In this document: positions 1 through 64,000 of the stretch, piece by piece
Position numbering within the stretch: position 1 is the stretch's first letter
Layout of the letters: each line of letters starts with the position of its first letter
From: Clostridia bacterium
GTDB taxonomy: Bacteria > Bacillota > Clostridia > Oscillospirales > Acutalibacteraceae
Assembly (NCBI GenBank): GCA_017434855.1
Contig: JAFRUA010000030.1
Location: 62,001 to 126,000, forward strand
Direction of reading: 5' to 3'
Length of the DNA: 64,000 nt
Position numbers and translations under genes: made by a program
The notes under the pieces: model-generated
What the model saw: the letters and a program-made list of their open reading frames with translations, nothing else
Database searches by the model: none
What the model was told of the DNA's origin: nothing

Positions 1-3000
1 GCGTCCAACCTCACCACCGTGAACTGGACCAGCCTGAAGGGTGGCAACCGCTATGTCCCGATGGCGAACTCTCCGCTTGACGCGCTGTTCACCGGCCTTG
101 GCCAGTTGCTCTTCGGAGACACGAACGCGGGCGTCACGGCGCTGCTTGACAAGCCGATCACCGTGTTGGCGTCCGTTCTGCCGAACGTGTGCTACTTCTT
201 GTATGAGTACAACAGCGACGGCACGATGACCAACAACCTGTCCATCGCGGTGCAGAACCTGATCGCTCCGGTGCTTCAGCTGCTCAAGATCGTGGACCCG
301 GTGCTGGAACGCATCATCGCGCTCGACATCGAGGGCCTGCTCGACAAGTACCTTGACATTGAAACGCTGCTGAACGACCTGATCTCCCGCCTGATCAGCG
401 GCACGGAAGAGAACGCGTATTCGACCTATATTGATACGCTCGACTTTGCTGCACTGGCGGCCGACGGCTCCGAATATGCACAGACGCTGCCGACGAAGCG
501 TTATAAGGGCACCAGCAGCACGAGCGAAGTGTTCACCTACTTCACGGCCACCCCGGGCCAGCTGCTGATTACCTTGCTGCGCCAGGTGCTGACGCCCGAA
601 CTGGTGATCTTCCTGGGCGACATGATCATGGGCATCTTTGAGAACATGGGGGTCCAGACAGCCTATGACGTGGAATCCAACGAACGTATCCAGGGTATCG
701 TCACCAACATCGTCAACAACCTCAACACCCTTGCCACCGCGGCGGAGGGCGCAGACCACAACTATTCCGCCAAGCGCGTGGATATCCTCACCGGTCTCAT
801 CATCGACCTGCTGACCGAGTACAGCCCGGACGGCACCGAGTACTACTTCTATGAGTACATGAACAAGGTCGACAGCGAGATCACGACGACCATGCAGTCT
901 GACGCGTGGAAGGATTATTACATTGAGAGCGACGGCTATGATTGGGACAGCGTCGATGTGGACGAACACGGCGACAAGCTGTTCACCAGAGCCGAAGTGG
1001 AAGATGCGATCGCCAACCTCGACTACGTCATTCAGAAGGCGCTGCCCGATATCCTGGCTGCACTGTATGAAGAAGGCATGCTGTCGCTGAACATGGTGGA
1101 AGGCGTCATGGACTATACCAGCGGTTCCGGTTTCTGGGAGCTGGTCAAAGGCCTTCTTTCCACAAACCTGCTGACGGATGACTTCATCAACATGGTCGCC
1201 AACGCCCTGTTTGGCCTGATCGGCGGTTCCGGCGGCACGGTCGACGCCGTGATGAACATCCTGACTTCTGCGGGCATCGACTTTACCGCGAAGCACTTCT
1301 ATCAGATCGCGCCGAACACGGGTCTTGGCTCCTACATGCGCTACGGCTTTGACCCGAACTCCATCGACGCCGAGGCTGGCACCGCCCGGATCGCCGGTGA
1401 GACCGTCGAATTCGGTTGGGCCCAGATCATCGAGAACCACTATAAAGACGGCGACGGCAACATCAACTGGAAGTATGAGACCTATGAAGACAGCGATTTG
1501 CTGAAGCCCGACGACGAAGGCCATCCGGTCAAACTGACCGAAAAAGAAAAGGACGACGAGGGCCACGAAATCGACAAGCTTGCCTACAACGAAGCAACCG
1601 GCCAATATGAGCCTGTTTATGCGCGTTCGCTGACCGCGTCTGAATATCCGCGTGTCAAAGACGGCAGCCAGTACGTCTATGAATACAAGAACAAAGACGG
1701 CGAAACCGTCGAGTTCAAGTCCGAATACAGCTTCCTGAAGGCAATCCTGATCCTGAAGAATTCTGACGGTGAAGAATACGGCGACCCGATCATCTGCCCG
1801 CCGTCTGAGGACCTGATCGATGCAGGCAACACCTACAAGCTGACCGCGAAGGTCAACAAGGAAGCCACGCCGCTTTGGACCTGGAACCTTGACAGCATTG
1901 AAGGTGCAACCAGCGCCGAAACATTCATCGCGAAGAAGAACGCGTTCCTGGATGACATCTGGCTGATGATCTCCCCGCTGGACGACGTCTTCAAGGCCCT
2001 GTTCGCGGGCAAAGACCTGAAGCTGTTCAAAGATGAAAACGATGTCGGCGCCCTGAACATCAAGGGTGTGGACGGTTACGCGAACGTCTTTGTGCCGCTG
2101 TTCAACGCGCTCGGTCTGGAACAGATCCTGAACTACATCAGCACCAACCCGGCAGATACGTCCAATCCGACCGGTGAAACAATGCTGCAGTACATCAACC
2201 GTGTGTCCGGCAGAGCCGGCACCGATGACGAGATTCAGCCCGACCTGCTGACAGCCGCCGAGTATCAGGCGATGATGGAGGAAGAGAACGGCACCGAAAA
2301 GGCCATCAAGTACATCGCGAACGACGTGCTCGGCTTTGTCGAAATCGTTACGACCTTCCCGATCGCGACGCTGACCCAGGCGCTGCCGACCCTTGCCTAC
2401 TTCATCTATGGCGACGGTCTGACCACGCTGGTGCAGAACCTGCTGATCCCGGTCACCACCCTGACGAATATCATCGGCTGGAAGACCGACCCGGCTGCGG
2501 GCATCATCACCGTGAAGGTTGATGAGATCCTTGCCGCCGTGCTTGAAGGCGTCATCTCCATGCTTCGTAATGACGAGCAGGTCAACTGGTCGGCGATCCA
2601 GAACCTGCTGCAGGCAAAGATCGAATACAACGAAGAAACCGGCCAAATCGAAACGCACTACATCGACGATTTCAAACCGAACCTTACGAAGACCCTGCTT
2701 CGCCTGCTCGGCTCGCTCGAATTTGACCTGTCCGGTATTCTGAAGCCGAAAGATGCGCCCGAAGACGACGGCGTGGACTATATGCACAGCGTTGTCTTCT
2801 TCCTTGACAAGGATGCAGAGAACGCAGCAAAAGCGAAACTTGCTGAAGCTGCGGCTGCAACGAATCCTGCCGACGCCACCACGCTGAAGGACGAAGCGGC
2901 TGAGCTCCGTGCGAACGCGCTGCGTGAATTCATCAAGAGCCTTGCCGCCATCGGCGACTCCTATGGATATCTCGGCGAAAGCTGCCCGGTGAACTCCGTT

Positions 3001-6000
3001 GCGGGCTACAGCGGCAATGTGAGCGACCTTGTCAAGATTGACGCACAGGGCCAGGTCACCGTCAGCAAGGCGGAAGTCCTGATGTTCCTTGTGGACTTCA
3101 TCAAGCAGAACACCACCATCATGGAAATGGTCGGCAACCTGCTCGGTTATGACCTGACAGATGACAACAAGGACGAGATCCTTGACGAAGTGCTCACCAA
3201 TGTCTTCAATAATCCGGAAGCGCTGGTTGACCTGATCGTTGACCTGCTCACCGGCTACAAAACGATCGACTCGACGCCGTTCCAGCTGAAGAAGATCGAG
3301 AACGAAACGCACTATGAATTCTATGAGGATCGCGGTTACTCGACCCTTGACGACGTCCGCGAACACAACAGCACCGCATCGGCTGACGAGCAGGTGTCTG
3401 AGATTTCCCGCGTCAAGACCGCGGCGGCGATCGATAACCTGGACGGCCTGGTCGGCACGATCCTGAATCTGCTGAAAGAGCAGCTGGCGGGCGACGGCGG
3501 CTTCCTGACCGCGCTTGGCCTGACGGAAGACGACGACCTGACCATCCGCAGCATCATTGACAAGGCGCTTGAGAGAAAGCTCCTGACCGACGACATGATC
3601 AACTCGCTGGTCGGCATGCTGATCAACGTGCTTGGCAACGGCAAATCCACCAACATCATCAACGTCATCGTCAAGATTCTTGACGGCGCAGGCTTTAGCT
3701 TCACGCCGCAAACCGTGAAGGCGAACGTTTCGCAGCTTGCGGGCACCATCGGTACCCACAAGAAGTGGAACCAGGTTGCCGCAGAGAACCTTGAATATGC
3801 TTATGAGTATCTCACCGGTGAAACGACCGACGAGGGCGAGGCAGTGACCGCGAAGGTCTACAGCCCGACCGCCGGCCTGACCAGCGCGCTCATCGACCTT
3901 GCCACCGGCAAGATCACCACCGACACGGAAGTCGGCGTTGAAAAGGCGCTGACCCCGGTCTGGGTCCAGGTGGAAAAGAAAGATCCTGTGACCGGCGAAG
4001 TCATCCTTGACGAAGAAGGCAACCCCGTGATGGAAGACAGCGACGTTCAGGAACAGGCCGTTCAGCTGCACCTGACCTGGGGCGTTGAAAGCCTTGACGA
4101 TCTGGTTGACCTTGTGTGGAACCTGATCTCTCCGCTGCACGCCGTGTTTGAGCTGCTCTTCACGGGCAAAGAACTCGTCATCTATGACAAGATCAAGATC
4201 GAGGGTCTGGAAGGCTATCAGACGGTCATCTATCCGCTGCTGAAGTCCCTTGCCATCGACAAGCTCTATGAAGCTGACGCAGCGAAGGAAAAGACCAATG
4301 ACCTCACGAAGCCGTATCTTGCGGGCGGCATTCTGACGCCGCAGGCTTTCATGCAGGCGGTCTATGGCTCCACGGCCACCTTCGCGACCGATGCCGACGA
4401 TACCTATTATCTGGTATCCGATTCCGACCTGACAGACAACAACTACAAACTGATCCTGACCACGCTGATCGATGCGATCGAAGCGCTGATCTATTCGCTG
4501 GCGGATCGCCCGATGAACACGCTGCTGACGATCCTGCCGTATCTGGCACGCTTCCTGATCAGCGACGGTGCAGATGTCCTGATCGAAAACCTGCTGGTTC
4601 CGGTGACCACGATCACCAACAAGATCAAGGCCATCTATGAGATCGATATCCTCGGCATGCTGAAGAAGCTGCTGGTTGAGGCGGTTGAAAAGTCGAACGA
4701 AGACGTCGGCGCCAAGACCACCAGCTACACCAACCCGGCGAAGCAGGCCTCCGCGCGTGCGGCTCTGGCTGCCTATCTCCTGCGTGAGATCAACGAGGCA
4801 ACCGGTGAAACCGGCGCGGCCGGCAATGCCGACATGAACGACTTCCTGGTCCGCGCCTTTGCGGTCGGCAACGACGGCACCTCCACATCGTCCCTGGGCG
4901 GCGACACATCGGCCTATGCCGAATACACGATCCTTGACATCCTGTGGCAGGTCATCGACAACATCTCGTTTGATGTTGGCGAAGGCGGCAACAAGCAGAC
5001 CATCCAGCTGAGAAGCATCCTGTCTGACACCATCTTTGACGATCTGGCGTCCTGCGCCTGGATCTACAGCGAAGATTCCGCGCAGCAGAGCGTGATCGCT
5101 GACGTCGAGTTCACTGTGACCACGCTGTCCACCGGCACGCTGAAGAGAATCGGCGGCAACGCGTACAGAACGCGCGAAGTGAACGATACGGATCTCGACT
5201 ATGTGGTTGACCGCGAGACGGTTCTGCTTGAGGTCCTCGACAAGCTGCTCTTCACGCCGGGTATCCGCAACCTGCTGGTCACCCTGCTGAACATCAACTA
5301 TGAGAACCTTGGTCTCGACAAGGAATACGGCGATCATTTCGACATCGAAAACGCCAACACCGACTATCTGCTTGCAGTTCTGCTGTACTCCATCTTTGAG
5401 AATCAGGAGCCGCTTGAGCGTCTGCTCATCGACCTGCTGTCCTGGTATCAGGTGAAGTATCAGGCGAAGGTCGTCCGCGACACGCCGGAGCAGTACGACG
5501 AGCTGGATGCTGCCGCAGCCATCGACTATGAGGCTGCCGAGGTCAACAAAGAACAGCTTGAACAACTGCCCGCAAAGATCGACAAACTTGTTGGCACGAT
5601 CATCCCGGCCGTGATCGGCTTCCTGCCGGAAGGCGCACTGGGCGGCCTGACGATCGAAGGCAACACAACCGAAGCGATCATTGAAAACCTGGTCGTCGGC
5701 TTCTTCAAGGATACCCCGGCGAGCGAAGACGCCGAGGCGAAAGACGGCCTTGCCACCACGCTGATGGCAACGCTCATCAGCCTGCTTGGCGGCAACGAAA
5801 TGGTCGGCAACATCGTTGGCATGCTGCCTGATCTGATCGACGGCGTTGACCTGACGCTGAAGGCGTTCATGGACAGTTCCACGGCGATCAACACCTACTT
5901 CGCACCGTATGATGCGGACGGCGACGGCAAGGTCACATGGAAAGAAGCCTATGACGGACTCAAGAGCATCCGCACTTACAAGGATGAGACGATCCGCGAG

Positions 6001-9000
6001 GCGGGTGAAGGCGAAGTTGCCACCACAGAGGGCAATGTCATCACCATCACTGCTGCGGACGACGCCACCGACGTCCACTATGTCATCACGATCACCGGCA
6101 GCGAAACCGCCGGCGGCAAGATCGTTCTGACCGAGAACGGTGACGGCGAGTTCGTCAGCAAGACCAAGACGGTCAACGAAGGTTCCTACAGCGTTCTGTA
6201 TACCTATAATGCAGACGACGAGATCACCGGCTGCACCGCGTATGTCAATGCCGCGGATGAGGCTGACCGCTACATCTATCAGTCGAAGCTCAACGAAGAA
6301 ACCAACGCGTGCGAACTGGTCAAGGAAGTCAAACTCTTTGACGAGACCGCGTATCCGGAAGAGACTTACACCTACACTGCCGACGCGGACGAAGGCATCA
6401 CCACCGTCAAACAGGGCGATGTGGTCAAGGCGATCTATGAGACCAAGAGCCTCAAGATGTTCAAGCTTGACGACAGCGGCAACCGCATTGTTGATACGGA
6501 AGCCAGCACAGAAGAGACGACGGTCTATAAGTACCTCACGTTCGTACCGTACAGCTACGAAGTGAAGCTGACAGGCACCAACAGCTTCGGCATTGCGACC
6601 TATGACGATGTGTTCGACTTCCTCGGCCAGATCGTTACGCCGCTGGTCCCGATCCTGAAGTTCCTGCTCTCCGAGCAAGACCTCATCATTCTTGACGGCG
6701 TCATGCTCACCGCCGGCGACGGCTATGACCGCTTCATCATCCCGCTGTTTGAAGCGTTCGGCATCGCACCGGTCGTGAAGAACGAAACCACCGGTGAATA
6801 TGACCATCAGATCCTGACAAAGGCCGAATTCAACGCCCTGCCCGATGATCAGTATGCACGCAAGGTGCTCGATTACGTTGACCTCGTCATCAAGAAGATC
6901 GTCGAGACCCCGGTCGAAACGATCATCGACGCCCTGCCGCAGCTCCTGTTCTTCATCTACTCCGGCGGTCTGACCCAGGGCCTGCAGCAGCTTGTTGCAC
7001 CGCTCACCACACTGGTTGACCTTGTCAACGAGATCACCGCGAACTGGGTCGACATCAACGGCGAAGGCAACGGCGAGGCTCCGTATGAAGGCTACTATCA
7101 GGCGATCGACATCTATGGCCTGATCACCAACTTCATCAAGAACAACGAAACCATCGGCGCGCTGGTCGATACCAGCGACTGGAACGACCTGTATGACATC
7201 ATCGCCGGCTTCACCTCTGCCGATGCGCTGGAAGGCATGCTGTATAAGCTGCTTGCAAAGAACATCGTCCTGAAGGATGCGGAAGGCAAGCCCATCGAGG
7301 TTGACGGCGAAACCCAGCCCGACACCGCGAAGATCACTCAGATCTACACCACCATCGGCGCGGCAGCCGACGGCACCGGCCTGTTTGCGGCCCTGCTCGG
7401 CAAGATCGGCACCGTGGACTATCTGGCCACGGCCCGCAGCTGTGAGACAATGGGCGCGAAGCCGACCGGCGACGAAAAAGACACCGTTTACCACACCGAT
7501 TACAAGTTTGTCGGCATCAAGGCGAACCGTGCGGACACCATCATGGCGATCCTCGGCGACCTGCTGCTCGGCGGCGAAACCTCCCTGCTTGAAGTCATCC
7601 TTGACATCGCCGGCGTTGAGGTGGAAGGCACCGTGGCAGAGATCCTCGACAAGGTCACCGGCGAGAACCGCTATGTCATCATCCGTGTCCTGCTTGAGTA
7701 CTTCTTCAACTATGAAGTCGATACGATGGATATGGAATACCTGTCCTTCGACAAGGTCAACTATGACTACGACACCTTCAAGACCGACACGAAACTGACC
7801 CAGCGCAAGCTGCGCCGCTCGATCCGCAAGCTGGACGGCACGCTCCTGACTCTGGTTCCGGAGCTGATCCCGCTGCTGGAAGAGAACGAAACCTTCAAGG
7901 CGATCCTCAAGAACTTCAGCGACACCAGCAACATCACCATCAAAGACATCGTCGATCAGCTGCTCACCGACTATGCGATCAACGATGATATGATGAACAC
8001 CATCCTCGGCCTGATCATCGGCCTGCTTGGCGGTGAAGATCTGGCGTCCACGCTGAACACCGTCCTGCCGTTGGTTGACAAACTGGTCGAATACGACCTG
8101 ACGCCCGCCGGCTTTGCCGCAAAGGCGACCGGTGAAGTTGCGAACTTCCTGAACGCGCGCATTACGGCGATCCGTACCGCGAAGGACGACAATGCATACG
8201 AACCCACCTGGTCTGAGATCGCGGAAGCGTACCTGCAGTACGTCTACACTGCGACCGAGCAGGAGGATGGCGCTGACAAGCTTGATGAAGACGGCAAGCC
8301 GATCACCATCACCTACACCAGCGCGAACGCGAACCTCGCCGGAACCACTGTCGAGCTCGACAGCAAGGGCAAAGAGGTTGAAACGGCCGGCGACGGCACG
8401 ATCTACAAGCTTTCCAACGCCTATGTCACCAAGACCGAGACGCCGGAAGGCTCCGAAGAAGAAGTCACCCTTTATAAGTACACCTACACGCTGAATGCGG
8501 GTGAAGAAAACGAAGAGACCAAGACCTACTGGGATGTGCTTGACACGCTCAGCGGCACGGTTGTCAACGTCGGCGACGACGGCAGCCAGACCGTGACCAT
8601 CGTCCGCGCGAAGAAGGTCGTCCTGACCGAGAACTGGGGCATCGACGCTGCGGTCGACACCCACAGTGACGGCAGTGCGACAGATGAAAAGATCGACGCG
8701 TTCATCGCGGTTCTCGGCGGCGCACTTCAGCCGGTCCTCGGTATCCTCGACTTCCTGCTGCGCGGCAAGGACATCAACGTTCTGCCGAGCAAGGACGAAG
8801 AAGGCCACTATATCATTGAGGATGGCGAGATCAAGGATGTTCTGACCATCATTGGCGGCGAAGGCTATAGGGCGCTCTATGAGCTGTTCCGCGGCCTTGC
8901 GGTCCAGGATAGCGCTCTGGTCACGCCGGCAACCTTTGCGACCTATGACAACGCGACGGATGTTCTGTCCGCGATCATCAATCCGATCCTCAATGTTGTG

Positions 9001-12000
9001 GAACAGGTCGAGAACGGTCCGGTCGAATACATCCTCACCCTGCTCCCGACTCTGTCCTACTTCATCGCGAACGGCGGCGTTGAATATGTCATCAAGCAGC
9101 TGCTTGCTCCGGCATTCGCTCTGCTCGACATCGTCAACCCGGTCATCGGTCCGCTGATCGACAACCTGATCACGAAGTACCTGGGCAAGTATCTGCTGAT
9201 CCTCAACCCGGACGGCGCCGAAAAGATCGAGGTTCCGCAAGGCGCAGACCCGATGGATTACGCGATCCTTGACGGCGACGACCAGCCGATCGTTGACGCA
9301 GACGGCGATCCGATCGTCTTCGATATCGACGATATCTTCGGTATCATCGGCGAGAACGGCAGCAACCTGGTTGCCCTGCTGAACAAGGTGCTCAGCGGCG
9401 TCCTGATGACGGTGAAGAATCCGGATGCGGTCTTCAACTTCGAGGCGCTCAACACCATCGAGGTGTTCCAGCTGCTTCCGGCCACCTTCTTCTCAGATTA
9501 CGCATCACACACCATCACCATCAACAAGAAGACGTCCGCCAGCAAGGTCTACTACTTCCTTGAGAAGCAGGCCGGCGAAGAGACGCTGAAGGCAAAGGTT
9601 GCCCAGAATGTCTACAACATGAATGATTATCCGGGTTATGAAATTACGGATACCCGCTATGTTGTCGACGTCTTCAAGGTTGACATTGCCGACTCCCTGG
9701 TCTATCTGCTTGACAGCGTGCTGTCTGAGGCGCTGCTGAATCAGGTCAACCTGATCATCGCAGACAAGATGGACGAAGGCGAAGTCCGCGACGCCATCAG
9801 CGGTATCCTCAACGGTATCGTCAACAGCGAAAACAACGGCCTGAAGGTTGCGGAAGTGATCACGGCCCTGTTTGAAGGCTATGACGTGACCTATGCTGAA
9901 TGGGTCAACCGCTACATCACCGTGGATCACAGCGATTATGATGACCTGAGCTCTGACGAGCTGAAGGATCAGGTCGCGGTCATCCCGACGAAACTTGACA
10001 ACGTGCTCAACGCGGCGGTTCCGGTGCTCAAGAACCTGCTTCCGGATCTGATCACCGGTGACGGCACCAAGCCCGTGAGCGAAACCGTTCAGTCGATCCT
10101 TGATGCGCTTGCAGACAGCAACGATCTTGAGAGTCTCATCAAGAACGTGCTCAGCACGCTGCTCATCAATGACGGCCTGATGTCCACCATCTTTGACCTG
10201 CTCGTCGGCCTGCTGAAGGGCATCGACCCGAATCTCATCAAGACGATCAACAAGGTCCTTCCGATCCTTGCCATCGAGCTTGATCTGACGCCGGCAGGCA
10301 TCAAAGCAATCGCAGAAACCAACCACATCGCAGGTCTGACCGAGTATCTCGGCGAAGTGACCGAAGACACCACCTGGGCTGACATCGCTGCGAAGTACAC
10401 CAAGTACGGCTACACCTACATCGTACCCGGCGTGGACGGTGCAGAAGATGAAACAGTCGAGTATTATGACGCAGACGACAACAAGGCAACCCTCACCGTC
10501 GGTGAAGGCGAAGACGCTGTGATCTACACGCTCACCAAGCTGTTTGAGCAGGAAGAAGTCGACGGCGTCAAGGTCGACAAGACCGAACAGACCTACACGG
10601 TTGTTGACGGCAAGAAGATGTACAACTACACCAGAGATGACAACGGCGAGGCTTATACTGATGAGACCGCCGGCCTTGACAAGGCTGTCATCGGCGGCGT
10701 TGAAGTGGCGATCACCGCTGTGATGCAGAAGGTCCGCGCGACCAAAGTCGATTCCGCAGACAAGAACATCGTCTGGGGCGTCAACAGCCTGCAGAGCATC
10801 GTCGACATCCTTGGCCCGATCCTTGATCCGTTCTCAGATCTGCTGCGCGTGGTCTTCCAGGGCATGACGCTGACGCTCATCAACAACGGCGGCGAATATG
10901 AACCGGTTCTGACCAACCAGTACACCGCGAATGATGCGGGCGGCATCGATGTGACGACCGAACCCGACGACAGCCGCGACGGCAAAGAGATCGGCAACGG
11001 TTACCTTGAGATCCGCGGCTCCAACGGCTATGAACAGGCCCTGGTCCCGCTGCTTGAGGCGCTCGGCCTGCGCACCACCGGTGAAGGCGCACTCCTGACC
11101 CAGGAACAGTTCAACGAAAAGACCACTGCGACCCAGATGCTGACCTATCTGGTTGCAGAGATCGAAGCGGTCCTGTCCAACCTGGAGAGCGCACCGGTCG
11201 GCTTCCTTGCGAAGAACCTTGCATCTCTCGTCTACTTCATCGCGAACGACGGCGTGGCCACGCTGGTCGACTCTGCACTTGCGTTCGTGAACGCGCTGCT
11301 GTCTGTGGTCAGCGAGTTCTACGAGATCAAACTGGAAGACTTTGTCGACCTGTTCTACACCATCAAGCTTGAAGATACCCACACCGGAAAGATCGATGCC
11401 GAAACGCACGAAGAGATCGTCAAGAAGGGCCTGCTCAGCACGATCAACGACCTGCTGAACGGCGCACTGGAAGACAAGGGCGTTTCCATCACGCTGACCA
11501 GAGATATGCTCTATACCCTGGCCGGCAAGCTCGGTGACTTCGAGACCTATGATTCCGCCAGATCCACTGCGATGTCTTACCTGTTGACCACCGACGGCCA
11601 GAAGGTCGACAAGGACGGCAACCCGACCGAAGGCGTTGCCGGCAAGAGCACCACGATCGTCGGTCAGGAGAAATACTTCCTGAGCGGCCTGGTCGGCTTC
11701 ATCCTCGGCACGCCGGAGATCGTCGACCTGATCGAAGCGCTGCTTCCGGGTCCGGACGATGAAGGCAAACCGAACCAGATCACAGAGATCGTGACGGGCA
11801 TCCTCAACGATCCGGACGGCGTGGAAGGCATCCTGACCATCCTTGCGAAGCTGTTCAACAAGTATGTCGTGACCTATCTCGCGATCGAAGAGCCCGAAGC
11901 AGCCCTTGCGCTTGAAAAGGTCGCCATCCCGTACTATGACACCACCGAAGGCGCCGACAACAGCGAGAACCGCACCGTGACCAAGGCGCAGACCTCTGCG

Positions 12001-15000
12001 GCGATCACGACGCTTGACGGCCTGATCAATGAGATCCTGCCGCTGTTCATCGAAGACTTCACCAGCCTGTCTGACTTCATCGGCAACTTCCTCTACAACG
12101 ATGAGCTTGTCACCAAGCTGCTTGACCTGATCGTCGGCGCGCTGGGCGGCATGGACGCCAAGACGATGGATACCATCGAAATGGTTCTCGGCATTGTGAA
12201 GGATGTCCTCGGTGAAGAGTATGACATCCAGCTCACACCGGCAGCCTTCCTTGCCAACGAACCGCGGCTTGCGGCCTACTTCGACGGCAAGACCACCTGG
12301 TCCGATATCGCGGCGCAGTACATGAAGTACGGTTACACCTACGTCGTACCGGGCGAAGGTGACGCAGAACCCGAAACGGTCGAGTATTATGACTACGACG
12401 CTGACAAGGCCACCGTCACCATCGGCGAAGGCACAGATGCGAAGACTTACACCCTGACGAAACTGTTTGACGACGAAAAGACCGAACCGGTCACCAGAGT
12501 CAATGCAGACGTCACAGAATACAAGTACACCTATGTCAATGCCGACGAAGAGACCGTCGTGTATTGGGGCGCCGAAGCCGGCCTGACCAAGGCGACGATC
12601 GAAGGCGTCGAATACACCCTGACCGCCGTGACCACACCGGTCCGTGTGACGAAGGTTGACTCGGCTGAAAAACTCTTCGCGGAAGGCAGCACCTACAGCC
12701 TCGGCATCACAGATGCAGATACGCTCATCAGCTTCGTCTGCAACCTGCTGAAGCCGGCAGATCCGATCCTCAAGGTCCTGCTGGGCGGCGGCGTCTATGA
12801 GTTCGAGTCTCACGACCCGAGAATCTATGGCGACTCCATCAGCGCCTTTGAAGAAATCAACATCATGGGCGGCAGTGGTTACAACTACGCGATCATCCCG
12901 CTGCTTGAAATGTTCGGCATCACCACCGTGGACGGCGCCCCGCTGAAGACGCAGGCCGAATATAACGCGCTGATCGAGAATGAATCCCCGCTCAAGTATA
13001 TCCTGACTGCGGTTCTCAGCCTGCTGGATGCGAGCAATCTGAATGCTCCGGTGTCCTTCATCCTCAGCAAGCTGGCCAACATCGCCTACTATGTCAGCCA
13101 GAACGGCCTGACCAAGATCGTTGCGAACCTCATCGCTCCGGTCAGCGAAGTCATCCGCTCCATCGAAGGCATCCTGCCGATCGCCGTTGTGATCGATATC
13201 CCGGCGGCGCTGGATGACGATGACGAAACCGGCATCGTGAACTTCAAGATGGGCAGCGACGTCCCGGCCGATATGGAAGTCGGTCTGACGGTTGACCTGA
13301 ACGGCGATACGCTCGAGAACCTGGTCAATGCACTCATCACCAAGTATCTGCCCGAATTCTCCATCCCGATCAACTTTGCAACACTGGCAGGCCAGTGCGC
13401 AGCCGCAAGCGGTGAAACGATTACCTACACGGATTCCAAGGTGGATCCGAAGTGGGATATCGTGAAGTGGAGCCGCTCCGGCGCAGAGTGGATCAAGAAC
13501 CTGACCGGCGACCCGGCAGACACGCTGATCGCCCTGATCGAACTGATTGTCAACTCCGACAACGTTCAGGCGCTGCTTGACAAGATCAACTACACGCCTG
13601 ACATGCTGCCCGAACAGATCCGCGACGAGCTGTCAACCATCATTGACCGCCTGGTTGCTGATCCCGACCCGATCGTTGATGCAATCATCAAGCTGCTCAG
13701 CGAGGGCTATGACGTTGTCGGCAGAGACATGCTGTTCCGCTATCTCGGAACGCTGGTCTATGACTACGGCACCGACGCCCACGGCCTGACGCCGCTCGGC
13801 AGAGAAGCCAAGGTCAATGAATCCATCACCAAGCTGGATCAGATCCTCAACCGTGCGGTTCCGAAGGTCATCGACCTCCTGGCCGAACAGGAAGAGCCGA
13901 TCGAGATCATCACCAAGATCAAGGAAGGCCTCGGCACGCAGGATGCCACGATCGAGAACATCGTGAACTACTTCCTGAATGACTTCGTCTTCAAGGATGA
14001 CCTGGTGAACACCATCATGGGCGCGCTTGTCGGCGTTCTCGGCGGAATGGAAGAAGGCACCTTCTCCACCGTCAGCAAGCTGGTCAAGAAGCTGCTCAAC
14101 ATCGACCTGACCACCGCCGGCATCGTAGAAACGCTTGGTGCGTCAAGCAAGATCGGTTCCTTCATCGGCGCTGCCGAATCCTGGGCTGACCTGGCTGCAC
14201 AGTATAAGAAGTATGTCTATGTTGCAACCATCGACGGCGAAGAAGTCGAGAAGTACAATGCGACCGAACAGGCTTCGATCGAGATCGACGGCGTGACCTA
14301 CACGCTGAAGAAGGACGACGATAACCAGCCTGTCACCAAGGTCGTTGTGGATTACACCTGGAACGTCACCGACAAGGCGTCCTTCATGGCAGTCGTTGAC
14401 GAGCTGCTGACCGTGGTCGATCCGCTGCTCGAATGGCTCCTGAACGGCCAGGATATCACGATCTTCGTTGACAGCCTGAAGCTGAAGGGCGGCAACGCCT
14501 ACAGCGGCGCAATCGTCCCGCTGGCCAAGGCGCTCGGCATCGACATTGATGAAGACGCTGCAACCGGCGTGGCCATGGTTGACTCCCTGGTCGACGGCAT
14601 CTTCGGCCTGGTCGAAGATATCGAAGCGGCTCCGGTCTCCACGATCCTTGAAGTGATCGGCAACCTGTCCTATCTGATCGCAAACGACGGCGTTGCAACC
14701 GTCATCGAAAACCTCATCAGCCCGATCACCGGCCTGCTGACGCTGTTTGAGAGCATCATCAGCCGCGAAGAGATCAACGGCCTGATCAAGAAGTTCGTCG
14801 TCATCAACGGCACGGCCTACGGCCTGGATGACATCATCAACATTGCCGGCCCGAAGGGCGAGAAGCTGATCGCGATTCTGAACGAGCTGCTGTCCGGCCT
14901 GACCGCCACCGGCGAAGGCGAGACCGTCACCGTCACGAACTACCTGAGCGAGAACTTCTTCGTTGACCTTTGCAAGTACGCCATCAACTATGTGACGCCG

Positions 15001-18000
15001 ACCATCGCCGACCCGGTCGAGAATCCGACCCCGGCACAGATGGTTGAGGTTACCAAGTGGACCGTCGATAAGGCCGACGTCCTGATGTACATCCTGTCCA
15101 CCGTCTGCACCGAAGACTTCCTGGCCTTCATCATCAAGGTCGCGAAGCTTGAGGAACCGGAGGATCCGGAAGCCATCAACGTGGTTGACATCGTCAACGG
15201 CCTTGCCGGCAAACAGAACGAACTGGTCGATCTGATCATCATGCTCCTGACGAAGTATGACCTGCATTACATCAAGATCGAGCAGGAGAACATCACCAAG
15301 ATCGCAGTTGCTCAGAAGGGCAGCGCCACCAAGGCAGAGATCGGCAGCGCGCTCAGCACGCTTGACAATCTGATCCCGGTGGTCCTCGGCCTGCTGACCG
15401 AGTACAGCTCACTGAACGATCTGCTCATGAGCTTCATCGATAACACGGATGACAACGGCAAAGACCTTGCAAACATCCTGCTCAACCTCATCGTGCCGCT
15501 GCTTGCGGGCCTTGAGAGCGGCAGCCTTGACCTTGCCCAGATCCTTGAATACGTCAGCCGGTTCTCCAACATCGATGTGAGCCTTGACCCGACCGCGTTT
15601 GCAGGCGGACCGCTTGCGGACTTCATCAACGACCTGAAGACGGCTGTTGACGCAGAGAACCGCAGAGATCCTGTCACGAACAAGGACGGCAAATACAAGT
15701 ACACCTACACGAAGGACGGCGAAACCTTCAAGTACTACAACGAGAGCAAAGACCTGACCGAGGCCGAGATCGACGGCGAGACCTATGCGGTCACGCTGGT
15801 CACCAAGGCGCACGTCTTCGGTTGGAGCGACATCGCTGACAAGTACATGAAGTACGTCTACACCTACAGCTACACGGATGGCGAAGACACCGTCACCGGT
15901 GACTATTACGCCGCTGCGGCAGGCTTGACCTCCGCGACCATCACGGTCGGCGGCGCAAGCAAGACCGTCACCCTGACCGCCGTTATGGACGAAGAGACCC
16001 CGACCGCACAGGCGCAGAAGGTCTACATCGACTATGACTTCGGTGTTGACAACCTTGATAAGCTGGTTGACCTTCTGACCGCAGCGCTCAAGCCGCTCGA
16101 CAAGGTCTTCGAGATCCTGCTTGACGGCGAAGATATCGTGATCCTTGAGGATACCGAGCATACCGGCGACGACAAGGCAGAGATCCGCGTCACCGGCGGC
16201 AACGGCTTCAACTACGCGATCATCCCGTTGATGGAAGCGTTCGGCATCGAAATCGATCTGGACGATTACGCAGCAGACGTTGCGTCCACCGGCTCGCACA
16301 TCCACTATATCCTGACGAAGCTTGTCGGTCTTGTGAACGAGATCCTCGAAGCTCCGATCAGCACGCTCCTTGAAAAACTTGCGAACATCTTCTACTTCAT
16401 CGGTTCCGACGGTATCAACACGATCATTGCGAACCTGCTTCTGCCGGTCAACGCGCTGGCGCAGCAGATCGACGACGTGATCCCGTTCGCCGTGAGCATC
16501 GACATCGACAAGGTGCTTGAGAGCGGCAACTTCAGCGACATCCTTGGCCTTTACATCGGCAAGGCGCACACCTGCCCGGCAGGCGTCACGGTTGACCTCG
16601 GTGCACGGAAGCTCGCAAGACTCATCAACAACTTCATCAGCGAGATCAAGATCAACGAAGGCGAAGCGAACGAGATCGTTCTCACCCTTGACCTTGACCT
16701 TGACTGGAACAAGATTGCGTCCAAGATGGCACAGATCGCAGACGGCGAAACCTATGCAACCGGCGCGGCTCTGAAGAAGACGCCGTCCGCACAGGTCTAT
16801 GACGGCAACGAAGCCAATGCGTCCGTCCCGGGTCTGGTGAACATCGAGGGCGAAAAGGTCGATACGTTCCTGGCTCTGCTTGAGGCGATCCTGACCGACA
16901 ACAACAAGGCGCAGATCGTTGACCTCATCAAGGGAATCCTGCCCGACAGCATGAAGGAAGAGCAGAAAGAGATCATCACAGAGATCATCGAGAACCCGAA
17001 CGCCATCGACAACCTGATCGTTGACCTGATCCTCCTGCTCAACAAGGAGGGCGCACCGGTCACCGATTACCTGGGCTTCGTGTTCAAGTACTTCGGCCTG
17101 CTTGACGGCTTCATCGTGAAGGATGGCGTCGGCGACGCGATCGTCAGCCTTGACAAGGTCATCAGCAAGGCAGCCCCGATCGTCCTGAGCTTCATTCCCG
17201 AAAATACAGAGGATCCGGATGCGATCATCAACAAGATCAAGGCCTCTGACGCCGACACGCTTGCCGGCCTGGTGGACGATGTTCTGAACAACATCGTGTT
17301 CACCGACGAAATGATGGAAGTGCTCACCGACCTGGTCCTGCCGGTCCTTGGCGGTCTTGACCCGTCGCTGATCGAAACGATCGAAAAGCTGACCAAGATT
17401 GACCTGTCCCCGGCCGCCTTCAAGGCAGCGTTTGACGCGAGCAGCCTGACCGCGTTCGCGACACAGTTCAGCACCTATATCGGTGAAGACACCACCTGGG
17501 CAGCGGTTGTTGAACACAACACCGTCGGCGAAGGCGAAGATGCCGACCTGAAGGCGATCTTCACAGGCGTCGATTCCCAGAACGAATTTGTTGATATCCT
17601 TCTGACTCTGATCACCCCGCTTGAGCCGGTACTCAGCTTCCTGCTGACGGGCGGCACGCTGTCGATCTATGGCGGCGAGACCCCGGCCCTGACACTGGGC
17701 GGCGGCAAGGGCTACAGCAAGGCGATCGAACCGCTGGTTGTCTATGGCCTCGGCCTGCACGAGTTCGGCGCAACGATTTCTGCGACCGAACCGGCAAACG
17801 GCATCGAAGCACTCAGAAGCTTCATCAACATGATCCTGAACAACCTGCTTCCGGAACTGAAGCAAGCGCCGGTCACGACGCTGCTGAAGGTCCTCGGCAA
17901 CGCAGCGTTCTTCATCGCGAACAACGATGTCAAGCCGGTCATCAAGAACCTGATCGCTCCGATCGAAACGCTTCTTGACGACTTCAGCGACGTCATCACC

Positions 18001-21000
18001 CGTTCGCAGCTCAACCGTCTGCTGAAATCCTTCATCGGTCTTGGCCTTGACGATATCATCGACATCGGTGAGAACCAGGGCAAGAACCTTGTGGACTTCA
18101 TCAACAAGTACCTGCAGATCAAGCTGATTGACGAAGAGACCGGCGAAGAGATCATGGCGGTCGGCGCACTGCCCGACACCTTCTTCGTGGATCTGTCGAA
18201 GGCCTGCATCCGCAACGACACCCCGTCCGGCGACATCGCCGTCGGCACGGATCTGACGAAGTGGCATGTCGAGATCGACGCGGCCCTGTACTACATCCTG
18301 AAGACTGCGCTGTCTGAGGATATGCTGGCTGTCATCGCCGACCTGGCCAAGATCGAGAAACCGTCCGACACCTATGATATCATCATCGGACTGGCGGGCA
18401 AAGAAGACGAAGTGATCGACATTCTGCTGAAGCTGCTTCACAAGTACCTTGTCTCCTTCGCAGTTTACAACGAGCAGGCACTCATCAAGTCTGAAGCGGA
18501 CGGCACCAACAACACATTGACAGACGAACAGCACGATCAACTTATCACGGCGCTTGAGGGCATCGACGGCCTGATCCCGACGATCCTCGGCCTGATCCCG
18601 AGCATCGACGCGACCGATCTGAAGTCGCTGGTCTACGGCATGATCGCAGACGCTGACCTCGGCAACACGATCATGAACCTGATCGTCCCGCTGCTCGCGA
18701 ACATTGACAATCTGGAAGGCGTTGACCTGGCGCAGATCCTCGGCTACGTCAACGAATACACCAACCTCGGCATCAGCTCCATCGCTCCGAAGGCCTTTGC
18801 AAACGACACCTTCGGCAGCAAGCTGAAGACGTTCATGAACAGCGAAGCCGCTGCGAAGGGCGTTGCGCTTGACGAGCTGAAGTGGTCCGACATCGCCGAA
18901 GCGCATACCAAGTACGTCTACGTCGCCACGATCGACGGCGAAGAAGTTACCCAGTATGATGCGGCAATGGCCAGCACCAAGAACTTCGACGGTGTGACCT
19001 ACACGCTGAAGCTGACCGACGAAGGCGAGCCCGCAACTGCGGTCCGTCTGGATTATGATTGGGCAGTCACCGACCTTGGCGGTCTGGTTGACCTGGTCTG
19101 CGACTTCCTGCTGCCGCTGAACAAGGTGGTCTCCATCATCCTGATGGGCGGCACCAAGCGCGTACCGTTCGAGACCGACGGCACGCACAACGGCTCCATG
19201 ATCACCGCGTTTGACGAAATCAACATCATGGGCGGCAATGGCTACAACTACGCGATCATCCAGCTGCTTGAGCTCCTGGGCGTCGACACCATGACGCAGA
19301 GCGAGTATGAGGCAGCGGTTGAGGCCGCAAACGGCAGCCCGCTGTACCCGATCCTGAACGCACTGGTTGACCGTGTGGACGAGATCCTCGGCGCGCCGAT
19401 CTCCAATGTCCTCGACATCTTTGCAAATCTCTGCTATGTCATCGGCGAGGATAACCTGGAAGTGATCATCGCGAACATCCTCGCGCCGATCAACACCATC
19501 ATCGAGGCGGTCGACGGCCTGTTCCCGATCGCGATCCGTCTGAATCTCGGCGAGATGCTTGACGGCAGCGACGACGGCGACAACGGCATCACCACCAAGA
19601 TCGGTGCCGCACACATCGGTATCCCGGCCGGCATCTCCATCGCGCTCACAAGCACCGACATCAACAACCTGCTCACCAGCTTGATCGACAAGACCGGCAT
19701 TGGTCTCACGATCGACCTTGACTGGATCAAGATGGCAACGATGGCTGCCGCGGACGAAAACGGCGACCACTATGCCGACAAGGTCCAGAGCAAGCTGGAT
19801 CCGTCCTATGATCTGTATCCGCTGGTGGATTCCGACGATAAGGACACCACGGGCAGCAACATGTGGAATGTGGTCGGCGACAAGGCGTATGCCTTCGAGA
19901 CCCTGCTCAAGATGCTCCTGACGGAAGAGAACATCCACGCGATCCTTGAACTGATCGGCAAGGGTGACGGCTTCGGTGAACCGATTGACTCGCTCATCGA
20001 AGAGATCATCGAAGATCCGACGAAGCTCATCGACCTGATTCTGTCGCTGCTTGGCGCGGAACCGAACATGATTCCGGAACAGAACATGAAGATTCAGGGC
20101 GTCCTCGGCTTCGACTACAGACCGTACGTCACCATGACGAAGTCCAACGCTGATGTCCTTGCTTCCCAGCTTGACGGCGTGATCCAGCGCATCATGACCA
20201 CCGCTGGCGTCGGCTCGCTGAAGCAGTTCGTCGGTACGAACTACATCACCAACGAAATGGTCAGCAACCTGGTTGACAAGATCTTCGGCCTGCTCGGCAA
20301 CGGCAGCGTCGATCCGATCCTTGAAACCATCGCGAACCTTGAGAACGACAAACCTGAAGAAGAGCGCATCCTTGACCTCAGAGTGACCAAGTTCAAGGAA
20401 GTCTATGACTCCATCGGCTTCACCGCCGGCTCCAGAGTCCTCGGCAACGCCGAGAAGTGGGAGGATGTTGGTTCCGCAACCGGCATCAACTGGGGCTTCC
20501 GTAACGGTGACGTCAAGGGCTTCGCAGATACGTTTGCGAAACTCCTGACCCCGCTCAACGGCATCCTGAAACTCCTGCTCATGGGCGACGGCACCAGCCT
20601 TGAGCTCTTCGGCCTCATCAACATCAAGGGCTCCAACGGTTATGATTACGCGATCATCCCGCTGCTTGAAGCGCTCGGCTTCTCTGCGGCGCAGGTGAAG
20701 ACGTTTGATCAGTACAAGGCTGCCGTCGAAGCAGATGAATCTCAGCTGCTCGGCTACATCCTTGAACGTGTGGCGACCCTGGTTGACAAGCTGCTCACCA
20801 CGCCGGTCGATACGCTGCTTGGCATCCTGCCGAACTTCGCGTACTTCCTGTCCGGTGAAGGCCTCTACATCGCAGTGGCCGACCTGCTCGCTCCGGTCTT
20901 CAAGATCGTCAAACTGATCGCGACCGTCTTTACAATCAATGACGTCGCACTCATCGAATACCTGCATCTTGACAAGACGCTGCATCTGATCGACTTCGGT

Positions 21001-21735
21001 ATCGAGATCCTTGAAAAGAAGTATGACTTCCGTATTCCGGAGATCGACTTCTACAAGCTCGCGATCCAGGGCGCAGAGGGCACGCAGGAGGTTGCAACCT
21101 CCAGAACGCAGGCTGCCAACTCCTTCGCAAACCTGCTGAAGGTCAGCCAGGTCGACGAGTACATCGAGAACTACCCGACCGGCTATGAAGGCAGAGAACA
21201 GAAGCTGACCCAGACCAAGATCGTGGCGGATAAGGGCGACACCCTGACGCTGGTTCTGACCTGGCTGCTCAAGATGTTCGGTGAAGAAGGCAACAAGCAG
21301 GCGCTTGCCAACTGGCTGTCTGATGTGTTTGACCTGTCTGCGGAAGGCGGCTCCAGAAAGACCGTCGGCAACGCGATCAATGAACTCTTCGGTGCGCTTG
21401 ACGCGAACCACGCCGCTGAATTCATCATCTCCGCGCTGTTCCAGCTGTTCGGCGTTGCACTTGTGGTTGACGCAGTCTACAACGGCAGCCTTGACACTGC
21501 GAAGCTGATCCTTCAGAGAATGTTCAACGGCCTGGCAGAAGGCCCGGATACCTGCATCTATGCAGGCATTGCAGACGCGATGCAGCAGATCACGGGCGTC
21601 TGGAAACAGACCGTCGGTACGGACGAAGAGTATCACGAAGCGGTTGAAGAAGCGCACGAATCCCTGAACTGGTTCCAGAGATTGATCCGCGCGATCAAGG
21701 AATTCTTCCGCAAGCTCTTCAGCTTTGGTCGCTGA
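1..21735 (+). CDS. Giant secreted-type repeat protein, C-terminal part (partial at left edge)
   Basis: The frame is open from base 1, so the true start lies upstream; the GTG at 19 is not a credible start. At least 7,244 residues are visible. The sequence is a chain of long units built from amphipathic hydrophobic helices. Each unit has a 'PL-x-x-(V/I)-(L/F)-x-x-LL-x-G' helix, a 'GGNGY-x-x-AIIPLLEALG' signature, an 'APV-x-TLL-x-x-LPNLxYFI' helix, two or three 'LL/II' helices, a 'TDDMMNTILGLIxxLLGG' helix, an 'IDLTPxAF' turn and often 'TWSDIAAxYxKYxY' followed by a variable beta-rich acidic insert. Cysteines are rare. The C-terminus is NWFQRLIRAIKEFFRKLF plus SFGR, the amphipathic tail seen in other secreted proteins here. 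There is no LPxTG, SLH or dockerin pair. A signal peptide would be upstream and cannot be seen. I recognise no named family. A surface or matrix structural role is inference. The only recognisable relative is the protein at 29833-32472. Confidence 0.9.
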   Translation, partial: ASNLTTVNWTSLKGGNRYVPMANSPLDALFTGLGQLLFGDTNAGVTALLDKPITVLASVLPNVCYFLYEYNSDGTMTNNLSIAVQNLIAPVLQLLKIVDPVLERIIALDIEGLLDKYLDIETLLNDLISRLISGTEENAYSTYIDTLDFAALAADGSEYAQTLPTKRYKGTSSTSEVFTYFTATPGQLLITLLRQVLTPELVIFLGDMIMGIFENMGVQTAYDVESNERIQGIVTNIVNNLNTLATAAEGADHNYSAKRVDILTGLIIDLLTEYSPDGTEYYFYEYMNKVDSEITTTMQSDAWKDYYIESDGYDWDSVDVDEHGDKLFTRAEVEDAIANLDYVIQKALPDILAALYEEGMLSLNMVEGVMDYTSGSGFWELVKGLLSTNLLTDDFINMVANALFGLIGGSGGTVDAVMNILTSAGIDFTAKHFYQIAPNTGLGSYMRYGFDPNSIDAEAGTARIAGETVEFGWAQIIENHYKDGDGNINWKYETYEDSDLLKPDDEGHPVKLTEKEKDDEGHEIDKLAYNEATGQYEPVYARSLTASEYPRVKDGSQYVYEYKNKDGETVEFKSEYSFLKAILILKNSDGEEYGDPIICPPSEDLIDAGNTYKLTAKVNKEATPLWTWNLDSIEGATSAETFIAKKNAFLDDIWLMISPLDDVFKALFAGKDLKLFKDENDVGALNIKGVDGYANVFVPLFNALGLEQILNYISTNPADTSNPTGETMLQYINRVSGRAGTDDEIQPDLLTAAEYQAMMEEENGTEKAIKYIANDVLGFVEIVTTFPIATLTQALPTLAYFIYGDGLTTLVQNLLIPVTTLTNIIGWKTDPAAGIITVKVDEILAAVLEGVISMLRNDEQVNWSAIQNLLQAKIEYNEETGQIETHYIDDFKPNLTKTLLRLLGSLEFDLSGILKPKDAPEDDGVDYMHSVVFFLDKDAENAAKAKLAEAAAATNPADATTLKDEAAELRANALREFIKSLAAIGDSYGYLGESCPVNSVAGYSGNVSDLVKIDAQGQVTVSKAEVLMFLVDFIKQNTTIMEMVGNLLGYDLTDDNKDEILDEVLTNVFNNPEALVDLIVDLLTGYKTIDSTPFQLKKIENETHYEFYEDRGYSTLDDVREHNSTASADEQVSEISRVKTAAAIDNLDGLVGTILNLLKEQLAGDGGFLTALGLTEDDDLTIRSIIDKALERKLLTDDMINSLVGMLINVLGNGKSTNIINVIVKILDGAGFSFTPQTVKANVSQLAGTIGTHKKWNQVAAENLEYAYEYLTGETTDEGEAVTAKVYSPTAGLTSALIDLATGKITTDTEVGVEKALTPVWVQVEKKDPVTGEVILDEEGNPVMEDSDVQEQAVQLHLTWGVESLDDLVDLVWNLISPLHAVFELLFTGKELVIYDKIKIEGLEGYQTVIYPLLKSLAIDKLYEADAAKEKTNDLTKPYLAGGILTPQAFMQAVYGSTATFATDADDTYYLVSDSDLTDNNYKLILTTLIDAIEALIYSLADRPMNTLLTILPYLARFLISDGADVLIENLLVPVTTITNKIKAIYEIDILGMLKKLLVEAVEKSNEDVGAKTTSYTNPAKQASARAALAAYLLREINEATGETGAAGNADMNDFLVRAFAVGNDGTSTSSLGGDTSAYAEYTILDILWQVIDNISFDVGEGGNKQTIQLRSILSDTIFDDLASCAWIYSEDSAQQSVIADVEFTVTTLSTGTLKRIGGNAYRTREVNDTDLDYVVDRETVLLEVLDKLLFTPGIRNLLVTLLNINYENLGLDKEYGDHFDIENANTDYLLAVLLYSIFENQEPLERLLIDLLSWYQVKYQAKVVRDTPEQYDELDAAAAIDYEAAEVNKEQLEQLPAKIDKLVGTIIPAVIGFLPEGALGGLTIEGNTTEAIIENLVVGFFKDTPASEDAEAKDGLATTLMATLISLLGGNEMVGNIVGMLPDLIDGVDLTLKAFMDSSTAINTYFAPYDADGDGKVTWKEAYDGLKSIRTYKDETIREAGEGEVATTEGNVITITAADDATDVHYVITITGSETAGGKIVLTENGDGEFVSKTKTVNEGSYSVLYTYNADDEITGCTAYVNAADEADRYIYQSKLNEETNACELVKEVKLFDETAYPEETYTYTADADEGITTVKQGDVVKAIYETKSLKMFKLDDSGNRIVDTEASTEETTVYKYLTFVPYSYEVKLTGTNSFGIATYDDVFDFLGQIVTPLVPILKFLLSEQDLIILDGVMLTAGDGYDRFIIPLFEAFGIAPVVKNETTGEYDHQILTKAEFNALPDDQYARKVLDYVDLVIKKIVETPVETIIDALPQLLFFIYSGGLTQGLQQLVAPLTTLVDLVNEITANWVDINGEGNGEAPYEGYYQAIDIYGLITNFIKNNETIGALVDTSDWNDLYDIIAGFTSADALEGMLYKLLAKNIVLKDAEGKPIEVDGETQPDTAKITQIYTTIGAAADGTGLFAALLGKIGTVDYLATARSCETMGAKPTGDEKDTVYHTDYKFVGIKANRADTIMAILGDLLLGGETSLLEVILDIAGVEVEGTVAEILDKVTGENRYVIIRVLLEYFFNYEVDTMDMEYLSFDKVNYDYDTFKTDTKLTQRKLRRSIRKLDGTLLTLVPELIPLLEENETFKAILKNFSDTSNITIKDIVDQLLTDYAINDDMMNTILGLIIGLLGGEDLASTLNTVLPLVDKLVEYDLTPAGFAAKATGEVANFLNARITAIRTAKDDNAYEPTWSEIAEAYLQYVYTATEQEDGADKLDEDGKPITITYTSANANLAGTTVELDSKGKEVETAGDGTIYKLSNAYVTKTETPEGSEEEVTLYKYTYTLNAGEENEETKTYWDVLDTLSGTVVNVGDDGSQTVTIVRAKKVVLTENWGIDAAVDTHSDGSATDEKIDAFIAVLGGALQPVLGILDFLLRGKDINVLPSKDEEGHYIIEDGEIKDVLTIIGGEGYRALYELFRGLAVQDSALVTPATFATYDNATDVLSAIINPILNVVEQVENGPVEYILTLLPTLSYFIANGGVEYVIKQLLAPAFALLDIVNPVIGPLIDNLITKYLGKYLLILNPDGAEKIEVPQGADPMDYAILDGDDQPIVDADGDPIVFDIDDIFGIIGENGSNLVALLNKVLSGVLMTVKNPDAVFNFEALNTIEVFQLLPATFFSDYASHTITINKKTSASKVYYFLEKQAGEETLKAKVAQNVYNMNDYPGYEITDTRYVVDVFKVDIADSLVYLLDSVLSEALLNQVNLIIADKMDEGEVRDAISGILNGIVNSENNGLKVAEVITALFEGYDVTYAEWVNRYITVDHSDYDDLSSDELKDQVAVIPTKLDNVLNAAVPVLKNLLPDLITGDGTKPVSETVQSILDALADSNDLESLIKNVLSTLLINDGLMSTIFDLLVGLLKGIDPNLIKTINKVLPILAIELDLTPAGIKAIAETNHIAGLTEYLGEVTEDTTWADIAAKYTKYGYTYIVPGVDGAEDETVEYYDADDNKATLTVGEGEDAVIYTLTKLFEQEEVDGVKVDKTEQTYTVVDGKKMYNYTRDDNGEAYTDETAGLDKAVIGGVEVAITAVMQKVRATKVDSADKNIVWGVNSLQSIVDILGPILDPFSDLLRVVFQGMTLTLINNGGEYEPVLTNQYTANDAGGIDVTTEPDDSRDGKEIGNGYLEIRGSNGYEQALVPLLEALGLRTTGEGALLTQEQFNEKTTATQMLTYLVAEIEAVLSNLESAPVGFLAKNLASLVYFIANDGVATLVDSALAFVNALLSVVSEFYEIKLEDFVDLFYTIKLEDTHTGKIDAETHEEIVKKGLLSTINDLLNGALEDKGVSITLTRDMLYTLAGKLGDFETYDSARSTAMSYLLTTDGQKVDKDGNPTEGVAGKSTTIVGQEKYFLSGLVGFILGTPEIVDLIEALLPGPDDEGKPNQITEIVTGILNDPDGVEGILTILAKLFNKYVVTYLAIEEPEAALALEKVAIPYYDTTEGADNSENRTVTKAQTSAAITTLDGLINEILPLFIEDFTSLSDFIGNFLYNDELVTKLLDLIVGALGGMDAKTMDTIEMVLGIVKDVLGEEYDIQLTPAAFLANEPRLAAYFDGKTTWSDIAAQYMKYGYTYVVPGEGDAEPETVEYYDYDADKATVTIGEGTDAKTYTLTKLFDDEKTEPVTRVNADVTEYKYTYVNADEETVVYWGAEAGLTKATIEGVEYTLTAVTTPVRVTKVDSAEKLFAEGSTYSLGITDADTLISFVCNLLKPADPILKVLLGGGVYEFESHDPRIYGDSISAFEEINIMGGSGYNYAIIPLLEMFGITTVDGAPLKTQAEYNALIENESPLKYILTAVLSLLDASNLNAPVSFILSKLANIAYYVSQNGLTKIVANLIAPVSEVIRSIEGILPIAVVIDIPAALDDDDETGIVNFKMGSDVPADMEVGLTVDLNGDTLENLVNALITKYLPEFSIPINFATLAGQCAAASGETITYTDSKVDPKWDIVKWSRSGAEWIKNLTGDPADTLIALIELIVNSDNVQALLDKINYTPDMLPEQIRDELSTIIDRLVADPDPIVDAIIKLLSEGYDVVGRDMLFRYLGTLVYDYGTDAHGLTPLGREAKVNESITKLDQILNRAVPKVIDLLAEQEEPIEIITKIKEGLGTQDATIENIVNYFLNDFVFKDDLVNTIMGALVGVLGGMEEGTFSTVSKLVKKLLNIDLTTAGIVETLGASSKIGSFIGAAESWADLAAQYKKYVYVATIDGEEVEKYNATEQASIEIDGVTYTLKKDDDNQPVTKVVVDYTWNVTDKASFMAVVDELLTVVDPLLEWLLNGQDITIFVDSLKLKGGNAYSGAIVPLAKALGIDIDEDAATGVAMVDSLVDGIFGLVEDIEAAPVSTILEVIGNLSYLIANDGVATVIENLISPITGLLTLFESIISREEINGLIKKFVVINGTAYGLDDIINIAGPKGEKLIAILNELLSGLTATGEGETVTVTNYLSENFFVDLCKYAINYVTPTIADPVENPTPAQMVEVTKWTVDKADVLMYILSTVCTEDFLAFIIKVAKLEEPEDPEAINVVDIVNGLAGKQNELVDLIIMLLTKYDLHYIKIEQENITKIAVAQKGSATKAEIGSALSTLDNLIPVVLGLLTEYSSLNDLLMSFIDNTDDNGKDLANILLNLIVPLLAGLESGSLDLAQILEYVSRFSNIDVSLDPTAFAGGPLADFINDLKTAVDAENRRDPVTNKDGKYKYTYTKDGETFKYYNESKDLTEAEIDGETYAVTLVTKAHVFGWSDIADKYMKYVYTYSYTDGEDTVTGDYYAAAAGLTSATITVGGASKTVTLTAVMDEETPTAQAQKVYIDYDFGVDNLDKLVDLLTAALKPLDKVFEILLDGEDIVILEDTEHTGDDKAEIRVTGGNGFNYAIIPLMEAFGIEIDLDDYAADVASTGSHIHYILTKLVGLVNEILEAPISTLLEKLANIFYFIGSDGINTIIANLLLPVNALAQQIDDVIPFAVSIDIDKVLESGNFSDILGLYIGKAHTCPAGVTVDLGARKLARLINNFISEIKINEGEANEIVLTLDLDLDWNKIASKMAQIADGETYATGAALKKTPSAQVYDGNEANASVPGLVNIEGEKVDTFLALLEAILTDNNKAQIVDLIKGILPDSMKEEQKEIITEIIENPNAIDNLIVDLILLLNKEGAPVTDYLGFVFKYFGLLDGFIVKDGVGDAIVSLDKVISKAAPIVLSFIPENTEDPDAIINKIKASDADTLAGLVDDVLNNIVFTDEMMEVLTDLVLPVLGGLDPSLIETIEKLTKIDLSPAAFKAAFDASSLTAFATQFSTYIGEDTTWAAVVEHNTVGEGEDADLKAIFTGVDSQNEFVDILLTLITPLEPVLSFLLTGGTLSIYGGETPALTLGGGKGYSKAIEPLVVYGLGLHEFGATISATEPANGIEALRSFINMILNNLLPELKQAPVTTLLKVLGNAAFFIANNDVKPVIKNLIAPIETLLDDFSDVITRSQLNRLLKSFIGLGLDDIIDIGENQGKNLVDFINKYLQIKLIDEETGEEIMAVGALPDTFFVDLSKACIRNDTPSGDIAVGTDLTKWHVEIDAALYYILKTALSEDMLAVIADLAKIEKPSDTYDIIIGLAGKEDEVIDILLKLLHKYLVSFAVYNEQALIKSEADGTNNTLTDEQHDQLITALEGIDGLIPTILGLIPSIDATDLKSLVYGMIADADLGNTIMNLIVPLLANIDNLEGVDLAQILGYVNEYTNLGISSIAPKAFANDTFGSKLKTFMNSEAAAKGVALDELKWSDIAEAHTKYVYVATIDGEEVTQYDAAMASTKNFDGVTYTLKLTDEGEPATAVRLDYDWAVTDLGGLVDLVCDFLLPLNKVVSIILMGGTKRVPFETDGTHNGSMITAFDEINIMGGNGYNYAIIQLLELLGVDTMTQSEYEAAVEAANGSPLYPILNALVDRVDEILGAPISNVLDIFANLCYVIGEDNLEVIIANILAPINTIIEAVDGLFPIAIRLNLGEMLDGSDDGDNGITTKIGAAHIGIPAGISIALTSTDINNLLTSLIDKTGIGLTIDLDWIKMATMAAADENGDHYADKVQSKLDPSYDLYPLVDSDDKDTTGSNMWNVVGDKAYAFETLLKMLLTEENIHAILELIGKGDGFGEPIDSLIEEIIEDPTKLIDLILSLLGAEPNMIPEQNMKIQGVLGFDYRPYVTMTKSNADVLASQLDGVIQRIMTTAGVGSLKQFVGTNYITNEMVSNLVDKIFGLLGNGSVDPILETIANLENDKPEEERILDLRVTKFKEVYDSIGFTAGSRVLGNAEKWEDVGSATGINWGFRNGDVKGFADTFAKLLTPLNGILKLLLMGDGTSLELFGLINIKGSNGYDYAIIPLLEALGFSAAQVKTFDQYKAAVEADESQLLGYILERVATLVDKLLTTPVDTLLGILPNFAYFLSGEGLYIAVADLLAPVFKIVKLIATVFTINDVALIEYLHLDKTLHLIDFGIEILEKKYDFRIPEIDFYKLAIQGAEGTQEVATSRTQAANSFANLLKVSQVDEYIENYPTGYEGREQKLTQTKIVADKGDTLTLVLTWLLKMFGEEGNKQALANWLSDVFDLSAEGGSRKTVGNAINELFGALDANHAAEFIISALFQLFGVALVVDAVYNGSLDTAKLILQRMFNGLAEGPDTCIYAGIADAMQQITGVWKQTVGTDEEYHEAVEEAHESLNWFQRLIRAIKEFFRKLFSFGR
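2059..20700 (+). repeat. Eleven-unit coding repeat inside the giant gene
   Basis: The G-x-GY / IPLLEALG signature starts at 2059, 4198, 6706, 8848, 11011, 12862, 14482, 16189, 17695, 19225 and 20623. A twelfth unit is cut by the left edge, with only its later helices visible from about base 60. Spacings are about 2139, 2508, 2142, 2163, 1851, 1620, 1707, 1506, 1530 and 1398 bases, so the units shorten toward the C-terminus. The shortening comes mainly from smaller beta-rich inserts. Units are diverged at the DNA level, so this is an old duplication series and not a recent tandem array. Confidence 0.85.
5911..5946 (+). other. EF-hand-like calcium loop in the giant protein
   Basis: Translation around this point reads DADGDGKVTWKE, which matches the canonical 12-residue EF-hand loop (D1, D3, D5, G6, hydrophobic at 8, E12). 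It lies in the hinge after the IDLTP-like turn of one unit. A degenerate relative (DGDGNINWK) sits at the equivalent hinge near base 1447. Calcium binding follows from the loop consensus and is not shown here. Confidence 0.6.
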
Positions 21736-21775
21736 TTGAACTGACGAAGTAAGTTCATCGACCCACAGAACTATG

Positions 21776-21803
21776 CCCCCTGCTCGAAAGAGCAGGGGGT
21801 TTC
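21776..21803 (+). terminator. Intrinsic terminator after the giant gene
   Basis: A 9-bp perfect stem (CCCCCTGCT / AGCAGGGGG, 21776-21784 with 21791-21799), a 6-base loop and a short T run. It is placed 40 bases after the stop codon. Confidence 0.85.
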
Positions 21804-21858
21804 TGCGTGGTGCAGGCTTGTAATTTACGGATTAGCTATGGATTTTTTTGCCTTTTTG

Positions 21859-21867
21859 TGATAGAAT
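21859..21867 (+). promoter_or_regulatory. Extended -10 promoter for the ArsC-like gene
   Basis: TGATAGAAT is an extended -10 (TGn plus TAGAAT at 21862-21867). No convincing -35 is present. It lies between the terminator of the giant gene and the start at 21895. Confidence 0.45.
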
Positions 21868-21894
21868 ATGAAAAAAGGCAAAGGAGTGCGCGAT

Positions 21895-22260
21895 ATGTTG
21901 TTTCTGGAATATCCGCCGTGTTCCACATGCAAAAAAGCAAAACGCTGGCTGGATGATCACGGTTTGCTGTATGAAGACCGCAATATCAAAACCGAACCGC
22001 CCACCAAAGAGGAGCTGTCTTCATGGTACCGGGCAAGCGGGCTGCCGCTGAAACGCTTTTTCAATACCAGCGGCGTGCGGTATCAAGCCTTGGGGCTGAA
22101 AGATCGGCTGCCGACCATGACAGAGGATGAACAGCTCACGCTGCTGGCGTCCGACGGGATGCTGGTCAAGCGCCCGCTGCTGATTGACGGCGGCCGTGTG
22201 CTTGTCGGCTTCAAAGAGCCTCAGTGGGCGGACCTGAACACAACAAAGACGGAACTATAG
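21895..22260 (+). CDS. ArsC/Spx-family thioredoxin-fold protein
   Basis: 121 residues. The ATG at 21895 is chosen because AAGGAG (21881-21886) lies 8 bases upstream; an in-frame ATG at 21868 would overlap the likely -10. The protein opens with LEYPPCSTCKKAKRWL, the N-terminal CxxC active site of the ArsC/Spx/YffB family (Cys9, Cys12). Later it has FFNTSGVRYxxLGLKD and VKRPLLxDGGRVLVGF, the conserved second half. Length fits the family. Known members are arsenate reductase-like oxidoreductases or Spx-type regulators. No ars operon surrounds it, so arsenate reduction cannot be assumed. It ends 15 bases before the ABC exporter and is probably co-transcribed with it. Confidence 0.85.
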   Translation: MLFLEYPPCSTCKKAKRWLDDHGLLYEDRNIKTEPPTKEELSSWYRASGLPLKRFFNTSGVRYQALGLKDRLPTMTEDEQLTLLASDGMLVKRPLLIDGGRVLVGFKEPQWADLNTTKTEL

Positions 22261-22275
22261 AAAAGAGGGATTGCC

Positions 22276-24024
22276 GTGAATGAAAAACGCATCAATCTGA
22301 AACGCTGGTTTTTCCCCTATTTTCTGAAGCATAAGCGCGTGGTGCTGCTGGACCTGTTTTGCGCGGCGCTGACCACGGCCAACGAAATTGTGCTGCCCAT
22401 TCTGGTGCGGCGCATCGCGGCCGTCGCGCTTGATGACCTGTCAAAGCTGACGCTGCAGCTCATTTTCACAATGGCGGGCCTGTATGCGCTGCTGAAGGGG
22501 ATCGATATGCTGGCCGGCTACTACATGATCTATGTCGGCCACTCGATGGGCGTTGAGATCGAAAAAAGCATGCGCGAGGATATGTTTGCGCACCTGCTGC
22601 ATGTGCCCCTTCGTTATTATGAAAGCACCAAGGTCGGTCAGCTGATGTCGCGCATCACGACCGATTTGTTTGACATTTCGGAATTCTCGCATCACTGTCC
22701 GGAGGAATTCTTTATTTTTACGGTCAAGCTGATCGCGTCGTGCGCGTTTTTGTGTACCATCAGCCCGTCGCTGACGGCCGGCGCGTTCATCATGCTGCCG
22801 TTCATGTTCTTCGGAACGCTGTATTTCCGGCGAAAGATGCGCGCGATCTTTAAAGAGCGGCGCGAGATCGCCGGCGAGGTCAATGCCAAGACCGAAACGT
22901 CGCTGCTCGGCATTCGCGTGGTCAAGTCATTTTCAGGCGAAGACGCCGAAACCGAAAAATTCAACAGCGAAAGCGCGCGGCTCAGCGGCGTGCAAAAAAG
23001 CTCTTATCGCTATATGGCGCGGCTGAACGCCATGGTCCGCTTTTTTGACGGCCTGATGTATGTGGTCATGATTTTGCTGGGCGGCATGTTTTTGCGCAGC
23101 GGGCGCATCACGACGGCGGACTTCACAGCTTATCTGCTTTATGTTGCCATGCTGATTTCCACCATCAAGCGCATCGTGGAATTCACCGAGCAGTTTGAAA
23201 AGGGCATGACCGGCATCGCCCGCTTTGCAGAGGTCATGGAGGTGCAGGAAGAGGACGGCTATCTCGGCGCCGCGACAGACCTGCATGCCGTTTCCGGAAC
23301 GGTCGAATTCAAAAACGTGACCTTTGCTTATGACAGTGCAAAGGGCAATGTGCTGACCGCACTGGATCTGACCGTCAACGCGGGCGAAAACGTGGCGATC
23401 GTCGGCCCGTCCGGCAGCGGAAAGACCACGCTGTGCAGCCTGCTCTCCCGGTTTTATGATCTGTCTTCGGGCGAGATTTTGTTGGACGGCGTCAACATCA
23501 ACGACTTGTCTTTGCCGCAGCTGCGCGGCGCGATCGGCGTGGTGGAGCAGGACGTCTATCTGTTTTCCGGTACCGTGAAGGACAACATCCGCTACGGAAA
23601 GCCGGACGCGACCGACGAAGAGATCCGCGCGGCGGCAAGGTTGGCCGGGGCAGCCGAGTTCATCGAAAAGCTGCCGCAGCAGTATGATACCTTCATCGGC
23701 GAGCGGGGCGTGATGCTTTCCGGCGGACAAAAGCAGCGCGTCAGCATTGCCCGCGTGTTTCTCAAGGACCCGCCGCTGCTGGTGCTGGACGAAGCGACCA
23801 GCGCGCTGGACAATGAAAGCGAAGCGCTGGTAAAGCGATCACTCGCGTCGCTGGCCAAGGGCCGCACGACGTTCACGGTGGCGCATCGCCTGTCCACAGT
23901 CCGCACCGCGGCAAAGATCTTTGTGCTGACCGAGCGCGGCATCGAAGAGATCGGCACGCATCAGGAGCTGATGCAAAAAAACGGCGTGTATGCGCGGCTG
24001 TATCGCGGCATGGAAGAGGACTGA
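22276..24024 (+). CDS. ABC exporter half-transporter (membrane domain fused to ATPase)
   Basis: 582 residues, GTG start with AGAGGGA just upstream. The N-terminal ~330 residues are a six-helix type-I exporter domain. The ATPase domain has Walker A GPSGSGKTT (about residue 375), Q-loop EQDVYLFSG, signature LSGGQKQR (about 481), Walker B LLVLDEATSALD (about 500) and the switch His in VAHRLSTV (about 535). All catalytic positions are present. Such half-transporters work as dimers and export lipids, peptides or drugs; the substrate cannot be read from the sequence. A single gene without an adjacent partner suggests a homodimer. It follows the ArsC-like gene closely and probably shares its promoter. 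Confidence 0.93.
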   Translation: MNEKRINLKRWFFPYFLKHKRVVLLDLFCAALTTANEIVLPILVRRIAAVALDDLSKLTLQLIFTMAGLYALLKGIDMLAGYYMIYVGHSMGVEIEKSMREDMFAHLLHVPLRYYESTKVGQLMSRITTDLFDISEFSHHCPEEFFIFTVKLIASCAFLCTISPSLTAGAFIMLPFMFFGTLYFRRKMRAIFKERREIAGEVNAKTETSLLGIRVVKSFSGEDAETEKFNSESARLSGVQKSSYRYMARLNAMVRFFDGLMYVVMILLGGMFLRSGRITTADFTAYLLYVAMLISTIKRIVEFTEQFEKGMTGIARFAEVMEVQEEDGYLGAATDLHAVSGTVEFKNVTFAYDSAKGNVLTALDLTVNAGENVAIVGPSGSGKTTLCSLLSRFYDLSSGEILLDGVNINDLSLPQLRGAIGVVEQDVYLFSGTVKDNIRYGKPDATDEEIRAAARLAGAAEFIEKLPQQYDTFIGERGVMLSGGQKQRVSIARVFLKDPPLLVLDEATSALDNESEALVKRSLASLAKGRTTFTVAHRLSTVRTAAKIFVLTERGIEEIGTHQELMQKNGVYARLYRGMEED

Positions 24025-24045
24025 CAGCCTTTGATCGAGATGCTC

Positions 24046-24074
24046 TTTACAGAATCGGGAAAATGTGGTAAAAT
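24046..24074 (+). promoter_or_regulatory. Sigma-A promoter for the FAD oxidoreductase
   Basis: -35 TTTACA (24046-24051), 17-bp spacer, -10 TAAAAT (24069-24074). A ribosome binding site AAAGGAGAG follows at 24097-24105. Confidence 0.75.
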
Positions 24075-24112
24075 ACAGACAGAATCAATTTCCGGCAAAG
24101 GAGAGAATCACA

Positions 24113-25435
24113 ATGGGGAAAACGATTGCAATTGCGGGTGCGGGGCACGGCGGTCTGATCGCCGGCGCGCGGCTGGCGGCGCAGGGATATGACGTTACGG
24201 TTTATGAGCGCAAGAAAGATCGTGCGGCTCTGGGGTACGACTGGGAAGACGCGGTCGATTTCAAAATTTTTGCCGAATGCGGGCTGGAACCGCCGAAGAA
24301 AGAGACGTATTCTTTTAACGGTGATATGAAATACTATAACCCGAACCTGAAGGCGCCGCTGGCGGTGCTGTCACACGGAACCGGGTCCGCCGTGTTTGAG
24401 CGCAAAGAGATCTATGACGTTTTGATGGACAATGCCGAACAGAGCGGCGTCAAATTTGTCTGGGGGGTCGAGATCCTCGGCCCGGTGACGGACGGCCTGC
24501 GCGTCACCGGTTTTCAGACGACGGCCGGCGTGGTGTGTGCCGACCTGGTGATCGATTCCGCCGGCATCAATACCCCGCTGAGAAAAAATCTTCCCGTCTG
24601 CTGCAATGTGGACCGGGATTACGGCTACGGCGAATGCTTTTATGCCTATCGCGCCTATTTCAACAAAATCCCCGGCCACGAGCCGGACATTCCCTACGAG
24701 ATCTTTCTGATGCATCAGGGCGAACGCGGCATTTCCTGGACGGTCACCAAAGAGGATTATGTGGACGTTCTGATCGGCCGCCTGGCGCCGATGAGTCAGA
24801 AAAAGATCGAAGACACGCTGGCAGAGATGCGCGATTTCAGCCCGCAGATCGGCGAAACGCTGCTGCGCGGCGGGTCGCAGGAGCAGCTTCCGGTTCGCCG
24901 GCCGCTGTCGGTCATGGTGTGCGACGGCTATGCCGCCATCGGCGACGCGGCCTATATGACGCTGCCGATGACGGGGTCCGGCATCTGCGCCGCCATGCGC
25001 GCGGGCGTCCTTCTGGCCGACACCGTGCTGGCAGACAAGGACGAGGTCTATTCCAAAGAAACGCTTTGGGATTACAACCGCAAGTACATCCTGCACTTCG
25101 GCCAGCATTTTGCCGCCATCGACATTCTCAAAAATATCATGCTGTGCACCGAGGTCGAGGGCGTCAACTTCCTGTTTGACAAGGGCATCATCACCCAGTC
25201 GGACATCAGCTTCGGCACCAGCAAAGACAGCGGCGGCATGTCGTTCAGCGATATGCTGGCGCGCGGCATGCGCGGCATCAGCAATCTGCCGGTGCTGATG
25301 CGCACCGCCGGGGCGCTGACCAAGGGCGGCGGCGTCAAAAAGCTGTATCAGTCCATTCCGAGCACCTATGACGAAAAGGCGGTTCTGAAATGGAAGGATG
25401 AGATTCTGGCGGCCACGCCGCTGATGATCCGATAA
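24113..25435 (+). CDS. FAD-dependent oxidoreductase (geranylgeranyl reductase / UbiH-like fold)
   Basis: 440 residues. ATG at 24113 is set by AAAGGAGAG 7 bases upstream. The N-terminus is a Rossmann dinucleotide fold, IAIAGAGHGGLIAGARLAAQGYD then VTVYERK. The second FAD motif GDAAYMTLPMTGSGICAAMRAG appears near residue 285, typical of p-hydroxybenzoate hydroxylase/geranylgeranyl reductase-type flavoproteins. No membrane segment is evident. The substrate is unknown. It is followed after 83 GC-rich bases by the sugar transferase, and no second promoter is clear there, so both may be on one transcript. Confidence 0.82.
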   Translation: MGKTIAIAGAGHGGLIAGARLAAQGYDVTVYERKKDRAALGYDWEDAVDFKIFAECGLEPPKKETYSFNGDMKYYNPNLKAPLAVLSHGTGSAVFERKEIYDVLMDNAEQSGVKFVWGVEILGPVTDGLRVTGFQTTAGVVCADLVIDSAGINTPLRKNLPVCCNVDRDYGYGECFYAYRAYFNKIPGHEPDIPYEIFLMHQGERGISWTVTKEDYVDVLIGRLAPMSQKKIEDTLAEMRDFSPQIGETLLRGGSQEQLPVRRPLSVMVCDGYAAIGDAAYMTLPMTGSGICAAMRAGVLLADTVLADKDEVYSKETLWDYNRKYILHFGQHFAAIDILKNIMLCTEVEGVNFLFDKGIITQSDISFGTSKDSGGMSFSDMLARGMRGISNLPVLMRTAGALTKGGGVKKLYQSIPSTYDEKAVLKWKDEILAATPLMIR

Positions 25436-25518
25436 ACCCGGAGCGCTGTTGAATTTGCCGCGGCCGCGCGGTGCCGAAACGCCGGCGGCCCGGAATCATC
25501 CTGAGATGGGGGATGCTG

Positions 25519-26886
25519 ATGTTTAAAAAGAAGTATATCAAGGAACAGTCGATCCTGTATCTGTTCAAGGTCCTGATCACCCTGGTGTTTGCGGGGACCC
25601 TGTATTATTACTGGATGCGATTTGTCAACCCGACGATCCCGACGCCGTTTTATCAGTGGGGCAACTATCTGCTGCTGGCGCTGTTTATCGGGATCTATGT
25701 CGGCTTTGTCAAGGTTTACGGCGGTTTTATGGTCGGCACGGCAACGGTCAGCGACCTGATCTTTTCTCAGATCATCGCCATCATGTTTTTGCAGGGCGTC
25801 TGCTGGGTCATCTTTTCACTTTTGAGCTATCGGCTGGTGTCGGTCGTGCCGTTTTTGCTGATGTTCCTGGCGTTTTCCGCGTTTGCGGTGCTGTGGGTCA
25901 TTATCATCGACACGATCTATTTCAAGCTGCATGCGCCCAAACGCACCATCGTGGTGTTCAACAATGTGGACGCCTATGTGTCGCTCAAGGGCATCCGCAG
26001 CATGGATAAGCGCTTCAAGGTCGTGCGCACGGTGAATTCCGAAAAAACGTCGCTGGAGGAACTGTTTTCCTATCTGCGGCGGCTGGACGCGGTCTTTCTT
26101 TGCGGTGTGCCGGCGGATTATCGCAACGAGGTGGTCAAGTACTGCATCGCGCACGCCAAAGTCGCGTATATCAAGCCGAAAATCTCAGACACGATCATCC
26201 GCGGCGGGCGCACGATCCAGCTCATGGACGTTCCCGTCTATCGCTGCAAGCGCAGCAACATGAGCCTGATTTTCAGCATGTCAAAGCGTGTGTTTGACGT
26301 GCTGCTGTCTTCCGTTGCCATTGTGATCTCCAGCCCCATCATGCTGCTGACCGCGCTGGCCATCAAACTGGATGACCATGGCCCGGTCTTTTATCGGCAA
26401 GAGCGCCTGACGCTCAACGGGCGGGTGTTCCGCATCATCAAGTTCCGCTCCATGCGCTGCGACGCCGAAAAAGACGGTGTGGCCCGCCTGGCAGAGGATA
26501 ACGACGACCGCATCACCAAGGTCGGCCGCTTCATCCGCAAGTGCCGCATCGACGAACTGCCGCAGATTTTCAACATCTTTCTGGGCCAGATGTCGATGGT
26601 CGGGCCGCGGCCCGAACGGCCGGAGATTGCCCGTGAGTATGAGGCCGAGATGCCGGAGTTTGCGCTGCGCCTGCAGGTGAAGGCCGGCCTGACCGGGTAC
26701 GCCCAGGTCTACGGCAAATACAACACCACGCCCTATGACAAGGTCCAGATGGATCTGATCTATGTGGCGAACCAGTCGTTTGTGGAAGACCTGCGGCTGC
26801 TGCTGATGACGTTCAAAATTTTGTTCGTTCCATCCAGTACCGAGGGCGTCGGCGCGAATCAGCGCACCGCACAGCGGAAAAAATAA
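25519..26886 (+). CDS. Polyprenyl-phosphate sugar-1-phosphate transferase (WbaP/PglC type)
   Basis: 455 residues, with start at 25519 (or 25513) behind GATGGGGG. The N-terminal ~130 residues hold about four membrane helices. A central soluble segment follows. From about residue 253 comes the bacterial sugar transferase domain: KRVFDVLLSSVAIVISSPIM membrane helix, PVFYRQERL, IIKFRSMRxDAE, DELPQIFNIFLGQMSMVGPRPER, and the C-terminal KAGLTGYAQVYGKY. These are family hallmarks of the enzymes that start exopolysaccharide, capsule or glycoprotein glycan synthesis by moving a sugar-1-phosphate onto undecaprenyl phosphate. No glycosyltransferase cluster surrounds it, so it may serve a locus elsewhere. 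Confidence 0.92.
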   Translation: MFKKKYIKEQSILYLFKVLITLVFAGTLYYYWMRFVNPTIPTPFYQWGNYLLLALFIGIYVGFVKVYGGFMVGTATVSDLIFSQIIAIMFLQGVCWVIFSLLSYRLVSVVPFLLMFLAFSAFAVLWVIIIDTIYFKLHAPKRTIVVFNNVDAYVSLKGIRSMDKRFKVVRTVNSEKTSLEELFSYLRRLDAVFLCGVPADYRNEVVKYCIAHAKVAYIKPKISDTIIRGGRTIQLMDVPVYRCKRSNMSLIFSMSKRVFDVLLSSVAIVISSPIMLLTALAIKLDDHGPVFYRQERLTLNGRVFRIIKFRSMRCDAEKDGVARLAEDNDDRITKVGRFIRKCRIDELPQIFNIFLGQMSMVGPRPERPEIAREYEAEMPEFALRLQVKAGLTGYAQVYGKYNTTPYDKVQMDLIYVANQSFVEDLRLLLMTFKILFVPSSTEGVGANQRTAQRKK

Positions 26887-26910
26887 AAACGAAAGCGAGG
26901 GTGATCGTTG

Positions 26911-27696
26911 ATGAAAATTGCGGTGGTGACCGGCGCGTCCGGCGGGATCGGCGCGGCCACGGCGGCCTGTTTTTTGGCGCACGGCTATCGGGTCTATGGC
27001 CTGAGCCGCAGCGGAAAAGCGGCTGACGGCGTGCTGGGCGTCACATGTGATGTGACAGACGAGGCTGCGGTGCGCCGCGCGTTTCACAACATCTTTCGCG
27101 AAGAGGGCAAGATCGACGTGCTGGTGAACAATGCCGGCTTCGGCATTTCCGGCGCGCTGGAGGGTACGCCCGACGCCCGGGCCAAAAAGCAATTCGACGT
27201 CAACTTTTTCGGCTGCTTTCACTGCTGCAGCGCCGTGATCCCCTATATGCGGGCTGTGGGCGGCGGCACGATCGTCAACGTCAGCTCAATGGCTGCGGTG
27301 CTGTCCATTCCGTTTCAAAGCTTTTATTCCGCGTCTAAAAGCGCGGTCAATGCCCTGACGCTGGCGCTGGCCAACGAGGTGCGCCCCTTTGGCATCCGCG
27401 TCTGTGCCCTGATGCCCGGCGACGTCAGGACCGGGTTCACTGCGGCGCGTGAAAAGAACACGACCGACGCGGCCGTCTATACCGACACGGTCCGCCGCAG
27501 CGTGGCCGTGATGGAGCACGACGAACAAAACGGCATGACGCCGCAGCAGATCGCCGGCGCGATATTTCGCCTGTCACAAAAACGGCGGCCGAAGCCGCTG
27601 TCGACCACGGGCGCGCAGTACCGGGTGTTTGCGGTGCTGCAAAAGGCGCTGCCGGCCGCCCTGGCCAACAGGATCGTCGGTATGCTCTACACATGA
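26911..27696 (+). CDS. Short-chain dehydrogenase/reductase
   Basis: 261 residues. ATG at 26911 is preferred over the TTG at 26908, with GCGAGGGTG upstream. Classical SDR features are present: TGASGGIG cofactor motif (residues 7-14), VNNAGFG (about 73), catalytic Ser in NVSSMAA, and Tyr139-x3-Lys143 in YSASK. It is an NAD(P)H-dependent oxidoreductase of unknown substrate. It lies 24 bases after the sugar transferase and 8 bases before the CPBP gene, in a tightly packed run. Confidence 0.92.
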   Translation: MKIAVVTGASGGIGAATAACFLAHGYRVYGLSRSGKAADGVLGVTCDVTDEAAVRRAFHNIFREEGKIDVLVNNAGFGISGALEGTPDARAKKQFDVNFFGCFHCCSAVIPYMRAVGGGTIVNVSSMAAVLSIPFQSFYSASKSAVNALTLALANEVRPFGIRVCALMPGDVRTGFTAAREKNTTDAAVYTDTVRRSVAVMEHDEQNGMTPQQIAGAIFRLSQKRRPKPLSTTGAQYRVFAVLQKALPAALANRIVGMLYT

Positions 27697-27704
27697 GGTG
27701 AACG

Positions 27705-28706
27705 ATGATTTTTTATGACGATTACAATGGGCCGGATCCGCGGCTGGAGATCATCCGCGCAAACGCAAAGCGTGAGCGAAAAGAGCTTTTTCTCCTGGGG
27801 ATGTTTTCGGGCGGCGCGATCCTGCTTTATATTCTGATTCAGAATGTTTTGGTTCTGGCGATGCAGTTGACCGGCTTCAGTGCGCTGTATGCAAAAAGCA
27901 CGCTGGTCCAGGTCGGCGCAGACAGTCTGCTGTCGATCGTGTCGTTTTTGGTGCCGTTTACGCTGGTGTCAAAACCGATGCGCCGCATTTCCGGTGTGGA
28001 AAATCCTTTGCCGTTGGGGGCGCCGCAGCAGACCGGGATGTTTTTGCTGGCGATTCCGGCGGGGGTCGGCGCCTGCGTGCTGGCCAACCGGGTCACCGCC
28101 TATCTGCTGTATTATCTCACCGCGGTGTTCGGCCTGCAATTCAGTGCGCCCGACCTGCCCGTGCCGGGCGGCGTGCTGGGCGTGGCGGCGTCGTTTTGCC
28201 GCATCGTTTTGATCGCGGCGCTGTGCGAAGAGCTTTGCTTTCGCGGTTTCATCATGCAAAATCTGCGGCGCTATGGCGACGGCTTTGCAATCACAATGGC
28301 GGCGCTGGTCTTTGGCCTGATGCACGGCAACCTGATCCAGGCGCCCTTTGCCCTGATTGTGGGTTTGGCGCTGGGCTATTTCTCTGTCAAGACCGGCACC
28401 CTTTGGACGGGGATCATCATCCACGCGATCAACAACACCATCTCTTTGCTGGCGTCTTATGTGCCGGACGGCGACGCTGCGTTTTCCATCGTTTATGCCG
28501 TTGGGTCAACCATTTTGCTGTGGGGCGGCGTGGCCTGCGCCATCCTGTTTATCCGCAGACAAAAGCGGCTGGGGCCGTCGCTCAGATATCCGGGATGGAA
28601 CAGCTTCGGCGCCCGGATGGGGGCGTTTTTCTCCAGCCCCACCATGATCATTTCCGTCATACTGATCCTGTATTTTACGGCGCAGTTTGTTGAGGTGCGG
28701 CGATGA
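27705..28706 (+). CDS. CPBP-family intramembrane metalloprotease
   Basis: 333 residues, ATG at 27705 with GAGGTG upstream. Eight or so hydrophobic helices. It carries the CPBP/Abi (CAAX protease-like) motifs in order: EELCFRGFIMQNLRRYG (EExxxR, about residue 174), FGLMHGN (catalytic His) and IIHAINNTISL. In bacteria this family includes immunity proteins and membrane proteases of uncertain substrate. Its stop overlaps the tadA start (ATGA), indicating translational coupling. Confidence 0.9.
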   Translation: MIFYDDYNGPDPRLEIIRANAKRERKELFLLGMFSGGAILLYILIQNVLVLAMQLTGFSALYAKSTLVQVGADSLLSIVSFLVPFTLVSKPMRRISGVENPLPLGAPQQTGMFLLAIPAGVGACVLANRVTAYLLYYLTAVFGLQFSAPDLPVPGGVLGVAASFCRIVLIAALCEELCFRGFIMQNLRRYGDGFAITMAALVFGLMHGNLIQAPFALIVGLALGYFSVKTGTLWTGIIIHAINNTISLLASYVPDGDAAFSIVYAVGSTILLWGGVACAILFIRRQKRLGPSLRYPGWNSFGARMGAFFSSPTMIISVILILYFTAQFVEVRR

Positions 28707-29170
28707 GAACGGACAAACAATGGATGGAGCTGGCGCTTTCTCAGGCGCGGCTGGCGCAATCAGACGGCGAGGTGCCGGTGGGCGCGGTGATTGTGCGCGG
28801 CGGCGAGGTGCTGGCTGTGGGGCGCAACCGCCGCGAAACCGAAAACGACGCCGTGGCCCATGCCGAGATCGAGGCCATCCGTGCGGCGTGCCGGTCGATC
28901 GGCGACTGGCGGCTGACCGGCTGCACGCTGTATGTGACGCTGGAACCCTGCGTGATGTGCTTTGGCGCGATTGTGAACGCCCGGCTGGATGCGGTGGTGT
29001 TCGGCGCCTATGACCCTGCGGCGGGCTGTCTGAGCTGTGCGGACCTGACAGACAGTTCCGTCGGGCCGCAGCCCTGCTGGGTCGGCGGGTATATGGAGGC
29101 GCCCTGCGGCGCGCTGCTGCAAAGCAGCTTTCGGTCCTTTCGGGCGCGCGATTTGCCGCCGAATGAATAA
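28703..29170 (+). CDS. tadA: tRNA-specific adenosine deaminase
   Basis: 155 residues, start overlapping the upstream stop by 4 bases, with TGAGGTG as ribosome binding site. Zinc deaminase motifs: H53-A-E55 (HAEIEAI) and PCVMC (Cys83, Cys86). The GAVIV, GRNRRE and CSCADLTD-like regions match TadA, which converts A34 to inosine in tRNA-Arg(ACG). Usual length. It ends a probable operon running from 24113 or 25519. Confidence 0.92.
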   Translation: MRTDKQWMELALSQARLAQSDGEVPVGAVIVRGGEVLAVGRNRRETENDAVAHAEIEAIRAACRSIGDWRLTGCTLYVTLEPCVMCFGAIVNARLDAVVFGAYDPAAGCLSCADLTDSSVGPQPCWVGGYMEAPCGALLQSSFRSFRARDLPPNE

Positions 29171-29258
29171 TCAAAGGAATCTGAAAGTCAATCGGACGTT
29201 TTCAACAAAACGAACGGTTGACTTTTGTGCTTTTTCCCGAAAGTTTTTTGCTTTTCTC

Positions 29259-29309
29259 TTGACATTCCCGCAGGAACGTGCTATAGTATAAAAACCTTAA
29301 CGATGTTAA
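29259..29309 (+). promoter_or_regulatory. Promoter and palindromic operator of the marR-like operon
   Basis: -35 TTGACA (29259-29264), 17-bp spacer, -10 TATAGT (29282-29287). The palindrome TTAACGATGTTAA (29297-29309, 5-bp arms, 3-bp centre) covers the predicted transcription start. A site here would block initiation. Autoregulation by the MarR protein encoded next is the simple inference. Confidence 0.72.
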
Positions 29310-29360
29310 TTAGTTTTGGCTGACGCACACGGTGCGCCGAAATGATCCCGAATAACGAGA

Positions 29361-29849
29361 ATGGTGAGTCTATTGGAAAACAATCAATTGCCGCAAGAGA
29401 TCCTTCGCATTTTTACACAGGTCAGCCGCAGCCGGTCTTTTTGGGAACTGAGCCGCATGGCACGCGGCGAATCGATGCTGCTGACGTATTTGTTTGAGCA
29501 TGAGGGCTGCACGCCCAAAGAGCTGGCGCAGGTGATGCGCGTGTCGCCCGCGCGCATTACGGTGATCCTTTCCGGGCTGGAGTGCAAACGCCTGGTCCGG
29601 CGCGTGTCAGACGGCAAAGACAAACGCCGGCTGCATGTGCGGCTGACCGAAACCGGCATTGCAGCGGTGCAGACGATTCGGGAGGAGGCGCTTGGCTATG
29701 CGCTGCAGTGGTGCGAAAATCTGGGCGAAGCGGATGCGCAAACACTGATCCGCATCACAGACCGGCTGCTGAAAATGGAAGCGGCGCGGGAACAGCAGAC
29801 AAAACACAACGCCGATTGTTTGAAGGAAGGTGATGGCGCTGAAGGCTGA
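29361..29849 (+). CDS. MarR-family transcriptional regulator
   Basis: 162 residues from ATG 29361; GTG 29364 and TTG 29373 are possible alternative starts because GGTGAG lies just before the latter. It has a winged helix-turn-helix: YLFEHEGCTPKELAQVMRVS, then PARITVILSGLECKRLVRR (recognition helix) and the wing SDGKDKRRLHVRLTETG, the classical MarR D-x-R-D/RR pattern. The C-terminal helix is for dimerisation. It overlaps the following gene by 17 bases, so it very probably controls that gene and the ABC transporter. The palindrome at 29297-29309 is the likely target. Confidence 0.9.
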   Translation: MVSLLENNQLPQEILRIFTQVSRSRSFWELSRMARGESMLLTYLFEHEGCTPKELAQVMRVSPARITVILSGLECKRLVRRVSDGKDKRRLHVRLTETGIAAVQTIREEALGYALQWCENLGEADAQTLIRITDRLLKMEAAREQQTKHNADCLKEGDGAEG

Positions 29850-32472
29850 TATCAAACGTGCGCTTTGTGCCGCGCTGATCTTTTTGCTTTGCTGGTCGGC
29901 GGTGCTGCCGGCTGCGGCAGCCGTGATCTATCCGGGCGGCGTCACACGGGAAATGGCTGCCGCGGCGGTCGGCCGGGCCGACGCGCTGGTGAAAGACGGC
30001 GTGCCGGCCCTGACGGGCAAATCGCTGCGTGAAACGGTCGACACGGCGCTGTGCTCCGATGAAACGCTGTCCTCGCTCCTGCTGGGCGTTTATACCTCGG
30101 TCAGCGATCAGGGCGACGCGCTGCGGGCACTGGGGATCGACACCTCGCCGGCGGCTGTGGCCCGCGGGCTTTCCGGGTACCCGAACGTGAAAAGCGCCCT
30201 GTTGTCCGCGGCGGACTGGAACGCGGTGGATGCCGCGGCCCTGCACTGGGGTGTGACGACGCGCGCCGGCGTTGCCAATGCAGTCAGCGCGATGCTGACG
30301 CCGTTCAACGACCTGTTGTATATGCTGCTGTGCGGCGGGACCTATCGCGTGGGCATCCTGACGCTGCGCGGCGAGGATGGGTATGAAAACGGGCTGGTCC
30401 CGATCCTGCAGGCGCTGGGGTGCAAAAGCATCCCGGCCAAAAGCGCCTTTGTTGCGGCGGCCACGGCGGACCGCAGCGCCATGGTGCGCAAAATTGCGGA
30501 ATCGGTCTTTTCCATGATCGACGCCATGCTGCCGCAGCCGGTGACGTTCCTGTGCGACCAGTTGCCGGTGCTTGCCGCCTTTATCCGCGACGGCGGGCTG
30601 GAAAACGCGGTGGACGCGCTGATGCGCCCCATCACGCTGCACATCGGCTCGATGATGAATCTGTTCACCGGCAGCCAGATGGTGTCTGCCCTGCTGTTTT
30701 TGCAAAACCCGCGGCAATACACGGCAAACTTTGCCGACAATGTGACGACCGCGATGAACGATCTGCTGGCGTCGTCTGATCTGACGCTGGCGGACATCGA
30801 TCTGGACCGGCTCAAAAGCTGCCGCGGCAGCCGCGCCGATGCATTTATGGATATTCTGCGCTGGCTGGTGGAAACGCTGCGGCTGAATACCGAAACGCTG
30901 TCGGAACGCTTGGCCGGGCAAACCAACGGGATGGACCTGTCGCCGCTGCTGGCCGGGCTCAAACGTCACAGCACAGACGAGATCATGCTGGTGTTCATCG
31001 GGTTCCTGACCGCGGACGAGGGTACGGCGCTGGACGCGGTCTGGCCGTCGCAGCCGTTTGAGCGCGGCGAGGCGGTCTTTACCGCGCATCTGGGCCGCAA
31101 ACAGTTCAAGCGGGTGCTTGACGGCATCGACGCAACGCTCAACGATTTTGCCGTGGAATTCGGCGGTGCAAAGAGCCTGCGCGGCGCCATCCGGGCGGCG
31201 GTGTATGACAGCGCGACCGTGACAACGCTGGCAAAGACGCTCTATGGCGCGTTTGCCGGGGAAGAGATGCAGGCGGCGGCAGCCTTGCTGGGCCTGCCCG
31301 CAACGCCCGGTGCGCTGGCGGCGGCGCTCCCGTCACGATACGGCGCGGCGAAACAAACCCTTTCCCGTGCCAAAACCTGGGACACGGTCACGGCGATCCG
31401 CTGGGGCTTTGCCGGCGGAGATCGCGGCGGCTTTGAGGCCGCGCTGACGGCGGCGCTCTCTCCCATGCGTCCGCTGCTGGAAGCATTTTTGGCCAACGGT
31501 GCGGCCCCGGTGCTCGGCGGTCTGCGCATCGGCGGCACCAACGGCTATAACACGGCCGTCATTCCGCTGCTGGAGGCATTGTCCTGCCCGGCCGGCAGCA
31601 TCAAAAGCTACAATGAATATCTCAAAGGCAAAGGCACCGACCGCATCATCACCGATGTGCTGACCCCGGTGCTGGACCTTCTGGACCGGTTGGCCGAAAA
31701 GCCGGTGGCGACGCTGACGCAGCTTTTGCCGAATGCCGTGTTCTTCCTGCAAAACGGCGGGCTGCGGCAGTGTGTGCAAAATTTGTTGTATCCCCTGACG
31801 CAGTTGATGGGCTCCCTGGGTCTGACGCCGGATGCGCTGGGTCTGGACCTTGGCGCGATTGCAGCTCTGGATCCGGACGCGCTGCTGGCGGATGCGCTTG
31901 ACACAGCGGCGGCGGCCACGGGGCTCAAGCTGGAACAGCCCGATCTTTCCGGGATTGCCGCGCTGGGCCGCAAGGTTCAGGTCCAAAGCAAGCGCACGTT
32001 GCACGGGGAGCCGGTGACGGTGGATTATATCAAACCGGACCGGCCGGCGGTGCTGGTCACACTGCTGCGCTATGTGGTCACAGTGATCAAAGACCCCGCA
32101 AACGAAGCGGCCGTGGCCGAATTTATGGCTGCCGACGCTCAGAGCGGCAACGAGATGTTTGCCACCTATTCGTCCGGAATCACCGAAGAATTCGCAGCCA
32201 TGACGGTGGACGAAACGATTGAATGGCTGTATAAGCTGCTGTTCCGTGAGCGCGTCACGCGCGCGGAACCGGACGATGATTATGTGCCCCATATTCGCTA
32301 TGTGCCTGAAAAAGACAACACGGTGCCCCGGGTGATCGCCGGCATCGCAGCGGGCGCGGTGCTGGCGGCGGCGGTGGTGCTGTTCCTGAAACGGGACGCC
32401 ATCCGTGCGCACCGCAGGCGAAAAAACCGGCAGACCGCCATGGGCGCGGAAGACACGCAGCAGGAGGGATAA
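29833..32472 (+). CDS. Membrane-anchored two-unit relative of the giant repeat protein
   Basis: 879 residues from ATG 29833 (AAGGA upstream). It has an N-terminal signal peptide (RALCAALIFLLCWSAVLPAA, then AA), a large extracellular region, and a C-terminal membrane helix (VIAGIAAGAVLAAAVVLFL) followed by a basic tail. Two copies of the repeat unit seen in the giant protein are present. The first has GEDGYENGLVPILQALG (about residues 178-194). The second has WGFAGG-, LSPMRPLLEAFL, GTNGYNTAVIPLLEAL (about 569-584), KPVATLTQLLPNAVFFL and QNLLYPLTQLM. The second unit closely parallels the last unit of the giant protein. Function unknown. It sits between a MarR regulator and a MacB-like transporter with 2 bases to the latter, which suggests it works with the transporter at the membrane. 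Confidence 0.85.
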   Translation: MALKADIKRALCAALIFLLCWSAVLPAAAAVIYPGGVTREMAAAAVGRADALVKDGVPALTGKSLRETVDTALCSDETLSSLLLGVYTSVSDQGDALRALGIDTSPAAVARGLSGYPNVKSALLSAADWNAVDAAALHWGVTTRAGVANAVSAMLTPFNDLLYMLLCGGTYRVGILTLRGEDGYENGLVPILQALGCKSIPAKSAFVAAATADRSAMVRKIAESVFSMIDAMLPQPVTFLCDQLPVLAAFIRDGGLENAVDALMRPITLHIGSMMNLFTGSQMVSALLFLQNPRQYTANFADNVTTAMNDLLASSDLTLADIDLDRLKSCRGSRADAFMDILRWLVETLRLNTETLSERLAGQTNGMDLSPLLAGLKRHSTDEIMLVFIGFLTADEGTALDAVWPSQPFERGEAVFTAHLGRKQFKRVLDGIDATLNDFAVEFGGAKSLRGAIRAAVYDSATVTTLAKTLYGAFAGEEMQAAAALLGLPATPGALAAALPSRYGAAKQTLSRAKTWDTVTAIRWGFAGGDRGGFEAALTAALSPMRPLLEAFLANGAAPVLGGLRIGGTNGYNTAVIPLLEALSCPAGSIKSYNEYLKGKGTDRIITDVLTPVLDLLDRLAEKPVATLTQLLPNAVFFLQNGGLRQCVQNLLYPLTQLMGSLGLTPDALGLDLGAIAALDPDALLADALDTAAAATGLKLEQPDLSGIAALGRKVQVQSKRTLHGEPVTVDYIKPDRPAVLVTLLRYVVTVIKDPANEAAVAEFMAADAQSGNEMFATYSSGITEEFAAMTVDETIEWLYKLLFRERVTRAEPDDDYVPHIRYVPEKDNTVPRVIAGIAAGAVLAAAVVLFLKRDAIRAHRRRKNRQTAMGAEDTQQEG

Positions 32473-32474
32473 CG

Positions 32475-35237
<2,763 letters not shown>

Positions 35238-35252
35238 TCATGTATCCAAAGG

Positions 35253-35285
35253 CCCTGCCGAACCTGTGTTTTGGCAGGGTCCTTG
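35253..35285 (+). terminator. Intrinsic terminator after the MacB-type gene
   Basis: A 7-bp perfect stem CCCTGCC / GGCAGGG (35253-35259 with 35273-35279) with a weak T-rich tail. It directly precedes the yfbR promoter. Confidence 0.6.
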
Positions 35286-35311
35286 CATTTCAAATGAAAA
35301 TATGATACAAT
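35283..35311 (+). promoter_or_regulatory. Promoter for yfbR
   Basis: -35 TTGCAT (35283-35288), 17-bp spacer, extended -10 TGATACAAT (TACAAT at 35306-35311). Confidence 0.7.
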
Positions 35312-35341
35312 ACCGGTATCATCTGAAACGAGGTGCCACCC

Positions 35342-35926
35342 ATGGATCACAACTTTTTTGCCATGCGCGCGCGCATGAAATACATCAACCGCTGGGCGCT
35401 GATGCGCAACACCCAGACCGAGAATCTGGGGGAGCACAGCAACGACGTTGCCGCCATTGCCCACGCCATCGCCACGCTCCACAACCTTCGGTTCGGCGGC
35501 AACGTCAATGCCGACCGCGCGGCGGTGCTGGGGCTGTATCACGACATGCCGGAAATCATCACCGGCGACATGCCCACGCCGGTCAAGTATCACGACGAAA
35601 CGCTGCGGCAGGCCTTTCAGGCGGTGGAGGTGCAGGCGTGCGAAACGCTTTTGGCCATGCTGCCGGACGATCTGCGGGGTGTTTATCGGTCCTGCTTTTT
35701 TCATGCCGACGCCGACGCGGAGCTGTGGAAGATCGTCAAGGCGGCCGATAAGATCGCGGCGCTGATGAAATGCATTGAGGAGCAAAAGGCCGGCAACACG
35801 GAATTTGACCGCGCGCTGGCTGCAACCCGCCAAAGCATCGACGCGATGGATCTGCCGGCGGCGGCCGCGTTTTTGCAGGAGTTCCTCGGCGGGTTCTATC
35901 TCAGCCTGGACGAGCAAAATGCGTGA
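35342..35926 (+). CDS. yfbR: 5'-deoxynucleotidase, HD domain (YfbR)
   Basis: 194 residues. ATG at 35342 (AGGTG 7 bases upstream) is better than GTG 35333. It resembles E. coli YfbR throughout: FFAxxxRxKxINRWxLMRNxxTENxxEHS at the start, FGGNVNAxR, YHDxxExxTGDxPTPVKY, and the end FHLSLDE-like GGFYLSLDE. The metal and substrate residues known for YfbR are all present (Arg17, His32, His67, Asp68, Asp136). It hydrolyses dNMPs to deoxynucleosides, a salvage and pool-control step. Monocistronic, with its own promoter. Confidence 0.93.
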   Translation: MDHNFFAMRARMKYINRWALMRNTQTENLGEHSNDVAAIAHAIATLHNLRFGGNVNADRAAVLGLYHDMPEIITGDMPTPVKYHDETLRQAFQAVEVQACETLLAMLPDDLRGVYRSCFFHADADAELWKIVKAADKIAALMKCIEEQKAGNTEFDRALAATRQSIDAMDLPAAAAFLQEFLGGFYLSLDEQNA

Positions 35927-35959
35927 ACCGTTCCGGGCGCGGAGTTTAAAAAATTTTCA

Positions 35960-35987
35960 TTGCATTTTGCATGGAAATATGTATAAT
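35960..35987 (+). promoter_or_regulatory. Promoter for the membrane protein gene
   Basis: -35 TTGCAT (35960-35965), 16-bp spacer, consensus -10 TATAAT (35982-35987). The ribosome binding site AAAGGAG and start 36028 follow. Confidence 0.72.
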
Positions 35988-36027
35988 AGAGATAATAAAC
36001 TCAATCGAAACAAAAGGAGTGGAAGGA

Positions 36028-37872
36028 ATGAACCCCATTAAGGTTGATTTCACGTCGGGCGGTTCCGGCAAGGGCAAGGGCAGCGGGCAAGACGCCTATC
36101 TTGTGCCGGGCAAGGCCGGGCTCAAGACCGTCATCAGCATCATCGGGACCGTGATCGGCGCCTGCATCACCTACTATTTTTTGCTGCCGCCGCTGAACCC
36201 CAAAAGCATGCTGTTTTATCTGTTTCTCGGTATCATTGCGCTGATTTTTGCCGCGTTCCAGATTGTGCTGTCCGGCATTCTTCGCAAGCCGGAATATAAG
36301 TCCTATGTCAAAAAGCGTGTGTTCATCCCCGGCATCATCATTGTCGCGCTGCTTCTGATCGTCGGCATCGGCTATCTGATCTCCTCTGTGGTATTCCGCG
36401 CGGGGTCCTATTCCCAGATCATCGACGTCAAAGAGATCGCGCAGTTTGAAGAAAACGACGTGATCCAGGAGGTCAACTTCAACAACCGTGCGGACCGTGA
36501 CAAGGTTCCCGTGCTGGACGATGCCGCCGCCGAAGCGCTTGCGCGCCGGACGCTGGGCGTTCTGGGCGAGCGCGGGCTGGAATCGCAGTTTGAGCTGACC
36601 GGAAAGTTCACCCAGATCAATTACAACAACAATCCCTACCGTGTGACTACCCTGTCTTACGGCGACATTTTCAAGTGGTTCAAAAACACCAACGCCGGCA
36701 TTCCGGGTTATGTCATGGTCAACATGGTCACGCGTGAAGCGGAGTTCAAGCTTTTGCCGGAAGGGAAGTATATCCGCTATTCTACGGAAGAGCATTTCAA
36801 CCATCATCTGCTGCGCCACCTGCGCTTTGAGCACCCGACCTATATCTACGGCGATCCGCATTTTGAGGTGGACGAGGCCGGCAATCCCCAGTGGGTCTGC
36901 CCGGTGCTTGACAAAACGATCGGCATCTTTGGCGGCCGTGACGTCAAAAGCGTGATCCTGGTCGACCCGGTGACCGGCGCGTGCCGGGAGTATTCGCTGA
37001 AAGAGATCCAGAAGGATCCGGACCTGCAGTGGATCGACAGCGTTTATTCCAGCGAGCTGCTGGTGGAACAGTATAACTACAAGGGCAAATACAGCGGCGG
37101 CTTCATCAACTCCCTGCTGGGGCAAAAGGGCGTTCGCGTTGTGACGGAGGGTTACAACTATCTCGCCATTGATGACGACGTTTATCTTTATACCGGCGTG
37201 ACCTCGGTCAGCGAAGACCAGGCGATCATCGGTTTCCTGCTGGTCAATATGCGCACCAAGGACGCCCGCTTCATCAAGGTCAACGGAGCCAAAGAAATCT
37301 CTGCCGCCAGCTCTGCCGAAGGTAAGGTGCAGAACTACGGCTACAAGGCGACCTTCCCCATCCTTTTGAACATTCAGGGCGAGCCGACTTATTTCATGTC
37401 GCTCAAGGATTCGTCAGACACCGTCAAAGGTTATGCGATGGTCAATGTCAAAAACTATCAGATCGTTGCGACCCGGATCGGTTATTCGAGCGCAGATATT
37501 GCGGAATGCAGCAAGGATTATGCCAACCAGATCAAAGCGGAGCGCAGCAACATCGGCGAAGACGTGACGCCGCCGGATGACACCCCGACCGACCAGCCGA
37601 CCGAGCCCGTGACTCCGACCGAGCCGACAACGGCAGCTCCCGCCGGTGACGAAACGACCGTCAGCGGCGTCATCAGCGACATCCGCACCCCGGTGATGGA
37701 CGGCGAAAGCGTTTACTTCATTCAGTTGGAGGCGTCCGATCTGTATTACACCATTTCGGCCAAGGACGCGCCGAATGTCGTGATCCTGAACGTGGGCGAC
37801 AGCGTCACAATCACCTATACCCCGCTGGAGGGTGCGGCGATTCTGGCGGCGACCGCTGTGGAACCGGCCTGA
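36028..37872 (+). CDS. Membrane protein with large extracellular domain, unrecognised
   Basis: 614 residues from ATG 36028. The start is set by the AAAGGAGTGGAAGG region and the promoter at 35960; an upstream in-frame ATG at 35971 lies inside the promoter. Cytoplasmic Gly/Lys-rich N-terminus, three membrane helices (about 34-53, 61-84, 98-122), then about 400 residues of mixed alpha/beta sequence. That region has repeated 'PGYVMVNMVTxEA', 'IGFLLVNMRTKDA' and 'KGYAMVNVKNYQ' strands, which look like three copies of one beta-hairpin module. A Pro/Thr-rich linker (about 515-550) leads to a C-terminal small beta domain resembling an OB fold. I do not recognise the family. It is followed by a 224-bp structured repeat. 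Confidence 0.8.
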   Translation: MNPIKVDFTSGGSGKGKGSGQDAYLVPGKAGLKTVISIIGTVIGACITYYFLLPPLNPKSMLFYLFLGIIALIFAAFQIVLSGILRKPEYKSYVKKRVFIPGIIIVALLLIVGIGYLISSVVFRAGSYSQIIDVKEIAQFEENDVIQEVNFNNRADRDKVPVLDDAAAEALARRTLGVLGERGLESQFELTGKFTQINYNNNPYRVTTLSYGDIFKWFKNTNAGIPGYVMVNMVTREAEFKLLPEGKYIRYSTEEHFNHHLLRHLRFEHPTYIYGDPHFEVDEAGNPQWVCPVLDKTIGIFGGRDVKSVILVDPVTGACREYSLKEIQKDPDLQWIDSVYSSELLVEQYNYKGKYSGGFINSLLGQKGVRVVTEGYNYLAIDDDVYLYTGVTSVSEDQAIIGFLLVNMRTKDARFIKVNGAKEISAASSAEGKVQNYGYKATFPILLNIQGEPTYFMSLKDSSDTVKGYAMVNVKNYQIVATRIGYSSADIAECSKDYANQIKAERSNIGEDVTPPDDTPTDQPTEPVTPTEPTTAAPAGDETTVSGVISDIRTPVMDGESVYFIQLEASDLYYTISAKDAPNVVILNVGDSVTITYTPLEGAAILAATAVEPA

Positions 37873-37898
37873 CAAAAGCCGACAAACCAAAGAAAAAC

Positions 37899-38122
37899 GG
37901 GGCTGTTGCATTTCGCGAAGAGCAAAAAGAAAAACAGCAACGGATACAATTGAAATCAGGGCGTGGAGGTCATTCCGCGCCCTGATTTCATATTTTCTTT
38001 GGATGGGCCGCGCCCATACCCGATCTTTGTTTTTCTTTTTTCGACGTTTTTTCTCCTTCGGCGTACTTTTGTACAGCCTTCAGTCAAAGAAAACGCCGTC
38101 TTCATCGAAATGCAACAGCCCC
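37899..38122 (+). repeat. Structured interspersed repeat with terminal inverted repeats, copy 1
   Basis: 224 bp bounded by perfect 17-bp inverted repeats (GGGGCTGTTGCATTTCG at 37899-37915 and its complement at 38106-38122), with the pairing extended inward by GAAGA/TCTTC. Internal hairpins: a 13-bp perfect stem TGAAATCAGGGCG / CGCCCTGATTTCA (37951-37963 with 37978-37990) and ATGGGC-CGC-GCCCAT (38003-38017). Copy 2 is at 56022-56257 in the same orientation. It lies 26 bases after a + strand stop codon and between convergent genes. No coding potential is credible. It is MITE-like in form, but the changes between copies favour an RNA-level structure. Confidence 0.85.
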
Positions 38123-38141
38123 GTCGTTTTTGTGATGGACG

Positions 38142-39230
38142 TTATTTCAATCCGACATACTGCTTCGCTTCGTCCCAATGCCGGAACACCTTGAACAGGT
38201 CCTCAAAGAAGATCAAAATCCGCCGCAGGATATACTTCCACTTGGTGACGCGCGTGGCGGCAAGGTCCTGCGTGTTTTCTTTGAAGTCGTCCGTCTTGGT
38301 AAAGGTGAAGGTGACCTCGGCCGCCTTGTGGTCCGAGATGCTTTCGCCCTTGGCGTTCAGATAATCCTTGTAGCCGAAGCTGTTCGCCTCGATGTGGATG
38401 CCGCCGCCGTCGCGGTACAAAAACTTCTCCAGCGAGTCCCACACGCCCCAATAGTCCGGCCAGCCGCCGCCGACGGTCTCTTCCCAATAGGAGAAATCTT
38501 CATAGTTGCCGCCGTTGTGCAGCTCGACCCAGGCGTCCTTCAGCCCGCAGCCCTGATACAAGATCTCATACAGCCCGTCGTCGTCCCACTGATGGATCGA
38601 CGCGTTGAAGTCGCCGGTGACGATGACCGGGCGGTCGTTCGTGTTCGCCTGGATCATCGCGGCAAGCTGGCGAAAGTTGTCTTCGCGCGCGGCCTGCGAC
38701 CCTTCGTCGCCATAGGCGTCGGCGTGGATGTTATAGACGTCCACAAGGATGCCGTCGCCCAGATCGATGCAGGCATACAGGATGCCCTTCGGGGTCATCT
38801 CGTCCGCGCCGTCGTCGATCACGCCGTAAAGCTGGTCCCAGGTGGTGCGCTTGGCGTTATAGACCGGCGTTTTGGAAAAATAGTTCAGGCCGTCGCCGCC
38901 GGGCACGCCGCCGCTGTGTTCGGTTTTGTACGGGTAAGCGTCCAGCCCCTCCACCAGCGCGTGGTGAAAGGTAAAGTCCTCCTGCACGGCGATGAAGGCA
39001 TAGTCCTCTTCATTCAGCAGCCGGCCAAGCTGATACTGGTTGCCCTGCACGTCGACGCCGTCCTCTTTGCCCAGATAGTAGTTGAGGTTCGGCAGGCCCG
39101 CGACGTTGTAGCACAAAATGGACGCGGTTTTGCTGTCCGCTTCGGCCGACGCGACCGGTCCGATGCCGCAGACGCCGACCAGGAGCAGCAGACTCAGCAG
39201 GACGGCCAGCATACGTTTGGATGATTTCAT
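38142..39230 (-). CDS. Secreted endonuclease/exonuclease/phosphatase-family enzyme
   Basis: 362 residues. ATG at 39230 is chosen because AAAGAGGTG lies 6 bases upstream. Signal peptide KRMLAVLLSLLLLVGVCGIG ending near VASA. The EEP catalytic signature is complete: CYNVAGLPN (Asn), AVQED (Glu), YNIHADA (His/Asp region), VTGDFNASI (Asp/Asn) and ISDHKAAEV (Asp-His pair). EEP enzymes cleave phosphodiesters in nucleic acids, sphingomyelin or phosphoinositides; secreted sphingomyelinase- or DNase-like activity is plausible but the substrate is not determined. The C-terminus carries an aromatic amphipathic helix (RRILIFFEDLFKVFRHW), as in other secreted proteins here. Confidence 0.87.
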   Translation of the reverse strand: MKSSKRMLAVLLSLLLLVGVCGIGPVASAEADSKTASILCYNVAGLPNLNYYLGKEDGVDVQGNQYQLGRLLNEEDYAFIAVQEDFTFHHALVEGLDAYPYKTEHSGGVPGGDGLNYFSKTPVYNAKRTTWDQLYGVIDDGADEMTPKGILYACIDLGDGILVDVYNIHADAYGDEGSQAAREDNFRQLAAMIQANTNDRPVIVTGDFNASIHQWDDDGLYEILYQGCGLKDAWVELHNGGNYEDFSYWEETVGGGWPDYWGVWDSLEKFLYRDGGGIHIEANSFGYKDYLNAKGESISDHKAAEVTFTFTKTDDFKENTQDLAATRVTKWKYILRRILIFFEDLFKVFRHWDEAKQYVGLK

Positions 39231-39261
39231 AAGATGCACCTCTTTCTGAATTTCTCTTTTT

Positions 39262-39290
39262 ATCGTACTCGCTTCGCGCCGCAAAGTCAA
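39262..39290 (-). promoter_or_regulatory. Promoter for the EEP-family gene
   Basis: On the minus strand: -35 TTGACT (39290-39285), 17-bp spacer, -10 TACGAT (39267-39262). Confidence 0.65.
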
Positions 39291-39360
39291 GTCGCGCGCG
39301 GGATTTCTCTGTTTTTGTGCAGAAACCCCTGCCGCCTTTGTGCAAGGTGACGGGGATGGA

Positions 39361-39639
39361 TTAGGCGTTTCTTAAATCGTCGATCAAAAGCTGCAGGTGG
39401 GTGATCTGTTCGTTGGAAAGGCCGCGTACGTCGATGGAGCGAAAGTCTTGCAGCCCAAGTAAATAGTCCGCACTGACGGAATAGAGCTTCGCGATTTTTG
39501 TCAGCATATCGATGGACGGCTGAATATTTTCGTTTTCCCAATTGCTGACGCTTTGCTTTGTGACGTGCAGCGTCTTTGCGAATTCGACCTGATTCAATCC
39601 AAGCGACAGCCGCAGGGCTTTGATACGCTCTCCAAACAT
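39361..39639 (-). CDS. XRE-family HTH repressor divergent from a secreted protein
   Basis: 92 residues, GGAGGT 6 bases before the start. A Cro/C1-type helix-turn-helix occupies residues 1-62: FGERIKALRLSLGLNQVEFA, KTLHVTKQSVSNWENENIQP, SIDMLTKIAKLYSVSADYLLG. The short C-terminal helix (NEQITHLQLLIDDL) is probably for dimerisation. The intergenic region to the divergent gene at 39763 has two related palindromes, one before this gene and one on the divergent promoter. It is therefore a likely autoregulated repressor of the neighbour. It resembles the XRE at 63307-63516, which has the same arrangement. Confidence 0.9.
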   Translation of the reverse strand: MFGERIKALRLSLGLNQVEFAKTLHVTKQSVSNWENENIQPSIDMLTKIAKLYSVSADYLLGLQDFRSIDVRGLSNEQITHLQLLIDDLRNA

Positions 39640-39661
39640 AAGCAGACCTCCAAATCAAAAA

Positions 39662-39678
39662 TTACAATACCATTGTAA
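39662..39678. promoter_or_regulatory. Candidate XRE operator 1
   Basis: Perfect palindrome TTACAATACCATTGTAA with 7-bp arms and a 3-bp centre, 23 bases upstream of the XRE start codon. Confidence 0.65.
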
Positions 39679-39686
39679 ATTAAAGA

Positions 39687-39716
39687 TTGACAAATATAAA
39701 ATACTATGGTATAGTA
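39687..39716 (+). promoter_or_regulatory. Promoter for the amidase-lectin gene with candidate XRE operator 2
   Basis: -35 TTGACA (39687-39692), 17-bp spacer, -10 TATAGT (39710-39715). The palindrome TACTATGGTATAGTA (39702-39716) covers the -10. Read on the other strand it is TACTATACCATAGTA, identical to operator 1 (TACAATACCATTGTA) except for one compensating pair in the arms. Confidence 0.7.
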
Positions 39717-39762
39717 ATTTTTGACCGATGGAATCGGGTTTTTACAAACAGGAGGTCTTATT

Positions 39763-41940
39763 ATGAAGAAAACGAAGCGGATTTTGAGCGTCCTGCTGGC
39801 AGTGGTGATGCTGCTGGCAGTCGTGCCGGTGGGGAATGTCGGCATCACAGCGAGCGCATACAATGTGTCAAGCGCCGTTTCCTATGCAGACGGCCATTGG
39901 AATGATGGTGTAGGTCTCTGCGCGGAATTTGTTGCCAAATGTTTAAATGCAGGTGGTGTCTCGATTCCAAACAGCGCATCCTACTACAGCAATTCAAAAC
40001 AATCCTATCAAAACAACAGCGGCACATTGGGGGCATATACTAATCCGTATACCTGCTCTGCTGCACAGCTTCTTTGGTTTTCGGATCAGGGCTATCAGAT
40101 CATTACAAATCCATCTGATTCCGAATTCTCTCTCGGCGATGTTGCGTTTATGCCAAACAGCAACGGATCAAAAGATGGTCACGTAGGAATCATTACACAG
40201 ATTTCAAACGGCGCTCCGTATTATTCTGCGCATAATTATGCGCGGCATAACGCAAGACTTTATAACTGTACATATCTTGTTAAAATGAATGGATCGTCTA
40301 TCCCATCGGACTATATTAACCTCGGCGATGACTTTTGGGCGTATATAATCAAAAGTGATTCTTGGAAACACTTGGAAAGCACAGGGTCAAACGTTCAGTT
40401 GGCGGCGAATGGAAACGATTCAAACAATCCAAAGCAAATCTGGGAATTCATTCGCCAAACAGATGGTTCATATATCATTAAAAATGCTTATAATGATCGA
40501 TGCATTGATGCGGCCGGTTGGGGTACTTCAAACGGAACAAATGTCGGCGTTGTCGGCGCTAACGGTACGTCTGCACAAAAGTGGTACATACTTCAAAATG
40601 GAAGTGGATTTTATATTAGAACCGCGTACTGCGATTTGGTAATGGATGTTACAAGTGATTCAAATGAACCCGGCGCAAATATTGAATTATGGACAAAAAA
40701 TACCAGCAGTGCTCAAAAGTTTAATATTTACGGATTAGCGCAAGATGGTATTAATTATTCAAAACCGGGAAGACCAGCAGGTCCAACACTTTCAATTAAG
40801 ACACTTGGAACAGCTGAAACTACCACGGTATTACAGTGGACTTCATCTCCGTTGAAGAGTTCACGTTTTGACAAACGGTGTTATGATATTAGAATTTGGC
40901 AGGGCACTTCAACCGATGGAGCAAGCTATAAATCTCAATACGGTATGACAGGTACAACTTATGAAGTGAACCTTCCTGCGGGGACCTATATTGCAAAAGC
41001 TTACGCAATTAACAGCAAGTACTATGAATGGTGGAATGACGGAGCCGCAATTACATTCACTGTAAAAAACTGCACCCATTCTTGGAACAGCGGTACCGTG
41101 ACGACCGCTGCCACCTGCACGACGACGGGCGTCCGCACCTACACCTGCACGGTCTGCGGCGGCACGAAAACAGAAACCATTGCCGCCCTCGGCCACAGCT
41201 ACGGCGCATGGACCAAGCTCAACGACACCCAGCATCAGCGCGTCTGTTCCCGTGACAGCAGCCACGTTGAAAAAGCAAACCACACATGGAACAGCGGTGC
41301 CGTGACAAAAGCCGCAACCTGCAGCACAACCGGCACGAAGACCTACACTTGCTCGGTCTGCAACGGCACAAAGACCGAGACAATTGCGATCAACGCTAAC
41401 AACCACGTCAACACGACCAACGTCTCCGCAACAGCTTCAACCTGCACCGTCAAGGGCTACACTGCCGGCGTGTACTGCAACGACTGCAAGAAGTACATTT
41501 CGGGCCATCAGGAGCAGGCGCTCAACGCCAACAACCACGTTAACACGACCAACGTCGCGGCAACAGCGTCCACCTGCACCGTCAAGGGCTACACCGCAGG
41601 CGTCTACTGCAACGACTGTAAGAAATACATCAGCGGTCATCAGGAGCAGGCGCTTGCCGCGCACACGATCACGGTCATCAACAAGCGTGACGCAACCTAT
41701 GACGCGGAGGGCTACACCGGCGACGACTACTGCACCGTCTGCAAACAAACCATCCACACCGGCACGGCCATTCCGAAGCTGACGCGGCCGACCGACCCGA
41801 CGCCGACCGATCCGACGCCGAGCAACCCGCAGCCCAGCGGCGGCTGCAAATGGTGCGGCGGTAACCATGGCGGCGCGTTCGGCTGGCTGACGAAAATTTT
41901 CCACAATCTCTTCGCGGCGATTTTCGGCGCACGGTATTAA
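39763..41940 (+). CDS. Secreted amidase-like protein with ricin-type lectin and CxxC repeats
   Basis: 725 residues, AGGAGGT upstream of ATG 39763. Signal peptide KKTKRILSVLLAVVMLLAVV ending at ITASA. Residues ~33-190 are a putative Amidase_6-like cysteine domain (GLCAEFVAKCLNAGG with Cys53; GHVGII with His140; SAHN). Residues ~207-326 are a ricin B-type beta-trefoil with QIWEF, AQKWYI and AQKFNI (Q-x-W/F) repeats. Then come a fibronectin-III-like domain (~333-434), four or five CxxC repeats of 45-60 residues (HxW-C-YTCxVC type, ~437-673), a Pro/Thr linker and the tail CKWCGGNHGGAFGWL then TKIFHNLFAAIFGARY. A role in cell wall or glycan hydrolysis is inference. The first two thirds are AT-rich (19 G/C of 60 at 40681-40740), and the last third is GC-rich (43 of 60 at 41101-41160). 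Confidence 0.85.
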   Translation: MKKTKRILSVLLAVVMLLAVVPVGNVGITASAYNVSSAVSYADGHWNDGVGLCAEFVAKCLNAGGVSIPNSASYYSNSKQSYQNNSGTLGAYTNPYTCSAAQLLWFSDQGYQIITNPSDSEFSLGDVAFMPNSNGSKDGHVGIITQISNGAPYYSAHNYARHNARLYNCTYLVKMNGSSIPSDYINLGDDFWAYIIKSDSWKHLESTGSNVQLAANGNDSNNPKQIWEFIRQTDGSYIIKNAYNDRCIDAAGWGTSNGTNVGVVGANGTSAQKWYILQNGSGFYIRTAYCDLVMDVTSDSNEPGANIELWTKNTSSAQKFNIYGLAQDGINYSKPGRPAGPTLSIKTLGTAETTTVLQWTSSPLKSSRFDKRCYDIRIWQGTSTDGASYKSQYGMTGTTYEVNLPAGTYIAKAYAINSKYYEWWNDGAAITFTVKNCTHSWNSGTVTTAATCTTTGVRTYTCTVCGGTKTETIAALGHSYGAWTKLNDTQHQRVCSRDSSHVEKANHTWNSGAVTKAATCSTTGTKTYTCSVCNGTKTETIAINANNHVNTTNVSATASTCTVKGYTAGVYCNDCKKYISGHQEQALNANNHVNTTNVAATASTCTVKGYTAGVYCNDCKKYISGHQEQALAAHTITVINKRDATYDAEGYTGDDYCTVCKQTIHTGTAIPKLTRPTDPTPTDPTPSNPQPSGGCKWCGGNHGGAFGWLTKIFHNLFAAIFGARY

Positions 41941-41955
41941 TCGCAAACACGCACA

Positions 41956-41985
41956 AGGGCGGACCGATGTGTCCGCCCTCTTTTT
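41956..41985 (+). terminator. Intrinsic terminator after the amidase-lectin gene
   Basis: Stem AGGGCGGAC / GTCCGCCCT with a 6-base loop and TCTTTTT tail. Confidence 0.9.
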
Positions 41986-42016
41986 GCATAAATTTGCAGA
42001 AATCTTCCGATACCCC

Positions 42017-42045
42017 TTGACAATTATGCGGGAAACATGTATAAT
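42017..42045 (+). promoter_or_regulatory. Consensus promoter for argG
   Basis: TTGACA (42017-42022), 17-bp spacer, TATAAT (42040-42045): a full sigma-A consensus. No operator-like palindrome is obvious. Confidence 0.88.
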
Positions 42046-42088
42046 ATCGCCCGACATTACATTTTAGTGCAAAGACGGAGGGTCCATC

Positions 42089-43306
42089 ATGAATAAAGAA
42101 AACATCAAAAAAGTCGTGCTCGCATATTCCGGCGGTCTGGATACGTCCATCATCATCCCGTGGCTGAAAGAGAACTATAACAACTGCGAGGTCATCGCCG
42201 TCAGCGGCAACGTCGGTCAGGCCGACGAGCTGGAGGGCCTGGAAGAAAAGGCGCTCAAGACCGGCGCGTCCAAGCTCTATGTGCTGGACCTGACGGACGA
42301 ATATGTGGACGATTTCATCATCCCGACGCTGAAGGCCGGCGCGATCTATGAAGAGTATCTGCTGGGCACCAGCACGGCGCGGCCCTGCATCGCCAAGGGG
42401 CTGGTGGAGATCGCGAAAAAAGAGGGCGCCGACGCCATCTGCCACGGCTGCACCGGCAAGGGCAACGACCAGGTCCGCTTTGAGCTGGCCATCAAGCACT
42501 TTGCGCCGAACATGCCCATCATCGCCCCGTGGCGCGAGTGGACTATCAAGTCCCGCGACGAAGAGATCGACTATGCCGAAGCGCACAACATCCCGCTGAA
42601 AATCAGCCGCGAGACCAACTACTCCAAGGACAAGAACCTGTGGCACCTGTCGCATGAGGGCCTGGACCTTGAAAACCCGGGCAACGAGCCGACGTACGAA
42701 AAGCCGGGCTTTCTTGAGATGAGCGTGTCGCCGCTGCAGGCGCCCGACGTGCCGACCTATATCGAGCTGGACTTTGAACAGGGCGCGCCCGTCGCCCTCA
42801 ACGGCGAAGCAATGAGCGCGAAAAACATCATCCTCAAGCTGAACGAGATCGGCGGCGCCAACGGCATCGGCCTTTTGGACATCGTCGAAAACCGGCTGGT
42901 CGGCATGAAGAGCCGCGGCCTGTATGAGACCCCGGGCGGCACGATCCTTTACAAGGCGCACGCCGTGCTGGAAACGATCTGCCTGGACAAGATGACCATG
43001 CACGAAAAGCAAAAGCTCGCCATCACCTTTGCCGAGCTGGTCTACAACGGCCAGTGGTTCACCCCGCTGCGCGAGGCGCTGTCCGCCTTTGTGGACAAGA
43101 CGCAGGAAAAGGTCACCGGCAAGGTCCGCCTGAAGCTTTACAAGGGCAACATGATCAACGCCGGCGTCTGGAGCCCACACTCGCTGTACAGCGAAGACCT
43201 CGCATCCTTCGGCGAAAGCGACTATGACCAGACGGATTCCGCAGGCTTCATCAACTTGTTCGGTCTGCCGATCAAAGTCCAGGCGATTCTGGACGGACGG
43301 AAATAA
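42089..43306 (+). CDS. argG: Argininosuccinate synthase
   Basis: 405 residues, GGAGG 9 bases before ATG. The ATP pyrophosphatase loop [15 protein letters not shown] is at residues 12-26. Further family motifs are [46 protein letters not shown] and [19 protein letters not shown]. It joins citrulline and aspartate with ATP to make argininosuccinate, the penultimate step of arginine synthesis. argH is not adjacent. The gene stands alone with its own promoter and terminator, and is flanked by two secreted-protein genes whose homologous 3' ends face each other. Confidence 0.97.
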
Positions 43307-43316
43307 GTCAACAGTC

Positions 43317-43350
43317 AACAGCACCTCACGGAATGTGGGGTGCTGTTTTT
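43317..43350 (+). terminator. Intrinsic terminator after argG
   Basis: Stem AACAGCACC / GGTGCTGTT extended by CAC/GTG, followed by TTTTT. Confidence 0.88.
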
Positions 43351-43356
43351 GTACAG

Positions 43357-43386
43357 AAAAAACCTCCCCCGGTTTATCGGGAGAGG
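43357..43386 (-). terminator. Intrinsic terminator of the minus-strand multi-Ig secreted gene
   Basis: Minus strand stem CCTCTCCC / GGGGGAGG (one G-T pair), 8-base loop, then TTTTTT. It lies 25 bases after the stop codon. Confidence 0.8.
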
Positions 43387-43411
43387 GGGACCGCTTGCGG
43401 TGGAGCGGGCA

Positions 43412-45541
43412 TCAATACCGTGCGCCGAAGATCGCCGCAAACAGGTTGTGGAACAGCTTTACCAGCCAGCCGAACGCGCCGCCGTGATCTTTGCCGCACC
43501 ATTTGCACCCGCCGCTGGGCTGCGGCTGCGGGTCGGTGGGCTTTTCCAGCTTCGGGATCACCGTGCCCGATTTGATCGTCTGCTGACAGGTGGTGCAGTA
43601 CTGGTCGCCGGTGTAACCTTCCGCATCATAGGTCGCATCACGCTGATTGATGACGGTCAGGGTGTGGGCGGCAAGGGGCTGTTCCGCATGGCCGCTGATG
43701 TACTTCTTGCAGTCGTTGCAATACACGCCTGCAGTGTAACCCTTGACCGTGCAGGTGGAAGCGGTCGCGGTGACGTTCGTTGTGTTGACGTGGTTGGATG
43801 CGTTGACGGGGATGGTCTCGGTGTAGCTGTCTCCGCAGGAACAGGTGAAGGTCATGGTTCCAATCGAGGCACAAGTGGCGGCAACGGTAATAGCTGATGA
43901 GTATGTGTGAATATGCACGTTCTCAACAGAAAACGTGCAAATATCACTTTGGAAATCTTCTGAATCATAGTGTGCAATTATATAACACGAATAGTTTCCG
44001 ACATAGGCCGGGGCAGAATCAAACTTTCGGTTATAGGTACTTGTGGGAGAGAATTGGCCTTCAAAGAACAAATTTCCATCTTTATAAATATAGAAATCAA
44101 CACATTTCGCATTGTTAGCGCTAAATGTAAACGTAGCAGTTTCACCAATTTTATATGTATGTTTATTTGCTTTAACGATTGGGCTAACGACATCAAAATC
44201 GTTCCAAGCGCTGGTTTCATCTCCGGTTGAATAGTGTGCGACTATACAATATGAATAGTGACCAGAAGTATACATGACGCGGGAGTAAGTATCTGTTGTT
44301 GAAAACTGACCCTCGAAGTATTTGCTTCCGTCTTTGTAAATATAAAGAATCACACTGTTTGCAAACGGCGCAGAAAAATGCCACGTAGCAGTTTCACCTG
44401 TGCAATATGTTGCTTGTCCGGTTGATGTATATCCCTGAAGTAAACTTACATTACACTCATCCCACGTACTGCTGATGTCTCTGTCGGGATAATGTGCAGT
44501 AATATAATACGCATAATATCCCTCATCCGTCATTTTTCTTGAATACGTTTCTGCTGGTGCAAACCACCCATCAAAATATAAGTTGCCACCTTTATAAATG
44601 TAAAGATGAACACCACTTGCACCATCAGCGTTGAAAGACCATGTGGCAGTCTCGCCGGGTGAATAATGCTTTTTGGTTGCTGTTACCGTTATAGTCGAAG
44701 GATCATAAACATGAATATAAACCCAGTTACCCGTTGTGTCTCCAACATCATTTATTGCGACAACTGTGATGCCGTAGGTTCCGGGTTGACTGAAACTGAT
44801 GGTTTTGCTCAGCGAATCCGACCGTTCATTGATTGTATGCTCTGTGCTTGACCAGCAGGAAATCCAATAATAAGCCGCACGATCAGCAGCAGTCCAAGAT
44901 AATGTTGTTTCTTCACCTACAACTAAATTTGTGTAACCAACAGACACGACCGGCGCAGACGGTGCTTCGGTGTAGGTCGGTGCGGAGTCAACCGTGTCCT
45001 GATATTGAGCGATGTAACCGTATGTTGCCGTTTCATTGCTTGAATCATATAAAGCAAGTTTCAGAGCTGTATCCATTGCGGATTTAGACATGGTTTGATT
45101 CCACATGATTGTGCTGTTTCCATCTGAATTGCAATCTGTATAAGTCAATGTACTGGATGAAACATCAGTGATAAAAATGGTATGGTTCCAATTTCGTCCA
45201 GCGCGACGGAAACGAATCACATCTCCGGGACGAATACTGTCGGCATAAGAATACGTTGAAGTGGCTTTGATTTGCGACCAACCGGTTCCACGGCCGTTTG
45301 CAAAATCATAGCCCCAAACATACTCGGAAATCCAACGTGCATATCCATGGCAGGTAGAACCTTTCGGCCACGATGTTCTCTGGCTTCCCTGCGGATACAT
45401 TGCCCGAACTTCATCCAGTTTTGCATCAAACGCACTGCGGCTGATCGCACTCGCCGTTATGCCGACATTCATCACCGGCAAAACGCAAACCAGCATCACC
45501 ACAGCCACCAGTACCGCGAAAAGTCGTTTTGTTTGTTTCAT
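43412..45541 (-). CDS. Secreted papain-fold-like protein with Ig-like repeats and CxxC tail
   Basis: 709 residues. ATG at 45541 is fixed by AAAGGAG 8 bases upstream. Signal peptide KQTKRLFAVLVAVVMLVCVL ending at ITASA. Residues ~35-180 look like a CHAP/NlpC-type cysteine hydrolase: GSTCHGYARW (Cys64), WNHTIFITDV (His120), TDCNSDG (Asp136/Asn138). Then one Ig/Fn3-like domain (~190-280) and three ~87-residue tandem repeats (~281-545) with the pattern 'GETATWxFxA...LYIYKxGxxYFxGxFxxxxTYSR...YxAHY'. These are followed by two CxxC repeats and the tail CKWCGKDHGGAFGWL then VKLFHNLFAAIFGARY. The last ~170 residues are nearly the same as in the protein at 39763-41940, but the rest is unrelated and AT-rich. 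Activity is inferred from motif spacing only. Confidence 0.82.
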   Translation of the reverse strand: MKQTKRLFAVLVAVVMLVCVLPVMNVGITASAISRSAFDAKLDEVRAMYPQGSQRTSWPKGSTCHGYARWISEYVWGYDFANGRGTGWSQIKATSTYSYADSIRPGDVIRFRRAGRNWNHTIFITDVSSSTLTYTDCNSDGNSTIMWNQTMSKSAMDTALKLALYDSSNETATYGYIAQYQDTVDSAPTYTEAPSAPVVSVGYTNLVVGEETTLSWTAADRAAYYWISCWSSTEHTINERSDSLSKTISFSQPGTYGITVVAINDVGDTTGNWVYIHVYDPSTITVTATKKHYSPGETATWSFNADGASGVHLYIYKGGNLYFDGWFAPAETYSRKMTDEGYYAYYITAHYPDRDISSTWDECNVSLLQGYTSTGQATYCTGETATWHFSAPFANSVILYIYKDGSKYFEGQFSTTDTYSRVMYTSGHYSYCIVAHYSTGDETSAWNDFDVVSPIVKANKHTYKIGETATFTFSANNAKCVDFYIYKDGNLFFEGQFSPTSTYNRKFDSAPAYVGNYSCYIIAHYDSEDFQSDICTFSVENVHIHTYSSAITVAATCASIGTMTFTCSCGDSYTETIPVNASNHVNTTNVTATASTCTVKGYTAGVYCNDCKKYISGHAEQPLAAHTLTVINQRDATYDAEGYTGDQYCTTCQQTIKSGTVIPKLEKPTDPQPQPSGGCKWCGKDHGGAFGWLVKLFHNLFAAIFGARY

Positions 45542-45563
45542 GTTGTTGTCTCCTTTCTTGTTT

Positions 45564-45741
45564 GAAAAAATAAAAAATGCGCCCAAAACGGACGCATAAA
45601 AAATGCCGTCCATTTTGTCGCCAAACAAAACGCTTTTTATTCATCTGTAAAGAGAACAAGAAGAACAGGACGCACTTTTTTTGAAGTGAGTCTTCTTGTT
45701 CTAAAACATATACAGCGGTCATTGATCGCGTTTTGTTTGGC
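45564..45741 (-). promoter_or_regulatory. Leader RNA with nested stems and terminator/antiterminator pair
   Basis: The predicted transcript starts near 45741. Its 5' end GCCAAACAAAACGC (45741-45728) pairs perfectly with GCGTTTTGTTTGGC (45633-45620), enclosing a second perfect 12-bp stem (AGAACAAGAAGA, 45702-45691, with 45664-45653). Next, AAAATGGACG (45616-45607) can pair with CGTCCGTTTT (45594-45585). That excludes the terminator stem ATGCGTCC / GGGCGCAT (45597-45590 with 45584-45577), which is followed by TTTTTTATTTTTT. The start codon is only 23 bases beyond the T run, so no promoter fits between them. This is the layout of a transcription attenuator. I recognise no known riboswitch class. 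Confidence 0.68.
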
Positions 45742-45747
45742 ATCTAC

Positions 45748-45776
45748 ATCATAACACACCCTTCAAAAAATTGCAA
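45748..45776 (-). promoter_or_regulatory. Promoter for the leader and the multi-Ig secreted gene
   Basis: Minus strand -35 TTGCAA (45776-45771), 17-bp spacer, -10 TATGAT (45753-45748). The predicted start is at the first bases of the closing stem of the leader. Confidence 0.72.
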
Positions 45777-45815
45777 GCAAAACTTTCCCTTACCGCATCA
45801 GGCTAACCGCTAAAA

Positions 45816-45842
45816 CAAAAACCGCCCGCAGGCGGTTTTTGT
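45816..45842. terminator. Bidirectional-looking terminator downstream of upp
   Basis: AAAAACCGCC / GGCGGTTTTT stem with a 4-base loop. The A and T tracts make it functional on either strand. It ends upp on the minus strand. Confidence 0.85.
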
Positions 45843-45852
45843 TGACGTGTGC

Positions 45853-46482
45853 TTATTTCGTGCCGAAGATGCGGTCGCCCGCGTCGCCCAGGCCGGGCAC
45901 GATATAACCCTTTTCGTTCAGGTGATCGTCCAGTGCGGCGCAGAACACCGGCACGTCCGGGTGCGCCTTGGAAAACGCCTCGATGCCCTCCGGCGCGGCG
46001 ATCAGGCACATGAAGCGGATGGACCGCGGGCCGCGCGCCTTGATCTGCTTCACCGCGTCGATGGCGGAACCGCCGGTCGCAAGCATCGGGTCCACCACAA
46101 TGACGTCGCGCTTGTCGATGTCCTTCGGCAGCTTGCAGAAATATTCCACCGGCTGCAGGGTTTTTTCGTCGCGATACAGGCCGATGTGGCCGATGCGGGC
46201 AGAGGGGATCATGCGGCTGACGCCGTCCACCATGCCCAGACCGGCGCGCAGGATCGGCACAATGGCCAGCTTTTTGCCGGCCAGATGCTTGACCGTGGTT
46301 TTGCAGATCGGCGTTTCGATCTCCACATCCTCCAGCGGCAGGTCGCGCGTCGCTTCATAGCACATGAGCATCGCGATCTCGGACACCAGCTCGCGAAAAT
46401 CCTTGGAACTGGTGTTTTTGTCACGCAGGATCGACAGCTTGTGCTGGATCAGCGGGTGGTCATAAATCGTTACGTTCTTCAT
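45853..46482 (-). CDS. upp: Uracil phosphoribosyltransferase
   Basis: 209 residues from ATG 46482; a TTG three codons upstream is less likely, and 209 matches the usual Upp length. Family motifs: [26 protein letters not shown] at the start, [12 protein letters not shown], [21 protein letters not shown], PRPP loop [10 protein letters not shown], and the C-terminal [13 protein letters not shown]. It makes UMP from uracil and PRPP for pyrimidine salvage. Single gene, own promoter and terminator. Confidence 0.97.
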
Positions 46483-46514
46483 ATTCTCCAATCCTTTCTT
46501 CGCCTGTTTTTTAT

Positions 46515-46543
46515 ATTATACACCATGCGCCCGGGGCTGGCAA
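46515..46543 (-). promoter_or_regulatory. Promoter for upp
   Basis: Minus strand -35 TTGCCA (46543-46538), 17-bp spacer, -10 TATAAT (46520-46515). Confidence 0.75.
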
Positions 46544-46702
46544 GACGTTGCGGCAATTTTGTTGATTTTTTTGGTACCGGCAAGCGCGAGGCGACCGCGG
46601 GGTGTGTGCTTCGCGGGTACGGTTCGGCGCCGGCGGCAAAGGTCGGTTTGCTTTGCGGGCCGCGCGCCCCGGACCGGCAAGGCGTTCGGGATCGGCGGTT
46701 TT

Positions 46703-47425
46703 TCAGTTTGCAACATACATCTGTCGGAACGGATTCTCGTGGTTGGGCGTCACCACGGTAAACGGCACCCCCAGGATCTCTGCCGTGTCCAGTGAAAAGA
46801 GCGCGCAGAATGTGTTCACCAGCGGTTCAATCTCCGCAAGGTCTTGTGCTGCGGCGGGCATGACGTTCACCTGCGGCGGAAAGCGGACGCCGCGAAGGCT
46901 GCCGCGCAAAAACACCTTGCCGCCGTGCAGCCCCGTGCAGGGAAAGTTGCCGACAATGGGCTTGCCGTCGGTGTGCAGGCCCAGCACAACGATGCGGCCG
47001 CCGGCCTGATATTCGCCCAGAAAGCTGCCCGACCGTCCGCCGATCACCAGCGCCGGCACCTTGTCGCGATAGGCCTTCATGTGGATGCCCGCGCGGTAGC
47101 CGGCGTTTTGCCGCACAAAGATTTCACCCCCGCGCATCGCATAGCCGACGGCGTCGCCGACGCTGCCGCAGATCACGATCCGCCCGGCGTTCATGGTGTC
47201 GCCCACCGCGTCCTGCGCGTTGCCGTTCACGGTGATTTGGGCGCCGTTCAGATAGGCGCCGAGCGCGTTGCCCGGCACGCCGCTGATCGAAAGCGTTGTG
47301 TCAGCCATGCCGGCGGCCAGAAAGCGCTGCCCGCAGCAGTTCTCCATGGCGCAGTTCGTTTCCGCTTGCCGCAGCTTTTCGTTCAGCGCCTTGAAATCCA
47401 GCCCGTACGCATTGATTCTTTCCAT
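46703..47425 (-). CDS. Glutamate synthase GXGXG-domain subunit (split GOGAT)
   Basis: 240 residues, GGAGGTG upstream, starting right after the stop of the preceding gene. It has the beta-helix Gly repeats of the GltB C-terminal domain: SISGVPGNALGAYLNGAQIT, GNAQDAVGDTMNAGRIVICG, GDAVGYAMRGGEIFV, GYRAGIHMK and GSFLGEYQAGGRIVVLG. In full-length GltB this domain is structural and supports the ammonia tunnel; in archaeal-type split enzymes it is a separate chain. It is the last gene of the five-gene glt operon (51708 to 46703). Confidence 0.9.
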   Translation of the reverse strand: MERINAYGLDFKALNEKLRQAETNCAMENCCGQRFLAAGMADTTLSISGVPGNALGAYLNGAQITVNGNAQDAVGDTMNAGRIVICGSVGDAVGYAMRGGEIFVRQNAGYRAGIHMKAYRDKVPALVIGGRSGSFLGEYQAGGRIVVLGLHTDGKPIVGNFPCTGLHGGKVFLRGSLRGVRFPPQVNVMPAAAQDLAEIEPLVNTFCALFSLDTAEILGVPFTVVTPNHENPFRQMYVAN

Positions 47426-48661
47426 TCAGACCGCACCTCCAAACTTGTGCCTGCGTTCGTTCGCAGCGAACGCCGTGGTGGTCGGGGTTCGCTTGAGCCG
47501 CTCAAAATCAAGGGAATCCAGCGGCGTTTGTTCCCGGATCAGGGAGGTATAGATGCCCGCCCGGGTCGTGTCGCCGATCAGCATGAAGCCAGTCAGGCGG
47601 TTGTCTTTGAGATACAGCCGCTTCAGGTGCTGCGCGTCGGTTTCTTCATAGACTTCGCCGCCGCAGTCGCTGCCGGCGCTGAGCGCGTGCAGACCGAAAA
47701 AGCCGATCGCGTTCATCGGGATCGCGTTGTCAAACACGGCGTTGCCGCCTGCCATGTTGACGCCGGCGCACCGGCCCTGCAGCGCGTCGTTCGGCAAAAT
47801 CGCCAGCACGCGGGGCTGCCCGATGGAAGCGTCCGTGCCCTGCGTGCAGTCGCCTGCGGCATAGACGTCCGGCAGCGAGGTGCGCATACGCTCGTCCACC
47901 AGAATGCCGCGCTGTGCTTCGCCGCCGCAATCCCGGATCAGCGCCGTGTTGGCGCGCACGCCGACGGCGAGCACCAGCAGATCAAAGTCCACCGTTTTGC
48001 CGCTTTTCATGAAGGCGGTGTTTTTTTCATAGCGCACGGCGGTGTCTGAAAGAAGAAAGCGGATGCCGTGCCGTTCCAGTTGGGTCTGCATCCTTGCGGC
48101 GCAGTCGTGGTCCAGAATGCTGGACAGCACCCGGTCCGCAAGGTCGCAGACGGTGATCTCCTTCACCAGCGGGTGCAGCCCTTCGGCGCATTTCAGCCCG
48201 ATCAGGCCGGCGCCGACGATCAGCACGCGGCTTTCTTTGGTCGCTGCCTGTTTCAGCGAAATTGCGTCGTCAAGCGTCAGGAATGTAAATTGCCGCTCCA
48301 CGCTGTCCAGCCCTTCGGTCGGCGGCACAAAGGGCGCGGCCCCTGTTGCCACACAGAGCGCGGTATAGGGCAGCACGCTGCCGTCGTTCAATCGCACCTC
48401 TTTTTTATTGGGATCGATCGCTGCGGCGCTTTTTCCGTAAAGCACCGTGCAGCCGTTGTTCTGATAAAAGTCCGCCGGCCGGTAGTTCATGCGTTCCGGC
48501 GCCGTCTTCCCCTCCAGATAATAGGAGATCAGCGGCCGGCAATAGACCGGGTGCTTTTCTGCCGAGACCACGGTGACGGGTGTCTCTTTATCCGCGCTTC
48601 GGATCCCCTCGATGCAGTGCGCGGCGGCAACGCCGTTGCCGATGATCACATACTGTTTCAT
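47426..48661 (-). CDS. NAD(P)H/FAD-dependent oxidoreductase of the GOGAT operon
   Basis: 411 residues. Two Rossmann folds: VIIGNGVAAAHCIEGI at the N-terminus (FAD) and LIVGAGLIGLKCAEGL (about residue 145, NAD(P)H), then the FAD motif VYAAGDC (about 265). This is the pyridine nucleotide-disulfide oxidoreductase class without redox-active cysteines, like NADH-rubredoxin or nitrite reductase FAD subunits. Its start overlaps the ferredoxin stop (ATGA). By position it should pass electrons from NAD(P)H through the ferredoxin to the FMN subunit, replacing GltD. That role is inference. Confidence 0.88.
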   Translation of the reverse strand: MKQYVIIGNGVAAAHCIEGIRSADKETPVTVVSAEKHPVYCRPLISYYLEGKTAPERMNYRPADFYQNNGCTVLYGKSAAAIDPNKKEVRLNDGSVLPYTALCVATGAAPFVPPTEGLDSVERQFTFLTLDDAISLKQAATKESRVLIVGAGLIGLKCAEGLHPLVKEITVCDLADRVLSSILDHDCAARMQTQLERHGIRFLLSDTAVRYEKNTAFMKSGKTVDFDLLVLAVGVRANTALIRDCGGEAQRGILVDERMRTSLPDVYAAGDCTQGTDASIGQPRVLAILPNDALQGRCAGVNMAGGNAVFDNAIPMNAIGFFGLHALSAGSDCGGEVYEETDAQHLKRLYLKDNRLTGFMLIGDTTRAGIYTSLIREQTPLDSLDFERLKRTPTTTAFAANERRHKFGGAV

Positions 48662-49098
48662 TCCGCTGTGCCCCTTTCTTCATAGACGATGGCCCGGTTC
48701 GGGCAGCCCTGCACGCACGCGGGCGCGCCGCAGGCGTTTTGCAGGCACAGCTCGCATTTTTGCATCACGCCGTTTTCGTTCGGCGCCAGCGCCCCATAGG
48801 GGCAGACCAGCACGCAGGTCAGACAGCCGACGCAGCGGCTTTGATCCACGGTGATCACGCCGTCCTTCATCTGCAGCGCAGCGGCAATGCAGCTTTTGAC
48901 GCACAGCGGGTCGGTGCAGTGGCGGCAGGAAACCGCATAGCAGATTTTGTCGCCCTCTTCAATGTGGATGCGCGGATAAAGCGGCTTGTCCTTGAGCGCC
49001 AGCGCCATGTCCTGTTCGCCGGAGTTGGCAAACGCGCAGTTGTATTCGCACAAATGGCAGCCGAGGCACCAGTCTTCGTTCACATAAATCCGTTTCAT
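48658..49098 (-). CDS. Multi-cluster 4Fe-4S ferredoxin subunit
   Basis: 146 residues. ATG 49098 has AAGGAGG immediately upstream. Cysteine groups: CLGCHLCEYNC, CRHCTDPLCVKSC, CVGCLTCVLVCP and CELCLQNACGAPACVQGCP, which fits four [4Fe-4S] clusters of the HycB/DmsB type. It is placed between the FMN core and FAD subunits of glutamate synthase and so probably wires them together. Cytoplasmic, no signal peptide. Confidence 0.9.
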   Translation of the reverse strand: MKRIYVNEDWCLGCHLCEYNCAFANSGEQDMALALKDKPLYPRIHIEEGDKICYAVSCRHCTDPLCVKSCIAAALQMKDGVITVDQSRCVGCLTCVLVCPYGALAPNENGVMQKCELCLQNACGAPACVQGCPNRAIVYEERGTAE

Positions 49099-49108
49099 AT
49101 GTGCCTCC

Positions 49109-50613
<1,505 letters not shown>

Positions 50614-50614
<1 letters not shown>

Positions 50615-51708
50615 CAATAGGCACCTTCTTTCACACGGACGATCACCGGTTCGCCGCCGGCGGGGGCCCAGATCTTCTCAACATCCGGCGCCATCACGCG
50701 GATGGCGGCCTCTTCGCTGGCGATAAAGACCTTGTCGTTTTGCTCGCCCACAACCATGGAGCGCAGCTTCAGCCGGTCGTTCAGCGCCATCAGGCCGCCG
50801 GAAAAACCGAGCACGATGGAAAACGGGCCGGTGATCAAAAGGCTGGGAAACACCTTGCGCAAAAAGGCGGCGGTTTCGCGTTCGCGCGCGTCTGCCTTGT
50901 GTTCTATGGTACTCCAGAACGGCGCGGCGATCACTGCGGCGGCTTCCTTCAGGGTCAGGCCCTGCCGCCGTACCAGATAATCGAGAATATATGTGATGAC
51001 CTCCGTGTCGGTCTGCAGGGTGCATTTGTAGCCGAACATCTCCATAAAGCGGCGGTTCGCGTCATAGGAAGAGATTTCCCCGTTGTGGACCACGGAATAA
51101 TCCAGCAGCGAAAACGGATGCGCGCCGCCCCACCAGCCGGGCGTATTGGTCGGGTAGCGGCCGTGCGCCGTCCAGCAATAGCCCTCGTAGTCCTCCAGCC
51201 GATAGAATGCGCCGACGTCTTCGGGATAGCCGACGGCCTTGAACGAGCCCATGTTCTTTCCGCTGGAAAACACATAGCTGCCGGGCAGGCGCGTGTTGAT
51301 CTCCATGACCGCGCGCATCACATACTCCTTTTCGTCCACCTGCATGGCGGCGACGGCGGACTGCAGCGGCGCGGCAAAATAGCGCCAGATCATCGGCTCG
51401 TCTGTGATGGCGGGCGTCTGCCGCGTCGGAATGCGTTCCGCGTGCACCAGCTCAAAGCGCTCTTTGAGGAACGCTTCGCAGTCCTTGCGTACCGCGCGGT
51501 TGTCAAAGAATAAATGAAAAGCATAAAAGTCGCGGTACTGCGGATAGATGCCGTAAGCGGCAAACCCGCCGCCGAGCCCGTTGGAACGCGCGTGCATCGG
51601 ACGCATGGCGTCAATGATGGCCTCGCCCGTCATGCGGTTTCCGTCTTTGGAAATGACCGCCGCAATGGCGCACCCGGCAGGGATGCGGATCTGGCCTTCC
51701 TTTTTCAT
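50614..51708 (-). CDS. Glutamate synthase class II amidotransferase subunit (split GOGAT)
   Basis: 364 residues, GGAGGT before the start. A class II glutamine amidotransferase: Cys13 in IPAGCAIAA is the likely catalytic nucleophile after removal of a 12-residue leader. [18 protein letters not shown] and [17 protein letters not shown] supply the Arg and Asn/Gly oxyanion residues, and [11 protein letters not shown] follows. It hydrolyses glutamine and hands ammonia to the FMN subunit. First gene of the glt operon, divergent from glnA, with a terminator hairpin in its leader. Confidence 0.93.
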
Positions 51709-51723
51709 TTCGGTCTACCTCCC

Positions 51724-51770
51724 AAAAAAGAAAAGCGCTCATTTTTGCGAAGCACGCAAAAACGAACGCC
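51724..51770 (-). terminator. Terminator hairpin in the leader of the glt operon (possible attenuator)
   Basis: Minus strand stem of 16 pairs (51770-51755 with 51749-51734, three G-U pairs, 5-base loop) followed by TTTCTTTTTT. It ends at the ribosome binding site of the amidotransferase gene and is downstream of the only visible promoter, so it should govern read-through. Confidence 0.68.
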
Positions 51771-51786
51771 GTTGCTCATTGCTTGC

Positions 51787-51815
51787 ATTATAGTCCCTGC
51801 TGTGCGATTTGTCAA
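51787..51815 (-). promoter_or_regulatory. Promoter of the glt operon
   Basis: Minus strand TTGACA (51815-51810), 17-bp spacer, TATAAT (51792-51787): full consensus. Confidence 0.85.
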
Positions 51816-51853
51816 CCCCAAAAAGTTTTTTTCGGTTTTTTTGCAAAAAGGGG

Positions 51854-51882
51854 TTGACATTTGCGGTGTTCGGCGCTATAAT
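51854..51882 (+). promoter_or_regulatory. Promoter of glnA
   Basis: TTGACA (51854-51859), 17-bp spacer, TATAAT (51877-51882): full consensus, divergent from the glt promoter 38 bases away. Confidence 0.85.
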
Positions 51883-51890
51883 GCACAAAA

Positions 51891-52037
51891 AGGCAATGAG
51901 GTCTTTGGGCAAAACGCTCAAAGACCTCGCTTCATATTTTGGAAAGGCAACGGGGTCTTTGGGCAAATGCTCAAGGACCTCGTTTCAAAAAAAGGCAACG
52001 GCGTCTTTCGCACTTTGTGTGAAGTCGCCGTTTTCTC
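51891..52037 (+). promoter_or_regulatory. glnA leader with three repeated hairpin modules ending in a terminator
   Basis: AGGCAATGAG (51891), AGGCAACGGG (51945) and AGGCAACGGC (51993) each start a hairpin containing GTCTTT. Stem 1 is GAGGTCTTTG / CAAAGACCTC (51898-51928). Stem 2 is GGGGTCTTTG / CAAGGACCTC with G-U pairs (51952-51981). Stem 3 is AACGGCG / CGCCGTT with an inner stem (51997-52032), followed by TTTTCTCATTTT, a terminator shape 29 bases before the glnA start. Repeated modules ending in a terminator suggest transcription attenuation linked to nitrogen status; an ANTAR-type antiterminator is one known class for such genes. No match to a named glutamine riboswitch is apparent to me. 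Confidence 0.6.
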
Positions 52038-52065
52038 ATTTTATTACGGAAAGGAAGTCCTGATC

Positions 52066-54159
<2,094 letters not shown>

Positions 54160-54167
54160 TATTTGAC

Positions 54168-54242
54168 AATAACCGCCGGCCGGAGGAGATTCTCCGGACT
54201 GACTTCACCGACGTATGACACTCCTGTCGGCGGTTATTCTTT
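54168..54242 (+). promoter_or_regulatory. Structured spacer between glnA and amt
   Basis: Outer perfect 11-bp stem AATAACCGCCG / CGGCGGTTATT (54168-54178 with 54228-54238) followed by CTTTT. An inner perfect hairpin CCGGAG-GAGATT-CTCCGG is at 54180-54197. An alternative stem CCGAC / GTCGG (from about 54208) would compete with the outer stem. It may act as a partial terminator or attenuator that sets amt expression relative to glnA. Confidence 0.55.
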
Positions 54243-54255
54243 TGAGGTGATTCAA

Positions 54256-56013
54256 ATGACGGACAGTCTTCTTACAACTGTGCAGGAAGCGGTCGGCGCC
54301 GAAGTGTTTGCCGTCTGGTTCCTGATCGGCGCCGCCCTTGTGTTCTGGATGCAGGCGGGGTTTGCCATGGTGGAGGCCGGCTTCACCCGCGCCAAAAACA
54401 CCGGCAACATCATCATGAAAAATCTGATGGATTTCTGCATCGGCACGGTGGTGTTCATTCTGATCGGCTTCGGCCTGCTGATGGGCGAGGATCTGCTCGG
54501 CTTCATCGGCAAACCCGGCTTTGATCTGTTTACCACATACGAAAGCTTCGATTTTTCTTCGTTCGTATTCAATCTCGTGTTCTGCGCCACCACCGCGACC
54601 ATCGTGTCCGGCGCCATGGCGGAACGCACAAAGTTCTTGTCCTATTGCATCTATTCCGGCGTGATTTCCGCGCTGATCTATCCCATCGAAGCGCACTGGA
54701 TCTGGGGCGGCGGCTGGCTGAGCGAACTCGGCTTTCATGACTTCGCCGGTTCCTGCGCCATCCACATGGTGGGCGGCATCTCTGCCCTCATCGGCGCCAA
54801 GATCCTCGGTCCGCGCATCGGAAAATTCAACCGCGACGCCGCCGGGGCAGTGACCAAGGTCAACGCCTTTCCCGGTCACAGCATCGCCCTTGGTGCGCTG
54901 GGCGTGTTCATCCTCTGGCTCGGCTGGTACGGGTTCAACGGCGCCGCCGCAACCAGCACGGCGCAGCTTGGCTCCATCTTTCTGACGACGACCATTGCCC
55001 CGTCGGTTGCGACGGTGGTCTGCATGGTTTTCACCTGGCTGAAATACGGCAAGCCCGACGTTTCCATGTGCCTGAACGCGTCGCTCGCGGGCCTTGTGGC
55101 GATCACCGCGGGCTGCGACGTCACAGACGCCCTGGGCGCAATCTGCATCGGCGCGGTTGCCGGTCTGCTGGTGGTGTTCGGCGTCTGGCTGCTCGATTAT
55201 AAGCTGCGCATCGACGACCCCGTCGGCGCGGTTGCCGTCCACTGCATGAACGGCATTTGGGGCACCCTGGCCGTCGGTCTGTTTGCCACGGACGCCGCGC
55301 CGGGCTACGCGATCGCCGACAGCGCCGGCAACACCCTGACCGGGCTGTTCTACGGCGGCGGATTCAAGCTGCTCGGCTTGCAGCTGCTCGGCTTCGGTTC
55401 GGTTGCCGCCTGGACAGCGGTGACGATCACGCTGACGTTTTTGCTGATCAAAAAGGTCGTCGGCCTGCGCGCCTCCAAGGAGGAGGAGCTGATCGGCCTG
55501 GATCAGACAGAGCACGGTCTGCCCTCGGCCTATGCCGGCTTTTCCATGCTGCCGGAGAGTATTGAAGCAGACGAAACGCCCGTCCTTGTGACCGGCGACA
55601 TCCCGGCTGCAGAGGCCGTTCCGGTCAAACGGGTACCGAGCTTTGATGAGGGCGTACCGAAACTGACGAAGATCGAGATCGTCTGCAAAGAGGCGCGGCT
55701 GGAAGCACTGAAAAGCGCCATGCTGTCCATCGGCATCACCGGAATGACCGTGTCGCACGTGCTTGGCTGCGGCGTACAGAAGGGCAAGCCGGAATACTAC
55801 CGCGGCGTGCAGGTGGAAGCGACTCTGCTGCCAAAGGTGCAGGTGGACATCGTCGTCAGCAAGGTGCCGGTCCGCACGGTGATCGAAACGGCAAAGAAGG
55901 TGCTATATACCGGGCACATCGGCGACGGCAAGATCTTTGTCTATGATGTTGAGAATGTTGTCAAGGTGCGCACGGGCGAAGAGGGCTACGACGCTTTACA
56001 AGATGTAGAATAA
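54256..56013 (+). CDS. Ammonium transporter fused to a C-terminal PII domain
   Basis: 585 residues; GAGGTG precedes ATG 54256. Residues ~1-410 are an Amt/Rh channel of eleven helices: FWMQAGFAMVEAGFTRAKNT, GAMAERTKFLSY, EAHWIWGGGWL, GSCAIHMVGGISALIGA and DPVGAVAVHCMNGIWGTLAV, which include the twin pore histidines. A ~65-residue linker leads to a PII (GlnB/GlnK) domain from about 470: KIEIVCKEARLEALKSAM, GCGVQKGKPEYYRGVQVEA (T-loop), LLPKVQVDIVV and GHIGDGKIFVYDVENVVKVRTGE. PII proteins plug Amt channels according to 2-oxoglutarate and ATP/ADP. Fusing the two should give a built-in gate. The T-loop Tyr is present but no modifying enzyme is visible here. Confidence 0.93.
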   Translation: MTDSLLTTVQEAVGAEVFAVWFLIGAALVFWMQAGFAMVEAGFTRAKNTGNIIMKNLMDFCIGTVVFILIGFGLLMGEDLLGFIGKPGFDLFTTYESFDFSSFVFNLVFCATTATIVSGAMAERTKFLSYCIYSGVISALIYPIEAHWIWGGGWLSELGFHDFAGSCAIHMVGGISALIGAKILGPRIGKFNRDAAGAVTKVNAFPGHSIALGALGVFILWLGWYGFNGAAATSTAQLGSIFLTTTIAPSVATVVCMVFTWLKYGKPDVSMCLNASLAGLVAITAGCDVTDALGAICIGAVAGLLVVFGVWLLDYKLRIDDPVGAVAVHCMNGIWGTLAVGLFATDAAPGYAIADSAGNTLTGLFYGGGFKLLGLQLLGFGSVAAWTAVTITLTFLLIKKVVGLRASKEEELIGLDQTEHGLPSAYAGFSMLPESIEADETPVLVTGDIPAAEAVPVKRVPSFDEGVPKLTKIEIVCKEARLEALKSAMLSIGITGMTVSHVLGCGVQKGKPEYYRGVQVEATLLPKVQVDIVVSKVPVRTVIETAKKVLYTGHIGDGKIFVYDVENVVKVRTGEEGYDALQDVE

Positions 56014-56021
56014 AGAAAACG

Positions 56022-56257
56022 GGGGCTGTTGCGTTTCGCGAAGAGCCAAAAGAAAAACAGCAACGGATGAATCGAATACATCAAAAGCAGGACGTGGAGA
56101 GAAGTCTGCGCCCTGCTTTTATTGCTTTCTTTGGATGGGCTGTGCCCATCGCCGATCTTTGTTTTTCTTTTTTCGACGTTTTTTCTCCTTCGGCGTACTT
56201 TTTGTACAGCCTTTTCCGTCGAAGAAAACGCCATCTTCATCGAAATGCAGCAGCCCG
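56022..56257 (+). repeat. Structured interspersed repeat, copy 2
   Basis: The ~236-bp relative of the element at 37899. The ends GGGCTGTTGCGTTTCG (56023-56038) and CGAAATGCAGCAGCCC (56241-56256) differ from perfect complements only at two sites, both G-U pairs in + strand RNA. The inner stem AAAAGCAGG / CCTGCTTTT (56083-56091 with 56112-56120) has a T-A to G-C double change against copy 1. Hairpin ATGGGC-TGT-GCCCAT (56135-56149) keeps its stem and changes its loop. It starts 8 bases after the amt stop and ends just before purF. Confidence 0.85.
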
Positions 56258-56280
56258 TGCGATTTTGAATGGAGGAAGCT

Positions 56281-57695
56281 ATGGCGATTCATGAAGCATG
56301 CGGCGTGTTCGGCGTTTTTTCCAAAGCAAAAACGGATGTTGCCGCAATGACCTACTACGGCCTGTACGCGCTGCAGCACCGCGGGCAGGAAAGCTGCGGG
56401 ATCGTGGTCAACGAGGACGGGCTGTTCTATTCGCACAGGGACCTCGGCCTGGTCAGCGAAGTGTTCTCTCACAAGGCGCTGGCCGGTTTTCCGCCGGGAA
56501 CCATGGCGGTCGGCCATGTGCGCTACGGCACAACAGGCGGCAGCAACCGCAGCAACTGCCAGCCGCTCATGGTCAACCATCAAAAAGGCAAAATGGCGCT
56601 GGCGCACAACGGCAACCTCAGCAATGCGGAAGACCTGCGCAATGCGCTGGAAATGTCCGGCGCGATTTTTCATACGACCAGCGACACGGAGACCATTGCC
56701 TATATCGTGACCCGGGAACGGCTCAAGGCGCCGTCGATCGAAGACGCGCTGTCCAATGCGATGCATACGCTGGAGGGCGCCTATTCGCTGGTCCTGATGT
56801 CGGCGCAAAAGCTGATCTGTGCACGCGATCCCTACGGATTCCGTCCGCTCTGCTTCGGTCAGACGCCGGACGGCGCCTGGGTCGTCGCCTCGGAAAGCTG
56901 CGCGCTTGCGGCGGTCGGCGCGGCCTTTATCCGCGATGTGGAACCGGGGGAGATCCTTGTGTTCGGCAAAGACGGCTGTGTCTCCCGGCGGAGCATTGCG
57001 GAGAACAGACAAAAAAGTTGTGTGTGTTTGAATACATCTATTTTGCCCGCCCGGACTCCGTCATCGACAGCCTGTCGGTGCATCAGTTCCGTCTGGAAGC
57101 CGGGCAGATCCTGGCGGAGCGCCACCCCGTGGCAGCCGACCTTGTGATCGGCGCGCCGGATTCCGGCCTGGACGCGGCGCTCGGGTTCAGCCGCCGCTCC
57201 GGGATTCCCTACGGGATCGGGCTGATCAAAAACAAATACGTCGGCCGCACGTTCATCGCGCCGGGGCAGGAGAGCCGCACAGACGGCGTGCGGATCAAGC
57301 TGGCGGCGATTGCATCCGTGCTGCAGGGCAAGCGTGTGGTGCTGGTGGATGATTCCATTGTGCGCGGCACGACCATGCGGCGCGTGGTTCAGCTTTTGCG
57401 CGACGCGGGCGCCAAAGAAGTCCATGTCCGCGTCACCGCGCCGCCGTTTCTCCATCCGTGCTTTTACGGCACAGACATCGACTCCACGGAACACCTGATC
57501 GCCTGCCGCCATACGGTGCAGGAGACCGCCGCGCTGATCGGCGCCGATTCGCTGGGCTATCTTCCCGTGGAGGCGCTGGGAGACCTGACGAAGCATGCCG
57601 GCTCATGCGCCGCCTGCTTTTCGGGCGTATATCCGACAAAGGTGCCGGTCAGCGTTTATAAGAACCGTTTTGAGCAGCGGCTGTCGAGCGAATAG
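56281..57695 (+). CDS. purF: Amidophosphoribosyltransferase, reading frame broken at an A run
   Basis: ATG 56281 follows GGAGG by 5 bases. The N-terminal class II amidotransferase half (HEACGVFGVF with catalytic Cys7; GLYALQHRGQESCGI; GHVRYGTTGGSNRSNCQPL; LAHNGNL) is in one frame to about 57015. The phosphoribosyltransferase half (EYIYFARPDSVIDSLSV, GIPYGIGLIKNKYVGRTFI, PRPP loop VVLVDDSIVRGTTM, and an end CAACFSGVYP) continues in the -1 frame. Joining them at the A6 run at 57011-57016 gives ENRQKKLCVFEYIYFARPDS, the expected family sequence. The enzyme makes 5-phosphoribosylamine, the first step of purine synthesis. Both halves are otherwise intact, so a base-call error, slippage or a recent mutation are all possible. 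Confidence 0.9.
57010..57017 (+). other. Frame-break site in purF (six-A run)
   Basis: CAAAAAAG, where seven A would keep the frame. Upstream codons read AGA-CAA-AAA-AGT; the conserved downstream frame reads AAG-TTG-TGT-GTG-TTT-GAA. A single missing A, or a -1 slip on the run, restores the full enzyme. Confidence 0.85.
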
Positions 57696-57799
57696 CATTC
57701 GATCCGGACAATGACAGTCGCGGTACAAGACACAGAAAAAGCGCTTGCGGTTTGATTCTGTACGCTGCCCATCCGGCCGATCCGGGGCGTTTGGCCGGC

Positions 57800-58075
57800 T
57801 TCTCTGTACCGCGGCTCCTTCGCCCCCCGATCACCTTTTTAAAAGAAAAACACACCGGAGAGCGATTGCCTTCAAGTGCGTCTTTCTGGTGCCGGAAGCG
57901 GGGGTCGATTCGCGGCGCGAACTGCGCGCCTTGGTCGGCCGCGGTCAAAACAGTCCACCGGACTGTTTCTCTGTACCGCGGCTCCTTCGCCCCCCGATCA
58001 CCTTTTTAAAAGAAAAACACACCGGAAAGCGATTGCCTTCAAGTGCGTTTTGTTGGTGCCGGAAGCGGGGGTCGA
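57800..58075. repeat. Tandem 109-bp duplication downstream of tRNA-Leu
   Basis: 57800-57908 and 57967-58075 (period 167) differ at four positions as aligned by eye. Each copy includes a CTTTTTAAAAG segment and ends with the 22 bases that form the 3' end of the tRNA-Leu gene. The 58-bp spacer holds a perfect hairpin AACAGTCC-ACC-GGACTGTT and GGCGCG/CGCGCC-type self-complementarity. The second hairpin followed by TT on the minus strand could be a terminator for the tRNA. Confidence 0.88.
57887..57908 (-). pseudogene. 3'-end fragment of tRNA-Leu
   Basis: 22 bases identical to the 3' end of the tRNA-Leu gene at 58054-58075 including the CCA end, acceptor strand and part of the T arm. The rest of a tRNA is absent. 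It arose with the tandem duplication. Confidence 0.8.
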
Positions 58076-58140
58076 ACCCGCACGGTGTCGCCACCACTGG
58101 ATTTTGAGTCCAGCACGTCTGCCAATTCCATCATTCCGGC
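58054..58140 (-). tRNA. tRNA-Leu(CAA)
   Basis: 87 bases including encoded CCA. Acceptor GCCGGAA pairs with TTCCGGC. Anticodon stem CTGGA / TCCAG encloses loop CTCAAAA with anticodon CAA (UUG codons). The long variable arm GGTGGCGACACC is typical of tRNA-Leu, and the T arm GCGGGTTCGACCCCCGC is intact. It follows rpmB on the same strand by 34 bases. Confidence 0.95.
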
Positions 58141-58174
58141 AAATGGGAGCTTGAACAGCTCCGTACAGTTTGTG

Positions 58175-58363
58175 TCAGATTGCGCGGGTAACCTTTCCGG
58201 AACGAAGGCAGCGCGTGCAAGCATAGACGCGCTTCGGCGAACCGTTCACGATGGCCTTGACACGTTTCACGTTGGGTTTCCATGTTCTGTTGGAACGTCT
58301 GTGGGAGTGAGAAACCTTGATCCCGAACGAAACGCCCTTGCCGCAGAATTCACATTTTGCCAT
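58175..58363 (-). CDS. rpmB: 50S ribosomal protein L28
   Basis: 62 residues, AGGAGGT before ATG 58363. Sequence MAKCEFCGKGVSFGIKVSHS is followed by HRRSNRTWKPNVKRV and ends ACTRCLRSGKVTRAI. The CxxC pairs (CEFC and CTRC) make it the zinc-binding C+ form. Standard length. It binds 23S rRNA in the large subunit. It is co-directional with, and probably co-transcribed with, tRNA-Leu. Confidence 0.97.
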   Translation of the reverse strand: MAKCEFCGKGVSFGIKVSHSHRRSNRTWKPNVKRVKAIVNGSPKRVYACTRCLRSGKVTRAI

Positions 58364-58404
58364 GTTCTGCACCTCCTTGCTTTTCTCGATTATAAGCAAC
58401 GAAT

Positions 58405-58433
58405 ATTCTAACAGATATTCTTTCAAAAAGCAA
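58405..58433 (-). promoter_or_regulatory. Promoter for rpmB
   Basis: Minus strand -35 TTGCTT (58433-58428), 17-bp spacer, extended -10 TGTTAGAAT (TAGAAT 58410-58405). Confidence 0.65.
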
Positions 58434-58612
58434 GCCTTTTTTCAAAAAAACTTCGGAAGAAAGAAAAGTTTTTGTTTCGGTACAAAAAATTGCCGGCAGT
58501 GAGCAATGACTCAGTTTGCAAAAACCGCAAAAAGCCCTGTGATACGGCGTTTTGGGCGTTGCTTGCGCAACCGGCAAACGATTCGGCGCCGGTTTTGTTC
58601 ACGGATTTTTCA
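58434..58612. other. Spacer between divergent rpmB and LRR promoters
   Basis: About 180 bases with A/T-rich runs on the left and mixed composition on the right. I see no gene, RNA fold or repeat in it. Confidence 0.6.
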
Positions 58613-58640
58613 TTGACTTTCCCGCTTCGGCGATTATAAT
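58613..58640 (+). promoter_or_regulatory. Promoter for the LRR protein
   Basis: -35 TTGACT (58613-58618), 16-bp spacer, -10 TATAAT (58635-58640). Confidence 0.75.
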
Positions 58641-58682
58641 AAATAATGAAGTTTCTTCCCATTATTTTTTGGAGGTTTTGCT

Positions 58683-59270
58683 ATGAGGCGAACATTAAAA
58701 CGAACCCTGACCATTTTGCTGTGCGCTTTGCTTTTGAGCAGCGTGCTCAGCATCTTCCCCGTTTCGGCGGCAGGCAGCCCGCTGACCTTTGCGCTGAGCA
58801 CGTTTGTGGAGGATGATTACGCGATCCTCGTGTCCTGCGACACGAACGCCAGCGGCAAGATCGTCGTCCCCGGTACCGCAAAGATCGACGGCAAGACGTA
58901 CAACGTGAAATTCATCGGCAAAAAGGCGTTTTCCGGCTGTGACAAAGTCACGGAGATCACCATTCCGGAAGGCGTGACCCAGATCGAAAACAAGGCGTTT
59001 GAAAACTGCACGTCGCTCAAGACGGTCAACATTCCGTCCACACTGATGAGCTGCGAATACGATGCGTTCATCGGCTGCGAAGACGTGACCGTGAACTGCC
59101 ACGAGAGCAACTATCAGTTCTTCGCCGTCTACGGCTTCAGCGACAACATCCACGTCAACGTGGTGGACAGCGACATGACGCCGGAACAGACGCACAAAAT
59201 GAACACGCTGGTCGATTTCATTAAGCAGTTCTTTGCCTGGCTTGTCAACCTGTTCAAGGGCAAAAAGTAA
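58683..59270 (+). CDS. Small secreted BspA-type leucine-rich repeat protein
   Basis: 195 residues, GGAGG before ATG. Signal peptide TLTILLCALLLSSVLSIFPV ending at SAAG. Three or so LRR_5 (BspA/TpLRR) repeats: IGKKAFSGCDKVTEITIPEG, then VTQIENKAFENCTSLKTVNI, then a degenerate one. These repeats usually mediate adhesion or ligand binding on the cell surface. The C-terminus (DFIKQFFAWLVNLFKGKK) is an amphipathic aromatic/basic helix like that of the giant protein and the C1A protease. Monocistronic with own promoter and terminator. Confidence 0.88.
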   Translation: MRRTLKRTLTILLCALLLSSVLSIFPVSAAGSPLTFALSTFVEDDYAILVSCDTNASGKIVVPGTAKIDGKTYNVKFIGKKAFSGCDKVTEITIPEGVTQIENKAFENCTSLKTVNIPSTLMSCEYDAFIGCEDVTVNCHESNYQFFAVYGFSDNIHVNVVDSDMTPEQTHKMNTLVDFIKQFFAWLVNLFKGKK

Positions 59271-59290
59271 TCAAACCGAAAACCGGATTG

Positions 59291-59319
59291 ACGCCGCTCC
59301 GTGATGGGGCGGCGTTTTT
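59291..59319 (+). terminator. Intrinsic terminator after the LRR gene
   Basis: 10-bp stem ACGCCGCTCC / GGGGCGGCGT (one G-U), loop GTGAT, tail TTTT. Confidence 0.9.
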
Positions 59320-59486
59320 CGATTGGGCGATTCAAAAGCGCGTGATTCTCGCCGCTTTGTTATTTTGTACGCGGGAAAACGACCGGCAAAGAAAGCGCCG
59401 CGCCGCCCCTGCCGCGAGGAGTGCTCTCCCGAAAAAAGAAAAAAGCATCATTCATTCCCTAAAATCAACTGTCTGCTCCACTTCGC

Positions 59487-59514
59487 TTGACAGTCCCATC
59501 GGAACTGTTATACT
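59487..59514 (+). promoter_or_regulatory. Promoter for the C1A protease
   Basis: -35 TTGACA (59487-59492), 16-bp spacer, -10 TATACT (59509-59514). Confidence 0.75.
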
Positions 59515-59568
59515 GGACTTGTCAGACATCAATCCCTGACGGAATCCATGATCAAAGGAGCATGCCTT

Positions 59569-62001
59569 ATGAAACACAGCAAGAAATTATTATCCGTTCT
59601 GCTGGCGCTTTTGATGTTGCTGTCGGTCGGCAGCACCGCGCTGGCGGGCGAAGAAGCGCCGAATGCGGACGCAACAACGCAGACAGAAATCACACAACCG
59701 GACGACGCACAGCCGGACGACGCCCTGCCGGTCTATACGCTGGTGACCGACGAAAGCGGACTGAACAGCTACTGGGTGGATGAAAACGGCGACCGGGTCA
59801 GTTTTTCCTCTTCGGCAGCGCAGACCGAAAGCGGCGCGAAAAAGGCGCCGGCGGCCAATCTTCCGCGCGCGTACAGCTCGCTCGACGAAGGCTACACCAC
59901 GCCGGTAGAAAACCAGATGGGCGCCGGGGCCTGTACATCCTTCGCGGTCACGACCACGCTTGAGACCACCGCCGTGAAGCAGGGCCTCATCGATCGCGCA
60001 GACGCGGCCTTCTCTCCGCTGCAGCTGCAGTATTTTTCCAGAAACACCTACACCGACAACCCGGACGATCCGACGGCCTTCGTCGGCACAACCCTGTCCA
60101 TGCGCGATGCGCTGAGATACGGCACCAACCCATCGTCGGTCGCGGATGCGATGGCGCGCGGCACCGGCCCCGTCTCCGAGGTCGCGTTCCCGTTCTGGGA
60201 GTTCTATCCGGATCAGCAGAACCCGGACGAATCGCGCCGCTATCAGCGCGACTATTACCTGCGTGATTACAGCGAAGTGCTGACGCACAAATACTCCGAC
60301 GTGACCGAACAGGTTTACGAGGCCAGGCTGCCCGAGATCAAGCAGGCCATTTATGAAAAGGGCGCCGTCGCCGCAACGATCGGCATCTATGACTATGACC
60401 ACTTCCGTCTTTCGCCGATCGAGTACAAAGGCAAGAAGGTCATGACGTATTACACGGATTACGATCGCTTTGCCAGCCACATGGTCGCCCTGATCGGCTA
60501 TGACGACGACTTCCCGGTGGAGTGCTTCCCCGAAAGTTGCCGGCCGGAAAAGCCGGGCGCCTTCCTTGCGCAGAACAGCTGGGGCGCCGACAGCGGAAGC
60601 ACCGTCGACGGATATTGCTGGATCTCCTACTGGGAGCCGACGTTCTGCGACTTCTCGACCTATGAGCTGCAGGATGAAAACGATTTTGACAACCTGTATC
60701 AATATGACTGCGACTGGGCCAACGGCGGCGGCGCATGGGGAAACGACCCGGATCACCGGCCGGATAATGCGAATATTTATCGGGCCAAAAACGACGAGCT
60801 GCTCACGGAAGTCGGCATCACAACCAGTCAAAACACGGTCGTCCGGCTTTGGGTCTATACCGAACTGCAGGACCCGAACGATCCGGAAAGCGGTACGCTT
60901 GCTTATCATACGACCCAGACCTATCCGTATGGCGGATACCACACGATCAAGCTGCCGCAGGCAACCGAACTGCCCGCCGGAACCGATTTTTCGATCGGTG
61001 TGACCTGCTCCGTCGGGGATCAGTTCTGGACGCCGCAGTATAAATACGTGCCCGAGGGCAGCCCCGTGGCGCGGTGCTTCGAGCGTCAGAGGCGCGGCTG
61101 GGTGCTGAACAACAATCGCCTCTACAGCCTGAAAGCCATGACCATCAACGCGGACCATCACACCCACGTCTGGGACGAGGGTGTGGAGGAACCCCTCAAC
61201 CGCTGCATCCGCCCCGCGCACACGGCCTATACCTGCACGGTCTGCGGAAAGAAACGGTACGCCAACGTCCAGTCGGGCGGACTGCACTCGTATAGAGTGG
61301 AAGGCTGGAACTACATCCGGCATGACGAACCGACCTGCGCGTCCTGCGGCGGCGACCGGTACGCCTGCGCGTACTGCAATATGCCGGTCGGTACTACGTT
61401 CATGAATGAGATCCCGGCCCTGCCGCACACCTATGACGACGGCGTCTTTGTCGAGGGCAACTGCCTGACCGGCGGCACCCTGCGATACACCTGCGCGGTC
61501 TGCAAGGGGACGAAGGACGAACCCGCCGCCCCGGCCGCGGCGCACCTCGCTGTGGAAACAATCAACATCGCTGAAACCTGTACCGAAGACGGCGTCAGCG
61601 GAAAACAGGTTTGCCGCACCTGCGGCACAGTCTTGAACGAGGGCACCGTTTTGCCGGCCTGCGGGCATCAATGGGATGCCGGCGTGGTGACGCGGGAAGC
61701 GACGTGCAGCCTGTACGGCGAAAAATATCACGTCTGCCAGAACGACGCAAGCCACACCTACGTCGAGATTTTGCCGTCGCTCCCGCACACCTGGGGCGAA
61801 TGGTACGTCGTGACCGAACCCACGCAGGACCATGGCGGGCTGATGATGTGCGACTGCCAGATCTGCGGCGAGCATCAATACTATGGGATCCCACAGCTCC
61901 CGCAGCCGCAGCAGCAGGAGGAGCCGCCCGCAAAACAGTTGAACTTCTTCCAGCGTCTGATCGCATGGCTGAAAAATCTGTTCCAGAAATTGTTCCACTG
62001 A
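59569..62001 (+). CDS. Secreted C1A (papain-like) protease with lectin-like domain and CxxC repeats
   Basis: 810 residues; AAAGGAG 8 bases before ATG 59569. Signal peptide SKKLLSVLLALLMLLSVGST ending at ALAG. An acidic propeptide-like stretch runs to ~100. The protease domain has Gln116 (VENQMGAGAC), nucleophile Cys122, His304 (ASHMVALIGYDDD) and Asn336 (AQNSWG), so the catalytic set is complete. Residues ~400-500 match the beta-rich lectin-like domain found after C1A proteases in Clostridia (TEVGITT, VRLWVYTEL, YGGYHTIKLP). The last ~280 residues hold about six CxxC repeats. The C-terminus is LNFFQRLIAWLKNLFQKLFH, the amphipathic tail. Likely digests extracellular protein or processes surface proteins. 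Confidence 0.92.
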   Translation: MKHSKKLLSVLLALLMLLSVGSTALAGEEAPNADATTQTEITQPDDAQPDDALPVYTLVTDESGLNSYWVDENGDRVSFSSSAAQTESGAKKAPAANLPRAYSSLDEGYTTPVENQMGAGACTSFAVTTTLETTAVKQGLIDRADAAFSPLQLQYFSRNTYTDNPDDPTAFVGTTLSMRDALRYGTNPSSVADAMARGTGPVSEVAFPFWEFYPDQQNPDESRRYQRDYYLRDYSEVLTHKYSDVTEQVYEARLPEIKQAIYEKGAVAATIGIYDYDHFRLSPIEYKGKKVMTYYTDYDRFASHMVALIGYDDDFPVECFPESCRPEKPGAFLAQNSWGADSGSTVDGYCWISYWEPTFCDFSTYELQDENDFDNLYQYDCDWANGGGAWGNDPDHRPDNANIYRAKNDELLTEVGITTSQNTVVRLWVYTELQDPNDPESGTLAYHTTQTYPYGGYHTIKLPQATELPAGTDFSIGVTCSVGDQFWTPQYKYVPEGSPVARCFERQRRGWVLNNNRLYSLKAMTINADHHTHVWDEGVEEPLNRCIRPAHTAYTCTVCGKKRYANVQSGGLHSYRVEGWNYIRHDEPTCASCGGDRYACAYCNMPVGTTFMNEIPALPHTYDDGVFVEGNCLTGGTLRYTCAVCKGTKDEPAAPAAAHLAVETINIAETCTEDGVSGKQVCRTCGTVLNEGTVLPACGHQWDAGVVTREATCSLYGEKYHVCQNDASHTYVEILPSLPHTWGEWYVVTEPTQDHGGLMMCDCQICGEHQYYGIPQLPQPQQQEEPPAKQLNFFQRLIAWLKNLFQKLFH

Positions 62002-62011
62002 TGATAGACAA

Positions 62012-62056
62012 AATCAGCCCGCGAAAGAGGCAGCCTCCTTCGCGGGCATTGATTTT
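62012..62056 (+). terminator. Intrinsic terminator after the C1A protease gene
   Basis: GCCCGCGAA / TTCGCGGGC stem with an internal GAGG/CCTC hairpin, outer AATCA/TGATT pairs and a TTTT tail. Confidence 0.85.
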
Positions 62057-62135
62057 AAGGTAATTCCGCACAAATGCAGCCGCGCTTTCACACGCGACCG
62101 CAATTCTCCATTTTCAATTTTTCATTCTCAATTGT

Positions 62136-63158
62136 TTACTCGCCCTTCATTTCAAGCAGCTTGACCTTGCCGTCATAGGCGGCCTGCGACACGCGGATGG
62201 AGTCCGCGATGGCCGCATAGATGTCGTCGTCCTCGACGCCGAGGGCGCGGCAGTAGGCGTCGTTGATGAACAGGTTCAGGTCCATGATGTCTGGCAGGTT
62301 GAACGGGTCCATGCCGGAATCGATCCCGCGCTTTTTGTAATCGCGCGCCACCTTGATCATGCCCATCTTCATGGCGATCGGCGGGACGGAAACGATCTTG
62401 CGGTCCTTGCCCATGCCGCGGGCCTCATAGACGATGGCAAGGAACTCCTTCCACGTCATGTTATACATGCCGATGGGGATGGCCTCAAAGCCCATCTTGT
62501 CACGCTCTGCGGCGCCGGCGATGGCCTGGCCCACCTGGCGGCAGGTGAGCATGGTGGTGCCGCCCGCGGGGTACATGGTGAACGGCCAGTTGTCCATCAT
62601 CTTGATCTGCTCGATCAGGATGGTCCACACCGGCTTGCGGCCCGGCTGGGTGCCGAAGATATAGGGCAGCTCCAGCACGGCAACGCCGAAGGTGTCGTCG
62701 GCAAAGGCCTCGCAGACCTCCTCCTGCATGATGCGCGCCTTGAAGTACTGGTTCTTTTCCGTCAGCTTCATGTCGGGGCGCAGTTTTGACAGGTACGCAA
62801 AATACGAGCCGAGAACGACCGCCTTTTTGACGCCGGCCTTTTTGCACAGCGGAAAGATGCGCTCCAGCGGCGCGATGTTGTACTTGTAATAGTAATCCAT
62901 GACGGGGGCGGGGAATTCCACGCGCTCGTCCACGCCGGCGGCGAAGATGAAGGCGTCGCAGCCCGCAAGGTACGCTTCCAGCTCGTCGTCGGTCTTTTTG
63001 TTGATGTCGCCGAAGATGATCTCCATCTCTTCGGGGATGGGCGCGCCCTCCGGCAGCGGGGGCAGGGCAAGCGTCGTGACCTGATGGCCGCGCTTGATGA
63101 GGGTGGTGGCGGCTTCGCAGCCGAGCAGACCGGTTCCGCCGATCATGAGTACTTTCAT
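62136..63158 (-). CDS. NAD(P)-dependent epimerase/dehydratase-like protein
   Basis: 340 residues; ATG 63158 has GGGAGGA 8 bases upstream. An atypical/extended SDR: N-terminal KVLMIGGTGLLGCEAATTLI (GxxGxxG), FAAGVDE and VVLGSYFAYL. The YxxxK position appears as YFKARIMQEE. The substrate is unknown; it may act on a sugar nucleotide or a lipid-linked compound. Monocistronic with its own promoter (63238-63210). No membrane segments. Confidence 0.85.
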   Translation of the reverse strand: MKVLMIGGTGLLGCEAATTLIKRGHQVTTLALPPLPEGAPIPEEMEIIFGDINKKTDDELEAYLAGCDAFIFAAGVDERVEFPAPVMDYYYKYNIAPLERIFPLCKKAGVKKAVVLGSYFAYLSKLRPDMKLTEKNQYFKARIMQEEVCEAFADDTFGVAVLELPYIFGTQPGRKPVWTILIEQIKMMDNWPFTMYPAGGTTMLTCRQVGQAIAGAAERDKMGFEAIPIGMYNMTWKEFLAIVYEARGMGKDRKIVSVPPIAMKMGMIKVARDYKKRGIDSGMDPFNLPDIMDLNLFINDAYCRALGVEDDDIYAAIADSIRVSQAAYDGKVKLLEMKGE

Positions 63159-63209
63159 TGGATTGTCCTCCCTGTTCATTTTTTTGGTACGGAGTTTCGC
63201 TTTCAGTTT

Positions 63210-63238
63210 ATCATAGCGTATCTTCGGGCTCCTGTCAA
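63210..63238 (-). promoter_or_regulatory. Promoter for the epimerase gene
   Basis: Minus strand TTGACA (63238-63233), 17-bp spacer, -10 TATGAT (63215-63210). Confidence 0.8.
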
Positions 63239-63274
63239 CCGAAAGAAAGAAAACTTCATAAAATGTTCCAAAAC

Positions 63275-63306
63275 AAAACGCCCCGATCTTCACACGAAGG
63301 TCGGGG
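63275..63306 (-). terminator. Intrinsic terminator of the second XRE gene
   Basis: Minus strand stem CCCCGACCTTC / GAAGATCGGGG with a 4-base loop and CGTTTTGTTTT tail, directly abutting the stop codon. Confidence 0.8.
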
Positions 63307-63516
63307 TTATTTGCGCGCTTTGCAGTCGCTGACGCCAAGCATATAGTCGATGCTGACGTTGTACAGATCAGACAGGCGGATCAGGATCGCGGTGGGAATG
63401 TCGTTTTCGCCGGTTTCGTATTTCGAGTACCCGGTCTGTGACATGCCGAGCTTTTGCGCCAGTTTTGTCTGGCTCAGGTCTGCGTCCTCGCGCAGATCGC
63501 GGATGCGCGGATACAT
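63307..63516 (-). CDS. XRE-family HTH repressor, second copy of the divergent module
   Basis: 69 residues; GGAGGT 6 bases before ATG 63516. Nearly all of it is the DNA-binding domain: MYPRIRDLREDADLSQTKLA, QKLGMSQTGYSKYETGENDI, PTAILIRLSDLYNVSIDYML, then GVSDCKARK. Similar in plan to the XRE at 39361 and likewise divergent from a secreted amidase-like gene. Palindromes in the shared promoter region are the likely targets. Confidence 0.9.
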   Translation of the reverse strand: MYPRIRDLREDADLSQTKLAQKLGMSQTGYSKYETGENDIPTAILIRLSDLYNVSIDYMLGVSDCKARK

Positions 63517-63554
63517 GGCGCCACCTCCGAGAATATTCTGTAAATATTCTACCC

Positions 63555-63600
63555 TAACCTGTTTCAGAGTATTGACATTTAACCTGAAACAGGTTAAAAT
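63555..63600 (+). promoter_or_regulatory. Promoter of the right-edge secreted gene with paired XRE operators
   Basis: -35 TTGACA (63572-63577), 17-bp spacer, -10 TAAAAT (63595-63600). TAACCTGAAACAGGTTA (63580-63596) is a perfect 7-3-7 palindrome filling the spacer and touching the -10. TAACCTGTTTCAGAGTA (63555-63571) is a weaker copy just before the -35. Centres are 25 bp apart. Confidence 0.75.
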
Positions 63601-63629
63601 ATTATTACCATTTTTAAGGAGGTTCATTT

Positions 63630-64000
63630 ATGAAACAGACAAAAAGGCTTTTTGCGGTACTGCTGGCTGTGGTGATGCTGCTGGGCCTCGTGCCGGTGAT
63701 GAACATTGGCATGACAGCGAGCGCGGCAGGAGGAACAATCAACCAAAGTAAAATCACAGAATATGCGTTGGAATATTGGGATAATTACAACAGCAACTAT
63801 TCAAATTATAATTCTGATGGTGGCGATTGCTGTAATTTCGTTTCTCAATGTTTGCATTATGCTGGATTGCCAATGGATAGTAATTGGTATTGGTCTGCTT
63901 ACAGCGACCATACCTCTTCGTGGACATATTGTCCTAGTCTAAAAAGCTATCTTGTGGATAATCTTAAATGTGACTTTATTACATCACCGTCCGCAAGTCA
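63630..64000 (+). CDS. Secreted amidase-like protein, N-terminal part (cut by right edge)
   Basis: AAGGAGGT precedes ATG 63630; 123 codons are visible. Signal peptide KQTKRLFAVLLAVVMLLGLV ending at MTASA is almost the same as in the proteins at 39763 and 45541. The mature start EYALEYWDNYNSNYSNYNSD, GGDCCNFVSQCLHYAGLPM (Cys67/Cys68) and SSWTYCPSLKSYL match the N-terminal part of the Amidase_6 (putative amidase) family. The DNA becomes AT-rich right after the signal peptide. Remaining domains lie outside the window. Confidence 0.85.
   Translation, partial: MKQTKRLFAVLLAVVMLLGLVPVMNIGMTASAAGGTINQSKITEYALEYWDNYNSNYSNYNSDGGDCCNFVSQCLHYAGLPMDSNWYWSAYSDHTSSWTYCPSLKSYLVDNLKCDFITSPSAS

Follow-up and report, generated by a model that had tools for sequence, protein, structure and literature searches.

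Why should a gene for a secreted protein in this bacterium be preceded by about 200 nt of highly foldable sequence, and could this leader decide whether the gene is transcribed? A sequence-only reading of the window (the whole 64,000-nt stretch of DNA analysed here) had proposed a new cis-regulatory leader whose closing stem, antiterminator and terminator are mutually coupled. Our comparative analysis makes it likely that the leader is one of a new family of attenuators that control transcription in cis and are candidate riboswitches. These would act as promoter-plus-leader units in front of surface, secreted and some other genes, and would switch by exchange of a single strand, X, between two partners.

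Layout of the leader in the window

All elements of the unit lie on the minus strand. The promoter named in the sequence-only reading, TTGCAA-N17-TATGAT, is present at 45776-45748 and carries an extended -10 TG. Six nucleotides after the -10 begins the sequence GCCAAAC, and the transcription start would lie at its first base, 45741, 200 nt 5' of the ATG at 45541. This base opens the 14-bp closing stem P1 (5' strand 45728-45741, 3' strand 45620-45633), which is defined by fold and covariation. Within P1, the fold places the 10-bp stem P3 (45693-45702 with 45662-45653), topped by the apical hairpin P4 at 45669-45692 (GAC-U-CACUU / AAGUG-C-GUC; fold and alignment). A 3' bulge at 45663-45668 separates P4 from P3. 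The minimum-energy fold of the leader, at -61.7 kcal/mol, contains both P1 and P3, the two helices that the sequence-only reading had described as a terminal stem and an inner hairpin. None of 200 dinucleotide shuffles equals this stability (z -6.0).

Downstream of P1 follow, in order, GACA, strand X, the terminator, a T-rich tract, the Shine-Dalgarno (SD) sequence AAAGGAG (45550-45556) and the ATG. The intrinsic terminator hairpin occupies 45577-45597, next to the T-rich tract at 45576-45565, and the competing antiterminator hairpin, 45617-45603 with 45597-45584, shares its 5' arm. Both hairpins had been anticipated; the terminator is identified by sequence and covariation, the antiterminator by fold and covariation. 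The open reading frame (ORF) that follows (43412-45541) codes for a protein of 709 aa that begins with a signal-peptide-like sequence and ends in a Cys-rich tag, which supports the view that the regulated gene is secreted and non-metabolic. On the upstream side lies a gene for uracil phosphoribosyltransferase (45853-46491). Positions 1-161 of our full-length covariance model, R2, match the leader at 45569-45741 with 113.9 bits, a score that includes the window copy's own contribution as one of the 20 sequences from which R2 was built. R2 matches no second copy in the window, apart from a weak echo of this one on the plus strand that reflects its palindromic form.

A recurring family with covarying helices

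The leader is one of ten matches to the covariance model in its own genome. A BLAST search of that genome found four good copies besides the window one; three share its architecture with different stem sequences, and the fourth has a longer 5' part. Together with compensatory changes in 97 distinct copies, the ten matches place the leader beyond chance.

To follow the family further, we used two models. R1 covers the 3' two thirds of the leader; it matched 17 of 250 genomes of the organism's own taxonomic family and gave 24 matches in other genomes. The R1 matches L166 and L180, which do not have the GTTTGGC end, were discarded by eye as chance. R2 combines 16 of the 24 foreign R1 matches with the copy neighbouring L167 and three own-genome copies (omitted were L157, L160, L163, L166, L167 itself, L174, L176 and L180). 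At E values up to 0.001, R2 matched 151 of 398 sampled genomes of the own family, leaving 247 without a match, and 142 of 394 of the own order. At E values up to 0.0001, it matched 86 of 321 genomes of the own class, and in a phylum sample of 398, a few of them of the same class, the own genome was the sole match. These four samples overlap, so the counts are not additive, and copy numbers are minima because 7 to 9 candidates were scored per genome. Even within the own genus, two of the seven genomes shown are without an R2 match. The bacteria that carry the leader probably belong to one class, Clostridia.

A simple sequence pattern did not serve as a detector. Within the own taxonomic family, exact matches to GTTTGGCGACANNNNGGACG were confined to the own genome, so the pattern is too narrow there. 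With one mismatch it occurred at 19 places in 18 other genomes, and a reversed control pattern matched at least as many genomes. Across genome contigs the pattern is too loose: among the matches listed, one was a recognised homologue (L077, from a Ruminococcaceae bacterium metagenome-assembled genome, a name now placed in Oscillospiraceae, class Clostridia).

Two patterns found seven loci in viral contigs, none of which the model matched at E 0.001, and a search of plasmids with one leader gave no match. The same kind of search of phage records gave two matches, L308 (MT837627) and L309 (MT835845), both confirmed by the model. L309 is labelled Bacteriophage sp.; its ORF translations look to us like ordinary chromosomal genes, and the record is probably bacterial DNA. 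On L308, a 6.5-kb human-faecal record, the leader copy lies at 4112-4270, downstream of what we take to be an integrase-like ORF and upstream of presumed zinc-ribbon-like and lipoprotein-like ORFs. We make no claim of a phage origin.

For covariation analysis, cmsearch on 86 loci gave 101 matches, or 97 distinct copies, a set biased toward high scores and toward arrays that were fetched deliberately. In these copies the eight P1 pairs are paired in 99.9% of cells, and seven of the eight are doubly changed, with kinship ignored and with copies found by a model that itself includes P1. Pair 3, for example, occurs as GC in 45 copies, CG in 43, AU in 6, UA in 2 and UG in 1. The 6-bp base of the terminator is 98.1% paired, with five of six pairs doubly changed (kinship again ignored), and P1 plus terminator give a covariation score of 0.368 versus at most 0.092 when one strand is slid. 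In alignment A7, the 20/20 result is not fully independent, because its 5' ends were chosen with previously seen words.

The antiterminator gives a more modest signal. It is 82.7% paired, and, with kinship ignored, its covariation score of 0.327 lies above all 500 shuffles (0.236) and above every slid version (at most 0.100); its doubly changed pairs and pair types are not above the shuffles, 307 and 46 of 500 being as high. Mean hairpin energies are -12.5 kcal/mol for the antiterminator and -13.5 kcal/mol for the terminator, and the antiterminator is the more stable hairpin in only 42 of 97 copies. In the sensor region, P3 varies in sequence while the short motifs AAUA and CUCU and the P4 loop are kept across copies; the lengths of the sensor arms are not correlated (r 0.21).

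The promoter-like site also keeps a fixed distance. In 94 of 97 copies a -10-like hexamer (NANNNT) lies exactly 6 nt 5' of P1; the TG of an extended -10 is present in 91, and the -35 place starts with TTG in 85. Another copy follows within 600 nt in 14 of 97, which is no frequency because several arrays were fetched on purpose, and each of the 14 downstream array copies carries its own promoter-like site. Three or four promoter-leader-terminator units stand in tandem at L244 3367-4336 (four copies), L245 3907-4742 and L246 4047-4718. At L168, two divergent leaders stand back to back, 925-1095 (-) and 1463-1619 (+), and behind each lies an ORF whose product has membrane segments.

Strand X and its two partners

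Two regions are complementary to strand X (GGACG-G-CAUUUUUU, 45598-45611): the terminator's 5' arm, and the P4 3' strand together with the first part of the bulge. The latter partner, assigned like X from pairing energies, spans the P4 loop, the P4 3' strand and the first bulge base at 45668-45681 (AAAAAAGUGCGUCC), and we propose it as a toehold. In the consensus, GGAGC-U-AUGCGUUUUU faces AAAAAUGCAU-GCUCU; in the window, GGACG-G-CAUUUUUU faces AAAAAAGUG-CGUCC, each time with one bulged base in X.

For both complementarities, strands of the same copy fit each other better on average than strands of different copies. X pairs with its own P4 strand and bulge at a mean of -14.9 kcal/mol versus -11.0 for swapped strands, and with its own terminator region at -15.2 versus -11.7; in neither case was any of 2000 permutations as good, with kinship ignored. 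Letter-shuffled X gives -5.5 and -7.3 kcal/mol, respectively. In the median case, a copy's own strand is outpaired by those of 13% of the other copies at P4 and of 9% at the terminator. The toehold words change together: GCTCT/GGAGC is found in 27 of the 97 copies, ACTCT/GGAGT in 6, TCTCT/TGAGA in 2 and GCTTC/GAAGC in 1, with some aligned words mismatched (for example TCTCT/GGAGT in 3). By columns, and with kinship ignored, the toehold is modest. Its covariation score is 0.247 versus 0.180 shuffled and at most 0.144 slid, and pairing holds in 84% of its cells. Shuffles reach the observed number of doubly changed pairs in 143 of 500 cases and that of pair types in 279 of 500, so neither number stands out; these column counts are an underestimate where copies like the window one are offset by 1-2 columns.

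Since own pairs beat swapped ones and toehold words change together, we propose that X exchanges between the terminator arm and P4 in the nascent RNA. Transcription would start at the first base of P1, and P1, P3 and P4 would fold as a sensor. X, made next, would have two mutually exclusive partners. If X pairs with the 5' arm of the terminator, the antiterminator would form and the gene would be on; if X is captured by the P4 3' strand and the adjoining bulge, the latter acting as its toehold, the terminator would form and the gene would be off. The outcome would be set by whatever binds or stabilises P4 and the bulge.

Energies of the window copy point to where this model is most strained. 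The on state is the predicted minimum at -61.7 kcal/mol and the terminator state lies at -58.8, whereas X paired with P4 without a pseudoknot reaches -41.7 kcal/mol. Forcing X onto P4 in this way costs 20 kcal/mol because P1 is lost, so the off state would require either a pseudoknot, in which P1 and the X-P4 pairing coexist, or a shorter or partial contact. Reaching the off state through X-P4 is the weakest step of the proposed switch.

These results revise the coupling put forward in the sequence-only reading. Its structured leader and competing hairpins hold up, and compensatory changes do occur in relatives, mostly in front of exported-protein genes. The route through the closing stem does not: a 6-nt complementarity between the P1 3' strand and the sequence just after it, of the type TTTTGT/ACAAAA, is found in 4 of 97 copies (window included) versus 1.25 expected from shuffles, slightly commoner than chance and not a feature of the family. 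The conserved coupling instead appears to run through the inner hairpin: the antiterminator's 5' strand has its complement in the 3' strand and bulge of that hairpin.

Downstream genes and what the leader may sense

Among the 83 copies that are not followed by another copy, 72 have an SD-bearing ORF within 160 nt (by a loose rule that accepts an SD match from 4 bases upward), and 64 have one within 60 nt of the model end. A crude hydropathy rule assigns 51 of these 72 ORFs to signal-peptide or lipoproteins, 8 to membrane proteins and 13 to others. In the background, made up of 173 further ORFs with at least 100 aa from the same loci and the window, 23 count as exported, 31 as membrane proteins and 119 as others; length limits are not the same for the two sets, and some of the loci are closely related. 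Of the 72 products, the 69 with at least 75 aa, many of them ending at a locus edge, were compared with Pfam. The first 25 of 58 families include BspA-type leucine-rich repeats (12), ricin-type lectin (3), the Listeria-Bacteroides repeat (3), peptidase M23 (2) and CHAP (2), with one each of SLH, collagen, C-type lectin, RsgI and sigma-70 region 2. In two family lists, of 58 and of 203 entries, the first 25 of each show no evident metabolic theme, and the first 25 of the 58 include no PTS family, such as would be expected behind a LicT/SacY-type RAT antiterminator. The target set is not purely exported, as some targets are small proteins without an export signal or a radical SAM maturase.

At eight class-level loci with nine copies, a simple rule gave an ORF for six copies and none for L254, L258 and L261; one of the six, behind the upstream L259 copy, extends through the next copy. 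A small ORF starting MNIK recurs behind the leaders of four different families (L254, L258 and L261, just past the terminator, and L228 at 1680-1910).

In the own genome, six of seven complete exported leader-linked products end in a C-terminal tag, approximately C[PK]WCG..H.G.F..LI..FH.I.A.IFGARY, which may be a sorting or anchoring signal. The window holds it twice, at the end of the downstream gene (43412-43516) and on the plus strand (41836-41937). The own genome has 33 matches to the tag (E below 0.01, any position in the protein) versus ten leader copies. NCBIfam gave no match for the window protein or for its last 96 residues.

The leader is apparently a copy of a large uncatalogued RNA family, in line with the novelty first suggested for it. 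At the gathering cut-off, Rfam 15 found only tRNAs in the window and 20 related loci; permissive scans of the window stretch and six loci gave only sub-cut-off matches, the best inside a leader being Phe_leader with 27.1 of 55 bits. The abstracts and text passages covered by our literature search contained no description of the family. A catalogue of structured RNAs from the human microbiome lists 3161 candidates (PMC8040213) and could include parts of the family in its tables; its passages name none. A catalogue of premature-terminator attenuators, which also describes mobile attenuators tied to transposons, covers the same kind of regulation, and its passages mention no leader family ahead of exported-protein genes (PMC2965389).

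Among known systems, the leader perhaps works like a strand-displacement transcriptional riboswitch. It has a conserved structured domain upstream of a gene, and covariation and energies point to a mutually exclusive terminator/antiterminator platform. As described in the passages on the ZTP (PMC10085676) and purine yxjA (PMC9756952) riboswitches, a nascent strand would pick the helices that decide on the terminator; unlike there, the exchange proposed for this candidate involves a distal hairpin that carries a 3' bulge. The distribution recalls the c-di-GMP riboswitches of Clostridioides difficile and Bacillus, for which the passages describe several leaders per genome, surface-related functions and, in Bacillus, a triple tandem (PMC6200980, PMC4759541). 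In contrast to these, our family has no Rfam riboswitch match, and its tandem copies each have a promoter-like site and a terminator. A trp-type leader peptide is not indicated, as an SD match of 5 or more with a start codon (leader bases 20-130) occurs in 10 of 97 copies.

What, then, would the leader sense, if anything? The same attenuator could have a sensor that binds a protein or another RNA, for instance an RNA-binding antiterminator or terminator protein by which the exported proteins are kept in step. We regard this variant of the preferred explanation, with which its probability overlaps, as possible and somewhat doubtful. The lack of an evident metabolic theme in the Pfam families listed speaks for it, and a variable P3 beside kept AAUA, CUCU and P4 loop would suit a protein-binding RNA, yet kept unpaired positions are equally expected of an aptamer. 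If the signal were instead a small molecule rather than a protein, the family could be an orphan class of riboswitches that respond to a signalling molecule. Such a class would occur in many families of one class (probably Clostridia), would jointly switch scattered surface and secreted proteins by intramolecular toehold exchange, and would have spread as promoter-locked units in tandem arrays of up to four. We put this forward tentatively, as a reading somewhat less likely than not to be right.

Other explanations dispense with the switch. The units could be stand-alone trans-acting small RNAs of about 170 nt with their own promoter and terminator, to which the downstream gene is incidental; the promoter-like sites at fixed distance, also before the 14 downstream array copies, and the copies followed closely by another would fit. 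We consider this improbable, as the unfollowed copies mostly have an SD-bearing ORF close behind (64 of 83 within 60 nt), usually of the exported type, and a stand-alone RNA would need no covarying antiterminator. Equally unlikely is a passive leader, in which a strong promoter, a terminator that leaks at a constant rate and a stabilising stem at the 5' end fix the expression level without sensing. Pairing of the 5' end could shield the RNA, and the mean energies of antiterminator and terminator are close, but the two covarying partners of X and the kept unpaired motifs exceed what a fixed level needs. Finally, P1 might be no RNA stem at all but a DNA inverted repeat, such as belongs to invertible or mobile elements, given the perfect 14-bp repeat in the window, the ten genome copies and the L308 copy near the integrase-like ORF. 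The P1 cells of the 97 copies decide strongly against this, with 735 Watson-Crick pairs, 40 G-U and 1 A-C. G-U and A-C are one mismatch read from opposite DNA strands; a DNA repeat should show both alike, so that 40 versus 1 indicates selection on the RNA of this strand. As the promoter also lies outside the repeat, we give this explanation very little credence.

To our knowledge, little is known about the control of exported proteins in these mostly uncultured bacteria. With a covariance model of the family in hand, regulon maps and ligand screens become possible. Ten leaders in a genome, their tie to exported proteins and the lack of an Rfam match point to an unrecognised shared signal.
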